DNA of 46,857 nucleotides from Sedimentisphaerales bacterium (GTDB taxonomy: Bacteria > Planctomycetota > Phycisphaerae > Sedimentisphaerales > Anaerobacaceae). This document shows positions 1-46,857 of this stretch, piece after piece. Made by a program: the position numbers and the translations under genes. Numbering within the stretch: the first letter of the stretch is position 1; the number at the start of each line of letters is the position of its first letter. The DNA is taken from NCBI GenBank assembly GCA_016932095.1, contig JAFGDN010000077.1:1-46857 (forward strand). The letters run 5' to 3'. A model generated the notes under the pieces. It worked only from the letters and a program-made list of their open reading frames with translations. It searched no databases and had not been told where the DNA came from.

Positions 1-1745
1 ACTCCTTCGTTTATGCACCAGATTTCCTGCGTTCCGTTGAGCGACTCGCCGACAAAGTCCCAGCCGACGAAACTTGATTCGTGTTTCATATTCGCATCCG
101 GCAGAGGCGTCCCGAGGCCGTTATCCGGCCCGCTCGTATCGAGGAAATACGCCCTGAAAACGTCGTTCCATTCATCGTGCCCGACTAATCCGCCGATATT
201 ATACGAGCCGGCGCCTGCCCCGACGGTGCCTGCGGAATAGCAATTATAAATATAGCCCCAACTGCCGGTCTTGCCGTTTTCCCCCACAAGCCCTCCTATT
301 TCGTGCGAATAAACCCCACAGGTTACGTTTCCCGTCGAATAGCAGTTATTGATATCTACGCCGTCCCAATTAGCTCCATTGCCCCCAATCAATCCGCCTG
401 TCGCGTAAGAAGAATCACCAACATTTACGTCGCCGGTAGAGAAACACTCCTCGACATCATCACCGCTTCCTCCCATCAAACCGCCGATATAATACGAACC
501 AGAACCAACACTTACTTTGCCTGTTGAAAAACATTCATCGACATTACCGCCACTTCCTATCAATCCGCCAATGAAGCGAGAATCAGCCCCAACAGTTACA
601 TTACCTGTCGAGAAGCACTCGTTGATATCACCACCAACTCCAACCAAACCACCGATGCCGTAAGAAATACCACCGGTTGAAACATTGCCTGTTGAGAAGC
701 ATTGGCTGATATTCCCACCCTGTCCCACAAAACCGCCAACATACCATGCACCACCCCATGCACTACTTTCACTCGAAACGTTTCCTGTTGAGAAGCATCT
801 AACGATATTATCTCCGCTTCCCGCAAAACCTCCAATATATGAAGTTCCTATGTATCCTTTGATATTTCCGGTTGAACAGCAGTCGGTAATCGTGCCGATG
901 CCAGAGTTACCCACAAACCCGCCAATACGTTCGTTACCGAGCCCGCCGGTTACATTAGCTTCAGAATAAGAATTGTCAATATAACCCCAATTTACTCCCA
1001 CCAAACCTCCAATATTGTGTGGTGGAAGTCCGTGTTCTTCGATGTCGCCACAAATGACGCTGCCTTTTGAATAACAATTGCTGATATGGCCATCGTTAAC
1101 CCCAACTAATCCTCCGAGACATTCATTGTATCCCTCTCCAAGTTCAGTTGCAATAAGACCTGTTACATAGGAATTATTTATATATCCACTATTAGAGCCA
1201 ACTAACCCACCACCTTCAGAGAAAAATGATATGCCTGAGGTCATATTAACATTTTCGAGCCCAAGATTTTTTATCTCACCGGAATTATAACCAAATAGAC
1301 CAAACAATCCGTCTCTTATGGTCAGATTTTTTATTTTGTGTCCTGCACCGTCGAAAACGCCGCTGAATGGATGTGTGTAATCGGGTGCGATGACATTATC
1401 TGTAAATACGGGATTACCGAGGTTTGGGTCGAGGTCGATGTCTGCGGTCATAATGAAACACTTGTTATAGTCGTTTGCGTCGTTTGCGAGCTGGAGGAGG
1501 TCGTTTACGTCGGCGATTTGGTAAGGGCTGTTCGGCTCGCCTGTGCCGCCGGAGTAGCCGAAGGAACAGCTTACCGCGAAGAATAATAGTAACAAAATAA
1601 TACATACTTTCTCACCACGAAGGGCACGAAGAGACACGAAGAAATATTTTTGAAATAATAAAAAGAAAACCTTAGTGCTTCTCTGAGTCCTTCGTGGTAA
1701 AGATCTGTAATCTGTCATCCGGTTTCTCTCAAGTGTGTTCTTCAT
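1..1745 (-). CDS. GLUG-repeat surface/secreted protein, C-terminus cut by window edge
   Basis: The frame is open from an ATG at 1745 to base 1, giving about 581 residues with no stop, so the C-terminus lies outside the window. After a hydrophobic stretch at about residues 47-60 (VCIILLLLFFAVSC), likely a signal peptide, comes a short leader (YQIADVNDLLQLAND), then about twelve copies of a 25-33 residue unit containing GGLVG and an N-N/S-C-Y-S turn. This is the GLUG motif typical of large exported beta-rich proteins. The start is chosen for an AAAGGA just upstream. Residues about 16-45 are encoded by a dispersed hairpin repeat (1612-1699), so the original start may have lain closer to the hydrophobic core. 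Function is unknown; a role in adhesion or at the cell surface is inference from the family. Confidence 0.8.
   Translation of the reverse strand, partial: MKNTLERNRMTDYRSLPRRTQRSTKVFFLLFQKYFFVSLRALRGEKVCIILLLLFFAVSCSFGYSGGTGEPNSPYQIADVNDLLQLANDANDYNKCFIMTADIDLDPNLGNPVFTDNVIAPDYTHPFSGVFDGAGHKIKNLTIRDGLFGLFGYNSGEIKNLGLENVNMTSGISFFSEGGGLVGSNSGYINNSYVTGLIATELGEGYNECLGGLVGVNDGHISNCYSKGSVICGDIEEHGLPPHNIGGLVGVNWGYIDNSYSEANVTGGLGNERIGGFVGNSGIGTITDCCSTGNIKGYIGTSYIGGFAGSGDNIVRCFSTGNVSSESSAWGGAWYVGGFVGQGGNISQCFSTGNVSTGGISYGIGGLVGVGGDINECFSTGNVTVGADSRFIGGLIGSGGNVDECFSTGKVSVGSGSYYIGGLMGGSGDDVEECFSTGDVNVGDSSYATGGLIGGNGANWDGVDINNCYSTGNVTCGVYSHEIGGLVGENGKTGSWGYIYNCYSAGTVGAGAGSYNIGGLVGHDEWNDVFRAYFLDTSGPDNGLGTPLPDANMKHESSFVGWDFVGESLNGTQEIWCINEG
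1612..1699. repeat. Dispersed inverted-repeat element (arm family A), translated in GLUG gene
   Basis: The left arm begins TCACCACGAAGGGCACGAAG and the right arm ends AGTCCTTCGTGGT. The arms are imperfect reverse complements of about 30 bases with an AT-rich loop of about 27 bases. The element lies between the chosen ATG and the hydrophobic segment of the GLUG protein and keeps the frame open. Confidence 0.8.
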
Positions 1746-1816
1746 TTTTCATTCCTTTCATTTAATATATAGTTAATGTTTTTTGCCGCATAGCTGCCAA
1801 GCTATGCTTTATATTC

Positions 1817-1896
1817 TTCACCACGAAGACCTCGAATAGACGCGAAGAATTTTTTAATTATTTATCTCCGTGATTCTCTGTGCTCTTCGTGTTTTA
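1817..1896. repeat. Dispersed inverted-repeat element (arm family A)
   Basis: Left arm TTCACCACGAAGACCTCGAA and right arm ending GTGCTCTTCGTG are separated by an AT-rich loop. It lies immediately downstream of the GxxExxY gene, whose stop is at 1903. Together with 2286-2376 it brackets that gene. Confidence 0.75.
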
Positions 1897-1902
1897 ACAG
1901 CT

Positions 1903-2274
1903 TTATAATACAAATCTTTTAATTCCTTCTTTAAGCTTTATAACATTGAAATTTATGAGCAAGCCGACTTTTATTCCCGACAGTTTCATATAGGTAAGAA
2001 TCTGCGCTTCGTGAATCGGCAAGACTTTTTCAACGCTCTTCAGCTCAACGATAACGCCGTTCTCAACAATAACGTCAATCCGGTATCCACTGTCGAGTTT
2101 GAGGCCTTTATAATCTATCGGCAGCTCCTTTTGCACTTCATGCCTCAGGCCTTCGGCAGTTAATTCATAAGACAGGCATCGTTCGTAGGCGGACTCAAGC
2201 AGCCCGGGACCGAGGTTCTTATGGACTTCAATGGCACAACCGATTACCTGGCCGGACAGCTTGTCAAATTCCAT
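1903..2274 (-). CDS. GxxExxY family protein (PD-(D/E)XK-like fold)
   Basis: This 123-residue protein carries the family signature GPGLLESAYE at about residues 22-31. Conserved D (SGYRIDVIVE) and E-x-K (VIVELKSVEK) residues resemble a PD-(D/E)XK nuclease core. Length matches the family, usually about 125-130 residues. The function of GxxExxY proteins is not established; nuclease activity is inference from the fold. The gene lies between two complete copies of the family A hairpin (1817-1896 and 2286-2376) and has no operon partner, which suggests it came as part of a repeat-associated unit rather than as a housekeeping gene. Confidence 0.85.
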   Translation of the reverse strand: MEFDKLSGQVIGCAIEVHKNLGPGLLESAYERCLSYELTAEGLRHEVQKELPIDYKGLKLDSGYRIDVIVENGVIVELKSVEKVLPIHEAQILTYMKLSGIKVGLLINFNVIKLKEGIKRFVL

Positions 2275-2285
2275 AAATACTCCTT

Positions 2286-2376
2286 TTCACCACGAAGGGC
2301 ACGAAGGGACACGAAGGAATATCATAAAAAATGTGAAAAGAAGCTCTTCGTGACTCTCTGTGTCCTTCGTGGTTCA
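2286..2376. repeat. Dispersed inverted-repeat element (arm family A)
   Basis: Left arm TTCACCACGAAGGGCACGAA and right arm ending GTGTCCTTCGTGGTT flank a loop of about 26 bases. It starts 12 bases upstream of the GxxExxY start codon, so it falls in that gene's 5' region. The remaining gap to the next gene (2377-2589) is AT-rich and contains the promoter listed at 2516. Confidence 0.8.
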
Positions 2377-2515
2377 ACATTCTTTTCATCAATTAAATCA
2401 CCCGCCTGAGCCGCCGGCTTGAGATTATAGTGTTTCCTAAAGAAAAGCAAGAGAAAATAAAAAAATTATTTACCTCTCCGTTCTACAACCATGCCTTGCT
2501 CCTTAAACCAAAATG

Positions 2516-2544
2516 TTGACAGTTAATCCCGTTAGACGGAGAAT
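2516..2544 (+). promoter_or_regulatory. Putative sigma-70-type promoter for the DUF1016 gene
   Basis: TTGACA at 2516-2521 is followed after 17 bases by GAGAAT (four of six matches to TATAAT), 46 bases upstream of the start codon at 2590. Prediction from sequence only. Confidence 0.4.
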
Positions 2545-2589
2545 AGGCGGGTAAACTTTCTCAAATATTATAAGTCAAGGAATACATGT

Positions 2590-3678
2590 ATGAGAAAAAG
2601 TTCGTCGAGGAATAATAACGCCGTGATAAAGCGCTCTAAAAAACAACACAAAGCGACTGTCTCGAACTATCGTGTTTTTCTGGAGAAGGTATCTGGGCTG
2701 CTTGAACAGGCGCGCCATAAAACGGTAAGACAAATTAACACGGTCATTGTCGAAACCTACTGGCGCATCGGAAAACTTATTATTGAGGAAGAGCAAAGAG
2801 GCAAACAACGCGCTAATTACGGAGACGAGATGATTACCCGGCTGGCAAAAGACCTCTCGCAAAAATACGGCAGGGGTTTTGGCAAATCCAACCTCTTTGC
2901 AATGCGTAAATTCTATCTGTTTTACCCGCCGCGAAAATTCCAGACACTGTCCGGAAAATCCCTGTCGTGGTCACATCTTTGTGAAATCATTACGCTAAAA
3001 GACAATTCAGCAAGGGCCTTCTATGAGGCGGAAACGGCCAAAAACAACTGGTCATCAAGAGAGTTGAAACGCCAAATTAACTCGATGCTGTTTGAACGCC
3101 TTGCACTGAGCAGGGATAAAGTTAAAACAAAAACGCTTGCCGTAAAAGGACATGTCGTTGAAAAACCGGAGGATGCGATAAAAGACCCCTATATCCTTGA
3201 CTTTCTCGGCATACGCCGGCAGAGCAATTATACGGAATCCCAGCTCGAAGAGCAGCTAATAAGCCACCTGCAGGATTTTCTGCTGGAACTGGGCAGGGGT
3301 TTTGCCTTTGTTGCCCGGCAGAAAAGGATAACCATAGATAATGAGCATTATTACATTGACCTGGTCTTCTACCATAGAATTCTTCACTGTCTTGTTCTGA
3401 TTGACTTGAAAGTCGGCAAACTCGACCATCGCGACGTCGGCCAGATGAACTTTTATCTCAATTACATAAAAAACAATGAGATGCTCGAAAACGAAAATCC
3501 ACCCATAGGGATTATTCTTTGCACCGACTACAGGCAAAGCCGGGTGTTTATAGAATATGCGCTTGGAGGCCTGACAAATAAGGTATTTGTATCGAGATAC
3601 AAACTCTATCTGCCCTCCAGGAAAGAACTGGAAGAAGAAATCAGGAAAGAACAGAAACTTCTTAAAAGCGGCGGATAA
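2590..3678 (+). CDS. DUF1016 (YhcG-type) PDDEXK nuclease domain protein
   Basis: The 362-residue protein has the two-part DUF1016 layout. An N-terminal helical domain (about residues 25-165) contains TYWRIGKLI and the KYGRGFGKSNLFAMRKFY stretch. A C-terminal PD-(D/E)XK nuclease domain (about 190-345) contains YYIDLVFYH followed by LIDLKVG, the expected acidic and D-x-K catalytic positions near residues 256 and 272-274. Members of this family are thought to act on DNA, and some accompany restriction or defence loci. No methylase, specificity subunit or toxin partner is adjacent here. It is monocistronic, with a hairpin repeat upstream and a convergent gene downstream. Confidence 0.9.
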   Translation: MRKSSSRNNNAVIKRSKKQHKATVSNYRVFLEKVSGLLEQARHKTVRQINTVIVETYWRIGKLIIEEEQRGKQRANYGDEMITRLAKDLSQKYGRGFGKSNLFAMRKFYLFYPPRKFQTLSGKSLSWSHLCEIITLKDNSARAFYEAETAKNNWSSRELKRQINSMLFERLALSRDKVKTKTLAVKGHVVEKPEDAIKDPYILDFLGIRRQSNYTESQLEEQLISHLQDFLLELGRGFAFVARQKRITIDNEHYYIDLVFYHRILHCLVLIDLKVGKLDHRDVGQMNFYLNYIKNNEMLENENPPIGIILCTDYRQSRVFIEYALGGLTNKVFVSRYKLYLPSRKELEEEIRKEQKLLKSGG

Positions 3679-3737
3679 ATTCTTGCCGCTTGTGACTTGT
3701 GCACTTTTTGTGCCTTCGCGGCAAAAATGCCCAATAA

Positions 3738-3765
3738 AAAAGCCCCAAGATTTCTCAAGGGGCTT
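3738..3765 (-). terminator. Rho-independent terminator for the pseudopilin-like gene
   Basis: Read on the minus strand, the stem AAGCCCC/GGGGCTT with an 11-base loop is followed by a run of T (TTTTTTATT). It lies 40-67 bases past the stop of the minus-strand gene at 3805 and in the convergent gap after the DUF1016 gene. Confidence 0.8.
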
Positions 3766-3804
3766 GAAGTTATCTTTTTCTGCCTTTACGTCCTTCTTTG
3801 CTTC

Positions 3805-4818
3805 TTACGGATTAACATCTTCATATCGGTGCCCGGGAGTACAAGCAGAACTCGGATAACCCGAAGGCAAACAAGTTCCCCATATAGCTTTCAGGAACCA
3901 ATAGTAATCCTCATTGCATTGAGCACGTGTTACAGCACTTGGTGTACCAAGGTCCGATTGGCTTAATTCAAGAGTATTTTTGTTTGTGTATTTTTTGTAT
4001 CCAGAGTGGCCGTCCACAAATGCAACCGTTGTGCCATTTCCGTGTCTTATCGGTGCAATATCATAACGCCAAGATTCAAGATTATTGGTAACTGCATCCC
4101 ATCCGCCTGCGGACGCTCCTCCTTCGCACAAAAAGACAATTCTCGAGGCCGGATTTTTAATTAGACCCCTGTTTCCAATCACTAGTGAAACAACAGAGTT
4201 GCATGGGGATTTTCCCCATTTACACTTGCCTCCCCAGCCAGGATCGTTCATTTGTACGGCTGGGCTTCGATTAACACCATTCCCACCAATTGATTCAACT
4301 GCAGTATAAGAAATATGTTCATTTTTTGTAGCTACCGGACAGAGATATCCTTTGAATGCCTTCATATATCTCCATAACGTTCCGCAGGCAATAGCATGCT
4401 GCCAGTCAGCTTCTTTAGCGAGATTCCAAATTTGACTATTATAATATGGGCCTGAACCGGAAGCGCCCGTAAAAGAATCATAGTCATGCGGGGGGGATTT
4501 CGACCCATCGGAGGGTAATGTATCAGTATTCCAAGTATGTGGCCACTCAATCCAGTTTGGGCCATAGGGGGGAACACTGCTGCCCAAAAAACTTGGGGAC
4601 ATGTCATAGAAAATGTAAGTACGGGGAACTTTGTCGCTGTTATCTTCGCAATACATCGACCAAGCAACCATCAATTGTTTTAGATTGTTAAGGCAGACGG
4701 CGCGTTTTCCCTGCTCTCTCGCCCGGCCGAGGGCGGGGAGTAGAATCGCCATTAAAAGCGCGATAATCGCGATAACAACCAACAGCTCAATTAACGTAAA
4801 GCCCTTTTGTTTTCTCAT
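3805..4818 (-). CDS. Prepilin-type N-terminal methylation domain / H-x9-DG protein
   Basis: The protein starts [18 protein letters not shown], a type IV prepilin/pseudopilin leader with cleavage after the G before F and a glutamate at mature position 5, followed by one membrane helix. Near the C-terminus [13 protein letters not shown] matches the H-x9-DG motif of the DUF1559-type proteins that are greatly expanded in Planctomycetota. It has 337 residues from the ATG at 4818, chosen because AAGGGG lies nine bases upstream and the leader length fits. An in-frame start at 4845 would add nine residues and spoil the leader. Such proteins are assumed to be pseudopilin-like cell-surface proteins; the specific role is unknown. 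It is monocistronic with its own terminator. Confidence 0.9.
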
Positions 4819-5353
4819 AATACACAACCCCTTATATGACACCAAACACTGCTATTTGATACGCTCGCCGACACTATCCAGTGCGATGAACAATTCACGG
4901 TCCGTAAGTCATCGACAGTGAGTGAACAGCTAAGTGTGTCTAAATACCCGCCGAATTTGCCGTTAATCCACATTAAAACACACGTATTGTAGCAAAAAAA
5001 CGGCTGCTGGGCAAGCTTTTTAATTCCCCGCGGTGTAATCCGTCGTAAGATACGATACATCAATGGCTTACGTTATATTTGCAATATTTTACCCAGCGAC
5101 GGCTAAATCGGGTGCGATTCGTGTTTTCTGGTAAATCGCAGGGGGTTGCGCCAAACGGTTGCGGTTGCGCTGCTCGTATTGGTTGCGTCTAAAGTCCGTC
5201 ATCGTTTCAAACGCAACCGTCTTACGATTGGCTAAACGAGCCCCCGCGTCTTCTTGTCGAAGACAAGAGCGAGCGCAGCCGATAAACGATATACGCAATC
5301 ACTCACGTCAGGGATAATTCGTATTCCAAAAATGAATCTTACCCCTAAACGGG
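4819..5353. other. Noncoding stretch with a dispersed palindromic repeat
   Basis: No convincing gene is seen. The part from about 5150 to 5300 is rich in GGTTGCG/CGCAACC words and contains the palindrome CTTGTCGAAGACAAG at about 5255-5269. A related sequence (CCCCCGCGT-A/C-TTCTTGTCGAAGACA) occurs in opposite orientation at about 27810-27845. Confidence 0.5.
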
Positions 5354-5536
5354 TCAGGACCGTTTGATAAGTTCCGTAAGTAACGGTTTGAGTTTTCTTA
5401 TGGCGGCGCCGCGATGCGAAACGGCGTTTTTCTCAACGCTATCGAGCTGGGCAACCGTTTTATTGAGTTTCGGCACACAGAAAATCGGGTCGCAGCCGAA
5501 GCATATATTTGCGTTTTCTCCGATTTTTTCACAAAT
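5354..5536 (-). pseudogene. rdgB: Decayed 3' end of a second rdgB copy
   Basis: The minus strand encodes a stretch ending at a TGA (5354-5356) that includes LNKTVAQLDSVEKNAVSHRG and then IRKLKPLL. It closely parallels the C-terminus of the intact RdgB at 6587-7204 (LNKTVAQLTNTEKNAISHRG, IRKFKPLI). Upstream the frame meets a TAA at 5537-5539, and nothing resembling the first three quarters of the enzyme is present. It is therefore a remnant of about 55 codons, 1.2 kb from the functional gene and in the same orientation. A perfect seven-base-pair hairpin (ATCCGTC-tgt-GACGGAT, 5539-5555) sits at the break point. Confidence 0.85.
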
Positions 5537-5696
5537 TTATCCGTCTGTGACGGATTTTCGCACTAAAGTGAAAAAAATATGCAACAAATGAGGGCGCAAC
5601 CGGACTGTATATATAGAATACAATGATTTCCCAGCTCTATTTTGATAAAATAAACATCGAGGAACGGTTGCCGGCTTATAGGAAAGCACACAACCA

Positions 5697-6590
5697 ATGT
5701 TAAATATGGCGCAAATTCAGCAAAACAGGGCGGGGAAAAACATAAGCCCTGAGCTGGTCAAGCAGGCCCAGAACGGCGACAAGGACAGCATTAACCAGCT
5801 TGCAGATATGGTCAGGGAGCGTTTATATGGGTATATTTACCGGCTTACGCTCGATTGCGACCTCACCCAGGACCTTTTACAGGAGACGATTCTTTTTATG
5901 CTCGAGTCGATAACGCAGCTGAGATACCCTGAACAGTTCTGGCACTGGATGTACAGGACGGCGCTGGGAAATATCCAGCATTATAACCGGAGATTGCAAG
6001 TAAAGAGGAGATTCGAGCGCTGCGAGTCAGAACAGATGCAAATCCACCACGAGTCAACTGCGGATTTCAACGACGGTCTGACGGAGCTTTTGCGAAAAGA
6101 ATTGTCCGATGCGGTATTTAGGGCGATGAAACGGCTGAAGATGAAATATCGAAACGTTCTTGTCCTTCGCTGTTTCGAAAATCTGGGATATAACGAAATA
6201 GCGGAAGTGCTGAATGTCTCGGAGCTTCAGTCGCGGATGCTGTTTTTCCGGGCCAAGAACTCATTACGCAAACAGCTTACATCCGACGGTCTCGGCAGCC
6301 GGTATTTCCTTCTGGCACTAGCCCTGTTCGGGCTGGCCACAACCTCATCGAAGACAGTTACAACAACCACGATTACCGCCGCCACTCTCGAAGTGGGCGT
6401 GTTCCCGAAGTTGCTGGCTTGGATGTCGAGCAAAATCGGCCTGACAATGGCAGTCGAGCTAATAGCAATCGGCCTGGCCCTGCCTTTCCAGATGTTCCTT
6501 ATGGCGGTTGGTATCGCTACGCTTGTCGGCCTGGGTATTTTCGCCATTTGCACGCTCGGCAACTACATCTTCGGCGGCGACAACGGCTAA
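5697..6590 (+). CDS. ECF-type RNA polymerase sigma factor with C-terminal membrane segments
   Basis: Residues about 15-105 look like sigma region 2 (DCDLTQDLLQETILFMLE and an FWHWMYRTALGNI segment). Residues about 130-195 look like region 4 (MKYRNVLVLRCFENLGYNEI and a helix-turn-helix NEIAEVLNVSELQSRMLFFR). The chain then continues for about 100 residues with hydrophobic stretches at about 205-220 and 240-290. That is unusual for an ECF sigma factor of about 190 residues and suggests membrane tethering. No anti-sigma gene follows. The start is at the first ATG; another ATG three codons later is equally possible. The stop overlaps the stop of convergent rdgB by four bases. Confidence 0.85.
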   Translation: MLNMAQIQQNRAGKNISPELVKQAQNGDKDSINQLADMVRERLYGYIYRLTLDCDLTQDLLQETILFMLESITQLRYPEQFWHWMYRTALGNIQHYNRRLQVKRRFERCESEQMQIHHESTADFNDGLTELLRKELSDAVFRAMKRLKMKYRNVLVLRCFENLGYNEIAEVLNVSELQSRMLFFRAKNSLRKQLTSDGLGSRYFLLALALFGLATTSSKTVTTTTITAATLEVGVFPKLLAWMSSKIGLTMAVELIAIGLALPFQMFLMAVGIATLVGLGIFAICTLGNYIFGGDNG

Positions 6591-7204
6591 GCATTCCCGA
6601 GAAGATTTTTAATCAGGGGTTTAAACTTCCGAATTGCGTTGCCGCGATGCGAAATCGCGTTTTTCTCAGTATTGGTAAGCTGGGCAACCGTTTTATTGAG
6701 TTTCGGGAGAAAAAGGACGGGGTCGTAGCCAAAGCCGTTCTCTCCTGCCTGCTGTTCATTTATAATCCCTTCCAATTCCCCCTGTGTCTCAATCAATACC
6801 TTTTCAGGGCCTGCCAGGCACAAACAGCAGACGAACCGGGCCGTCCTTTTGTCTTTCGGAACGCCCTCCAGCAGATTCAATACCTTTGCCATATTTTTAT
6901 GGTCGAGAAGCCCTCGTTCGGCCTCCTTATCGCCGGAAAATCTCGCGCTTTTGACCCCCGGCTGACCGCCCAGCGCGTCGACGACAAGTCCCGAATCATC
7001 AGCAAGCGTCCAAAGCCCCGTCGCCTTCGCGTAGCCGAGCGCCTTTTTGCGGGCGTTCTCGGCAAAGGTTTTGCCGTCTTCTTTTACTTCGGGAACATTC
7101 GGGAAATCGGACAGGCCGACCCATTCAATATCGCCTGCGAGCATTTCCCGCAGCTCTTTGAGCTTGCCCGGATTCGTGCTGGCTACGAGTATTTTGTGTG
7201 CCAT
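6587..7204 (-). CDS. rdgB: XTP/dITP diphosphatase (non-canonical purine NTP pyrophosphatase)
   Basis: RdgB/HAM1 enzymes hydrolyse ITP, dITP and XTP to the monophosphates and pyrophosphate, keeping deaminated purines out of DNA and RNA. The 205-residue product has the family motifs in order: ASTNPGKLKEL near the N-terminus, LADDSGLVVDALGG (about 67-80), ARFSG, GFGYDPVLFLP (about 156-166) and the C-terminal SHRG (about 185-188). Length is typical. It lies seven bases downstream of argF on the same strand, so it may be co-transcribed with it. A decayed second copy of its 3' end lies at 5354-5536. Confidence 0.95.
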   Translation of the reverse strand: MAHKILVASTNPGKLKELREMLAGDIEWVGLSDFPNVPEVKEDGKTFAENARKKALGYAKATGLWTLADDSGLVVDALGGQPGVKSARFSGDKEAERGLLDHKNMAKVLNLLEGVPKDKRTARFVCCLCLAGPEKVLIETQGELEGIINEQQAGENGFGYDPVLFLPKLNKTVAQLTNTEKNAISHRGNAIRKFKPLIKNLLGNA

Positions 7205-7211
7205 TTGAATG

Positions 7212-8132
7212 CTAAGCCGTCGGACTCATTAACTTTTTGACCAGCGCGCGCTGGAAGTGGAGGCGGTTTTCGGACTGGTCGAAAATAATCGAGTCGGGCG
7301 ATTCGACGGCCTCGTCGGTGATTTCGCAGCCGCGATACGCGGGCAGGCAGTGCATAATTTTCACCCCGGGAGGCGCCGATTTAAGCAGGTCGTCGTTGAC
7401 CTGAAAACCCTCGAAGTCCTTGATGCGCTTCTGCTTTTCATTTTCCTGGCCCATACTGACCCAGGTATCGGTATAAACGACGTCAGCGCCGGCGACCGCC
7501 TTTATGGGGTCGTTTGTAATTGAGACGCTTTCTGCTTTTATGCTGTTCGTCTTTTCGACCGTGCCCCAGTCAAGCTCATAGCCCTTAGGCGAAGCGACGA
7601 CCAATTTCATATCGAGCTTGGCGGCGGCGAAAGCCAGTGACCGTGCGACGTTGTTGCCGTCGCCGACGTATGCAATCTTTACACCTTCCAATTGGCCAAG
7701 ATGCTCTTTTATCGTGAGCATGTCTGCCATTGCCTGACAGGGATGCGACAGCTCGGTCAGGGCGTTTATCACCGGAACCGTAGCGAATCTGGCAAGCTCG
7801 ACAACCGTATTATGCTCGAACGTCCGCGCCATAATCCCATCGACATATCGGCTGAGCACCCTTGCCATATCCTTAATCGGCTCGCGTTTGCCTATGCCGC
7901 CTATGTCTTCGGGGCGAATGAATATCGACGAGCCGCCCAAATCACTCATCGCCACCTGAAAGCTGATTCGTGTCCGCAGGGAGGGCTTTTCAAAAACCAT
8001 TGCCAGAACTTTACCGCCTAAGCAGACGTCGCGCCCGCCGGTTTTATAAAGCTTCTTAAGGGAGATACTCTCGGCAAGCAGGTCATTAAGCTCTTCAGCC
8101 GAACAATCACTTATGCTCAAAAAATGTCTCAT
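7212..8132 (-). CDS. argF: Ornithine carbamoyltransferase
   Basis: Catalyses carbamoyl phosphate plus ornithine to citrulline and phosphate, a cytoplasmic step of arginine synthesis. The 306-residue protein shows the carbamoyl-phosphate loop SLRTR (51-55, a variant of STRTR), HPCQ (130-133), the ornithine-binding SMG loop in DTWVSMG (222-228) that distinguishes OTCase from aspartate carbamoyltransferase, and HCLPA (261-265). It is the last arg gene of a minus-strand argB-argD-argF series. The argD-argF gap has been invaded by a repeat-enclosed nuclease-like gene, so co-transcription with argD is uncertain. Confidence 0.96.
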   Translation of the reverse strand: MRHFLSISDCSAEELNDLLAESISLKKLYKTGGRDVCLGGKVLAMVFEKPSLRTRISFQVAMSDLGGSSIFIRPEDIGGIGKREPIKDMARVLSRYVDGIMARTFEHNTVVELARFATVPVINALTELSHPCQAMADMLTIKEHLGQLEGVKIAYVGDGNNVARSLAFAAAKLDMKLVVASPKGYELDWGTVEKTNSIKAESVSITNDPIKAVAGADVVYTDTWVSMGQENEKQKRIKDFEGFQVNDDLLKSAPPGVKIMHCLPAYRGCEITDEAVESPDSIIFDQSENRLHFQRALVKKLMSPTA

Positions 8133-8168
8133 TTATTTTGACTCCAAGTCGTGTTTCATCGTCTTTTT

Positions 8169-8223
8169 GCCACAGAGGTTTCTTTTATTTTAGCCACAGA
8201 GGACACAGAGAACACAGAGAATT
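8169..8223. repeat. Left arms of a nested inverted repeat enclosing the frameshifted nuclease-like gene
   Basis: A short copy GCCACAGAGGTTT is followed by a full arm (about 8191-8223) beginning TAGCCACAGAGGACACAGAG. Reverse-complement partners lie at 8992-9024 (full arm) and 9032-9046 (short copy), in mirror order on the other side of the gene. Confidence 0.8.
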
Positions 8224-8245
8224 AATTTTTTCAAATACCGCCTTT

Positions 8246-8984
8246 TCACCATATACGTTTCCACCTCTTGAAGGCCTTTACGTCGCTGCTTGACAAATCA
8301 AACCACTCAGTTTTATCTCTTACATTTTTGTTCTCGAACCTTTTATGCCAGTATGCCTCTATTCCAATGGGGTCATCTGTTTTGATTTCATGTATTGTTT
8401 TTGGATTCTCTGGAAATTTAAGTCCTATTTCGTACTTTCGTTTTTCAACTGGGTCATTAGTTCTACCTATCTTATAATATTTTCCCAATTTCATCAGGTA
8501 CACATAACCGAACTGAGGTTCCACTTCTTTAGAATCGCCCCTTCTTTCTTCATCTACTGAAGAACCAAGAAATCCTTCACAAATACTAATAACGTCTTCA
8601 TATCCCGAGGTACTTTTACAATAGTCGAGTATTTTTTGAGCCTTTTCGTTTTTCCCCCAACCGATGAAGTAATGTACTCTTTGAGGGAAATCCTTTTGTT
8701 TTTCGTGCTTTTAATTGAAGTTCAGATGATGTAGGAAATTTCCTTATTTCTCTAATCAAGGAAATAACATGCTCAATTAGCACATTTTGGTCGTAAGCAG
8801 AAATCATTTTGTTTGGCTCATATCCTGCTTCCCTAATTGCTTCGGACCACTTGGCCCAATATATTCCACACCAATCTGATTCTCTAATACCTGTTACTCT
8901 TTCAAATTTCCCTTTCCCCAATGGAATTCCATTGTTTTCCTTCGTCGTTCTAATAATTTCATCAATGATGTGCTTTTTATCCAT
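8246..8984 (-). pseudogene. Homing-endonuclease-associated repeat / GIY-YIG (Mug113-like) gene, frameshifted
   Basis: The 5' part (8984 down to about 8658) encodes a helical module (RESDWCGIYWAKWSEAIREA, then FPTSSELQLKARKTKGFPSK and STLLHRLG) like homing-endonuclease-associated repeats. The 3' part encodes GYVYLMKLGKYYKIGRTNDP, a GIY-YIG nuclease start of the Mug113/T5orf172 type, and ends at 8246. The two parts are in different frames. Removing one G from the run of five (C at 8654-8658 on the plus strand) joins them through KNEKAQKILDYCKSTSGYED. A real frameshift or an assembly error would look the same. Without the fix the products are a 122-residue N-terminal protein (8616-8984) and a protein of about 92 residues starting at a GTG near 8524. 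The gene lies between argF and argD in the loop of an inverted repeat. Confidence 0.75.
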
Positions 8985-8991
8985 TTTTTTA

Positions 8992-9046
8992 AATTCTCTG
9001 TGACCTCTGTGTCCTCTGTGGCTAAAAATCCAAGGCCTCTGTGGCT
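8992..9046. repeat. Right arms of the nested inverted repeat enclosing the frameshifted nuclease-like gene
   Basis: The full arm (8992-9024) is the reverse-complement partner of 8191-8223, and a shorter copy (GGCCTCTGTGGCT, from 9032) mirrors 8169-8181. Bases 8992-9027 recur apparently without mismatch at 40255-40290, downstream of ftsQ. Confidence 0.8.
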
Positions 9047-10223
9047 ACTTTTCACCTAAAACACCGTCAAGTATATTTATCGCCTCGTCGATTTGCTCTT
9101 TGGTAACAATCATCGCGGGCATAAAACGCAGCACGGTATTGTTCGTGCAGTTAATGCGCAAGCCCCGCGCCAGGCACTCATCGACGATTTCGCCGCCCGG
9201 CCCGGTCAGTTGCACGCCAATCATAAGGCCGATGCCGCGGACCTCTTCTATTACAGGGTATTTTTCTTTAAGCTGGAGCAATTTCTGCTTCGCGTGTTCA
9301 CCCATTTTATTGGCGTTTTCGAGCAACTTGTCTTGTTCAATCGCTTCGACTACCGCGATACCAGCCGCGCAGGCGATGCAGTTTCCGCCGAAGGTCGATG
9401 CGTGCTTGCCGGGCGCTAATTTGGCGGCGATTTCCTCTTTTGCCGTCATTGCCCCGATAGCGACACCGCCGCCGAGCGCCTTGGCCATAGTAACAATATC
9501 CGGCTCAACGTCGTAATGCTGATACGCGAACCACTTGCCCGTTCGACCCATACCGGTTTGCACTTCGTCGAGGAGCATTAAAGCGCCGTTCTGGTCGCAT
9601 AGCCGGCGTATTGCTTCGATATATTCCTTTGTCGCTACGTTTATGCCGCCTTCTCCCTGAATCGGCTCAATCATCACAGCGCAAACCTCATCGCTGAACG
9701 CCTTCTCAAGGGCATTAACGTCATTATATGGCACGTAGATAAAGCCCGGCAAAAGCGGCAAAAAGCCCTCGTGATACTTCGGCTGGGCCGTCGCCGTTAC
9801 CGTTGCGAACGTTCGGCCGTGAAAACTGCCTTCGGCGGTAATGAACTTGTATTTGCCTTCGGCCGTCGCTATACGCGCCAGTTTCAATGCCGCCTCGTTG
9901 GCCTCGGCGCCGCTGTTGCAAAAAAAGCATTTTCCGCCGAAGCCCCGTTCGCTGAGCAGTTTCGCTAACTTACCCTGCTGCTCCGAGTAAAAGGTGTTAT
10001 CGATATGCAAAAGCTCGCCGGCCTGCTTACGCAGAGCTTCGACCACTTTGGGATGACAATGGCCTATGCCGCTTACCGCCCAGCCGGGGAACATATCGAG
10101 AATTTTATTGCCGTCGGCGTCCCAGAGATAGCAGCCGTCGCCTTTGACAATCACTCGCGGCAGCCGCTTGTAATTGGCGATTACATACTTGTTATAAAGC
10201 TCAATCGTTTCCTGTGTAGTCAT
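9045..10223 (-). CDS. argD: Acetylornithine aminotransferase
   Basis: A PLP-dependent class III aminotransferase that converts N-acetylglutamate semialdehyde to N-acetylornithine using glutamate. The 392-residue product has NSGAEANEAALKLAR (103-117) for phosphate binding, LLDEVQTGMGRTG (217-229) with the aspartate that contacts the pyridine nitrogen, and MAKALGGG with the expected Schiff-base lysine at 248. Length and motifs fit ArgD; separating it from related ornithine or GABA aminotransferases rests on its position between argB and argF. It lies 100 bases downstream of argB, with a hairpin repeat filling the gap. Confidence 0.93.
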   Translation of the reverse strand: MTTQETIELYNKYVIANYKRLPRVIVKGDGCYLWDADGNKILDMFPGWAVSGIGHCHPKVVEALRKQAGELLHIDNTFYSEQQGKLAKLLSERGFGGKCFFCNSGAEANEAALKLARIATAEGKYKFITAEGSFHGRTFATVTATAQPKYHEGFLPLLPGFIYVPYNDVNALEKAFSDEVCAVMIEPIQGEGGINVATKEYIEAIRRLCDQNGALMLLDEVQTGMGRTGKWFAYQHYDVEPDIVTMAKALGGGVAIGAMTAKEEIAAKLAPGKHASTFGGNCIACAAGIAVVEAIEQDKLLENANKMGEHAKQKLLQLKEKYPVIEEVRGIGLMIGVQLTGPGGEIVDECLARGLRINCTNNTVLRFMPAMIVTKEQIDEAINILDGVLGEK

Positions 10224-10240
10224 TTTTCCTTTTCCTTTTT

Positions 10241-10317
10241 ACCGCAGAAACCACAGAGCACGCAGAGTTTATTTTATATATTTTTCACTCTGCGGTCTCC
10301 GTGTGCTCGGCGGTGAA
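10241..10317. repeat. Dispersed inverted-repeat element between argB and argD (CGCAGAG-type arms)
   Basis: Left arm ACCGCAGAAACCACAGAGCA and right arm ending GTGTGCTCGGCGGT are imperfect reverse complements of about 27 bases with an AT-rich loop. The element fills almost the whole gap between the argB stop (10324) and the argD start (10223). It would form a long mRNA hairpin and could act on processing or attenuation, which is inference. Confidence 0.75.
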
Positions 10318-10323
10318 TCTTTT

Positions 10324-11199
10324 TTACTTCACAATTTCGGTTCCAACGCCTTTATCGGTGTAAATCTCCAGCAGCAGCGAATGTTCAATCTGGCCGTCGA
10401 TAATGTGCGTTTTTTTTACGCCCGCAGCAAGGGCAATCAGGCACGCCTCGACCTTTGGGAACATCGCATCAGTTATTATCTTTGCGTCTATCATTTCCTT
10501 AATCTGCTGCTCATTCAAGCTCGAGACCCAGCTATTGGGGTCGTTAATATCACGCCGAATCCCGTGCGTGTCGCTGACCATAACCAGTTTCTCGGCCTCA
10601 ACCGACGCTGCGACTTTTCCCGCGGCGGTATCGGCGTTAACGTTGAGGGTCCCGCCGAACTGGTCCGTCGCTACCGAGGCAATCACCGGTATCGTGCCGT
10701 CGGCGCAAAGCGTCTTTAATAATTGTCCGTTGACTTCATTGACCTTGCCGACAAAGCCGAGGTCAATTTTCCGGCCGTCAGGCCCGTCGAGACGCAACTG
10801 CTCCGCAAACAAAACGCAACTGCTAAGCGTATGCAAGCTCATCGTCCGACAGCACAAATCGCCGAGAGTCCTGCACAACGGCTCATTGATGCCGTGCACA
10901 AGCGTATGCTCGACGATTCGCAGCGTTCGCTCATCTGTATAGCGTCTGCCCTGCACCCAGACCGGCTCCAGCCCCGCCTCGTTCATCGCACGTGTTATGG
11001 CCTTGCCGCCGCCGTGAACGATGATGGTCCTTATTCCGACTGTTGACATAAACGCCACGTCGGTCAGCAGTTTCTTTTGCTGCGACTCGTCATCGAGGAC
11101 GGAACCGCCCAGTTTTACCACTACAATTTTTCCCCGGAACCGGCGAATGTACTCCATCGCCTCAATCAGCCCCCGGGCCTTGGTTATTGCTTCTTCCAC
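10324..11199 (-). CDS. argB: Acetylglutamate kinase
   Basis: Phosphorylates N-acetylglutamate with ATP, the second step of arginine synthesis. From a GTG start at 11199 the protein has 291 residues, typical for the family, with FRGKIVVVKLGGS (about 21-33) containing the catalytic lysine, IIVHGGG for substrate binding, and NVNADTAAGKVA near the C-terminal third. The GTG is chosen because GGAGA lies seven bases upstream. An in-frame ATG at 11268 would add 23 residues without family resemblance. It is the first gene of the argB-argD-argF series; argA/J and argC are not in the window. Confidence 0.94.
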   Translation of the reverse strand: MEEAITKARGLIEAMEYIRRFRGKIVVVKLGGSVLDDESQQKKLLTDVAFMSTVGIRTIIVHGGGKAITRAMNEAGLEPVWVQGRRYTDERTLRIVEHTLVHGINEPLCRTLGDLCCRTMSLHTLSSCVLFAEQLRLDGPDGRKIDLGFVGKVNEVNGQLLKTLCADGTIPVIASVATDQFGGTLNVNADTAAGKVAASVEAEKLVMVSDTHGIRRDINDPNSWVSSLNEQQIKEMIDAKIITDAMFPKVEACLIALAAGVKKTHIIDGQIEHSLLLEIYTDKGVGTEIVK

Positions 11200-11388
11200 G
11201 CCTGTATCTCCGGAAATGCAGCAACAATTAAAAATCGCAAGTTTATGTTTGTCTTTTCCGAACGTCAACCATTATTCCGAATATACCAAAAATACGGGTG
11301 TGATTCGAGTTTGTAGGTATGAAAATTGCTCTCAATGCAGGAAAAAACGAGGGTATCTACGCATCAACCTACAAAGGAGAGCAAAGGT

Positions 11389-11613
11389 ATGGATACCAGA
11401 ATTATCGAACAATTGGAAGCAGTTTTCGGTCAGGAAATCGACCCGGCGGGATGCGATTTGGGCACACTGGAGACGACAATAAAGCAAGGGCTTGAACTGT
11501 TAGGCAATAACGGCTGGTTGAGCGGCCCGACAAAGGTTATAGGGGCAGTCATATCCGTTGCGAGTGTGGAGGGGTATCTTGCATCAGGGGACGGCCTCGA
11601 CTACACTGTATGA
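11389..11613 (+). CDS. Small hypothetical protein, translationally coupled to the GT39 gene
   Basis: A 74-residue ORF starting MDTRIIEQLEAVFGQEI, with AAAGGAG about ten bases upstream. Its TGA overlaps the ATG of the next gene (ATGA at 11610-11613), which argues for a real, co-translated gene. There is no signal peptide or membrane helix; the N-terminal half looks helical and the C-terminal half is glycine- and serine-rich. I do not recognise the family. Confidence 0.55.
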   Translation: MDTRIIEQLEAVFGQEIDPAGCDLGTLETTIKQGLELLGNNGWLSGPTKVIGAVISVASVEGYLASGDGLDYTV

Positions 11614-13163
11614 GATTTTATATGGATAAACCGGTCAAGTCGATAAAGTTGAAAAATAATTATTGGCAAACGGCGCGGGGGCAAAGAATCATTTTGCTTG
11701 TGATTTTGTGCGGCGCTCTCGTGCTTTTGCTGGCCAATCTCGGCAACCAGTATCTTTGGCAGGACGAGGCACAAACGGCCCTTATCAGCAAGACCATACT
11801 CACAGAGGGTGTTCCTCGCGGCTATGACGGCAAAAACTTCTTTTCGCAGGAAGGAGGCGCTGAATACGGTGAGAACTATATCTGGCGATGGCATACCTGG
11901 CTGCCTTTTTATGTTCTTGCGGGCTTTTATAAACTTTTCGGCGTCAGCACCTTTGTTTCCCGCCTGCCGTTTGTGCTGTTCGGTTTCGGCACGATTGTAA
12001 TGGCTTATCTTTTGGCGAAGGAGCTTTGGGGGGACGGTTGTGTTCCCCTGATTTCAGCCGGCCTGCTGACGCTTTGCGTTCCATTTCTACTGCTGTGCAG
12101 GCAGTGCAGGTATTACAGTATGGTAATGTTCTTTACGATGCTGTCTCTGTATGCCTATGCCGCGTTTCTGCAAAGGAAAAAATATGCGGTTTTAATGATA
12201 TTTGCAGCTTCTACGTTGTTATTTCACAGCCAGCATATTTACGTAGCGACCTTTTTTGCTACGGTGCTGCTGCACTCGATTATTTTTCATCGTGACCGGC
12301 TGAAAGTTCTTTTGGCGGTAATGTTTGTTACCCTTCTTGTTAATGGTCCATGGCTGATTTGGCAGGCGAAAATGAATTATCCGAGTTTGTTGCTCGAACC
12401 GCAGCTTTGGTTTGTTCCGTTTTTAATAATAAAGAAGTTATCAACATACCTGATTCGTTACGTGTTTCCTCCGTGGCTTTTGCCGGTTGTTCTGGTTGCC
12501 GAGTTAATCAGGCGATTCAGAACGGGCACTTTTACGCCAATGACTTTGCGTTTGTGGGAAAAGGTTGCGCTGCCGGCTTTTTTCGTTGTTTTTAACATAA
12601 TTTCGATAGCCCTGACGGCCAATGATTCATACGACCGTTATGTAGCGCCTTCCATCGGGCTCCTGGTTATTCTTATCGCTGTTATCATAAACGCTGCGGC
12701 CGATGCGCACGTGCTTGTTGCTGTTGCCGCTACGATTGTTTTACTGGCAACAGGTTATCTTAAAGAATACATTTACGAAATAGCACACGATTATAACGGC
12801 CCGAGCGAGGGTATATCTCGTTATCTGAACGAGCACGGCCGGCCCGACGACATTGTCGCCGTTACATACGGTGAAATGCCGCTGAAATTCTATACCAAAA
12901 TGAGGGTCACAGGGGGGCTGACCGGTGAAAATCTTGAGCCGGCCAGAAACGCACGCTGGGTCATAATTCGCAGATTTACCGTCTTCAGCAGGGACGCTTA
13001 TGTTAAAGATTACCTGCTGAAAAATATAGACCTGGGCGGGTATCGTTCGATAAAAATTGATTATCCTGATATTCCTTTTGAAAACAGGGAAAATCTGGGC
13101 GAACATCTGTTCCGGACTCGGACCGGTGTGAGAAACGTTGTAATTTATGAAAGGATGGATTAG
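11610..13163 (+). CDS. GT39/ArnT-like membrane glycosyltransferase (first of pair)
   Basis: A 517-residue integral membrane protein with a first helix (IILLVILCGALVLLLANLG) followed by LWQDEAQTA. This is the first-loop Asp-Glu motif of polyprenyl-phosphate-dependent GT39/GT83 enzymes, which move a sugar from a lipid-phosphate carrier to a protein or glycan on the outer face of the membrane. Several further helices follow and then a soluble C-terminal domain (about residues 395-517). Its start overlaps the preceding small ORF and its TAG shares one base with the GTG of the next gene, so the three are an operon. Donor and acceptor cannot be read from sequence. Confidence 0.82.
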   Translation: MRFYMDKPVKSIKLKNNYWQTARGQRIILLVILCGALVLLLANLGNQYLWQDEAQTALISKTILTEGVPRGYDGKNFFSQEGGAEYGENYIWRWHTWLPFYVLAGFYKLFGVSTFVSRLPFVLFGFGTIVMAYLLAKELWGDGCVPLISAGLLTLCVPFLLLCRQCRYYSMVMFFTMLSLYAYAAFLQRKKYAVLMIFAASTLLFHSQHIYVATFFATVLLHSIIFHRDRLKVLLAVMFVTLLVNGPWLIWQAKMNYPSLLLEPQLWFVPFLIIKKLSTYLIRYVFPPWLLPVVLVAELIRRFRTGTFTPMTLRLWEKVALPAFFVVFNIISIALTANDSYDRYVAPSIGLLVILIAVIINAAADAHVLVAVAATIVLLATGYLKEYIYEIAHDYNGPSEGISRYLNEHGRPDDIVAVTYGEMPLKFYTKMRVTGGLTGENLEPARNARWVIIRRFTVFSRDAYVKDYLLKNIDLGGYRSIKIDYPDIPFENRENLGEHLFRTRTGVRNVVIYERMD

Positions 13164-14794
13164 TGCCGAAAGACGAAAAGAAACGCGATTTAAAGGGATG
13201 GTTGAGCCGAAGCTGCTGGGTAGCGATATTATTTGTCGTTACGGGTTCAGCGGTCATTCGCGGCCGGCTGGCGTCGATGCCGCTTGAGAGGGACGAGGGC
13301 GAATATGCTTATATTGCACAGCAGATGTTAAAGGGTGTGCCGCCATACATTTCGGCGTATAGTATGAAGCTGCCGGGGATATACGCTGTTTATGCGGTGT
13401 TTCTGGCGTTATTCGGACAGACGCAGACGGGGATTCACGTCGGCTTAATATTTTTCAACGCCGCGACGATATTTGTGATTTTTTTGATGACCCGGCGTCT
13501 GTTTGGCGCTATTGCCGGCGTCATGGCGGGCTGCGCGTACGCTATTTTATCGACCACGAGGGATTCGCTGGGGCTTACGGCCAACTCCGAGCATTTCGTA
13601 TTGCTGCCTGTGCTTTTAGGCATTTGGATTATCACATCGCCTTTGAAACGACTCCGCCTTTTATGGGTGTTTATCGCGGCTTTATTTTTCGGGCTGGCTT
13701 TTGTCATAAAACAGCACGGCGTTATGTTCGGCGGGTTCGGCGTTTTTTGCCTGCTTTACAAAGACCTTCGTCAAAGACCCGTTAAATGGAAGATGTTAAT
13801 TGGCGACCAGCTTGTTTTCATCTCGGCGACGGCGTTGCCTTTTGCCTTTATATGTTTTTATTTCTGGCGGCTGGAGCTGTTCGATAAATTCTGGTTCTGG
13901 ACGTTTATATACGCGCGTGAATACACGGCCACGGTGCCGCTCGATGCCGGCTGGTATTTGTTCAGGACCACGATTATTCCCATTATGCAGAGTTCTTTTC
14001 TAATATGGCTGTTTGCTTTGGCGGGATTATTGATGGTTTTCATTCGCAGAAGCGCACGGGTGCATTTGGCTTTTATCGTTGGCTTTTTGATATTTTCATT
14101 CCTGGCGGTCTGCCCCGGGCTTTATTTTCGACGACATTATTTTATTTTCCTTTTTCCGGCGATAGCCATAGCGGCCGGGGCGGGTTTTGACTGGTTTTGT
14201 AAATTGTTTGCCTGGTTTGGTTCGGGTATTCGGCGGGGTTTGCTGATTGCAGCAGCCGGCCTGATTTGCATCGGCGTCTCTCTTTATCAGCAGCGTTTAT
14301 ATTTGTTCGAGCTTACCCCTGTCGAGGTTTGTCGGTTTTTTTATGACGGCAACCCTTTCCCTGAATCGCTTGAGGTTGCTAATTACATAAAAGCCTATTC
14401 GTCGCCTGACGATACCATAGCCATTCTTGGCTCAGAGCCGCAAATTTGTTTTTACGCCGACAGGCGGTCTGCCACGGGTTTTATCTACGTTTATCCGCTA
14501 ATGGAGACGCACAAATACTCAAAGATAATGCAGAAACAGATGATTGATGAGATTATCCTGGCAAAGCCAGAATGGCTGGTGTTTGTCTGGATTCACTCCT
14601 CCTGGATAGCGAGGCCTGAATCGACTCAAGATATTTTCCAATGGTCGGATGAGTATATTATGACTTTTTATAAGGTAATCGGGGTGGCGGATATGCCTCC
14701 ATACGAGCAGACGATTTATCGCTGGGGTAAAGGTGCGGCTGGTTTTGAGCCGGCGTCGATTCAATGGATAAAGGTGTTTAAGAGAAAAGATTGA
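13163..14794 (+). CDS. GT39/ArnT-like membrane glycosyltransferase (second of pair)
   Basis: 543 residues from a GTG that overlaps the previous stop by one base, with AAGGA upstream. It has the same architecture as its neighbour: an N-terminal helix, then MPLERDEGEYAYIAQQML with the catalytic Asp-Glu pair, about ten helices and a soluble C-terminal part containing AILGSEPQICFYADRRS. The pair probably arose by an old duplication, since similarity is mainly in the first loop. It likely acts with the GT2 enzyme downstream, which could make its lipid-linked sugar donor (inference). Confidence 0.82.
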   Translation: MPKDEKKRDLKGWLSRSCWVAILFVVTGSAVIRGRLASMPLERDEGEYAYIAQQMLKGVPPYISAYSMKLPGIYAVYAVFLALFGQTQTGIHVGLIFFNAATIFVIFLMTRRLFGAIAGVMAGCAYAILSTTRDSLGLTANSEHFVLLPVLLGIWIITSPLKRLRLLWVFIAALFFGLAFVIKQHGVMFGGFGVFCLLYKDLRQRPVKWKMLIGDQLVFISATALPFAFICFYFWRLELFDKFWFWTFIYAREYTATVPLDAGWYLFRTTIIPIMQSSFLIWLFALAGLLMVFIRRSARVHLAFIVGFLIFSFLAVCPGLYFRRHYFIFLFPAIAIAAGAGFDWFCKLFAWFGSGIRRGLLIAAAGLICIGVSLYQQRLYLFELTPVEVCRFFYDGNPFPESLEVANYIKAYSSPDDTIAILGSEPQICFYADRRSATGFIYVYPLMETHKYSKIMQKQMIDEIILAKPEWLVFVWIHSSWIARPESTQDIFQWSDEYIMTFYKVIGVADMPPYEQTIYRWGKGAAGFEPASIQWIKVFKRKD

Positions 14795-14872
14795 AATCTT
14801 CAAATGCCTCCTGCTCTAATCCTGCCCGATATTACACTATAAAAAGCCGAATAAAATCAATATAATGGGGCT

Positions 14873-15625
14873 ATGTTCGCAGGCAGGAAAGTCATAGTGG
14901 TTATGCCGGCGTATAACGCCGAGAAGACGCTGCGCCCGACCTACGATGAGGTTATGGCCCAAAACATTGCGGACCTGGTCATTATAGTTGATGACGCCAG
15001 CCACGATGACACCGCTGCCGTCGCGAGGAAGCTGCCGCAAACCGTGGTTGAGGTGCACCCGGAAAATCGCGGTTACGGTGCCAACCAGAAGACCTGTTAC
15101 AAGCTTGCGCTGGAGCACGGCGCCGATATCGTCATTATGGTTCACCCCGACTACCAATATACCCCGAAGCTGATACCGGCTATGGCTTCAATGATTGGCA
15201 GCGGCCTCTACCATTGTGTACTTGGCTCGCGAATCCTGGGCGGCTATGCTCTCAAAGGGAATATGCCCTGGTGGAAGTATATCTCAAACCGGTTCCTTAC
15301 GCTGACGGAGAACATTCTGCTTGGCGCTAAACTATCCGAATATCACACGGGCTATCGGGCGTTTTCGCGTCAGTTGCTCGAAAAGCTGCCGCTCAACGTC
15401 AACAGCGACGATTTTGTCTTCGATAACCAGATGCTGGCTCAGATTTTGTGGATGGGCTATACGATTGCGGAGGTAAGCTGCCCGACCAAATACTTTCCCG
15501 AGGCGTCTTCGATAAACTTTTCGCGCAGCATCAAGTACGGCCTGGGCTGCCTGTGCACGGGTATGAAGTTTCGCCTGGCGAAAATGAACCTCATAAAATC
15601 GGATATGTTCCCCCGGCGGTCATAA
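14873..15625 (+). CDS. Family 2 glycosyltransferase (polyprenyl-phosphate sugar synthase-like)
   Basis: A 250-residue GT-A fold enzyme beginning KVIVVMPAYNAEKTL, with VDDASHDDT (nucleotide binding), HPDYQY (the acidic position that holds metal and UDP/GDP), and YHTGYRAFSRQLL near the acceptor site. There are no membrane helices. The sequence resembles dolichol/undecaprenyl-phosphate mannose or glucose synthases. With two GT39-like transferases directly upstream it may charge the lipid carrier they use (inference). A TATAAT at 14861-14866 ends seven bases before the ATG and no Shine-Dalgarno is visible, so the mRNA may be leaderless. Confidence 0.87.
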   Translation: MFAGRKVIVVMPAYNAEKTLRPTYDEVMAQNIADLVIIVDDASHDDTAAVARKLPQTVVEVHPENRGYGANQKTCYKLALEHGADIVIMVHPDYQYTPKLIPAMASMIGSGLYHCVLGSRILGGYALKGNMPWWKYISNRFLTLTENILLGAKLSEYHTGYRAFSRQLLEKLPLNVNSDDFVFDNQMLAQILWMGYTIAEVSCPTKYFPEASSINFSRSIKYGLGCLCTGMKFRLAKMNLIKSDMFPRRS

Positions 15626-15681
15626 ATAAACGGGTCGGCCATAGGACTAAAAACACAATTTATCGAATCGGAAGGCGGAAA

Positions 15682-16869
15682 ATGAGTATTAAACAGATAA
15701 TTCGTTTGTGGGCGCAGGTTATGTTTTTGTTTTTGCCGATTCTGTTATCTTTGGCGAAAGGAAATCCTGAACCGCATGGACTTGCGGAGCTTGAGGCACG
15801 GGTCAAAATTATTCTCGCAAAAGACAATGTATCTCAGCGCCGTGAGGTAAACGATATTTTTAAACTGGCAGATATATACGCAGCTCAGGGCGACGCACTC
15901 AAAGCAGGGAAACTTTATGAAACGGGCCTGGCGATAGACAGCTTTCGTCTGGACTATCAGTTGAAGCTGGCTGATATTCTCAGGGATAAAGGCGACGCCA
16001 ATCAGGCAGTTGAAAGGTATAAAACTGTTTATGCATACGCCGAGGACGAACGGATTATAAACTCGGCCAAAGAGCGTCTGCAATCTTTGAAGGTTGATTG
16101 CACCAGACCCGAACAGGAGGAGAGCAAATTTAAAATCGTTGTTGTTCCGATTGGGGAAATAAACCGGTTTTTTGTAGATGAGCTGATGACTGAGCTTAAC
16201 CGTGCCACCGGAATCAGGTATGAGCTTTCTGAAAAACAGCTTCCCGTCGGCGAGCCGGACAGGACCAATGCGCAGCGTTATCTTTCGATGCTGTGTGAAA
16301 AGATTAAGTCGGAAAAACCCAATATTAAGCCGCTGCCGGATACCGCCGTGAACGCGCAAATGGAATTTATAATCGGTCTTATGCGCAAAGACGGCGTAAA
16401 ACCGGAAGATATCAACGCGTTTAGAACACGAATAATTGAGAATTTTCAGGTCGGCCAGAGGAATGCTGACCGGTTAATTTCAGAGCTGAAAAAACAGTTT
16501 GGTTCCGATAAAAAACCCGACGTTGACGGTTATCTCGGTATAACTGCGGCGGACATTTACAGCGGCGACAATAATTACCTGTTCGGATGGGCCCAGAAGC
16601 GGTTCGGCGTAATGTCTTACTGCAGATTTACGGCAGGTTTCAATAAGGAACCAGAGCATCGGCCGAGATTGCTTAAACGCGCGCTAAAACAGGGTATTTC
16701 GAGCACTTTTTTTATCTTAAATATACCGCGCTGCAGCAATGTGATGTGTGTACGCGCATATCCGCATAGTTTATCGGAACAAGACCTTAAGGGCATCGAA
16801 CTGTGCGAGTGGTGCAAACAACAGCTCAGGAAAAAGCTGGAAGAAAAAGAAATAAAGTCAAATCGTTGA
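15682..16869 (+). CDS. Exported TPR plus archaemetzincin-like protein lacking the zinc-protease motif
   Basis: 395 residues from the ATG at 15682 (GGAAGGCGG upstream). There is a signal peptide (MFLFLPILLSLAKG, about 14-27), then TPR-like helices (about 40-140) with DIYAAQGDALKAGKLYETGL. From about 150 on it follows the archaemetzincin layout: KIVVVPIGEINRFFVDELM, GYLGITAADIYSGDNNYLFG (about 287-300), and a C-terminal zinc-site pattern C351-x4-C356 and C375-x2-C378 with HSLSEQD. Where archaemetzincins have HExxHxxGxxH, this protein reads KQGISSTFFILNIPR (336-350), with no His or Glu. I infer a catalytically dead metzincin that keeps the structural zinc site. Other frames do not restore the motif. 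Confidence 0.75.
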   Translation: MSIKQIIRLWAQVMFLFLPILLSLAKGNPEPHGLAELEARVKIILAKDNVSQRREVNDIFKLADIYAAQGDALKAGKLYETGLAIDSFRLDYQLKLADILRDKGDANQAVERYKTVYAYAEDERIINSAKERLQSLKVDCTRPEQEESKFKIVVVPIGEINRFFVDELMTELNRATGIRYELSEKQLPVGEPDRTNAQRYLSMLCEKIKSEKPNIKPLPDTAVNAQMEFIIGLMRKDGVKPEDINAFRTRIIENFQVGQRNADRLISELKKQFGSDKKPDVDGYLGITAADIYSGDNNYLFGWAQKRFGVMSYCRFTAGFNKEPEHRPRLLKRALKQGISSTFFILNIPRCSNVMCVRAYPHSLSEQDLKGIELCEWCKQQLRKKLEEKEIKSNR

Positions 16870-16894
16870 AAACTTTTTTGCAGGGATTTTTTGC

Positions 16895-16923
16895 TTGAAA
16901 CGGGGATACGAATATGGTATAAT
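16895..16923 (+). promoter_or_regulatory. Sigma-70-type promoter for the beta-helix protein gene
   Basis: TTGAAA at 16895-16900, a 17-base spacer and a perfect TATAAT at 16918-16923. The downstream leader to the ATG at 17030 is about 100 bases. Confidence 0.7.
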
Positions 16924-17029
16924 CACAGCAATCGATGAGGGGCTGTTCGCGAGAGTTAACAAAGTAGTATCTATAAGGCGGGAATTGTGGGGGAAACAGG
17001 CAGTGAGCGGGTTTTTAGCGGGGGGAAAA

Positions 17030-19702
17030 ATGAAAAGCGTTCATATTTTTGCGGTTGTTTTATTGGCGTTTTGCGGAATCAGCGCGGCGGCGGGGAATCC
17101 TTCTGAACAAGAGCTTCTTGAAGCACAAATGCTGGCGCTCGAGGTTTCCGGCCAGTTACAGCCGCCTGAAGAGCCAACGCAGCAAATCCTCAATGACCTT
17201 GCAATAATCAGGGCGGCGTTTCCTGATATGGCGGATATCAAATACTGGATGCCTTATGCGTCCAAAGAAATGTTGGTTGGTCTTACCCCGGAGGCGGTTA
17301 CAAAATATAAAGCGGGCCGGTACCACGGCCTCGATGCGCTGAATGAGCAATACGGCGTGGTCGATATAGACGCGCATCTTGTTGATCGCATTTCTTTTAT
17401 AAAATTGACATTCGACGAGGTTTATAATATGGAACTTTTGTCGGATATTTATGAACAGGCGCATCCGGAGGGACTCGATTATGCACAACCGAATTACAGT
17501 ATAGGCGACGGCAGCACGATTAGCGCCAAGCCGCCTGAATATATTTTTACGGAAAAATGGGGCGATTGCCCGGCGGGCTGTACAGAGGGCAGAAACTGGA
17601 ATTTCAGAGTCGAAAACGGCCAGGCAACTCTTTTGTCAGTATATGGACCACGCGGCCAGGAACTATATGTCCCGGCCCAGTATGATACGGTTCAATCAGC
17701 GATTGACGCGGCTTGCGATGGGGATACTGTAATCGTAAAGCCGGGTAGATACTATGAAAATATCGACCTGCTGGGTAAGGCGATTCTTGTGACGGCCAGC
17801 GGCGGGCCGACTGTTACAATTATAGACGGCCAGGACGAAAAACCGGTCGTAAACTGCGTAAGCGGGGAAGGGCCGGAAACGACCCTGGAAGGGTTTACTA
17901 TAACGAGCGGGCTGACGGAGTTCGGCAGGGGTATGTATATCGAGGCGAGTCAGCCGACGATTATAAATTGCATATTCACGAATAATAAAGCCGATGGTAA
18001 CGGCGGGGCGATATTCAATAAGGACGGAAACCCCGCCGTGGTCAATTGCATATTTTGGCAGAACACTGCTGAGAATGGCGGGGGGGTATATAACGATAAC
18101 GGCGAAATGATTATTTGCAACTGCACGTTCTCACGAAACATCGCAATTAAGAACGGCAAGGGATTATGTACGGCCAACGGCGGTAATACATTCGTAACCA
18201 ATTGTATTTTCTGGGATATGTATGACCTGTCGATTCTTAGTGGTGCCAAAACTGCCAATACCCTCAATCTTCCCGATGCCCCCGATGTTCCAAATCCGCC
18301 GAATATTCCTAATACCCCCATTGAACGCAGCGTAATTATTATAACGCCGAGACCACCCCAGCCAATAATTTACACATACCCGGATTCGAAAGTTGCCGTC
18401 AATTACAGTTACGTTCAGGACGGGGATTTCACCGATGGTGAAGGGAATATCGATGCTGACCCGCGTATGGTTAATCCCCGAGCGGGCGATTTTCGACTGA
18501 TGCCCGGTTCGCCGTGCATAGACGCCGGCGATGACGGCGCAATCCCCGCTGATGAGGCCGACCTCGATAACGACGGCGATACGGCTGAGCCGATACCGAC
18601 GGATATTTGTCGAAAACCCCGTCTATGGGGAAACGCGGTCGATATGGGGGCGATTGAGTATCATCCTAATTTTACGCCGACGGCTGATGCGGGGCAAGAC
18701 CAGACAATTGAGGCGACGAGGAAGCGGACAAGGATTGTGCTGGACGGCTCCGGCTCGACTGACGAGGACTCGACCGAGGGAACCAACGACGACATAGTCA
18801 ATTTCGAATGGTTCATTCGCAGCGAGAAACCGATTTTACTGCCCGGCGTTGAAGATGAATTTGATGTGCCTGTGCCCTCTGTTCCGGGCGACCCGGATTA
18901 CGGTATTTTGCTGGGAAGCGGCGAGGTCATTGAACGCGATTTGCCGATAGGCGTCCATACCGTAACCTTAAGAGTTACCGATAAAGCCGGCGAAACAAGC
19001 ACGGATGTCGTAATAATAACAATTCAGGACACTACCCCGCCTGTCATAACACTCAATGGAAAAGAAACGATTACCATAAAAAATCAACGCGGCTTTTACA
19101 GGGAGCCAGGGGCGACGGCCTATGATACGCACGACGGCACGGTGCCTGTGATTATTGGCGGCGACAGGGTGCAATTGGCTAAATCCGGAAAATACGTGGT
19201 AACTTATGACGCGATTGACTCATCGGGTAACGCCGCTGTGCAGGTCAGGCGGACGGTGGTTGTAGAGGATACGAAACGGCCGTATTTTCGGCTTCGTGTC
19301 AGGCCGAAAATTTTACGTCCAATGAATTATGAAATGGTGCGGGTCAATCCTGAATGGATTGTCCGCGATAATATTGACCCGTCGCCGGAGGTATCGCTGG
19401 TTAATATTGTCGCCGTCGAACGCGGCGTTGTTGTCGGCGATATGAGCGATAGCGACGATATAGCTGTTACCGTGGATGGCGCCATATACCTGCGGGCCAA
19501 ACGCAGCAATGTAAAATTCAAAAGGGTTTATATCCTGACCTATCAGGCGGCGGACGATTCGGGAAATGTAACGACCAGGCGGGCAAAGGTTTTCGTGTCG
19601 CGGAGGCAGATTAAGCAAATTCAAATGCCTTCTTTTCCAGCGGTTTTGCCCGTTCCTCAGACCCCAACCGGCTTTGTTTTGACACAAACCGGGGGCAGGT
19701 GA
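17030..19702 (+). CDS. Large exported parallel beta-helix protein with choice-of-anchor and Ig-like domains
   Basis: 890 residues with a signal peptide (MKSVHIFAVVLLAFCGISAA), chosen because GGGGGG precedes this ATG. Domains in order: an N-terminal region of unknown fold; a right-handed parallel beta-helix (about 215-480) opening with YDTVQSAIDAACDGDTVIV and containing repeated PTIINCIFTNN-like coils; a proline-rich break (about 405-450); a choice-of-anchor segment SPCIDAGDDG to VDMGAIEY (about 500-545); a PKD-like domain (ADAGQDQTIEA, about 550-660); and DUF5011/HYR-like Ig domains (TTPPVITLNGKETI, about 667-753, and a second to about 865). It is probably surface or extracellular; ligand unknown. 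Part of a run of exported proteins and glycosyltransferases. Confidence 0.85.
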   Translation: MKSVHIFAVVLLAFCGISAAAGNPSEQELLEAQMLALEVSGQLQPPEEPTQQILNDLAIIRAAFPDMADIKYWMPYASKEMLVGLTPEAVTKYKAGRYHGLDALNEQYGVVDIDAHLVDRISFIKLTFDEVYNMELLSDIYEQAHPEGLDYAQPNYSIGDGSTISAKPPEYIFTEKWGDCPAGCTEGRNWNFRVENGQATLLSVYGPRGQELYVPAQYDTVQSAIDAACDGDTVIVKPGRYYENIDLLGKAILVTASGGPTVTIIDGQDEKPVVNCVSGEGPETTLEGFTITSGLTEFGRGMYIEASQPTIINCIFTNNKADGNGGAIFNKDGNPAVVNCIFWQNTAENGGGVYNDNGEMIICNCTFSRNIAIKNGKGLCTANGGNTFVTNCIFWDMYDLSILSGAKTANTLNLPDAPDVPNPPNIPNTPIERSVIIITPRPPQPIIYTYPDSKVAVNYSYVQDGDFTDGEGNIDADPRMVNPRAGDFRLMPGSPCIDAGDDGAIPADEADLDNDGDTAEPIPTDICRKPRLWGNAVDMGAIEYHPNFTPTADAGQDQTIEATRKRTRIVLDGSGSTDEDSTEGTNDDIVNFEWFIRSEKPILLPGVEDEFDVPVPSVPGDPDYGILLGSGEVIERDLPIGVHTVTLRVTDKAGETSTDVVIITIQDTTPPVITLNGKETITIKNQRGFYREPGATAYDTHDGTVPVIIGGDRVQLAKSGKYVVTYDAIDSSGNAAVQVRRTVVVEDTKRPYFRLRVRPKILRPMNYEMVRVNPEWIVRDNIDPSPEVSLVNIVAVERGVVVGDMSDSDDIAVTVDGAIYLRAKRSNVKFKRVYILTYQAADDSGNVTTRRAKVFVSRRQIKQIQMPSFPAVLPVPQTPTGFVLTQTGGR

Positions 19703-19782
19703 GAAAAAGCTGAATAACGGGTCGATTTCCCATTGTTGGCTTTAACCTGTTCTGCGGGTATCGGATTGGCCTGCGATAAGAA

Positions 19783-21111
19783 TCAGAATATATCCAGGTA
19801 CGTCTCGATCTCCCAGGGCGTAACCTGCTGCTTAAATTCGTCCCACTCCCGCATCTTGAGGTCAATGTACTTTTCAAACAAATGCTCGCCTAACGTTTCA
19901 CACAGCAGTTTGTCGTTTTTCAGCGCCTCAATGGCGTCTGCCAGCGAGGTCGGCAGCAAATCGATTTTTCTTTCGAGGCGACTCTCGTGGTCAAGCTCGT
20001 AAATGTTCTCTTCAACGGATTCCGGGGGCTGGAGATTATTTTTTATGCCGTCAAGCCCCGCGTTGAGCATAACGGCAAACGCCAGATACGGATTGCACGT
20101 CGGGTCCGGGCAGCGCAATTCTATGCGCGCCGCCTCGGGCTTTGCCTTAAACCACTTGGGCACGCGGAGAAGGGCCGAGCGATTCATACCGGCCCAGGTA
20201 ACATAAACGGGCGCCTCGAATCCAGAAACGAGGCGTTTATATGAGTTGACTATGGGGCATAAAATCGCGCACATTCCGTTTATGTGCTTTATTTGGCCGG
20301 CGATAAAGTTAAACGCAAGATTTGAAAGGTTGTATTTCTGGCCGGCGTCGTAAAATGCGTTCGTTTTGGCCTGTATATGAAACAAACTCTGATGGACGTG
20401 CATACCTGAGCCGGCCTTGCCCATTATCGGTTTGGGCATAAAAGTGGCGTGTAGATTGTGCATTTGAGCGATTTTTTTGGCGCAGTATTTCAGCGTCAAA
20501 ACCTTGTCGGCGACCGAAAGACAGGGGCCGTAGTTAAAATCTATCTCATACTGGCCGAAGCCGACCTCGTGGTGGGATGCCTCGACCTTGATTCCGAAAC
20601 TCTCGAGCGCACCGACGATTTGTTTAATGACCTTGTAGCCCTGATGTGATGATAAATCGAAGTAACCTGCGTAATCTAGCGGGTCGGTTCTTGAATGGCC
20701 GTCGGCCTTGAAGATGTAAAATTCCGGCTCCGGCCCGACATTGTATTCGAAATCCATTTTTGCCGCCTCCGCAACCGCTTTTTTAAGAATGTATCGAGGG
20801 TCGCCCTCGAAGGGTTCGCCGTCGGCGCTGTATATGTCGCAGATAAACCTGGCGGTTTTGCCTTCCTCGGTAAGCCAGGGAACGACCGCGTATGTGGATA
20901 AATCGGGTTTCAGGAACAGGTCGCTTTCCTGTATTCGGGCAAAGCCCTCGACGGATGAGCCGTCGAACCAAACGCCGTGGCTGGCCGAGCCCTCAAGCTC
21001 CTCTGCGGGCTTTATTACTTCCTTAATAACGCCCAATAAGTCGGTGAATTGGAGCGTAATGAATTCTATGCCGTCTTTTTCGAGGCGTTTCAACGTCGTC
21101 TGAATATCCAT
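19783..21111 (-). CDS. glnA: Glutamine synthetase, type I (alpha subclass)
   Basis: Makes glutamine from glutamate, ammonia and ATP. The 442-residue protein has WFDGSSVEGFARIQESD (about 49-65), EPEFYIF, HHEVGFGQYEIDF for metal binding, and the active-site segment NSYKRLVSGFEAPVYVTWAG. Length and the C-terminal ENIYELDHESR in place of the NLYDLP adenylylation loop place it in the GSI-alpha subclass, usually not adenylylated. It begins 14 bases after the stop of the ETF-quinone oxidoreductase gene, so it is probably the last gene of the ETF transcript, an unusual neighbour for glnA. Confidence 0.96.
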   Translation of the reverse strand: MDIQTTLKRLEKDGIEFITLQFTDLLGVIKEVIKPAEELEGSASHGVWFDGSSVEGFARIQESDLFLKPDLSTYAVVPWLTEEGKTARFICDIYSADGEPFEGDPRYILKKAVAEAAKMDFEYNVGPEPEFYIFKADGHSRTDPLDYAGYFDLSSHQGYKVIKQIVGALESFGIKVEASHHEVGFGQYEIDFNYGPCLSVADKVLTLKYCAKKIAQMHNLHATFMPKPIMGKAGSGMHVHQSLFHIQAKTNAFYDAGQKYNLSNLAFNFIAGQIKHINGMCAILCPIVNSYKRLVSGFEAPVYVTWAGMNRSALLRVPKWFKAKPEAARIELRCPDPTCNPYLAFAVMLNAGLDGIKNNLQPPESVEENIYELDHESRLERKIDLLPTSLADAIEALKNDKLLCETLGEHLFEKYIDLKMREWDEFKQQVTPWEIETYLDIF

Positions 21112-21125
21112 TTCGGTATCCTTTC

Positions 21126-22805
21126 CTACATTCGTTTATAACGCGGGCCGCCTGTGCCTTCGGGGCAGGTCCAGCGGATATTATCAAACGGGCACTTCCG
21201 CCGGCAGGTCTTGCAGTGCAGGCAATTAGATGGGTTAGCCGGCTTGACGACGCCCTGGACGGTTTCATAAACGCCGGCGGGACAAAAGGTGATGCAGGGG
21301 CTTTTGAAAACGGGGGTGCATTTTGTCCGGCAAATGTCTGAATTGAGAATTGTCAGGTGGCTGGGCTGGTCTTCGCGATGATTGGTTCCGGCCATAGCGG
21401 TGAAGGTGTCCTTGTCGAAGGTCTGGTCGGGTTTGAGCCGGTATTTGGCGGTCGTCATCGCCTTGTAATCGGGCTCGATATCGAAAAGGGGTAATAGTGT
21501 GCCTAAGACCGAAAGGGGCATACCTATTAGCGGGCCGAATTTGGCGACGGTCTGGCGGAATGTGGCGGCGCGCATCATTTCCCTCGCGACGTTGGATTGT
21601 TTGATAAGAACGGTATAGAACACCGCGGCAGGAATTTGTGGTTTTGACGGCTTGCCGGAGTTTATTGAAAATGCAATGGCTTTGGCGGCCTGCATCCCCG
21701 AATCGATGGCGTTGTGAAGACCCTTGATTTTGAGCATATTCACAAAACCCGCGGAGTCGCCGATGATGAGGACGTTGCCTTTTCCGATTGAACCGGTAAC
21801 CGGGTCTCGCGGGACGGCGTGCCAGCCGGCTTCGGGAATCATTTTTGCGCCGGCCTCGACGATAGTGCCGCCCCCGATGAATTGTTTGACGCGGCTGTGC
21901 TCTTTGAAAAGCGTGAGGGCGTCCTGTGGATTGAAATCGTTATATTTCCAGTCGGCGCCGACAATCATACCGACAGATAAGTGGTCCTGCTGGCCTGCGT
22001 AAAGGATGCCGCCGCCGAACATCGCGGGGCCGATGACGGGTGTCCATATCGGATAGCCCATAGCGTGGACGACCCTGCCGGCGGTAAATTTGGCGTATTG
22101 TTCGGGTGAGACCTTTATAAGCTGTTTTACGCCTAAGGAGAAAAGCTGATTGGCGTCTCGTTTGAGGCCGGCTTTTTCGACGAATTTTTCGGTTAAAAGG
22201 CCTTCGCAGCCCTCGGCGAGAACGATGAATTTAGCTTGGATTGTCTCGCCTTCGATGTAATTGGGTTGTTTTTGGCCTTCTTTATTTAGGCCCTGGTCAA
22301 TGAGTTTTACGGCTGATGCGCCGTAGTCGCTGGTGATGATATCGGAGGCGGCGAAGCCCGTGAGTATTTCGACGCCGACCGATTTTGCGATTTGGCCCAG
22401 CCATTTTGTGAGCTTGCTGATTGAAACCGAATAATCGCCCCGGTGGTCCATCTGGCCAAAGCCGAGGCCGAAAACTTTCGCCATACGAATCGCCAAATGA
22501 ATATTTACGCCGAATTTCTTACCGAGCAGAAACAGGACGTTGTCTTTGTCGATTTTATTTGCGAAGACGTCTTTTGCTGCGTCGGTGTTTTGCCAGCCGG
22601 GGCTTGCAGCGTCTAATAGCGTATGGAGCGGCTCTTTTTCTAAAACCGCGCCGGACAAATTATGATTGCCTAATTCAGCGCCTTTCTCGATGACGCAGAC
22701 CTCGGTTTCAGGCGACAGAACTTTCAACTGAATAGCACAACTCAGGCCCGCCGGCCCGCCGCCTACTATGAGAACCTCGACCTTATTTAAATTGCCGTTA
22801 GCCAT
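21126..22805 (-). CDS. Electron transfer flavoprotein-quinone oxidoreductase
   Basis: The 559-residue flavoprotein starts with a Rossmann FAD site, VLIVGGGPAGLSC (about 11-23), followed by NHNLSGAVLE and further FAD contacts (NVLIIGDSAGFVNMLKIKG). It ends with an iron-sulfur segment NCLHCKTCRRKCPFDNIRW. This is the ETF-QO layout: FAD, quinone and [4Fe-4S] centre passing electrons from ETF to the membrane quinone pool. No transmembrane helix is expected; the family is monotopic. It starts three bases past the stop of the restriction gene and is followed closely by glnA. Confidence 0.93.
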   Translation of the reverse strand: MANGNLNKVEVLIVGGGPAGLSCAIQLKVLSPETEVCVIEKGAELGNHNLSGAVLEKEPLHTLLDAASPGWQNTDAAKDVFANKIDKDNVLFLLGKKFGVNIHLAIRMAKVFGLGFGQMDHRGDYSVSISKLTKWLGQIAKSVGVEILTGFAASDIITSDYGASAVKLIDQGLNKEGQKQPNYIEGETIQAKFIVLAEGCEGLLTEKFVEKAGLKRDANQLFSLGVKQLIKVSPEQYAKFTAGRVVHAMGYPIWTPVIGPAMFGGGILYAGQQDHLSVGMIVGADWKYNDFNPQDALTLFKEHSRVKQFIGGGTIVEAGAKMIPEAGWHAVPRDPVTGSIGKGNVLIIGDSAGFVNMLKIKGLHNAIDSGMQAAKAIAFSINSGKPSKPQIPAAVFYTVLIKQSNVAREMMRAATFRQTVAKFGPLIGMPLSVLGTLLPLFDIEPDYKAMTTAKYRLKPDQTFDKDTFTAMAGTNHREDQPSHLTILNSDICRTKCTPVFKSPCITFCPAGVYETVQGVVKPANPSNCLHCKTCRRKCPFDNIRWTCPEGTGGPRYKRM

Positions 22806-22808
22806 AAA

Positions 22809-23966
22809 TTATAAAGCTATTATTTGTTTAAGAAATTCAACCGATTCTTTTTTGTTAATTCCGTATTCGGGATTCATAATAAGCTGTCCAATCGTTTTCC
22901 CCTCAAATTGGGTAGCCCCTCTGGAGTTTCTCCCCGACCAATGCTTCCGCAGTTTTGTTGAACAGAGCAGCTTTCCCTGAAACATCGAGACCAAAACAGT
23001 GTTAACAATTCTATCCGGGTCAACACCAACAAAATAAAACATAAATACCGACCGCGCTGACGACAAAAACTCAAGCATTTTATCCAAATTGTATGCCTTT
23101 GGATTTGAGTCAAGAATCATTATTTTTGTTTTTACGTCTGTCTCGATGTCATAATTATCAAACACTTTTCTGTAGTCGCCAAGTTCATTTGCGGTTTTGA
23201 ATTGAGGAATTTCCTTATTGCCGTCCCTTAGGGCGGATATTAGCTCTCGTTTGGGTCGGTCGTCTTTCCCGGTGATAAGATATTCAATTATACGGCCTCT
23301 AACGTTACCATTTTTTATGTGTTCCGCTTTGAGAATTTCTTTCTTGAATTTTCTCACTTTTTCGTCGAGTTCCTTTTTGAGTACCTTCGCTTCTTTTGAT
23401 GAGACGAAATTTTTGGCTCTGTTCGGGGCGTCAAGAATTATATTTTTAGATTTTCCATTGATAATAAACTTTCTACCTAACGGGGTAATGCTGTTCGTAA
23501 CCTCAACAAGCCGAGGCAGGTTACCGTCAAAACCGATGCCTTCATGAATATGAAACAATCTTTCGAAATTTTCAGGTGAATTTGTAATTCCCTCAAATTC
23601 TCGGGTTATGTCCGACCCGTTAAAGCTGCCTCGTATATTGTTTTCTCTTAGCTCTTGAGAAGTATGACTGATTTTCTTAAGAAACGTTGTATTGGCAAGA
23701 TATAGATGGTTGGTAGAAGGTGTCACAAGACAGGCAATGAAAGGTCTGTTATCATATTTCTGCAACCTTGAAAGCGACAGAACTGTGTTACTGAAGTTTT
23801 GATTTTTTGATGAACTAAATCTAATTGCAAAATCTCGGCAATAATATACGGAGCGGTCCTTTACAAGCTCAAATTTGTCCGCAACAAGCTTGGATAGCTT
23901 TGTTTTGTCGTTAATCCCATCTTTATCTTTGATAAATTTTATGAGCGACTTAAGAGACCTATTCAT
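22809..23966 (-). CDS. Probable type II restriction endonuclease
   Basis: The 385-residue protein is assigned by position: its ATG overlaps the stop of the DNA methyltransferase (ATGAATAG), the arrangement of a type II R-M pair. It starts MNRSLKSLIKFIKDKDGIND, chosen over an ATG 18 bases upstream because of this coupling. It is lysine-rich and soluble, with no obvious GIY-YIG or HNH motif. A region ETDVKTKIMILDSNPKAYNL could be part of a divergent nuclease core, but I cannot assign a catalytic motif or a recognition site. Its base composition is more AT-rich than the ETF genes around it, consistent with acquisition by transfer. Confidence 0.6.
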   Translation of the reverse strand: MNRSLKSLIKFIKDKDGINDKTKLSKLVADKFELVKDRSVYYCRDFAIRFSSSKNQNFSNTVLSLSRLQKYDNRPFIACLVTPSTNHLYLANTTFLKKISHTSQELRENNIRGSFNGSDITREFEGITNSPENFERLFHIHEGIGFDGNLPRLVEVTNSITPLGRKFIINGKSKNIILDAPNRAKNFVSSKEAKVLKKELDEKVRKFKKEILKAEHIKNGNVRGRIIEYLITGKDDRPKRELISALRDGNKEIPQFKTANELGDYRKVFDNYDIETDVKTKIMILDSNPKAYNLDKMLEFLSSARSVFMFYFVGVDPDRIVNTVLVSMFQGKLLCSTKLRKHWSGRNSRGATQFEGKTIGQLIMNPEYGINKKESVEFLKQIIAL

Positions 23967-24954
23967 CGAAAAGCACCAATTCATCTTTGAGGGAAAGGAT
24001 TTTTGACTTGCTCATTTTCTGTTCAATTATGCTGTTGCGTTCCCAAAAGACGCCGTCGGTATAACCCTGAATATTTGGCTCGGTTTCGGCAAATTCGAGA
24101 CGTTTTTCGGCAAGGCAGCAGTAGTCGGTATCGATTTCAATGCCGACGTAATGCCGATGTAATTTTTTGGCAACCACCGACGTTGTGCCTGAGCCGAGAA
24201 ACGGGTCAAAAACAACGTCGCCTTCGTTTGAACTCGCGAGTAACACTTTTGCCAGAAGTTTTTCCGGCTTCTGGGTGGGGTGGTCGGTATTTTCCGGCAT
24301 AGACCAGAAGGGGACTGTCAGGTCAGTCCAGATATTAGACGGATGCGTGATACGGAACCGCCCTTCACCGGTTTCGTGCCAGTCCTTCGGCAAAGCGTTC
24401 TCGTCGGTATAAGGTGCAAGAACCCGCCTTTTGATTTTCACGGCATCGACGTTGAAGGTATATCTGTCGGATGTCGTGGCAAACCATATATCTTCTGAAT
24501 TATTCTTCCAGTTGGTATTTGCACCCCGGCCTTTTTCTCTTTCCCAGGTGATTCGATTCTGGATTATAAAGTATTTGGAAAGGACGCGATGAATCGCAGC
24601 AGACGAACGCCAGTCGCCGCAAACGTAAATCGAACCGGCGGGTTTGAGCAGCCGTCGCATCGCCGGAAGCCACGTTTCAAGCCATTTTTCATACTCGTCG
24701 AGTGAGACCTGTTTGAACCTGTTTCCGTTAAAATCCTTCGTCAGATTATACGGCGGGTCTGCGAAAACAAGGTCAAAAGACGCTGTGGGCATAAATTCCA
24801 AAATTGTGAACACATCCTTACATATAGTTGAATCCAGAATGTCTTTGAGTTGAACGCCTGAACGGATTTGTTTGAGACGGTTTCTTAATCTTTTGCGGTC
24901 TTCGTCCGTCAGAATAATCGTTCTGTTACGCGGCGCTCTTTGCTTATCTGTCAT
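23959..24954 (-). CDS. DNA methyltransferase, beta-class amino-methyltransferase
   Basis: The 331-residue enzyme carries catalytic motif IV DPPY (about 66-69, in LVFADPPYNLTKDFNG) before motif I FDPFLGSGTTSVVAKK near the C-terminus. This order is typical of beta-class N6-adenine or N4-cytosine methyltransferases such as M.HinfI. DPPY favours adenine as target (inference). The central SNIWTDLTVPFW and HPTQKPEKLL lie before motif I as expected. ATG at 24954 is preferred; a TTG at 24990 is possible. It protects DNA from the nuclease encoded immediately downstream with overlap. Confidence 0.92.
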   Translation of the reverse strand: MTDKQRAPRNRTIILTDEDRKRLRNRLKQIRSGVQLKDILDSTICKDVFTILEFMPTASFDLVFADPPYNLTKDFNGNRFKQVSLDEYEKWLETWLPAMRRLLKPAGSIYVCGDWRSSAAIHRVLSKYFIIQNRITWEREKGRGANTNWKNNSEDIWFATTSDRYTFNVDAVKIKRRVLAPYTDENALPKDWHETGEGRFRITHPSNIWTDLTVPFWSMPENTDHPTQKPEKLLAKVLLASSNEGDVVFDPFLGSGTTSVVAKKLHRHYVGIEIDTDYCCLAEKRLEFAETEPNIQGYTDGVFWERNSIIEQKMSKSKILSLKDELVLFDE

Positions 24955-25017
24955 AGATACTATCCAACACGGTAGGCGGTAAATTTTCAAGAAAAAAACA
25001 ATGAGGTCTCTTAACCA

Positions 25018-27111
25018 CTACGTATGCTCCTGTAACGCAGCGGCTAACTGCGGTATGACATCTTCTGCGTTGCCGACGACGTAGTAATCGCACTGCTTGA
25101 AAATGGGCGCGTTGTGGTCGCTGTTTATGGCGATGATGGTTTCGGTATTGGCGACGCCAATCATATGCTGAATCGCGCCTGATATACCGATAGCAAGGTA
25201 AAGTTTTGGTCCAACGGCGGTTCCGGTCTGGCCCACCTGGCGGATTCTTTCGGCGAAGCCCTGCTCGACGGCCGCCCGGCTTGCGCCCCGCTCGACTGGG
25301 ACGTTTAGACGGTTTTTCAGGGCGTCGCGGAGGGAATTGAGGAGCTTCTCGTAATTGTCTCGGTTTTGCATACCTTTGCCGCCTGAGACAATTACCTCGG
25401 CGTCAAACTGGACCTTGCCTGCGCCACGCTCGGTTTTGATGATTTCGAGTGAAATATCGTCTTGGGTTACGCTTGCCTTATGGTTGATGACTTTGCCTTT
25501 TCTTGAGAGGTCGGGGGGCAGTCGTTTCATAACGCCGGGGCGGGCGGTTGCCATTTGGGAGCGTGAGTTTTTGGTTGAAATGGTTGCCATAACGTTGCCG
25601 CCGAGAGCGGGGCGGGTTTGCAGGAGGACTGCGAACTGGCCTTTACGGGAGCTGTCGCGGATGTCGAAGGATGTGCAGTCGGCGGTCAGGCCGCAGCCGA
25701 CCCTGTAAGAAATCAGCGGGGCGAGGACCCTGCCCTGGGGGGTGGCGGCGTAGAGGACGATTTGCGGCCGGTATTTGCTGACGGCGTCGGCGATGACCTT
25801 GCGATGAGAGAGGGGGTCGAACTCGCCCAGCAGGGGGTCGTCGATTAAATAGACGTTGTCTGCGCCTGCGGCGATGAGGGATTGCGTAAGGGGGGGTAGT
25901 TTGTGGCCCGCGATTACGACGCCGACCTTTGTTTCAAGCGAGTCGGCAAGGTCTCTTGCCTTTCCTATAAGCTCGAAGGTCGCAGGATGAATGATGTTAT
26001 CACGATGCTCAGCGACGACCCAGACCTCGCCTTTGTAGCTCGGTTCGGCGACCTGAAGGCCGGCCAACATATCGTCGAGGGTGTTTTTATGAAAGTTTTC
26101 GCCGGCGGCGGCGAGAATTTTTTCCTTTATTGACTCGTCTATTGAGCTGATAGCGGTTATGCCCAGTTCCCGCAGCTTGTTAGTGAGAATTTTGTAGTCC
26201 TCGACCTCCTTGGCGGTGCCTTCAAACGTCCTGTCAAAATGGTCTTTTCGTTTTGAAGGGAGGATATAACCTGAAATTTGTTTATCTGACTCGTCGCCGC
26301 TTTTTTGAGATTTGACGCTTTCGATAATTACATCAGCCAAAGATTTGGCATCGGTCAGACACCGGCATTTTCTGTTTGTTTTACCGGGGGGGAAGACGCG
26401 AATGACCCATGTTTTCGAGCCCTTTGTGCCGATGAGCGTGGCGTTAATATCGGCGGCCGACCAGGTAATGACTTTTGTTTTGCCGGCGCGTCTTGAGGCG
26501 GCGAAGGTCGCGAAAAGGGGGTATTCGTATTTGGCGACGGTAACGACGGCAGGGGGGCGTTTCGCGGCGACGATTTGCGAGCCGCCGCTGATGATGCGGG
26601 TAAATTCGAATCGCCCGTTATTTAGCCGGCAATCAGTCGCGTATGCGATGCAGGGAAGCCCCAGTTCTTCGGCGATTTGCGGTGGCACCTGGGCGGTATC
26701 GCCGTCAACGGATTGCATACCGGAGACGACGAAGTAATTGTTGTCGCCGTTGAAAATCTCTTTGACGATTTTGCGAATGGAAAACGCGAGAGGATTGGCG
26801 GTTGCAACGGTATCGGCGCCGCCGAGGGCCTTGTCTGTGAGCAGGATAACGGTATCGGCGCATCTGCTGAGGGCATACCGCAGGACATCTTCAGCCATAG
26901 GGGGGCCCATACTCAGGGCGACGATTTTTGAGTCGGCGTCGCCGTTGAGATTACGCATCCTGTTGGCAAAGGCCATTGCCTGTGTGTCAAGCTCGTTTAT
27001 GACGCTTGCGAGGCGCGCACGTATAAGCGTACCGGTACTCGGGTCGAAGGCGTTATCTGTTATCTGCGATACGTCAGGGACCTGCTTAACCAGAACAATA
27101 AAGTTACTCAT
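25018..27111 (-). CDS. Fused electron transfer flavoprotein, beta-alpha (EtfBA)
   Basis: A 697-residue single chain combining both ETF subunits. Residues about 1-250 are EtfB-like (IVLVKQVPDVSQITDN; INELDTQAMAFA; SGGSQIVAAKRPPAVVTV). A linker of about 100 residues follows. Residues about 370-697 are EtfA-like (GEVWVVAEHRDNIIHPATFE; the C-terminal FAD domain with QVGQTGTAVGPKLYLAIGIS and INSDHNAPIFKQCDYYVVG). ETF is normally an alpha-beta heterodimer carrying electrons from acyl-CoA dehydrogenases to ETF-QO. Its partner ETF-QO is two genes downstream, separated by the R-M pair. No frame break is visible, so I read it as a true fusion. Confidence 0.93.
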   Translation of the reverse strand: MSNFIVLVKQVPDVSQITDNAFDPSTGTLIRARLASVINELDTQAMAFANRMRNLNGDADSKIVALSMGPPMAEDVLRYALSRCADTVILLTDKALGGADTVATANPLAFSIRKIVKEIFNGDNNYFVVSGMQSVDGDTAQVPPQIAEELGLPCIAYATDCRLNNGRFEFTRIISGGSQIVAAKRPPAVVTVAKYEYPLFATFAASRRAGKTKVITWSAADINATLIGTKGSKTWVIRVFPPGKTNRKCRCLTDAKSLADVIIESVKSQKSGDESDKQISGYILPSKRKDHFDRTFEGTAKEVEDYKILTNKLRELGITAISSIDESIKEKILAAAGENFHKNTLDDMLAGLQVAEPSYKGEVWVVAEHRDNIIHPATFELIGKARDLADSLETKVGVVIAGHKLPPLTQSLIAAGADNVYLIDDPLLGEFDPLSHRKVIADAVSKYRPQIVLYAATPQGRVLAPLISYRVGCGLTADCTSFDIRDSSRKGQFAVLLQTRPALGGNVMATISTKNSRSQMATARPGVMKRLPPDLSRKGKVINHKASVTQDDISLEIIKTERGAGKVQFDAEVIVSGGKGMQNRDNYEKLLNSLRDALKNRLNVPVERGASRAAVEQGFAERIRQVGQTGTAVGPKLYLAIGISGAIQHMIGVANTETIIAINSDHNAPIFKQCDYYVVGNAEDVIPQLAAALQEHT

Positions 27112-27265
27112 ACAATCAGCTCGATGTTTTTATGGCACAGGAATGTTCAATATCACCCGAAGCCCCGTTCAAGTGGACTATCGGCAATCGGGGATTCTTG
27201 AAAAGCCCTTTCCGCTGCCAGGAATCAGGAGTTTTTTTGAATCGTGGTTACGAGCTTTAACGTGA

Positions 27266-27616
27266 TTAGTAACCTCTGTCCCGTCCGCCGCGACCGCCGC
27301 CGCCGCCGTATCCGCCGCGACCGCCGCCGCCGCCGTATCCGCCGCGACCGCGCCCGCCGCCGCGTGGCCTTTCTTCGCGTGGTCTTGCCTCGTTGACGAC
27401 AATGGAGCGCCCCTTAAGGTCCGTGCCGTTGAGCGCCTCCATCGCCGCGGTCGCCTCTGCCTTTCCGGGCATCTCGACGAAGCCGAAGCCCCTCGGCTCT
27501 CCGCTGAACTTATCTTTAATGATATTGACTGAAGTGACCTGCCCATGGGCTTCGAAGGCCTGTTTAAGGTCGTCTTCGGTTACTTCACGCGCCAGATTAC
27601 CGACATAAAGATTCAC
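27266..27616 (-). CDS. RRM-type RNA-binding protein with Gly/Arg-rich tail
   Basis: 116 residues from a GTG at 27616 (AGGAG seven bases upstream). One RNA recognition motif covers residues about 1-78, with RNP2 LYVGNL and RNP1 RGFGFVEM. The C-terminal tail of about 35 residues is Gly/Arg/Tyr-rich (RGGYGGGGG repeats). This matches the small RRM proteins of cyanobacteria, planctomycetes and proteobacteria, which bind single-stranded RNA and are often cold-induced. It is monocistronic. The tail is encoded by a GC-rich direct repeat (27290-27360), a likely hotspot for length change. Confidence 0.92.
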   Translation of the reverse strand: MNLYVGNLAREVTEDDLKQAFEAHGQVTSVNIIKDKFSGEPRGFGFVEMPGKAEATAAMEALNGTDLKGRSIVVNEARPREERPRGGGRGRGGYGGGGGRGGYGGGGGRGGRDRGY

Positions 27617-27950
27617 AACAAAACTCCTTTCGATTAAGAACTTAAAAAGCTCGCAGCCGGACATCCAGCCGCTCCATTATTTCAAAGCCGCTGCTATCAT
27701 AACCTCAATACTTAAGGACGGCAAATGAAAATTTGCGGGATTATTTGAAAAGTGTAAGATTCGATTTTGAAGGAAACTTCGGCGGTTCGCGTTAATTCGG
27801 TTGCTCCCGCTCCTGTCTTCGACAAGAATACGCGGGGGCAACCGGTTTACGATATACGAAACCGCCTTCAAAGAAGAATAGCGCCCGTTTGAAAACGATA
27901 TTTGTCGTTGCCGTAGGGTAATTTCTGTGTTATCTTACCGATGATTAAAA
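27617..27950. other. Noncoding stretch with a dispersed repeat
   Basis: No gene is seen. At about 27800-27860 there is an inverted repeat GGTTGCTCCCGC ... GCGGGGGCAACC around GTCTTCGACAAG, related to 5228-5300 in opposite orientation. A larger inverted pair, GGCGGTT (27780) with AACCGCC (27860), brackets it. Confidence 0.5.
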
Positions 27951-28874
27951 ATGGTGAACGAAATAATGGAACTGACGTGGCCTATAAAGCTGAGGATAGG
28001 ACTGGCGGCGGCGGTGGGTATCGCTCTGATAGGGGTATTGGGCTGGCCGCTTGTTGCACCGGTTGAACCGTTTGGAGTGGTGTCCATCGTCAGTGGCGCT
28101 ATTAGCAATAGTGACACAATTGTCTTAATCGTGCTTGGATTTGTCAGCGGGTTTGTTTCATATTTCTTTTGCTGGCCGATGGGAAGTCAAATCGGCGTAT
28201 TTGCGGCGCCGGCAGGGCTTGCGTACCTGGCGGCGAAAAGCGGCGATATGGGGAAATTATTCCAGCTCAATCCCACTGTTACGCAGCGAGAGGAGCTTTT
28301 ATCGCGAATGCGCTGGGAGGCATTGCTTTGGCTGGCTGTTGTAGGGGCTGGCTTTTTGGGTGTTTTGCTCGCTTCTCGGATTACTCATTCGGCCGATTAC
28401 GGAAATGAGTCCGCGAGTAAGCCGGTAAAACGCGATGCTCTTTATTTTGTGAATCCGGCGCTTGCCGTTTTGGGTTCGGTTGTGGTATCACAGTTTTTTA
28501 TCGGGATATTCGCGCGTGATTTCAGCGTTACCGACGCTGGCGTCAATACGGCGGTAGGACAGCCCGTGTTGGCACAGATTGTTCTGGCGTTACTGGTATC
28601 GTTTGGAATTGCCGGCTTTCTGGTTAAAGAAGTTCTCAATCTCGGTTATGTACCCGTCATCATTTCAACCTGTTTAGTAAGTCCTTTTGCAATAATGTTT
28701 TATGGCAGGCAGGACGTTATGGCGTATTTTGCCAACAATTGGCCTGCAGTATTTTTCCCGCACGCGACGCTGGCGGTATTGCCGATTCAAATGGTTTCAT
28801 ACGGGACAATCGGCGCAATCGCCGGATACTGGATAGGCATTCGTATCGACTACTGGCATAAATTCGGTTTATAA
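27951..28874 (+). CDS. Hypothetical polytopic membrane protein
   Basis: 307 residues with about seven hydrophobic segments, for example IGLAAAVGIALIGVLGWPLV (about 16-35), TIVLIVLGFVSGFVSYFFCW and WLAVVGAGFLGVLLA. There is a soluble loop (about 100-130) with QREELLSRMRWEA. No family motif or conserved charged cluster in the helices is recognised. No Shine-Dalgarno precedes the first ATG; a second ATG at residue 6 is possible. It stands alone. Confidence 0.75.
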   Translation: MVNEIMELTWPIKLRIGLAAAVGIALIGVLGWPLVAPVEPFGVVSIVSGAISNSDTIVLIVLGFVSGFVSYFFCWPMGSQIGVFAAPAGLAYLAAKSGDMGKLFQLNPTVTQREELLSRMRWEALLWLAVVGAGFLGVLLASRITHSADYGNESASKPVKRDALYFVNPALAVLGSVVVSQFFIGIFARDFSVTDAGVNTAVGQPVLAQIVLALLVSFGIAGFLVKEVLNLGYVPVIISTCLVSPFAIMFYGRQDVMAYFANNWPAVFFPHATLAVLPIQMVSYGTIGAIAGYWIGIRIDYWHKFGL

Positions 28875-29150
28875 GCCGGCCAAATCCACGGTTCCATAGA
28901 CCGCAGTCATATCTTTTTTTGACTCTTTTTTTTAATGCAACTTCTTGTGCTATAAGAACTTACATATCAACCGTCCCATAATGAGACCTGAATGTAATTT
29001 ATGAATAAAAAATCGTTGTTTTCGACTTTAAATTTAGCCGAAGAAAGAATGGGATTTATGGGTCGGCTAAAGCAAAGGTTATTGTTGAACAGGGACTTTA
29101 TAGGTTACGTAAAATAGTGATGACGACCCATATTACAAAAGGAGTTGTTA
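28875..29150. other. csrA leader region, no gene seen
   Basis: The upstream region contains a T-run and AT-rich DNA but no clear terminator hairpin. A possible promoter (TTGAAC at about 29079, TAAAAT about 19 bases later) has a long spacer and is weak. Confidence 0.3.
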
Positions 29151-29345
29151 ATGCTGGTGCTGAGCAGACAAAAAGATGAGTCGATAATGATAGGCGACGA
29201 CGTGGAAGTTACTATTGTGGATGTCAGAGGAGACAAGGTTCGGCTTGGTATAACGGCGCCGAAAAGCATATCGGTGCATCGCAAAGAGGTTTATGAAGCA
29301 ATCCAGCGGGAGAAAAAGGAAGCGCAGCAAAAACAGCAACAGTAG
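29151..29345 (+). CDS. csrA: Carbon storage regulator CsrA
   Basis: A 64-residue protein starting [20 protein letters not shown], with [19 protein letters not shown] and [10 protein letters not shown], the whole CsrA/RsmA core. It binds GGA-containing RNA hairpins and represses or stabilises mRNAs. Arg in LSRQ and VHRKEV match the known RNA-contact positions. ATG at 29151 is preceded by AAAGGAG. The glutamine-rich tail (QQKQQQ) is disordered. In many bacteria csrA lies near fliW and flagellar genes; none are seen here. Confidence 0.97.
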
Positions 29346-29375
29346 CTCGTGAAATCAGCAGGATTGGGAGATTTG

Positions 29376-29407
29376 GCCGGCCTGTGAAAAACAGGCCGGC
29401 TTTTTTT
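29376..29407 (+). terminator. Rho-independent terminator after csrA
   Basis: A perfect ten-base-pair stem GCCGGCCTGT/ACAGGCCGGC with loop GAAAA is followed by seven T, 30 bases past the csrA stop. Confidence 0.95.
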
Positions 29408-29622
29408 ACTCGTCTGATAGATACAGGTCGTCCTAAAATCATTTCCCCAAATTGCCAAATGCCGTTTTTTCTTCCTTTTCTATTTTGCCGTAAGTTCTGG
29501 GATAGCCCCCGGAACTCGCCATATCCGTTCTACCTCTTTCCAGCATCTATCCGTCATATACCCTATCCTTATCAGGGGGATACTATGTTCCTTTCCTATG
29601 CCGGCTTTTTATAGGAAAAGAG

Positions 29623-29651
29623 TTGACCGGGGGGATTTTTTTGCTTATATA
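29623..29651 (+). promoter_or_regulatory. Sigma-70-type promoter for lemA-like gene
   Basis: TTGACC at 29623-29628, 17-base spacer, TATATA at 29646-29651. The transcript would contain a small hairpin CCCGCC-aaa-GGCGGG (29685-29699) just before the AAAGGAG ribosome site of the gene at 29720. The rest of the gap 29408-29622 holds no recognisable gene. Confidence 0.65.
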
Positions 29652-29719
29652 GGGGAATAATGCGTAAGAGGACATTAAGGTTTACCCGCCAAAGGCGGGC
29701 TTATTAAAGGAGAGAGTTT

Positions 29720-30283
29720 ATGGGTATGGCGATGATTGTTTTGCTGGCAATATTAGCTGTCCTGGTTTTGTTGGTACTATTTGTTATTGCGGTTTACAAC
29801 GCGCTTGTCGGACTTCGCAACCAGGTCGATAATTCCTGGTCGCAGATTGACGTGCAGTTAAAGCGACGGCACGACCTGATTCCCAACCTTGTCGAGACGG
29901 CCAAGGCCTATATGAAGCACGAACGCGAGACGTTCGAGGCGGTAACAAACGCACGGGCACAGGCAATGGGGGCAAAATCGGTAAGCGACGCCTCAAAAGC
30001 TGAAGGAATTCTCGGCGAGGCATTGAGCAAATTCATGTTAGTGGTTGAAAATTACCCCGACCTGAAGGCCAATCAGAATTTCCTGGCATTGCAGGAGGAA
30101 TTGTCCAGCACGGAGAACAAAATCGCCTTTGCACGCCAGGCCTATAACGACCAGGTCCTGTTTTTCAATAATAAGATTCAAATGTTCCCGTCAAATATCG
30201 TGGCGGGCATTTTCGCTTTCAATAAACGGGACTTTTTTGGGACCTCGGCAGCCGAAAAAGAGGCGCCAAAAGTCAGTTTTTAA
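29720..30283 (+). CDS. LemA family membrane protein
   Basis: 187 residues, with one N-terminal helix (MIVLLAILAVLVLLVLFVIA) and an outside-facing helical domain. The family core is present: ALVGLRNQVDNSWSQIDVQL, RRHDLIPNLVETAKAYMKHE and ENKIAFARQAYNDQV. The function of LemA proteins is not settled. The start has AAAGGAG seven bases upstream and a good promoter. The next gene also encodes a membrane-anchored coiled-coil protein, but 160 bases separate them. Confidence 0.94.
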   Translation: MGMAMIVLLAILAVLVLLVLFVIAVYNALVGLRNQVDNSWSQIDVQLKRRHDLIPNLVETAKAYMKHERETFEAVTNARAQAMGAKSVSDASKAEGILGEALSKFMLVVENYPDLKANQNFLALQEELSSTENKIAFARQAYNDQVLFFNNKIQMFPSNIVAGIFAFNKRDFFGTSAAEKEAPKVSF

Positions 30284-30443
30284 CGCCAGCAATACCGACG
30301 CAAACAACCCGTTTTTTACTTGTCAAATAACGCCTGTTGGCAATAGGTGGTTTTTAGTTGACTTGGGGGGGATTTCTGACGATAATATAAGGATTACAAA
30401 CCCTGTAAGAACCAAGTTTTAGTGTTTCTAAGGAGCTAATAAT

Positions 30444-31889
30444 ATGCCAATAGGAAAGAAAACCACGGGCGATAATACCTTGTATGCGCTGATAGCGTTT
30501 GTCCTGTTATTTGTTATAGCGACGACGGCGGCGATTATTTTTTACCTGAGATTCGAGGACCAGCGGGCTTTGGCTGATATGGCGCAGAAACGCCTCGATG
30601 AGGTGGCCAATCAGAGCGAAATCCAGAGAATCGGAACGCTGGTCGGGAGTGCACAATCCGGCAAAAGCCGGCTGCGTGCTATGCTCGATTATCTCGACCA
30701 GAGCATATCGCTAATCGTTCCGGGTTTACCCACGGAGTCCTCGGCTGAGGTAAAGGTTCAGGAGGCGAGCGCAAAGGTGCGAGGGGTTGTAGTGGGCCTT
30801 TCGAAGCAATTTCCTGACTTTAACAACTTAGACCCGAACGCTTCGCTTTTACAAGTGAGCGATAAGCTGACGGCCGCCTTGAAAATCGCCTCGAACGCCG
30901 AAAAGGCGGCAAAAGAACAGCTTGATACGTTACAAAAGAGGTTCGACGACGCGATGAAGGCCAGTGTGGACAAGGAAAAAGTGTTATTGGAAGAGAAGGA
31001 AAAATTCCAGAAGCAATATGAAACAGCCCGGGCCGGTTACGATGAATTGAAGGGACTTCTGGAAAAGAAAACAGAAGCCCAGGTAAAGGACCTTTACAGC
31101 AAGCTTGAGCAGGAAAGGAGCGACAGGGAGGAGCTTAATAAACAGCTTTTGAGGACCCAGGCGGAGCTTAAATTGGCCGATGAGCGTATCAAAGAGATAT
31201 TGAGGGAGAGTGTATATCCGTTGAAGCCGCCGCCGGACGCCGAGGTCAAGGCGTTTGAGCCCGATGGCAAGGTGATTGTGATTGACAACCAGAACAAAAT
31301 AGTCCACATAAACCTGGGCCAAAACGACCATATTTATCGCGGGCTGACTTTTTCTGTATACGACAAGGGCCAGCCAATCCCCAAGACCGGCAAGGGCAAG
31401 GCGGAAATCGAGATTTTCAGCATAGACGATACCATCTCACAGGCGAGAATCATTCGAAGCGAGCCGAAGAACCCGATAGTTGTCGATGATATAATCGCAA
31501 ACGTTATCTGGGACGCGAAAAAGGTGAACACTTTTGTGATTGTCGGCGATTTTGACCTCAATGGTAACGGCACAGCAGACGCGGATGCAGTCGAGAAACT
31601 CATCGCTCTCGTGGAGAAATGGGGCGGCAAGGTTTCAGATACAATGACGGTGAACACTGATTTTGTGGTTTTGGGCTCGACGCCGGAGATACCGCCCAAG
31701 CCGACGCTCGAAGAGACGTCGATTTATCCCGACGCAATGGAGAAGTATGAAAAGGCGCTGGAACGCCAGGCGAAATATACGCGGATACAGAGCCAGGCAC
31801 AGGCGCTTTCGATACCGATACTGAATCTCGAACGTTTCCTGTATTTTGTCGGCTACAAGACGATGTCGGGCAGACCGGGCGTCTTTTAA
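30444..31889 (+). CDS. Membrane-anchored coiled-coil protein with C-terminal BRCT-like domain
   Basis: 481 residues. One transmembrane helix (about 13-35, LIAFVLLFVIATTAAIIFYL) is followed by a long predicted coiled coil (about 38-260, rich in Glu, Lys, Gln and Leu, e.g. KEKVLLEEKEKFQKQYETAR). Next comes a beta-rich domain (about 270-350) with GLTFSVYDKGQPIPKTGKGK and then a BRCT-like domain (about 355-475): VNTFVIVGDFDLNGNG, LVEKWGGKVSDTM and TDFVVLGSTPE, matching the beta-alpha-GGKV-TDFVVLG pattern. BRCT domains bind partners in DNA repair, so a membrane-anchored one is unusual. Start has AAGGAG upstream. Its stop overlaps that of the convergent nnrE gene by four bases. Confidence 0.75.
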   Translation: MPIGKKTTGDNTLYALIAFVLLFVIATTAAIIFYLRFEDQRALADMAQKRLDEVANQSEIQRIGTLVGSAQSGKSRLRAMLDYLDQSISLIVPGLPTESSAEVKVQEASAKVRGVVVGLSKQFPDFNNLDPNASLLQVSDKLTAALKIASNAEKAAKEQLDTLQKRFDDAMKASVDKEKVLLEEKEKFQKQYETARAGYDELKGLLEKKTEAQVKDLYSKLEQERSDREELNKQLLRTQAELKLADERIKEILRESVYPLKPPPDAEVKAFEPDGKVIVIDNQNKIVHINLGQNDHIYRGLTFSVYDKGQPIPKTGKGKAEIEIFSIDDTISQARIIRSEPKNPIVVDDIIANVIWDAKKVNTFVIVGDFDLNGNGTADADAVEKLIALVEKWGGKVSDTMTVNTDFVVLGSTPEIPPKPTLEETSIYPDAMEKYEKALERQAKYTRIQSQAQALSIPILNLERFLYFVGYKTMSGRPGVF

Positions 31890-32614
31890 GGACCAACTTT
31901 GTATCTTGGGTCGATACCGATGGAGGCGACGAAAATTTCGCCGGTGTAATTCCTCGCCGTTTCGATGGCAAGTCCCTTTTTTACGGCCGCGAAGGTAACC
32001 GTCCAGTTTGCTTTTATCGCGGCGCCGAGCGGCTGCCCCGTATCGCAGTCGAGTCCTGAAGGTATATCAACGGCAAGGACGGGGCGATTCAATTCAAAGC
32101 AACCCTTTTGGGATTCGTTTATGGCCTCAATTAGTTTCCTGTATTCATCACGCGGGGTTCCCTCAAGGCCGGTTCCGAAGATTGCATCTACAATCATATC
32201 TGCGTTTCCGGCGAAGGCGGCGACGCGGGTTTTGAAATCAATGACGTCGGCGGGGGGTAAGCTCATAATTTGAATGCCGAGACGTTCGATTATGTTGAGA
32301 TTGAGGCCGGCGTCGCCTTTTATTTTTGAGCGCTGCCCGCAGATAAGAACAAGGGGGATAAGGCCGTGATTGAACAGGTGCCTTGCGATAACAAATCCAT
32401 CGCCGCCGTTGTTTCCCGTGCCGCAGAACAGGCACACCTTGGGATTCTTTTTACCGGATAATTTCTCCACAATAAACAAGGCGCAGCTTCTGCCGGCGTT
32501 TTCCATAAGAACTGCGCCGGGAATGCCAAGCTCGTTGATTGCCCTGTTGTCGAAGGCACGAACCTCATCCCTGGACATCAGAATACAATGTTCGCCTGGT
32601 AGATATTTTTTCAT
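31886..32614 (-). CDS. nnrE: NAD(P)H-hydrate epimerase (YjeF N-terminal domain)
   Basis: Interconverts the R and S epimers of damaged NAD(P)H hydrate. The 242-residue protein has MSRDEVRAFDNRAINELGIP, MENAGRSCA, the nucleotide-binding loop CGTGNNGGDGFVIARHL, and VDAIFGTGLEG and DIPSGLDCDTG. Only the epimerase half is present; the ADP-dependent dehydratase domain (YjeF C-terminus, nnrD) is absent. Start is uncertain: no Shine-Dalgarno precedes 32614, and the internal ATG of MSRDEV matches where family members usually begin. It is divergent from surE. Confidence 0.93.
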   Translation of the reverse strand: MKKYLPGEHCILMSRDEVRAFDNRAINELGIPGAVLMENAGRSCALFIVEKLSGKKNPKVCLFCGTGNNGGDGFVIARHLFNHGLIPLVLICGQRSKIKGDAGLNLNIIERLGIQIMSLPPADVIDFKTRVAAFAGNADMIVDAIFGTGLEGTPRDEYRKLIEAINESQKGCFELNRPVLAVDIPSGLDCDTGQPLGAAIKANWTVTFAAVKKGLAIETARNYTGEIFVASIGIDPRYKVGP

Positions 32615-32619
32615 AATGG

Positions 32620-32656
32620 TATTGATAATCAATCATCAATCATAAATAATCAATAG
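32620..32656. repeat. AATCATCAATCATAAAT-type repeat between nnrE and surE
   Basis: The short divergent gap is made of ATTGATAATCAATCATCAAT and then CATAAATAATCAAT. The same words occur in the composite intergenic repeat at about 38970-39003, 39109-39127 and 39270-39288. It would overlap both promoters. Confidence 0.5.
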
Positions 32657-32660
32657 GAAA

Positions 32661-33437
32661 ATGAACATACTTTTAACAAATGACGACGGGATTTTTGCGC
32701 CGGGTTTATCGGCGATATACAAGGAGCTTATAACGCTCGGCAGCGTCAGCGTTGTTGCGCCTGACGCCAGCCGGTCGGGGACGAGCCACAGCATCACTTT
32801 CAACAGGCCGATTGTCTGCAACAAAGTTGACGTCAACGGGCTTTTCACGGGATACAGTATCGAGGGGTCGCCCGCGGATTGCGTGAAACTGGCGGTGATG
32901 CAGTTGTGCGAAGAACCCTTTGATGTGCTCGTGGCGGGAATAAATAACGGTGCAAACACGGGGATTAACGTTTATTATTCGGGGACCGTTGCCGCGGCAA
33001 TGGAGGGGGTTTTATTAGGGATACCGTCGGTGGCGATGAGCGTTGCAGCCGAAGAACAGATGGATTACACGGCCGCGGCAAAATATTGCGTCCAAATACT
33101 GAAGCAGCTTTTACCGGTAGAGCAGGGAGCGGTCGTGAATATAAACATTCCTTTGCTTTCGCAGGGAAGCCCGCGGGGGATAAAGGTGGTGCCGCAGTCG
33201 AATAGGGCTTTCGACGAGTATTATGAGCCGCAGAAAGATGAAAACGGGCAGACGGTTTATCAGCTTGCCGGAGGGCCTCATCCGTTTGACGATGCGCAGA
33301 CCGACACGGTTGCGCTTATCGAGGGTTTTATAAGCGTAACGGCGTTGGCGCCGGATATGACTGATTATAAGAGAACCAAACGCCTGCGCAAGAAGCTCGG
33401 CAGAATAGGATTGCAAGGTGAGAAACGGGCGAGTTAA
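32661..33437 (+). CDS. surE: 5'/3'-nucleotidase SurE
   Basis: Dephosphorylates nucleoside 5'- and 3'-monophosphates. The 258-residue protein begins MNILLTNDDGIFAPGLSAI with the metal-binding Asp pair at 8-9, SGTSHSITFNRP with the conserved serine, and VAGINNGANTGINVYYSGTV with the conserved Asn. Length is typical. It lies 24 bases upstream of a small membrane protein gene on the same strand. In many bacteria surE neighbours pcm and rpoS; not here. Confidence 0.95.
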   Translation: MNILLTNDDGIFAPGLSAIYKELITLGSVSVVAPDASRSGTSHSITFNRPIVCNKVDVNGLFTGYSIEGSPADCVKLAVMQLCEEPFDVLVAGINNGANTGINVYYSGTVAAAMEGVLLGIPSVAMSVAAEEQMDYTAAAKYCVQILKQLLPVEQGAVVNINIPLLSQGSPRGIKVVPQSNRAFDEYYEPQKDENGQTVYQLAGGPHPFDDAQTDTVALIEGFISVTALAPDMTDYKRTKRLRKKLGRIGLQGEKRAS

Positions 33438-33460
33438 ACAGGTTTTGTTCGGGAAAACCT

Positions 33461-34045
33461 ATGATGAATATATATGAACAGCCGTGGCTGCTTTTGATTG
33501 TTGCGGGAGTTGTGTTGCTTGGAATGACCGTTTTTAAGCCCAAGGGCGGTAAATGGCGGCTGCTGGCGGTAACTGCCGTTATTGTTTTAGCGGCGTTCGG
33601 GATGGATTATTTCGTTAAGACCGACACTGAGAAGATTAAAGCGGCTATTCACCAAATTGCCGAAGCGGCCCAGAATGAAGACGTAGAAGCGATAGGGCGG
33701 CTTATCGCCAACGACTACCGTGACTCGCTCAATGATTCCAAACAGGAACTTTTAACGCGGCTGAATTTTCGTCTCGATGAGCCGATAATCGAAAAGAACG
33801 TGCCGAGGATTATTTCTCTCGAAGTCAATTCACCGGGCGCAAAGGCGGTTTTCACGATTCGTGTTGTTTTTGACCCGCAAGGCCCCGTTTACGATTTCCA
33901 AAAGCAGATGATTTTCAAACTTGATGCGGATTTAGTAAAGCAGAATAACGCCTGGTATTTCAGTAAAATTGAGCTTGTTGAGCTGGATATGAACCCGATG
34001 GACTGGGGGCACATTCAAACCGCTTTCAGTGAGGCATTTGATTAA
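33461..34045 (+). CDS. Hypothetical small membrane protein with NTF2/SnoaL-like domain
   Basis: 194 residues. Two N-terminal helices (LLLIVAGVVLLGMTV and LLAVTAVIVLAAFGMDYFV) are followed by a soluble domain (about 55-190) starting TEKIKAAIHQIAEAAQNEDV and ending WYFSKIELVELDMNPMD. The alpha-then-beta pattern and the AAQNEDVEAIGRLIANDYRD helix suggest an NTF2-like fold, probably non-catalytic. Adjacent to surE but not a known partner. Confidence 0.7.
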   Translation: MMNIYEQPWLLLIVAGVVLLGMTVFKPKGGKWRLLAVTAVIVLAAFGMDYFVKTDTEKIKAAIHQIAEAAQNEDVEAIGRLIANDYRDSLNDSKQELLTRLNFRLDEPIIEKNVPRIISLEVNSPGAKAVFTIRVVFDPQGPVYDFQKQMIFKLDADLVKQNNAWYFSKIELVELDMNPMDWGHIQTAFSEAFD

Positions 34046-34175
34046 GCCGGGGTAAAGCTTGCGGCGGCGGGCAGAATTTAAAAAAAGTTCTCGAAAAAGT
34101 TGAGCCGTGGTTGTATTATTGTATCCCGAGGGGAGGAATAAAGTTTTAGAAACGAATAATTGCAAAGGATATTTT

Positions 34176-34940
34176 ATGGATTACAGAAGAATTATACCCT
34201 GTCTTGACGTGAAGAACGGCCGGCTGGTAAAAGGCGTGAAATTCGTGGAGCTCAAGGACTTGGGCGACCCGGCGGAAAACGGCGAGGCATACAGCAGGGC
34301 GGGAGCGGATGAGCTGGTCTTTTTAGACATAAACGCTACGCTGGAGAACCGTAAGCCGCTTTTGGAGGCGGTGAGACGCACCGTGGAAAGAATAACGATA
34401 CCGCTCACGGTTGGCGGCGGGATAAATACGTGCAGGCATATCGAGGAGATTCTGAATATCGGGGTGTCGAAGGTTTCTGTTAATACAGCGGCGGTGAAGA
34501 AGCCGAAGTTTATCCAGGAAGCGGTGCGGGAATTCGGGTCAGCGAGGATTACCATAGCCATAGATACGCGGAAAAATCCCGATTTGCCTTCCGGCTTCGA
34601 GGTTATGGTAAAAGGCGGCACGGCCGGCACTGGAAAGGACGCCGTGAAATGGGCCAAACGGGCGCAGGAACTCGGAGCGGGCGCAATACTGCCTACGAGT
34701 ATGGATACCGACGGGATGCAGACGGGATACGATATACCGATGACAAAGGCGATAGCAGACGCTGTAACAATACCTGTGATTGCCTCAGGCGGGGCCGGAA
34801 CACTGGAGCATCTTTTTGAGGCAATAGAACAGGGGCATGCCGACGCGGTTTTGGTGGCGTCTATCGCGCATTTCGGCAAATATTCAATAAGGCAGATGAA
34901 GGAATACCTGCGAGACAAAGGCGTGCCTGTAAACCTGTAA
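34176..34940 (+). CDS. hisF: Imidazole glycerol phosphate synthase, cyclase subunit
   Basis: A 254-residue beta/alpha barrel that uses ammonia from HisH to close the imidazole ring in histidine synthesis. The first motif IIPCLDVKNGRLVKGVKF holds the catalytic Asp11, and ILPTSMDTDG carries the second catalytic Asp near residue 130. GGGINT and ASGGAGTLEHLFEA bind the phosphate ends of the substrate. ATG at 34176 has AAGGA upstream; an upstream in-frame ATG at 34107 is not supported. No other his gene lies in the window, including its partner hisH. Confidence 0.97.
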   Translation: MDYRRIIPCLDVKNGRLVKGVKFVELKDLGDPAENGEAYSRAGADELVFLDINATLENRKPLLEAVRRTVERITIPLTVGGGINTCRHIEEILNIGVSKVSVNTAAVKKPKFIQEAVREFGSARITIAIDTRKNPDLPSGFEVMVKGGTAGTGKDAVKWAKRAQELGAGAILPTSMDTDGMQTGYDIPMTKAIADAVTIPVIASGGAGTLEHLFEAIEQGHADAVLVASIAHFGKYSIRQMKEYLRDKGVPVNL

Positions 34941-35444
34941 AAACAGCGTTAAGTCCTTTATCCTGAAGCGTCTAAAGTCGAGGTATGTTTGAGCCGATAT
35001 CACAATAACGCAAAAAGGTGCAGGTTGGTGATAAGGGCTTTAATGATGTTTTCAAAGGAAAAAACAGGCGGTCTTTTGTTACAACCGCAGATTTACACGA
35101 TACGGTGGTATCCGAGCAGCCGGTGTTTCAGCGGCAATAAACGGCGTATTATCAGGTCAAATCTTATGCCTCCCCTTATGGTCCGAAAGCCCGAGTGGCG
35201 AAGATAGATTAAAATTTCAAGCAACAAATCCAAAACTACAAACAAATTGCAAATCCAAAAAAGCAAATCCTGTATAAGTTCCAAATTCAAATAACGGAAT
35301 AATCAAACCAAAGGGCGTCAGCCGTTTGGAGTTTGAAGTTTTGGTTATTGTGATTTGTTTGTTATTTGGGATTTCGAATTTGTTATTTTTTCATTTACAA
35401 TTTTTCTCTGCGGTCTCTGCGTGCTCTGCGGTAGAATATCTCTT
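34941..35444. repeat. Repeat-rich gap: TTTGGAATTTG-type inverted repeat and an A-family arm
   Basis: About 35210-35390 consists of AAATCCAAAACTACAAACAA-like words, then TTTGGAGTTTGAAGTTTTGG, GTGATTTGTTTGTTATTTGG and so on. This is an AT-rich, imperfect inverted repeat centred near 35320. Related sequence lies at 40140-40235 and 46200-46270. Bases 35406-35433 (CTCTGCGGTCTCTGCGTGCT...) are one A-family arm next to the start of the following gene. No gene or RNA is seen. Confidence 0.6.
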
Positions 35445-35900
35445 GTGAACGATGATAACAAGTATTACTGGTATGCAGCCGGTCTGCATTTTGAGTGTCT
35501 TCAGTGCGGCAGGTGCTGTTCCGGCCCTGCTGAAGGATATATCTGGGTCAGCAGGCCTGAGATAAAGCTTATTGCCCGGTATTTGAATATGTCGGCTGGC
35601 GACCTGAAGAAGAGGTTCCTCAGGCGTGTCGGCCTGCGTATGACAATCATCGAAGACGTGCATACACGGGATTGTATATTCCTCAAAACGGCTAATGCAG
35701 GCAGGCAGTGTTCGATATATCCCGTCAGGCCGAGCCAGTGCCGGACCTGGCCCTTTTGGACGGGAAACCTCTCAAGCCCCGGTTGCTGGAATACCGCCGG
35801 ACAAAAATGCCCGGGTATAAATCGCGGCTCTTTATACAGCTTCGGGCAGATACAATCAAAAAGAGATAATACACGATGGTGGCAAAATGAGCAGCCGTAA
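35445..35900 (+). CDS. YkgJ-family cysteine-cluster protein (first of pair)
   Basis: 151 residues from a GTG at 35445. It has the family signature C18-LQ-C21-GR-CC (CxxCxxCC) and then a second Cys set (RDCIFLKTANAGRQCSIYPV, SQCRTWPFW). These proteins are thought to bind zinc or iron. An upstream ATG at 35355 in the same frame would prepend residues encoded by the dispersed repeats, including the A-family arm; I treat this as noise. No Shine-Dalgarno is visible before the GTG. It overlaps the next gene by 14 bases. Confidence 0.85.
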   Translation: MNDDNKYYWYAAGLHFECLQCGRCCSGPAEGYIWVSRPEIKLIARYLNMSAGDLKKRFLRRVGLRMTIIEDVHTRDCIFLKTANAGRQCSIYPVRPSQCRTWPFWTGNLSSPGCWNTAGQKCPGINRGSLYSFGQIQSKRDNTRWWQNEQP

Positions 35901-36363
35901 TGAGCTCATACGTGAAGTTGAACGGACTTACGCCTGGGTGGATAAGCAGTTAAGCGACAACGCCGCCGCGGGGATTTGCGGCCTTTGCGGAAAATGTTGC
36001 GATTTCGAGTCCTACGGGCACAAGCTTTTTGTAACAACCCCTGAGATACTGTATTTCGCGGAAAAAATTGCAGGTTCACCTGTTATTGCGACCCCGAGCT
36101 TGCCGAGGGGGAAGCAATCTCAAACGGCAATCAGTCGATGTAGCTTTCAGGTCAACCATAAATGCACGGTTTATCCTTATCGTTTCGCCGGCTGCCGCAT
36201 TTTCTCCTGCAAAGGCCGCGCCGATTTTCAAAGCGAATTGACTGAAAAAGTTATAAAAAAATTCAAGGCCCTGTGCGAAAAATTTCAAATCCCCTATCGA
36301 TACATCGAATTGCCGACGGTGTTACAAGATTTCACCGCCGAGCACGCTGAGAACGCAGAGTAA
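35887..36363 (+). CDS. YkgJ-family cysteine-cluster protein (second of pair)
   Basis: 158 residues with C31-GL-C34-GK-CC (CxxCxxCC) and later Cys in ISRCSFQVNHKCTVYPYR and GCRIFSCKG. It overlaps the first gene by 14 bases and is probably co-translated. Two parts look repeat-derived: residues about 68-75 (ATPSLPRG), from the palindrome CCCCGAGCTTGCCGAGGGG at 36092-36110, and the C-terminal tail FTAEHAENAE with its stop, from an A-family arm. The gene body would otherwise be about ten residues shorter. Confidence 0.83.
   Translation: MSSRNELIREVERTYAWVDKQLSDNAAAGICGLCGKCCDFESYGHKLFVTTPEILYFAEKIAGSPVIATPSLPRGKQSQTAISRCSFQVNHKCTVYPYRFAGCRIFSCKGRADFQSELTEKVIKKFKALCEKFQIPYRYIELPTVLQDFTAEHAENAE
36331..36363. 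repeat. A-family arm that encodes the end of the second cysteine-cluster protein
   Basis: TTCACCGCCGAGCACGCTGA plus GAACGCAGAG matches the arms at 44576 and 46641. It is read in frame as FTAEHAENAE and then TAA. Confidence 0.75.
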
Positions 36364-36390
36364 AAAATAAAATGGGCTTAAAAGCTTGCT

Positions 36391-36600
36391 ATGAGAAAAG
36401 AATACGATTTTTCAAAAATGCGGGGCAGACGGAATCCTTACGCCAAACAGCTCAAAAAGCAGGTAACTCTGCGTCTGGGCGTCGATGTGATTGACTACTT
36501 CAAGCAAATGGCCGAAGAAACCGGCATCCCTTATCAAAACCTGGTCAATCTTTGCCTTCGCCAGTGCGTCCAGTCGCACAAAAAGCTCACCGTCGAATAG
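36391..36600 (+). CDS. BrnA-like ribbon-helix-helix antitoxin, orphan
   Basis: 69 residues, MRKEYDFSKMRGRRNPYAKQ then VTLRLGVDVIDYFKQMAEET and IPYQNLVNLCLRQCV. This resembles the BrnA/CopG antitoxin layout: a KEYDFS start, one beta strand (VTLRL) and two helices forming a ribbon-helix-helix DNA-binding dimer. BrnA antitoxins normally follow a brnT toxin gene; none is seen on either side. It may be a solitary regulator or the remnant of a toxin-antitoxin pair. Confidence 0.7.
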   Translation: MRKEYDFSKMRGRRNPYAKQLKKQVTLRLGVDVIDYFKQMAEETGIPYQNLVNLCLRQCVQSHKKLTVE

Positions 36601-36714
36601 GAAGAACGACAAGTATTTCGACACGGCTCTGCTTCATAGGATTTACACTGAATTTAATTGCCACAAAAAGGCTCGAAAAGAACTGATGCAGATTGCGTAG
36701 CACGGTTCGCCCTC

Positions 36715-37758
36715 TTAGACCACTTCAATATCCGGCGCTACAAGCGAAGATTTGATCTCTTTCTCTATTTTGTCTCTTCGTTTTTTGTCGTCGACAGTAA
36801 ACTCAAGCTTGCCGTTAGCGATATGGATGCCGAACCTATCGTTCGAGACTCCTATGTGTTGGTCAGCATTTGGGCGTTCCCATTCCTGCAAACAATCCGA
36901 TAGTTTCAGAAGAAAAGCCAATGGTGCTCGTTTTCTATCTAAAGGAGATTTTTTCAAACAGTGGTCCAGATCGTGAACAAAGATAGCAGCGCAAGCAGGA
37001 ACAACATCATTCTTAAAGTATAACTGACCCCAAGGAATATCATATTGATCGGTACATTCGTCCTTGCGTTCAGGGTTATACTTTTGATACATTAGATCAA
37101 TAACATGCAGAACAGACAACGAACTGATAATGCCGTGAGAAATCTGACCGGAATCGACCATAGCTTTATACTCCTTGTTCGCATCGATTTTCAATTCCCA
37201 CTTGTCAAGTTGATCCTGAAATAGCTCCAAAGTGTTTGCCCCGTATGTCAATTTGTCAAGACCTTCAGGAATTACTTTAAAAGACACGTCCGGTGCTGAC
37301 ACTCCGAGGTCACGCTTGATTTCGTTTATCTTTTTAGTGAACGGTTCGTGAATATTGCTCGCTATCTGCATAGGATATCCTATGTCATGGAATAGACCTG
37401 CGACCTTCCACGGAAAGGGTTTTACATCGCAGTGCGATAGCTTAAGGAGATTTTCGTTTATGTATATTCCAAGGAGAAAACTGAGCATCGCGTGCACTAC
37501 GTGATCTCTCACAAATGGCTTCAGTTCACGTGTCCCATATTCCACTCGTGCCAATTCAGAGATAGTCCCTATGAGTGGCTTTTTGCCATGAGTAGTCATA
37601 ATCTTACCGATAATTGAAATAACTGCCTTTTGACGCTTTGTGAACTCTCGTGTCTTGAGAAAGCTTTCGATATCATCTTTGTTGCAGTAGTAGCCTTTGT
37701 CATCATACGTATTCAGAAGGTCTTTAATAGAATCAAATATAGTTTGATTAATACCCAT
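36715..37758 (-). CDS. HD-domain phosphohydrolase-like protein
   Basis: A 347-residue protein with an HD-type metal site spread over the chain: VRDHVVHAMLS (about 82-92), LFHDIGYP (about 122-129), ISHGIISSL, IFVHDLDHC (about 262-270) and LKLSDCLQEWER. The spacing fits an HD superfamily hydrolase that may act on nucleotides or other phosphoesters. I cannot name the substrate. AAGGAG lies before the ATG, and a TATAAT on the minus strand (37812-37817) lies about 54 bases upstream as a possible -10 box. It stands alone; its lower GC and gap-rich surroundings could indicate transfer. Confidence 0.82.
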   Translation of the reverse strand: MGINQTIFDSIKDLLNTYDDKGYYCNKDDIESFLKTREFTKRQKAVISIIGKIMTTHGKKPLIGTISELARVEYGTRELKPFVRDHVVHAMLSFLLGIYINENLLKLSHCDVKPFPWKVAGLFHDIGYPMQIASNIHEPFTKKINEIKRDLGVSAPDVSFKVIPEGLDKLTYGANTLELFQDQLDKWELKIDANKEYKAMVDSGQISHGIISSLSVLHVIDLMYQKYNPERKDECTDQYDIPWGQLYFKNDVVPACAAIFVHDLDHCLKKSPLDRKRAPLAFLLKLSDCLQEWERPNADQHIGVSNDRFGIHIANGKLEFTVDDKKRRDKIEKEIKSSLVAPDIEVV

Positions 37759-38072
37759 GTGTTCTCCTTAGGCTTTTTGGCTATCTTTACTTCATCCGTA
37801 GCCCAATAATGATTATACGTTTTGTATGAAACAGGAACCACTGTTTGTGCCAGCATAAGAAGTTTTCGTTGTTAATTCAATATTCATTTAATTACTTGCT
37901 TTTCAACGAATAACTTCCGCTTGCCGGTTGCTAATCGCCGTTCCGATTTCAAACTGAAGGTAGCGTCTTATTAACGGGAAACGGTCTATATAGCGATAAG
38001 ACTGCTTTTACTGCGGTTCAAAAAGCTAAAAAGCCGATAATTTATTTGGTCCTATTTCAAAAGGAGAAGAAA
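37759..38072. other. Divergent gap between HD gene and PEP-CTERM gene
   Basis: An AT-rich gap with a possible minus-strand -10 box at 37812-37817. No gene, RNA or repeat arm is recognised. Confidence 0.4.
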
Positions 38073-38726
38073 ATGAAAAAGCAACAATTTTTGAAAGAAC
38101 GAAAGATGAGACCTTTAAGATACCTACTAATTGTTTACTTAACCCTGTATGCCGCAATCTCTGTGAATGCCAATTTATCTACATACTTGATTACTTCTTC
38201 AAACACAGTCTCAATTGGTGATACCTTCACAGTTGATATCAGATTGGGTGGGGCGACAGAACCTGTTGGCGACTACAGGATAGGTGTTTACTTTGACCAT
38301 CTTCTTATATCAGACCTTACAGAATCAACTCCAATTAAAGACGTCTTTGCCGGAGCTTTAGGAGTGCCTGGAACTGATACAACAGCAATTTGGGGAGTTT
38401 ATGAAAATGAGTCTTTGGACATCGTTCGCGTTGCTGAAATAAGCTATTGGTTGCAGTCAAGTGATCTTGCTGCGCTTCAATCAGACCCATTCACAGTTGC
38501 AACGCTCTACTTTTTAGCTAACAACTTTGGAACTATTGATTTTTATGTCACATCAGCTGATATTGGTGGTGCTGGAGTATTTACAGTAGCGGGACTTTGG
38601 GCTGATTACGGACAAAGACTGACAGTTGATGAAACTCATGGCACCTCAGTCTCTGTCGTCCCCGAACCAACCATGCTTTTGCTTCTCGGCTTTGGTGCGG
38701 CAATTGTTCGGAAACGCAAAATATAA
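38073..38726 (+). CDS. PEP-CTERM sorting-domain exported protein
   Basis: 217 residues from the ATG at 38073 (AAAAGGAG upstream). There is a signal peptide (YLLIVYLTLYAAISVNA), a beta-rich middle starting NTVSIGDTFTVDIRLGG (cohesin-like in pattern), and a C-terminal VPEPTMLLLLGFGAAIVRKR. The last is the PEP-CTERM tripartite signal: VPEP, a helix, then an Arg-rich tail. Such proteins are cut and anchored by an exosortase and often occur with exopolysaccharide systems; no exosortase gene is in the window. Confidence 0.9.
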   Translation: MKKQQFLKERKMRPLRYLLIVYLTLYAAISVNANLSTYLITSSNTVSIGDTFTVDIRLGGATEPVGDYRIGVYFDHLLISDLTESTPIKDVFAGALGVPGTDTTAIWGVYENESLDIVRVAEISYWLQSSDLAALQSDPFTVATLYFLANNFGTIDFYVTSADIGGAGVFTVAGLWADYGQRLTVDETHGTSVSVVPEPTMLLLLGFGAAIVRKRKI

Positions 38727-38825
38727 AGTTTCAAATTCAAAACCAAAGTTGTTAACTGAAAGCTTTACGTTTCGCAATACGCTCCACGCACGACGCACGA
38801 CGAGATTTCCCGCCGCAGGCGAATA

Positions 38826-39317
38826 AGTTAGAAAATTCAGGTTTTGAAAAACAGTGTTAATCAGTGTAAATCAGTGTCAAAAAAACGCTGTGTTAATCTG
38901 CGTCTCAAATCATCAATTGACGCCTTGCGTCATCCCCGAGAGACGCTTACTTGGCTAAGAACAGGGGACCCAAATCATAAATCATCAATCATAAATAATA
39001 AATCTCAGCGTCCTCCGCGGTGAAAAAAAGTTAAAAAATTCAGGATTAGAAAAACAGTGTTAATCAGTGTTAATCAGTGTCAAAAAATGCCGTGTTAATC
39101 TGTGTCTTAAATCATAAATAATAAATCTCAGCGGTCTCACCTGCCCCTGCAAGTCGTAAGCAGGGGGCGTGCTTTGCGGTGAAAAAAAGTTAAAAAATTC
39201 AGGATTAGAAAAACAGTGTTAATCAGTGTAAATCAGTGTCAAAAAAATGCCGTGTTAATCTGCGTCTTAAATCATAAATAATAAATCTCAGCGTCCTCCG
39301 CGTGCTCCGCGGTGAAA
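38826..39317. repeat. Three tandem copies of a composite repeat (period about 160 bases)
   Basis: Each unit contains AGTTAAAAAATTCAGG, then CAGTGTTAATCAGTGTAAAT and GCCGTGTTAATCTGCGT, then AATCATAAATAATAAATCTC, and ends with an A-family arm (GCGTCCTCCGCGGTGAAAA). Units start near 38826, 39028 and 39188. The first unit holds an extra segment of about 50 bases (38915-38970) and the second is interrupted by a palindrome at 39139-39167. The rest of the gap 38727-39533 carries no recognised gene. Confidence 0.85.
39139..39167. mobile_element. Palindromic REP-like insertion inside a repeat arm
   Basis: CCCCTGC-aagtcgtaa-GCAGGGG interrupts the A-family arm CTCAGCGGTCTC/GCGTGCTTTGCGGTG. A second copy of the palindrome class (CCCCGC-ctacgactt-GCGGGG, about 46444-46464) likewise sits inside an A-family arm. 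The shared core is AAGTCGTA/TACGACTT. Confidence 0.65.
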
Positions 39318-39533
39318 AATCGGCAATCGGCCTCAGAGATTCATTAAATCCCCCTTTTTATGGACTCAAAAAGCTCATTTTTTGCTTCAAAAACGGCTCT
39401 TTCGGTGCTTATACGCGCGCACGCGCGTTTTTAACTGGCGACATTACGGCAAAAAATGCAAAACGCTTAAAAAAAACACACACACGTTTGCACACCGGTC
39501 TATGATTTCTTATAATTTTCAAAGGGTGGAAAA

Positions 39534-39878
39534 ATGGAAAATCTGACGAGTTTAAAAATGCAAAGGTCTTTTAGCGGCCTGATACTAACGCGGGAGAATT
39601 TGTGTATTGCATCAACGCTGATTGCGCCTTTAGTATTACTTGGTTTTTTGCCTGTCGAAAGTGTGCTTATACTTATTACACTTGCTTTATTTCTTTCAAC
39701 TATTATTGTTTTCCATATTAAAAAGGATAGAGATAACTGGATGCACTCTTTGGAGATTTGCAGGGACTTGCTTGAAGAGGAAACAAGGAAACTTGAAGCG
39801 GAAAAAAATAAATGTTATAATATAACGGTAAATTGTATGAAATCTCACGGGACTCCGGAGAAAATTATCTCCGTGTAG
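39534..39878 (+). CDS. Hypothetical small membrane protein
   Basis: 114 residues. AAGGGTGG is upstream of the ATG. Two helices (IASTLIAPLVLLGFLPV and VLILITLALFLSTIIVFHI) are followed by a short charged coiled-coil tail (CRDLLEEETRKLEAEKNKC). No family is recognised. It is isolated between two repeat-rich stretches and may be a remnant, although the ribosome site and helices look genuine. Confidence 0.5.
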   Translation: MENLTSLKMQRSFSGLILTRENLCIASTLIAPLVLLGFLPVESVLILITLALFLSTIIVFHIKKDRDNWMHSLEICRDLLEEETRKLEAEKNKCYNITVNCMKSHGTPEKIISV

Positions 39879-40291
39879 CCCTCGTATTTAACAGGCCGAA
39901 CACCTCCGGCACGCCCCTTGTTCTATTTGAATAAACACTACTGTTCCTTGCCTAAATTCAAAACGAGAAACTAAAATCTTCCCTTTTCGCTTTTGATTCA
40001 CGAGATACGCTTAACGCTTAACGATACGAGACGCGTAACCGCAACAGTTTAACGTAACCAGTATCTTAATCTTTCTCTGCGTCCTCCGCGTTCTCTGCGG
40101 TGAAAAAATCCGTGAAAATCCGGGTAATCCGTGGTTCGTTATTGTTTTGAGTTTTGAATTTTGGTAATTGGGATTTGTTTGGGTTTTGTTATTTGTAATT
40201 TGGTGCTTGTTTAGTATTTCGAATTTAGTGCTTCGTTTTTAATGAATTCTCTGTGACCTCTGTGTCCTCTGTGGCTAAAAAAACTCTGCGG
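39879..40291. repeat. Repeat-rich gap downstream of ftsQ
   Basis: It contains an A-family arm at 40075-40107, AATCCGTG-type words (40105-40135), a TTTGGAATTTG-type repeat (40140-40235) and a second A-family arm at 40254-40280 that matches 8992-9027 base for base. No gene is seen. Confidence 0.65.
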
Positions 40292-41272
40292 CTAATATTT
40301 ATCGATGGGCAGATAAATCGTCTGCCTCGGGTCTCTCAGGTTGATGTATTTGACGCCTGTGAGGGTCTTGTTCTGCTGATAGTAGGTATATAGCTTGGCT
40401 AATTTGTCGTCGTCGGGGCTTTCAAGGTGCCTCTGCCATGCCCCGATTTCCGCGCCCCAGATAATCTGCACGTCGTCTTTGGTATAGAGGACGATATGCG
40501 GCTCTTTTTTTTGTTTCCTTCCGTCGAAGTTCGAAACGTCTATTCTATCGATTAATCGAAGAAGAGGCGTATCAGGGCAAATGGCCGCGTCCATACGTTC
40601 CAGCCGGCTGAGCACCGACAGCGCAGCGGCCAGGTCCTCGCCCTGGCAAATCTCGCCCGCGGCAGGGGGGTGCTTATCGAACTCAAGTCCCGAAACGCAA
40701 ACTACCGGTAAATCACCGACCGGAATATAATCGAGAACGACAAGGTCGGAATCGAGGAAAAATTTGTTTTTGCCCGCCTGTGGTGAGCTTGTCCGTCCTG
40801 AGCTTGTCGAAGGAGTCGAACCCACGGTAACCACCGCGATGGGCTTGCGCCAGCGGCCGGAGATTTGAACGCTGTTGTGAGTGGTCTGGACCTTTACGTC
40901 GGCCAGCCAGGGGACGAGCCGCTGGACGCTTCGCTGGATTATCGCCGCGGTATTGCCTGCCCCCGAAAGCTGTTGTCGGGGGTCGTTTGACTCGATGCTG
41001 CCCGAATCAGCGGTTGCTGCCGCGTAAACCCTGTTTTTGATTTCTTCGCTCACCCAGAACGGGGTTTCCCCCATAATCTCTATTGTTCGGTTTTCGGCGG
41101 CAGGGGCGGTTTGCTTTTTTACATAACCGTCGAGAAACGTAAAGCCCGCCAAAATGGCTGCAAGGAAAATGAAGAAAAACAAACCCTTAAATATGCCGGC
41201 GACGTTCGATTTGCGGGCCGCGCGTTTTGCCTTTGGCGAAGAAAATACAAACGAGCTGCTTTTGCCGGCCAT
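40292..41272 (-). CDS. ftsQ: Cell division protein FtsQ-like
   Basis: 326 residues from the ATG at 41272, five bases past the ddl stop (GGAGG upstream). One N-terminal helix (GLFFFIFLAAILAGFTFLDG, about 29-48) is followed by a POTRA/FtsQ-like outside domain starting TIEIMGETPFWVSEEIKNR. It is called ftsQ from the helix-POTRA layout and its position after murC-murB-ddl; sequence identity is low. Residues about 151-167 (GSTPSTSSGRTSSPQAG) are encoded by the dispersed repeat TGAGCTTGTCGAAGGAGTCG, inserted in frame (about 40775-40822). It is the last gene of the cluster in this window; ftsA and ftsZ do not follow. Confidence 0.8.
   Translation of the reverse strand: MAGKSSSFVFSSPKAKRAARKSNVAGIFKGLFFFIFLAAILAGFTFLDGYVKKQTAPAAENRTIEIMGETPFWVSEEIKNRVYAAATADSGSIESNDPRQQLSGAGNTAAIIQRSVQRLVPWLADVKVQTTHNSVQISGRWRKPIAVVTVGSTPSTSSGRTSSPQAGKNKFFLDSDLVVLDYIPVGDLPVVCVSGLEFDKHPPAAGEICQGEDLAAALSVLSRLERMDAAICPDTPLLRLIDRIDVSNFDGRKQKKEPHIVLYTKDDVQIIWGAEIGAWQRHLESPDDDKLAKLYTYYQQNKTLTGVKYINLRDPRQTIYLPIDKY
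40775..40822. repeat. In-frame dispersed repeat inside ftsQ
   Basis: GTGGTGAGCTTGTCCGTCCT then GAGCTTGTCGAAGGAGTCGA. The GAGCTTGTCGAAG core resembles short repeats spread through many environmental genomes and keeps the ftsQ frame open. Confidence 0.75.
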
Positions 41273-41277
41273 TATTA

Positions 41278-42249
41278 CTACCTCCGGGCCGCATTTCTCT
41301 CGACGGCGTCGGCCTGGGCCATCTCCACCATTGCCAGGCAAAGCTGGTCGAACGGTATTCCTGCTTTCTCGGCGGCCTTGGGCAAAAGCGAATGTGTCGT
41401 CATACCGGGTATTGTGTTGATTTCGAGAACGTATGGCTTGCCGTCGTCTGCGAGGATAAAATCGACCCTCGCTGCGCTGCGGCAGCCCAGGACGTTAAAA
41501 CAATCGACTGCCGTTTCGTGGATTTTATTGACGATGCCGGGCTGCGTTATTGTGTCGAAAAGGTATTGCGTTTTGTCGTCGATGTACTTGGCGTGATAGT
41601 CGTAGATGCCGGCCTGCGGGCGAATTTCAATGATGGGAAGGGCAAGGTTGCCGATTACGCTGACGGACATCTCCCTGCCGGGGATGAATTTCTCGAACAT
41701 ACAATCCCCGAATTCGGCGGAGCATTTTCTCGCCGCCGCTATCGCCTGCTGAGGAGTATCCGTGATTGATATGCCGATTGTGCTGCCTTCTCGCAGGGGT
41801 TTGACCACCAGCTTGGTCCCGAGCCGGCGGATTTTGTTTTCAACTTCGGTGTCCGTTAATTTCGTCTCAAACAGCACCGCGTCGGGGGTAACGATGCCCA
41901 CTGAGGCGAAAAGGTCTTTGCTTATCCATTTGTCAAAGGCCAGCCGGCTGGCTTTCGCGGGGCTGCCCGTGAAAACAAGCCCTTTCGATTCGAGGATTTC
42001 CTGGAGCTGCCCGTCTTCGCCGAACGTGCCGTGAAGGGCGTTAAAGAAAACGTCGATGGTCTTGTCGTCGAGAATCTCGAGGCGGTCAGGTTTTATATCG
42101 CTTGTTACGACGTTCACGCCCGCTTTTTTCAGGGCTTCCTCGACGCATTTGCCGCTTTGCATGCTGATTTCACGTTCCCGGCTTACGCCGCCCATTAATA
42201 CAGCCGCCTTTATTTGATTGGCTGGAAGTGGATACGTATTAGAAGTCAT
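41278..42249 (-). CDS. ddl: D-alanine--D-alanine ligase
   Basis: Joins two D-Ala with ATP for the peptidoglycan pentapeptide. This 323-residue ATP-grasp enzyme has VLMGGVSREREISMQSG (the glycine loop with the Glu that holds the first D-Ala), VVKPLREGSTIGISI, and the C-terminal VLEINTIPGMTTHSLLPKAA (metal-binding Glu/Asn and substrate loop). It starts two bases past the murB stop. It indicates that the peptidoglycan route is present in this planctomycete. Confidence 0.96.
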   Translation of the reverse strand: MTSNTYPLPANQIKAAVLMGGVSREREISMQSGKCVEEALKKAGVNVVTSDIKPDRLEILDDKTIDVFFNALHGTFGEDGQLQEILESKGLVFTGSPAKASRLAFDKWISKDLFASVGIVTPDAVLFETKLTDTEVENKIRRLGTKLVVKPLREGSTIGISITDTPQQAIAAARKCSAEFGDCMFEKFIPGREMSVSVIGNLALPIIEIRPQAGIYDYHAKYIDDKTQYLFDTITQPGIVNKIHETAVDCFNVLGCRSAARVDFILADDGKPYVLEINTIPGMTTHSLLPKAAEKAGIPFDQLCLAMVEMAQADAVERNAARR

Positions 42250-42251
42250 AG

Positions 42252-43133
42252 TTATTTCCAGATTTCGATTTCAAGTTCGAGTTCGATATTGAATTGTTTC
42301 GTGACTTTTTCCCTGACAAGGTCAATCAGCCGTATAACGTCTTTGCTCGTGCACCCCTTTTGCGCGATGATAAAGTTGGCGTGTTTTTCGCTGACGACGG
42401 CGCCGCCCATGCTGAGTCCCTTGAGGCCGGTCCGGTCAATGAGTGCGCCGGCTGAAAGCCCGCGGGGATTTTTGAATATGCACCCCGAATTGATTGTGTT
42501 CAGCGGCTGGTTGTTCTTTTTGAAAACCCATATTTCCTTGATGTTGCGGGTAATCTGGTCTGGGTTGCCCGAGGTGAGATTTATTTTCGCTTCGAGAATA
42601 AATTTCGTGGTGATATTTGTCTTGCGGTAGTCGAATTGCAGTTCCGGCTTGCTTTTTTGAAAGATTTTGCCGTCCTTGTCCATCAGCGTTACGGATTCTA
42701 CGACCGCGCCGATATCGCCGAAGTTTCCCCCGGCGTTCATTCTGACCGACCCGCCCATCGAACCGGGGATGCCCGACAGCGGTTCGAGCCCGGAAAGCCC
42801 TTTTCTGGCGCACGTAAACAATAGGCGCCCTAATTCGACGCCCGCGCCGGCGGTTACGAAATCCTTGTCGAAGTTCATCTGCGAAAAACTTTCGGTTTTA
42901 AGCTGAATGACCGCTCCTTTGACGCCTTCGTCGGCTACAAGAAGGTTCGACCCGAAACCGAGCACGTAAATCGGAAGGTTGTTCTCGTTACAGCGTTTGA
43001 CGACCTCCTGTAGCTGCTCGATTGACTGCGGCTTTATGAAGTAATCCGCCGGTCCGCCCAGACCATACCACGTTTCCTTCGCCAGCGGATGACCGCTTTC
43101 AACGATTTCTTCCAAGCCATTGAAGATATTCAT
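42252..43133 (-). CDS. murB: UDP-N-acetylenolpyruvoylglucosamine reductase
   Basis: An NADPH-dependent flavoprotein that makes UDP-MurNAc. The 293-residue product has WYGLGGPADYF, LGFGSNLLVADEG (FAD pyrophosphate) and GIPGSMGGSVRMNAGG (FAD). NSGCIFKNPRG contains Cys where many family members have the catalytic Ser, a variant seen in some lineages. It overlaps the murC stop by 35 bases, so it is co-translated. Confidence 0.95.
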   Translation of the reverse strand: MNIFNGLEEIVESGHPLAKETWYGLGGPADYFIKPQSIEQLQEVVKRCNENNLPIYVLGFGSNLLVADEGVKGAVIQLKTESFSQMNFDKDFVTAGAGVELGRLLFTCARKGLSGLEPLSGIPGSMGGSVRMNAGGNFGDIGAVVESVTLMDKDGKIFQKSKPELQFDYRKTNITTKFILEAKINLTSGNPDQITRNIKEIWVFKKNNQPLNTINSGCIFKNPRGLSAGALIDRTGLKGLSMGGAVVSEKHANFIIAQKGCTSKDVIRLIDLVREKVTKQFNIELELEIEIWK

Positions 43134-44550
43134 CTAACACCTTCCAGACATCGCCTGCGCCCATAGTTACGACCGCGTCTCCGGCGACGACGTTTTTGAT
43201 TAAATAATCGCAAATCGCGTCGAAGCCGTCAATAAACATCGCGTCGCTTCCGTTTGCCTTTATTTTATCGACCAGCACCCGTGCGTTGACCTCTTTTTTC
43301 GACTGAACTGAGTCGCGGACGAAGTAAATTTCCGGCACAATTGTTATATCGGCAAGTTTGAAGCTTTCAGCAAAGTCATAAAGTAAAAATCTTGTCCTGC
43401 TGTATTGATGGGGCTGAAAAACACACCATAGCCGCTTCGGCCGATAACGCTCCCTGATTGCTTTTAGCGAGGCCCTGATTTCGGTGGGGTGATGAGCGTA
43501 ATCGTCGAGAACGGTTACTCCGTTAATCTGCGCCTTTAACATCAGCCGACGGTCAACGCCCGTGAACTGAGGCAATAATTTCAGGACTTTTGACGGCTCG
43601 ACGCCTGCGTGGACGGCGGCGGCAATTACGGCGAGGGCGTTGGCGACGTTGTGCCTGCCGGGGATGCTTGTTTTGGTCCTGCCGAGCAATTCCCTGTTAT
43701 GGTAAACATCGAATGTGTAAAAACCGGTATTTTCTTCGATGTTTTCGGCAAAAAAGTCGCAGTTTTTAGTAAAACCGAACGTTTTTACGTCAATTTTATT
43801 ATCTTTTAAGCAAGAATCGGTAAGAATTTTGGCGACGTTTTGAGTATCGCCGTTTGCGATTAACGTTCCGCCTGGTTTAACGCCCATTGCGAAATCGCGG
43901 AAGGCCTCGACGATTTCGGCAACGTCTTTGAAGTAATCGAGGTGGTCGGCCTCGATATTGAGGATACAGCCGATTTGGGATTTGAGATTGAGGAAACTGC
44001 GGTCATATTCGCAGGCCTCGGCGACGAACCATTTGCCCTTGCCCTGAGCGGAGCCGGAAGAGTCGAAGGGCTTGCCGATGCCGGAATTGCCGCCAAGCTG
44101 CGGGATATCGGCGCCGACGATGAATGTGGGTTCGAGGCCGGCCAATTTAAGGACATAGGCGAGCCAGGCGCTTGAGGTGCTTTTGCCGTGAGTGCCGGCG
44201 ACGGCTATGCCGGAGTAAAAATTAAAGACCCTGCCTAACATTTCGGCGTATTTGTAAATCCTTATGTTTAAGCGTCTTGCAAGCGCCAGTTCGGGGTTAT
44301 CTTCTCTTATGGCTGCTGATATAACGACGGCGTCTGCTTTCGGGTCGAGGTTATGCTCCTTATGGCCGATTTTTATGTCGGCGCCTGAATTATTGAGCCG
44401 GTCGATAACGGCGCCGCCTGCCTGGTCTGAGCCGGTTACGTTCGCCTTGTGCCTGACCAGAAGGGCGGCCAGGCCGGACATCCCGATTCCGGCTGCGCCT
44501 ATGAAATGGAATCGTTTTCCCGACAGTCCATTAAAGCCGTTTGTTACCAC
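43099..44550 (-). CDS. murC: UDP-N-acetylmuramate--L-alanine ligase
   Basis: Adds L-Ala to UDP-MurNAc with ATP. It has 483 residues from a GTG at 44550 (GAGGA eight bases upstream). Motifs: FHFIGAAGIGMSGLAALLV (about 15-33), GTHGKSTSSAWLAY (ATP loop), NIEADHLDYF, and DDYAHHPTEIRASL (Mur ligase C-domain). An upstream ATG at 44712 would add 54 residues, including a stretch encoded by the A-family hairpin at 44576-44651, so I reject it. It is first in the minus-strand murC-murB-ddl-ftsQ run. Confidence 0.95.
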   Translation of the reverse strand: MVTNGFNGLSGKRFHFIGAAGIGMSGLAALLVRHKANVTGSDQAGGAVIDRLNNSGADIKIGHKEHNLDPKADAVVISAAIREDNPELALARRLNIRIYKYAEMLGRVFNFYSGIAVAGTHGKSTSSAWLAYVLKLAGLEPTFIVGADIPQLGGNSGIGKPFDSSGSAQGKGKWFVAEACEYDRSFLNLKSQIGCILNIEADHLDYFKDVAEIVEAFRDFAMGVKPGGTLIANGDTQNVAKILTDSCLKDNKIDVKTFGFTKNCDFFAENIEENTGFYTFDVYHNRELLGRTKTSIPGRHNVANALAVIAAAVHAGVEPSKVLKLLPQFTGVDRRLMLKAQINGVTVLDDYAHHPTEIRASLKAIRERYRPKRLWCVFQPHQYSRTRFLLYDFAESFKLADITIVPEIYFVRDSVQSKKEVNARVLVDKIKANGSDAMFIDGFDAICDYLIKNVVAGDAVVTMGAGDVWKVLDEYLQWLGRNR

Positions 44551-44575
44551 ATCCCGTCCTCTATTGGCCTCAATT

Positions 44576-44651
44576 TTCACCGCAGAGGCCGCAAAGCACG
44601 CAGAGATTGATTTTTGTTCTTCTCCGCGTTTTCCGCGTGCTCGGCGGTGAA
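44576..44651. repeat. Dispersed inverted-repeat element upstream of murC
   Basis: Left arm TTCACCGCAGAGGCCGCAAA and right arm ending TTCCGCGTGCTCGGCGGTGA with a 15-base loop. It lies 26 bases upstream of the chosen murC start. Confidence 0.8.
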
Positions 44652-45009
44652 TCAAACTCTGGCTTTTACTTCGGCCCGACATATCCCTGCGTTTGCCCTG
44701 ACCATATTTCATCCTTGAAACTTGTTTCTACCCCCTTTGTTAGTTTGCGAAGCAAACTAAGGGGGCTGAACCATCACCCGTTAAAAACATTGATTTTATC
44801 GCGCGGCAGGGGGCAAGGAAAGGAAAAAGATTGATTAGTCGTTCGTCGTTCGTATTTCGTATATCGTAATTCTTAAAAGGAAACCGCCAAAAGGCGGAAA
44901 AATTAAAAAGCTTGCCTGCCTGCACTCGCATGTCTTTGGCGGGTGTTCCCGAAAAGTTACAAGCTATGGACAGAGGTTAGGTTTGACAGCAGGGAATCCG
45001 GTTATTTTC
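44652..45009. repeat. Repeat-rich gap upstream of the exported unknown gene
   Basis: It contains the hairpin CCCCCTT...AGTTTGC-gaa-GCAAACTAAGGGGG (44731-44766), then a segment CCGTTAAAAAC ... GGCAGGGGGCAAGGAAAG (44770-44825), then AAACCG-CCAAAAGGCGG-AAAAATTAAAAAGCTTG (44880-44914). The last two recur in the same order and orientation after the next gene (46068-46122 and 46271-46305). No gene is seen. Confidence 0.7.
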
Positions 45010-45039
45010 TTGTTCCATAGCACCTTTTAACAATATAAT
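45010..45039 (+). promoter_or_regulatory. Putative promoter for the exported unknown protein
   Basis: TTGTTC at 45010-45015, an 18-base spacer and a perfect TATAAT at 45034-45039. The start codon is at 45082 with GGAAGGAA upstream. Confidence 0.55.
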
Positions 45040-45081
45040 ATTCCCTTGGTTTAATGGTAAAGTATTGGGAAGGAACTAAAT

Positions 45082-46080
45082 ATGAAATTTACGAAACATA
45101 TCCGGCTGATATTCTTATTGGTAATATTAGTAAACATTTTGCCATTAGTTTTTGCCGCGTTTCCTTCAGAAAAACCAAAATATTCCTCGCAAAGTGTTGA
45201 AAACCAGATGCATTGGGGTGAACCGCTCAATGATATACGAATGCGTTTAACATCGCCGCAAGGCAATATTTATAAACGGGATATCAGTCTGCCTTTGATT
45301 CTTGAAGTCCGCAATGTCGGCCGACAACCGGTTCCGCTGCAGAAGCTCAATGGTATGCTGACCTTAAAAGTTACTGATATAAATAATAATATAATTGTCG
45401 TTGGGGACCTGTGCGGACATATAAAGCCCTGGGAATTTAACGAAGGATATTTGCCGCCGGGAAAAACAATAATAGATACCTATTATCTGGAACGATTAAA
45501 ATTTCATACACAGCAGCCCTTAACATCAATTAATCTTCAATTCGCTCTTCTGACTAATAAAATTATCCCCGGCAGTCCGCCGGTTCAACAATATCAATAT
45601 AGTAATGCCGTAACAATCCGGCTTGAAGATTTGCCTTTTGAGCACAGTTTAACATCCAAAGATTTGCCTGAAAAATGGACTGATGATATCGATATCACTT
45701 ATGGTGAATCAGGAGGAATGTTCCCTAATTATTTCGGGATACATATCGATGGAAAAGGAAGGGTTACAACGGTCTCCAGTTGGCCACATAAGGGGCCGCC
45801 AATTATGAAAGGCCGTCATCAATGTGTTCTGGATAATAATGATCTCGACAATTTTTTACATCAGCTGCGGGAATTTAATATAGATAAACTAAAAGCCTGC
45901 GATGATAAAGAGCGTGGGGCGGATTTAATGTATAGTTGCCTGTCCATTGCCGTCGGCGGCAAAGTATTTGCCGGACAGTATGTGCTGGCAGGTTCTCAAA
46001 ACCGGCCTGCTTTGACTTTTAGCGGGATAATATGGCATTTGACGACCAAATTACGACCTGAGAAGTTCACCATCCGTTAA
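45082..46080 (+). CDS. Exported protein of unknown function
   Basis: 332 residues. A signal peptide (IRLIFLLVILVNILPLVFA, about 8-26) is followed by beta-rich sequence (SLPLILEVRNVGRQPVPLQK, PGKTIIDTYYLERL) and a C-terminal half with GIHIDGKGRVTTVSSWPHKG. No family is recognised. The last codons and stop (FTIR, TAA) lie in a repeat copy (46068-46122), so the natural C-terminus may have been altered. The gene is flanked by two copies of the same two-part repeat in the same orientation. Confidence 0.7.
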   Translation: MKFTKHIRLIFLLVILVNILPLVFAAFPSEKPKYSSQSVENQMHWGEPLNDIRMRLTSPQGNIYKRDISLPLILEVRNVGRQPVPLQKLNGMLTLKVTDINNNIIVVGDLCGHIKPWEFNEGYLPPGKTIIDTYYLERLKFHTQQPLTSINLQFALLTNKIIPGSPPVQQYQYSNAVTIRLEDLPFEHSLTSKDLPEKWTDDIDITYGESGGMFPNYFGIHIDGKGRVTTVSSWPHKGPPIMKGRHQCVLDNNDLDNFLHQLREFNIDKLKACDDKERGADLMYSCLSIAVGGKVFAGQYVLAGSQNRPALTFSGIIWHLTTKLRPEKFTIR

Positions 46081-46857
46081 AAACTGTGTTTTTACACGCG
46101 GCAGGGGGCAAGGAAAGAAAAAATCATAACAAGACACAGGACCCAAGACCCAAGACCCAAGACCCAAGACGCAAGACCCAAGACGCAAGACGGGGAGAAA
46201 TCCTAAATCCTAAACCCTAAATCCTAAACAAATTCCAATTACTAAAATAATAAAGTTCCAAACAAATCTGAAACCGACGAAAGGCGGGAAAATTAAAAAA
46301 GCTTGTTTTGGAGCAGCATTTCGCAATATAATGATTCTTAAGGTTTTAACCACGAAGGCGCAAAGGCACGAAGAAAACACGAAGTTTTTAGACGCTGATT
46401 AACGCAGATTAACACTGTTTTTGTTTAGCCACAGAGGGCACATCCCCGCCTACGACTTGCGGGGACAGGGAAGGCCACAGAGAAGCAGTCAGCTTTGTGT
46501 TCTTGGTAAGTGTTCTTCTTAAAGCAAGCTTTGACAGAACGCCTCACCTTCGCCCACAAATGCTATCGCATTTTTTATAAAGCTGACTGCTTTTGGCTTT
46601 CCTTGCGATAGATATCGAAAGAGGATTAGCACGGATTATTCACCACAGAGCACGCGAAGAACGCAGAGATTTGCTCGGCTTGGTGTTCTCGGCGAACCCT
46701 GCTTTTTAAGCGAGCCCATTCGACTCCGCTCCCCCGATAACAGATTTCGAGGGCAGGCAAATTCAAATTACTAAGAGCCTCTAACATAATGGATAATTTA
46801 ACAAATGGTTCCAGCAGATTTTGATACAGCCGATAGTCATAAACGCCTGATGAATAT
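46081..46857. repeat. Mosaic of dispersed and tandem repeats at the window end
   Basis: No gene is seen. In order: repeat tail GGCAGGGGGCAAGGAAAG (46099-46116); a period-7 tandem of ACCCAAG/ACGCAAG (46144-46194, about seven units); a period-7 CCTAAAT/CCTAAAC run (46201-46229); a TTTGGAATTTG-type segment; the second AAAGGCGGG...AAAAAAGCTTG copy; A-family arms at 46350-46386, 46427-46482 and 46641-46672; the palindromic insertion at about 46441-46474; and an inverted pair GCAGTCAGCTTT/AAAGCTGACTGC (about 46485-46590). Confidence 0.75.
46144..46229. repeat. Two adjacent heptanucleotide tandem repeats
   Basis: About seven units of ACCCAAG with ACGCAAG variants are followed directly by four units of CCTAAAY. 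The second resembles plant-type telomere repeat sequence, but only four units are present. Confidence 0.8.

Follow-up and report, generated by a model that had tools for sequence, protein, structure and literature searches.

What becomes of an archaemetzincin when the zinc-binding motif that makes it a peptidase is gone, and what could such a protein do outside the cytoplasm? This question is raised by one gene in a 46,857-nt stretch of DNA from a Sedimentisphaerales bacterium (Planctomycetota), the whole of which we call the window here. The original prediction, made from the sequence alone, had described its product as an exported archaemetzincin-like protein that is fused to TPR helices, has no HExxHxxGxxH motif and might serve a non-catalytic binding role. 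The gene is an intact reading frame that runs from the ATG at 15682 to the stop at 16867-16869 with zero internal stops, is preceded by GGAAGGCGGAAA, a plausible ribosome-binding site, and is the sole M54 match of its own genome (2.95 Mb, 96.3% complete). Our analysis confirms that both the likeness to archaemetzincins and the motif loss are real. The gene and the parts of its product are:

15682..16869, plus strand: gene for a 395-aa protein with TPRs and an archaemetzincin-like domain, predicted to be exported and non-catalytic (open reading frame, Pfam and NCBIfam matches, AlphaFold2 model, structure matches)
15682..15759, plus strand: signal-peptide-like N-terminus, residues 1-26, MSIKQIIRLWAQVMFLFLPILLSLAK (hydropathy)
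15781..16086, plus strand: TPR region, residues 34-135, two TPRs with the conserved N49-x3-R53 (Pfam, solved TPR proteins, model helices)
16129..16833, plus strand: archaemetzincin-fold domain, residues 150-384 (VIA-align Z 19.3-21.1; profile E to 1.9e-22)
16267..16443, plus strand: three-helix insertion inside the domain, residues 196-254 (model secondary structure and alignment)
16660..16716, plus strand: former active-site helix, residues 327-345, still helical in the model
16699..16734, plus strand: replaced zinc-binding motif, S340-C351, SSTFFILNIPRC where HExxHxxGxxHC is expected (alignment)
16732..16815, plus strand: Cys4 module, C351-x4-C356 ... C375-x2-C378, with R358, family motif RAYPHSLSEQDLK (alignment of 67 homologues)

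Recognition of the domain by standard models is marginal. Pfam Peptidase_M54 matches residues 267-384 barely above its cut-off (E 2.9e-5, 24.6 bits against 24.4), and the NCBIfam archmetzin model gives 1.5e-18, under the model's own cut-off. PDB archaemetzincins are found at about 1e-6 by single-sequence phmmer with the window protein and at 1e-20 to 1e-22 (lowest 1.9e-22) by a profile of its relatives with the same motif loss, called the degenerate family here. An AlphaFold2 model computed from an alignment of 19 family members (pLDDT 89.9, pTM 0.77) superimposes by VIA-align on 3lmc, 3zvs, 4axq and 2x7m with Z 19.3-21.1 over 157-172 residues at 2.0-2.6 A; these four archaemetzincin entries are the top structural matches, and other metzincins score clearly lower, at Z 14 and less. 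The model of a Treponema member (L050, pLDDT 90.2) yields Z 20.2-21.5 with the same four entries. Profile E-values of this size and structural Z scores around 20 exclude a chance resemblance. Thus, structure prediction and comparison, the check that had been proposed, bear out the claimed fold, and by the model the protein shares the archaemetzincin fold of M54. In common with the archaemetzincins AfAmzA, MkAmzA and MlAmzA (MEROPS M54) it has this fold (Z 19-21), the active-site helix, the Cys4 module, D368 and the edge strand VxSxxRF, which is kept in the degenerate family as VMSYxRF. It differs from them by the absence of HExxHxxGxxH and of the Met-turn Met, by a TPR region, an export-type signal and the three-helix insertion, and the degenerate family as a whole by newly conserved Q/S/S/R/R/Y/P residues. 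The limits of the insertion, which is shorter in L043-L045, are approximate because merely 157-172 of residues 151-383 align with archaemetzincins.

The segment SSTFFILNIPRC aligns gap-free with the HExxHxxGxxHC of 47 intact homologues, and at the aligned positions the first His is replaced by Ser, the Glu by Ser, the second His by Phe and the third His by Arg, while the position of the Met-turn Met (CxM) is occupied by R358. None of the three zinc histidines remains, nor does the catalytic Glu or the Met-turn Met; as had been claimed, the segment contains no metal ligand. Because all catalytic ligands are lost, the protein would be unable to use the metzincin mechanism, and it is predicted to have no proteolytic activity. 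Given that the fold is present and that HExxHxxGxxH and the Met-turn Met, the defining catalytic features of M54, are lacking, it should be named archaemetzincin-like and not a peptidase. The four cysteines C351, C356, C375 and C378 are invariant, together with D368, in 20/20 degenerate and 47/47 intact homologues. In archaemetzincins the Cys4 site is a structural zinc site near the Met-turn, and two disulfides lie at similar places in other metzincins (PMC3427221). By analogy, the cysteines of the window protein, if it is exported, may form two disulfides instead of a zinc site. The statement that a zinc site is kept is therefore to be read as cysteines kept: the residues are all in place, the metal may not be.

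Searches covering the window's class, its phylum and one genome collection recovered 19 more distinct homologues in which the motif is lost in the same way, which makes 20 degenerate members with the window protein; one scan for relatives was built on a three-member alignment, eight members being too diverse, and is biased to close relatives. The split is clean, with 47 homologues that have the full HE..H......HC, 20 in which both the initial His-Glu pair and the last of the three His are missing, and zero intermediates. A maximum-likelihood tree calculated without the motif columns parts degenerate from intact homologues by one branch (support 95/88, 97% of bootstrap trees), with the reservation that it rests on 96 columns and has four long terminal branches; the window protein groups with the degenerate homologues even after this removal. 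One separating branch and an ancestor with an intact site mean that the catalytic site was lost a single time.

The degenerate members share the signature KQxxS[ST]xGxxxG[IV]PRCxxxxCxRAYP[HN]SLxEHDxK, which drifts in two long-branch members, L013 and L017. The window protein reads KQGISSTFFILNIPRCSNVMCVRAYPHSLSEQDLK, departing from it at F343 and Q367, both seen in relatives too, and at N347, a single change. Within the family Q337 is found in 19/20 members, S340 in 19/20, R350 in 17/20, R358 in 18/20, Y360 in 16/20 and P361 in 19/20, and position 341 is Ser or Thr. Intact homologues mostly have Glu, His, Glu, His, Met, Gly and Ser at positions 337, 340, 341, 350, 358, 360 and 361 (Met at 358 in 41/47). 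Position 344, in the middle of the site, is free among degenerate members (F, Y, H, V, K, L). Judged from their alignment with zinc-site positions, the conserved replacements would cluster in the old cleft. Three closely related members have dN/dS values of 0.16-0.20, which is purifying selection, and their M54-like part (0.16-0.17) is as constrained as the TPR part. A His is retained at the second ligand position of L056:1426-2610 (SSIGHIYRVKRC) and L052:7203-8387 (SSVGHVIGIARC), and L048 likewise has one at or near the middle position. In L052 and L056 it may be a remnant of the ancestral site, and, going by these residues, a metal at the old site is conceivable for some members.

The N-terminus is of signal type by hydropathy (maximum KD12 2.73), and nearly all degenerate members with a complete N-terminus have an export-type or lipoprotein-like one. 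On these grounds the window protein is probably exported and would then probably be periplasmic. The TPR region agrees with the fusion that had been claimed: Pfam TPR_12 matches at E 2.3e-4, a sub-threshold 21.7 bits against a curated cut-off of 30.1, solved TPR proteins are matched by phmmer, and helical pairs of the TPR type are present in the AlphaFold2 model. The protein resembles TPR proteins in two TPR-like helix pairs ahead of the M54-like domain; it differs in that its repeats are few, divergent and under Pfam cut-offs. N49 and R53 each occur in 11/13 members that have the region, across phyla, and the TPR plus M54-like architecture was therefore inherited as a unit; the shorter members L014, L015, L022 and L053 are without TPRs. 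A profile search of the PDB found no solved structure that combines TPRs with an M54-like domain and none of a family member.

The premise that archaemetzincins are normally cytoplasmic, stand-alone proteins does not hold in Planctomycetota, where an intact M54 clade mostly has hydrophobic export-type N-termini. The clade is a large one of archaemetzincins that are exported and catalytically intact (L004, L005, L007-L009, L027, L031, L114 and similar); it extends over Planctomycetota and Spirochaetota, continues beyond the Cys4 module with a C-terminal extension (LRKL...FDVxxRYExLxxFY) and is apparently undescribed in the accessible literature. Its Planctomycetota representatives of the L004-L009 type (HETGHMFGxxHCxxxxCVMNGSNSLxESD) share phylum, M54 domain and export-type N-terminus with the window protein; they differ by an intact zinc site, by a separate branch in the tree and in that no TPR region was seen. 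Since the intact CVMNGSNSLxESD clade mostly has hydrophobic N-termini, export is found outside the non-catalytic branch too.

The degenerate family is patchy and scattered over several phyla. Besides Planctomycetota, its members come from records labelled Treponema, Spirochaetaceae, Riflebacteria, Omnitrophota, Verrucomicrobia and Clostridia; these labels are those of metagenome-assembled genomes and may in some cases be in error, and the 'Clostridia'-labelled L045 groups beside the window protein. A high-scoring member occurs in 3/148 genomes of the window's order and in none of three genus-mates. Among the other phyla the genome survey was that of Spirochaetota, in which 247 genomes gave seven matches, one of them degenerate. 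A general role as companion of an intact M54 paralogue was considered and rejected, since 10 of the 12 other member-bearing genomes (completeness unstated) are without any other M54 protein and an intact M54 gene is absent from the window's genome as well.

The original prediction had also placed the gene with glycosyltransferases and a beta-helix surface protein. Its direct neighbours in the window are:

14873..15625, plus strand: glycosyltransferase family 2 (GT2) gene, ending 56 nt upstream of the window gene (Pfam 4.6e-21)
17030..19702, plus strand: downstream gene for a beta-helix/Ig-like surface protein (Pfam), outside the conserved unit

The GT2 gene, itself preceded by two PMT_2-type glycosyltransferase genes, is probably co-transcribed with the window gene. 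In L084, from the window's taxonomic family, the member and a GT4 gene overlap over some 10 nt, with UDP-sugar dehydrogenase and GH130 genes close by. Elsewhere the neighbours are unrelated, namely TrkH (L050), a DnaJ-like and a NUDIX protein (L051), a thioesterase and POR (L052), and DUF4337 and an M28 peptidase (L053), and no neighbour is conserved across the examined member loci. The beta-helix gene has a strong, near-consensus promoter-like site of its own (TTGAAA-17-TATAAT at 16895-16923), and because the listed TTG start at 16895 overlaps it, the ATG at 17030 is the likelier start, as read from the sequence. Its product has many partial paralogues in its own genome, and genus-mates contain partial matches alone. 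Hence, the contact with glycosyltransferases stands for the window and L084, and a conserved linkage to them or to the beta-helix protein was rejected; the search for further members with the same neighbours succeeded for the motif loss and failed for the neighbours. The sole repeated neighbourhood is that of L043-L045, three close relatives, in which the member lies between an ABC transporter pair upstream and, downstream, a gene for a cyclophilin-type prolyl isomerase whose N-terminus is signal-like. The pair argD-argB is conserved at 88-91% identity in the three genus-mates, and none of the further window genes examined (11.3-27.1 kb, window gene included) was found in the 18-kb stretches compared; not being beside argD-argB there, the gene block varies in location.

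Some further features of the window are recorded here in their own right. At 22809-24990 on the minus strand an N6_N4-type DNA methyltransferase gene overlaps a Pfam-less 391-aa gene; the two may be a restriction-modification pair in which the endonuclease went unrecognised. A single 697-aa reading frame (25018-27111, minus strand) holds two ETF domains and an ETF-alpha FAD domain, a beta-alpha electron transfer flavoprotein fusion, and an ETF-quinone oxidoreductase gene lies near it at 21126-22805. The small protein at 38046-38726 (plus strand) has a PEP-CTERM-like C-terminus (VPEPTMLLLLGFGAAIVRKRK) when assessed by eye.

The reading that we favour, with a probability of roughly 0.6, is that of an exported pseudo-peptidase whose remodelled cleft is a binding module or adaptor for a peptide or an anionic ligand, with the TPRs as a second contact surface. 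The preserved fold and edge strand, the joint exchange of the zinc-site residues for conserved polar and basic ones, and purifying selection all speak for a ligand site that has been maintained; the binding function, the type of ligand, the location of the binding site and the adaptor role are inferred. In this view, a single loss of the catalytic zinc site took place in an archaemetzincin ancestral to the now-scattered family, and the emptied cleft was rebuilt with Q337, S340, S/T341, R350, R358, Y360 and P361, R350 replacing the third zinc His and R358 the Met-turn Met. Edge strand and cleft would then most probably bind a peptide segment, a chain end or an acidic ligand near R350/R358. The two arginines suggest recognition of a negative group, for example a chain-end carboxylate or a phosphate. 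The TPRs suggest a protein partner and, as a second protein-binding surface, would let the protein act in the cell envelope as an adaptor or a binder of chaperone type; the loci examined offer no conserved neighbour that points to this partner. The non-catalytic role proposed at the outset is in line with the loss of all catalytic residues under persisting purifying selection. It is possible, and put forward here tentatively, that the members form a distinct, previously unnamed exported family in which the zinc site was converted once to a Gln-Ser-Ser/Thr-Arg-Arg-Tyr site serving a new envelope function, be it recognition of a carboxylate or phosphate ligand or a new catalysis.

CarG of Myxococcus xanthus is the nearest precedent for an archaemetzincin that works by contact with another protein instead of by proteolysis, which speaks for the favoured reading, and a comparison with it is instructive for the alternatives. 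CarG is a non-proteolytic archaemetzincin-like protein confined to myxobacteria, which carries the motif HQx2Hx2Ex2HCx4CxMx16Cx2C and two zinc atoms, belongs to a transcription-regulating complex with CarD and works only through this partner (PMC8156234). By analogy, the window domain could relay a signal by docking to a single partner of its own, for instance a sensor in the membrane or a protease of the envelope, instead of taking up varied ligands. TPRs are typical partner-binding modules, and PA4667 turned up among the TPR proteins of the PDB profile search, by TPR similarity only. CarG and the window protein are alike in the archaemetzincin-like domain, the Cys4 module and the (for the latter, predicted) lack of protease activity. 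However, CarG keeps all three His, while the degenerate family has lost its ligands, has TPRs and is of exported type, and a conserved genetic partner is not seen at member loci. NF033824 ('non-proteolytic archaemetzincin-like protein'), by name and scope probably the CarG family, scores the window protein at 35.3 bits and the degenerate members scanned at 34.6-83.2 bits against a cut-off of 250. The H-Q-x2-H-x2-E-x2-H-C motif is not present in the window protein, and the gene upstream is the GT2 glycosyltransferase, with no coupling to carD. Membership in the CarG family is ruled out by score and motif, and a regulator that merely works in the manner of CarG appears doubtful to us.

Unlikely, and somewhat more so, is a new zinc-independent enzyme site, that of a hydrolase, transferase or lyase made of Ser, Gln, two Arg and Tyr. 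The conservation of Q337, S340, R350, R358, Y360 and P361, where intact homologues differ, is sharper than a mere scaffold needs, yet no catalytic triad or dyad is recognisable, position 341 varies between Ser and Thr, position 344 is free, and the solved structures include no enzyme of archaemetzincin fold with such a site. As a partner of the glycosyltransferases encoded beside it, the protein could have a role in assembling surface glycans or in glycosylating proteins; for this speak the two PMT_2-type genes and the GT2 gene in the window, and in L084 the GT4 overlap, the UDP-sugar dehydrogenase and GH130. Given the unrelated neighbours elsewhere, and glycosyltransferase genes being so common that two contacts may be chance, we consider such a role improbable. 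Finally, a locus found once in the window's genome and missing from three genus-mates might raise the suspicion of an assembly error, a frameshift or a decaying gene. We rejected this as hardly credible: the frame is open, the same positions are replaced in many independent assemblies, close relatives have dN/dS values of 0.16-0.20, and there is no nearby paralogue to reveal a local error, with relatives lacking the very same residues.

The motif loss also bears on annotation, since a Pfam M54 match over the cut-off would mislabel degenerate members as peptidases. In the open-access literature we found no paper on the degenerate family and one non-proteolytic archaemetzincin, CarG, which keeps its zinc ligands; the degenerate family is without the whole catalytic set. 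It is a pseudo-peptidase branch of the archaemetzincins, and as such a testable case of a protease scaffold that may have been turned into a binding module.
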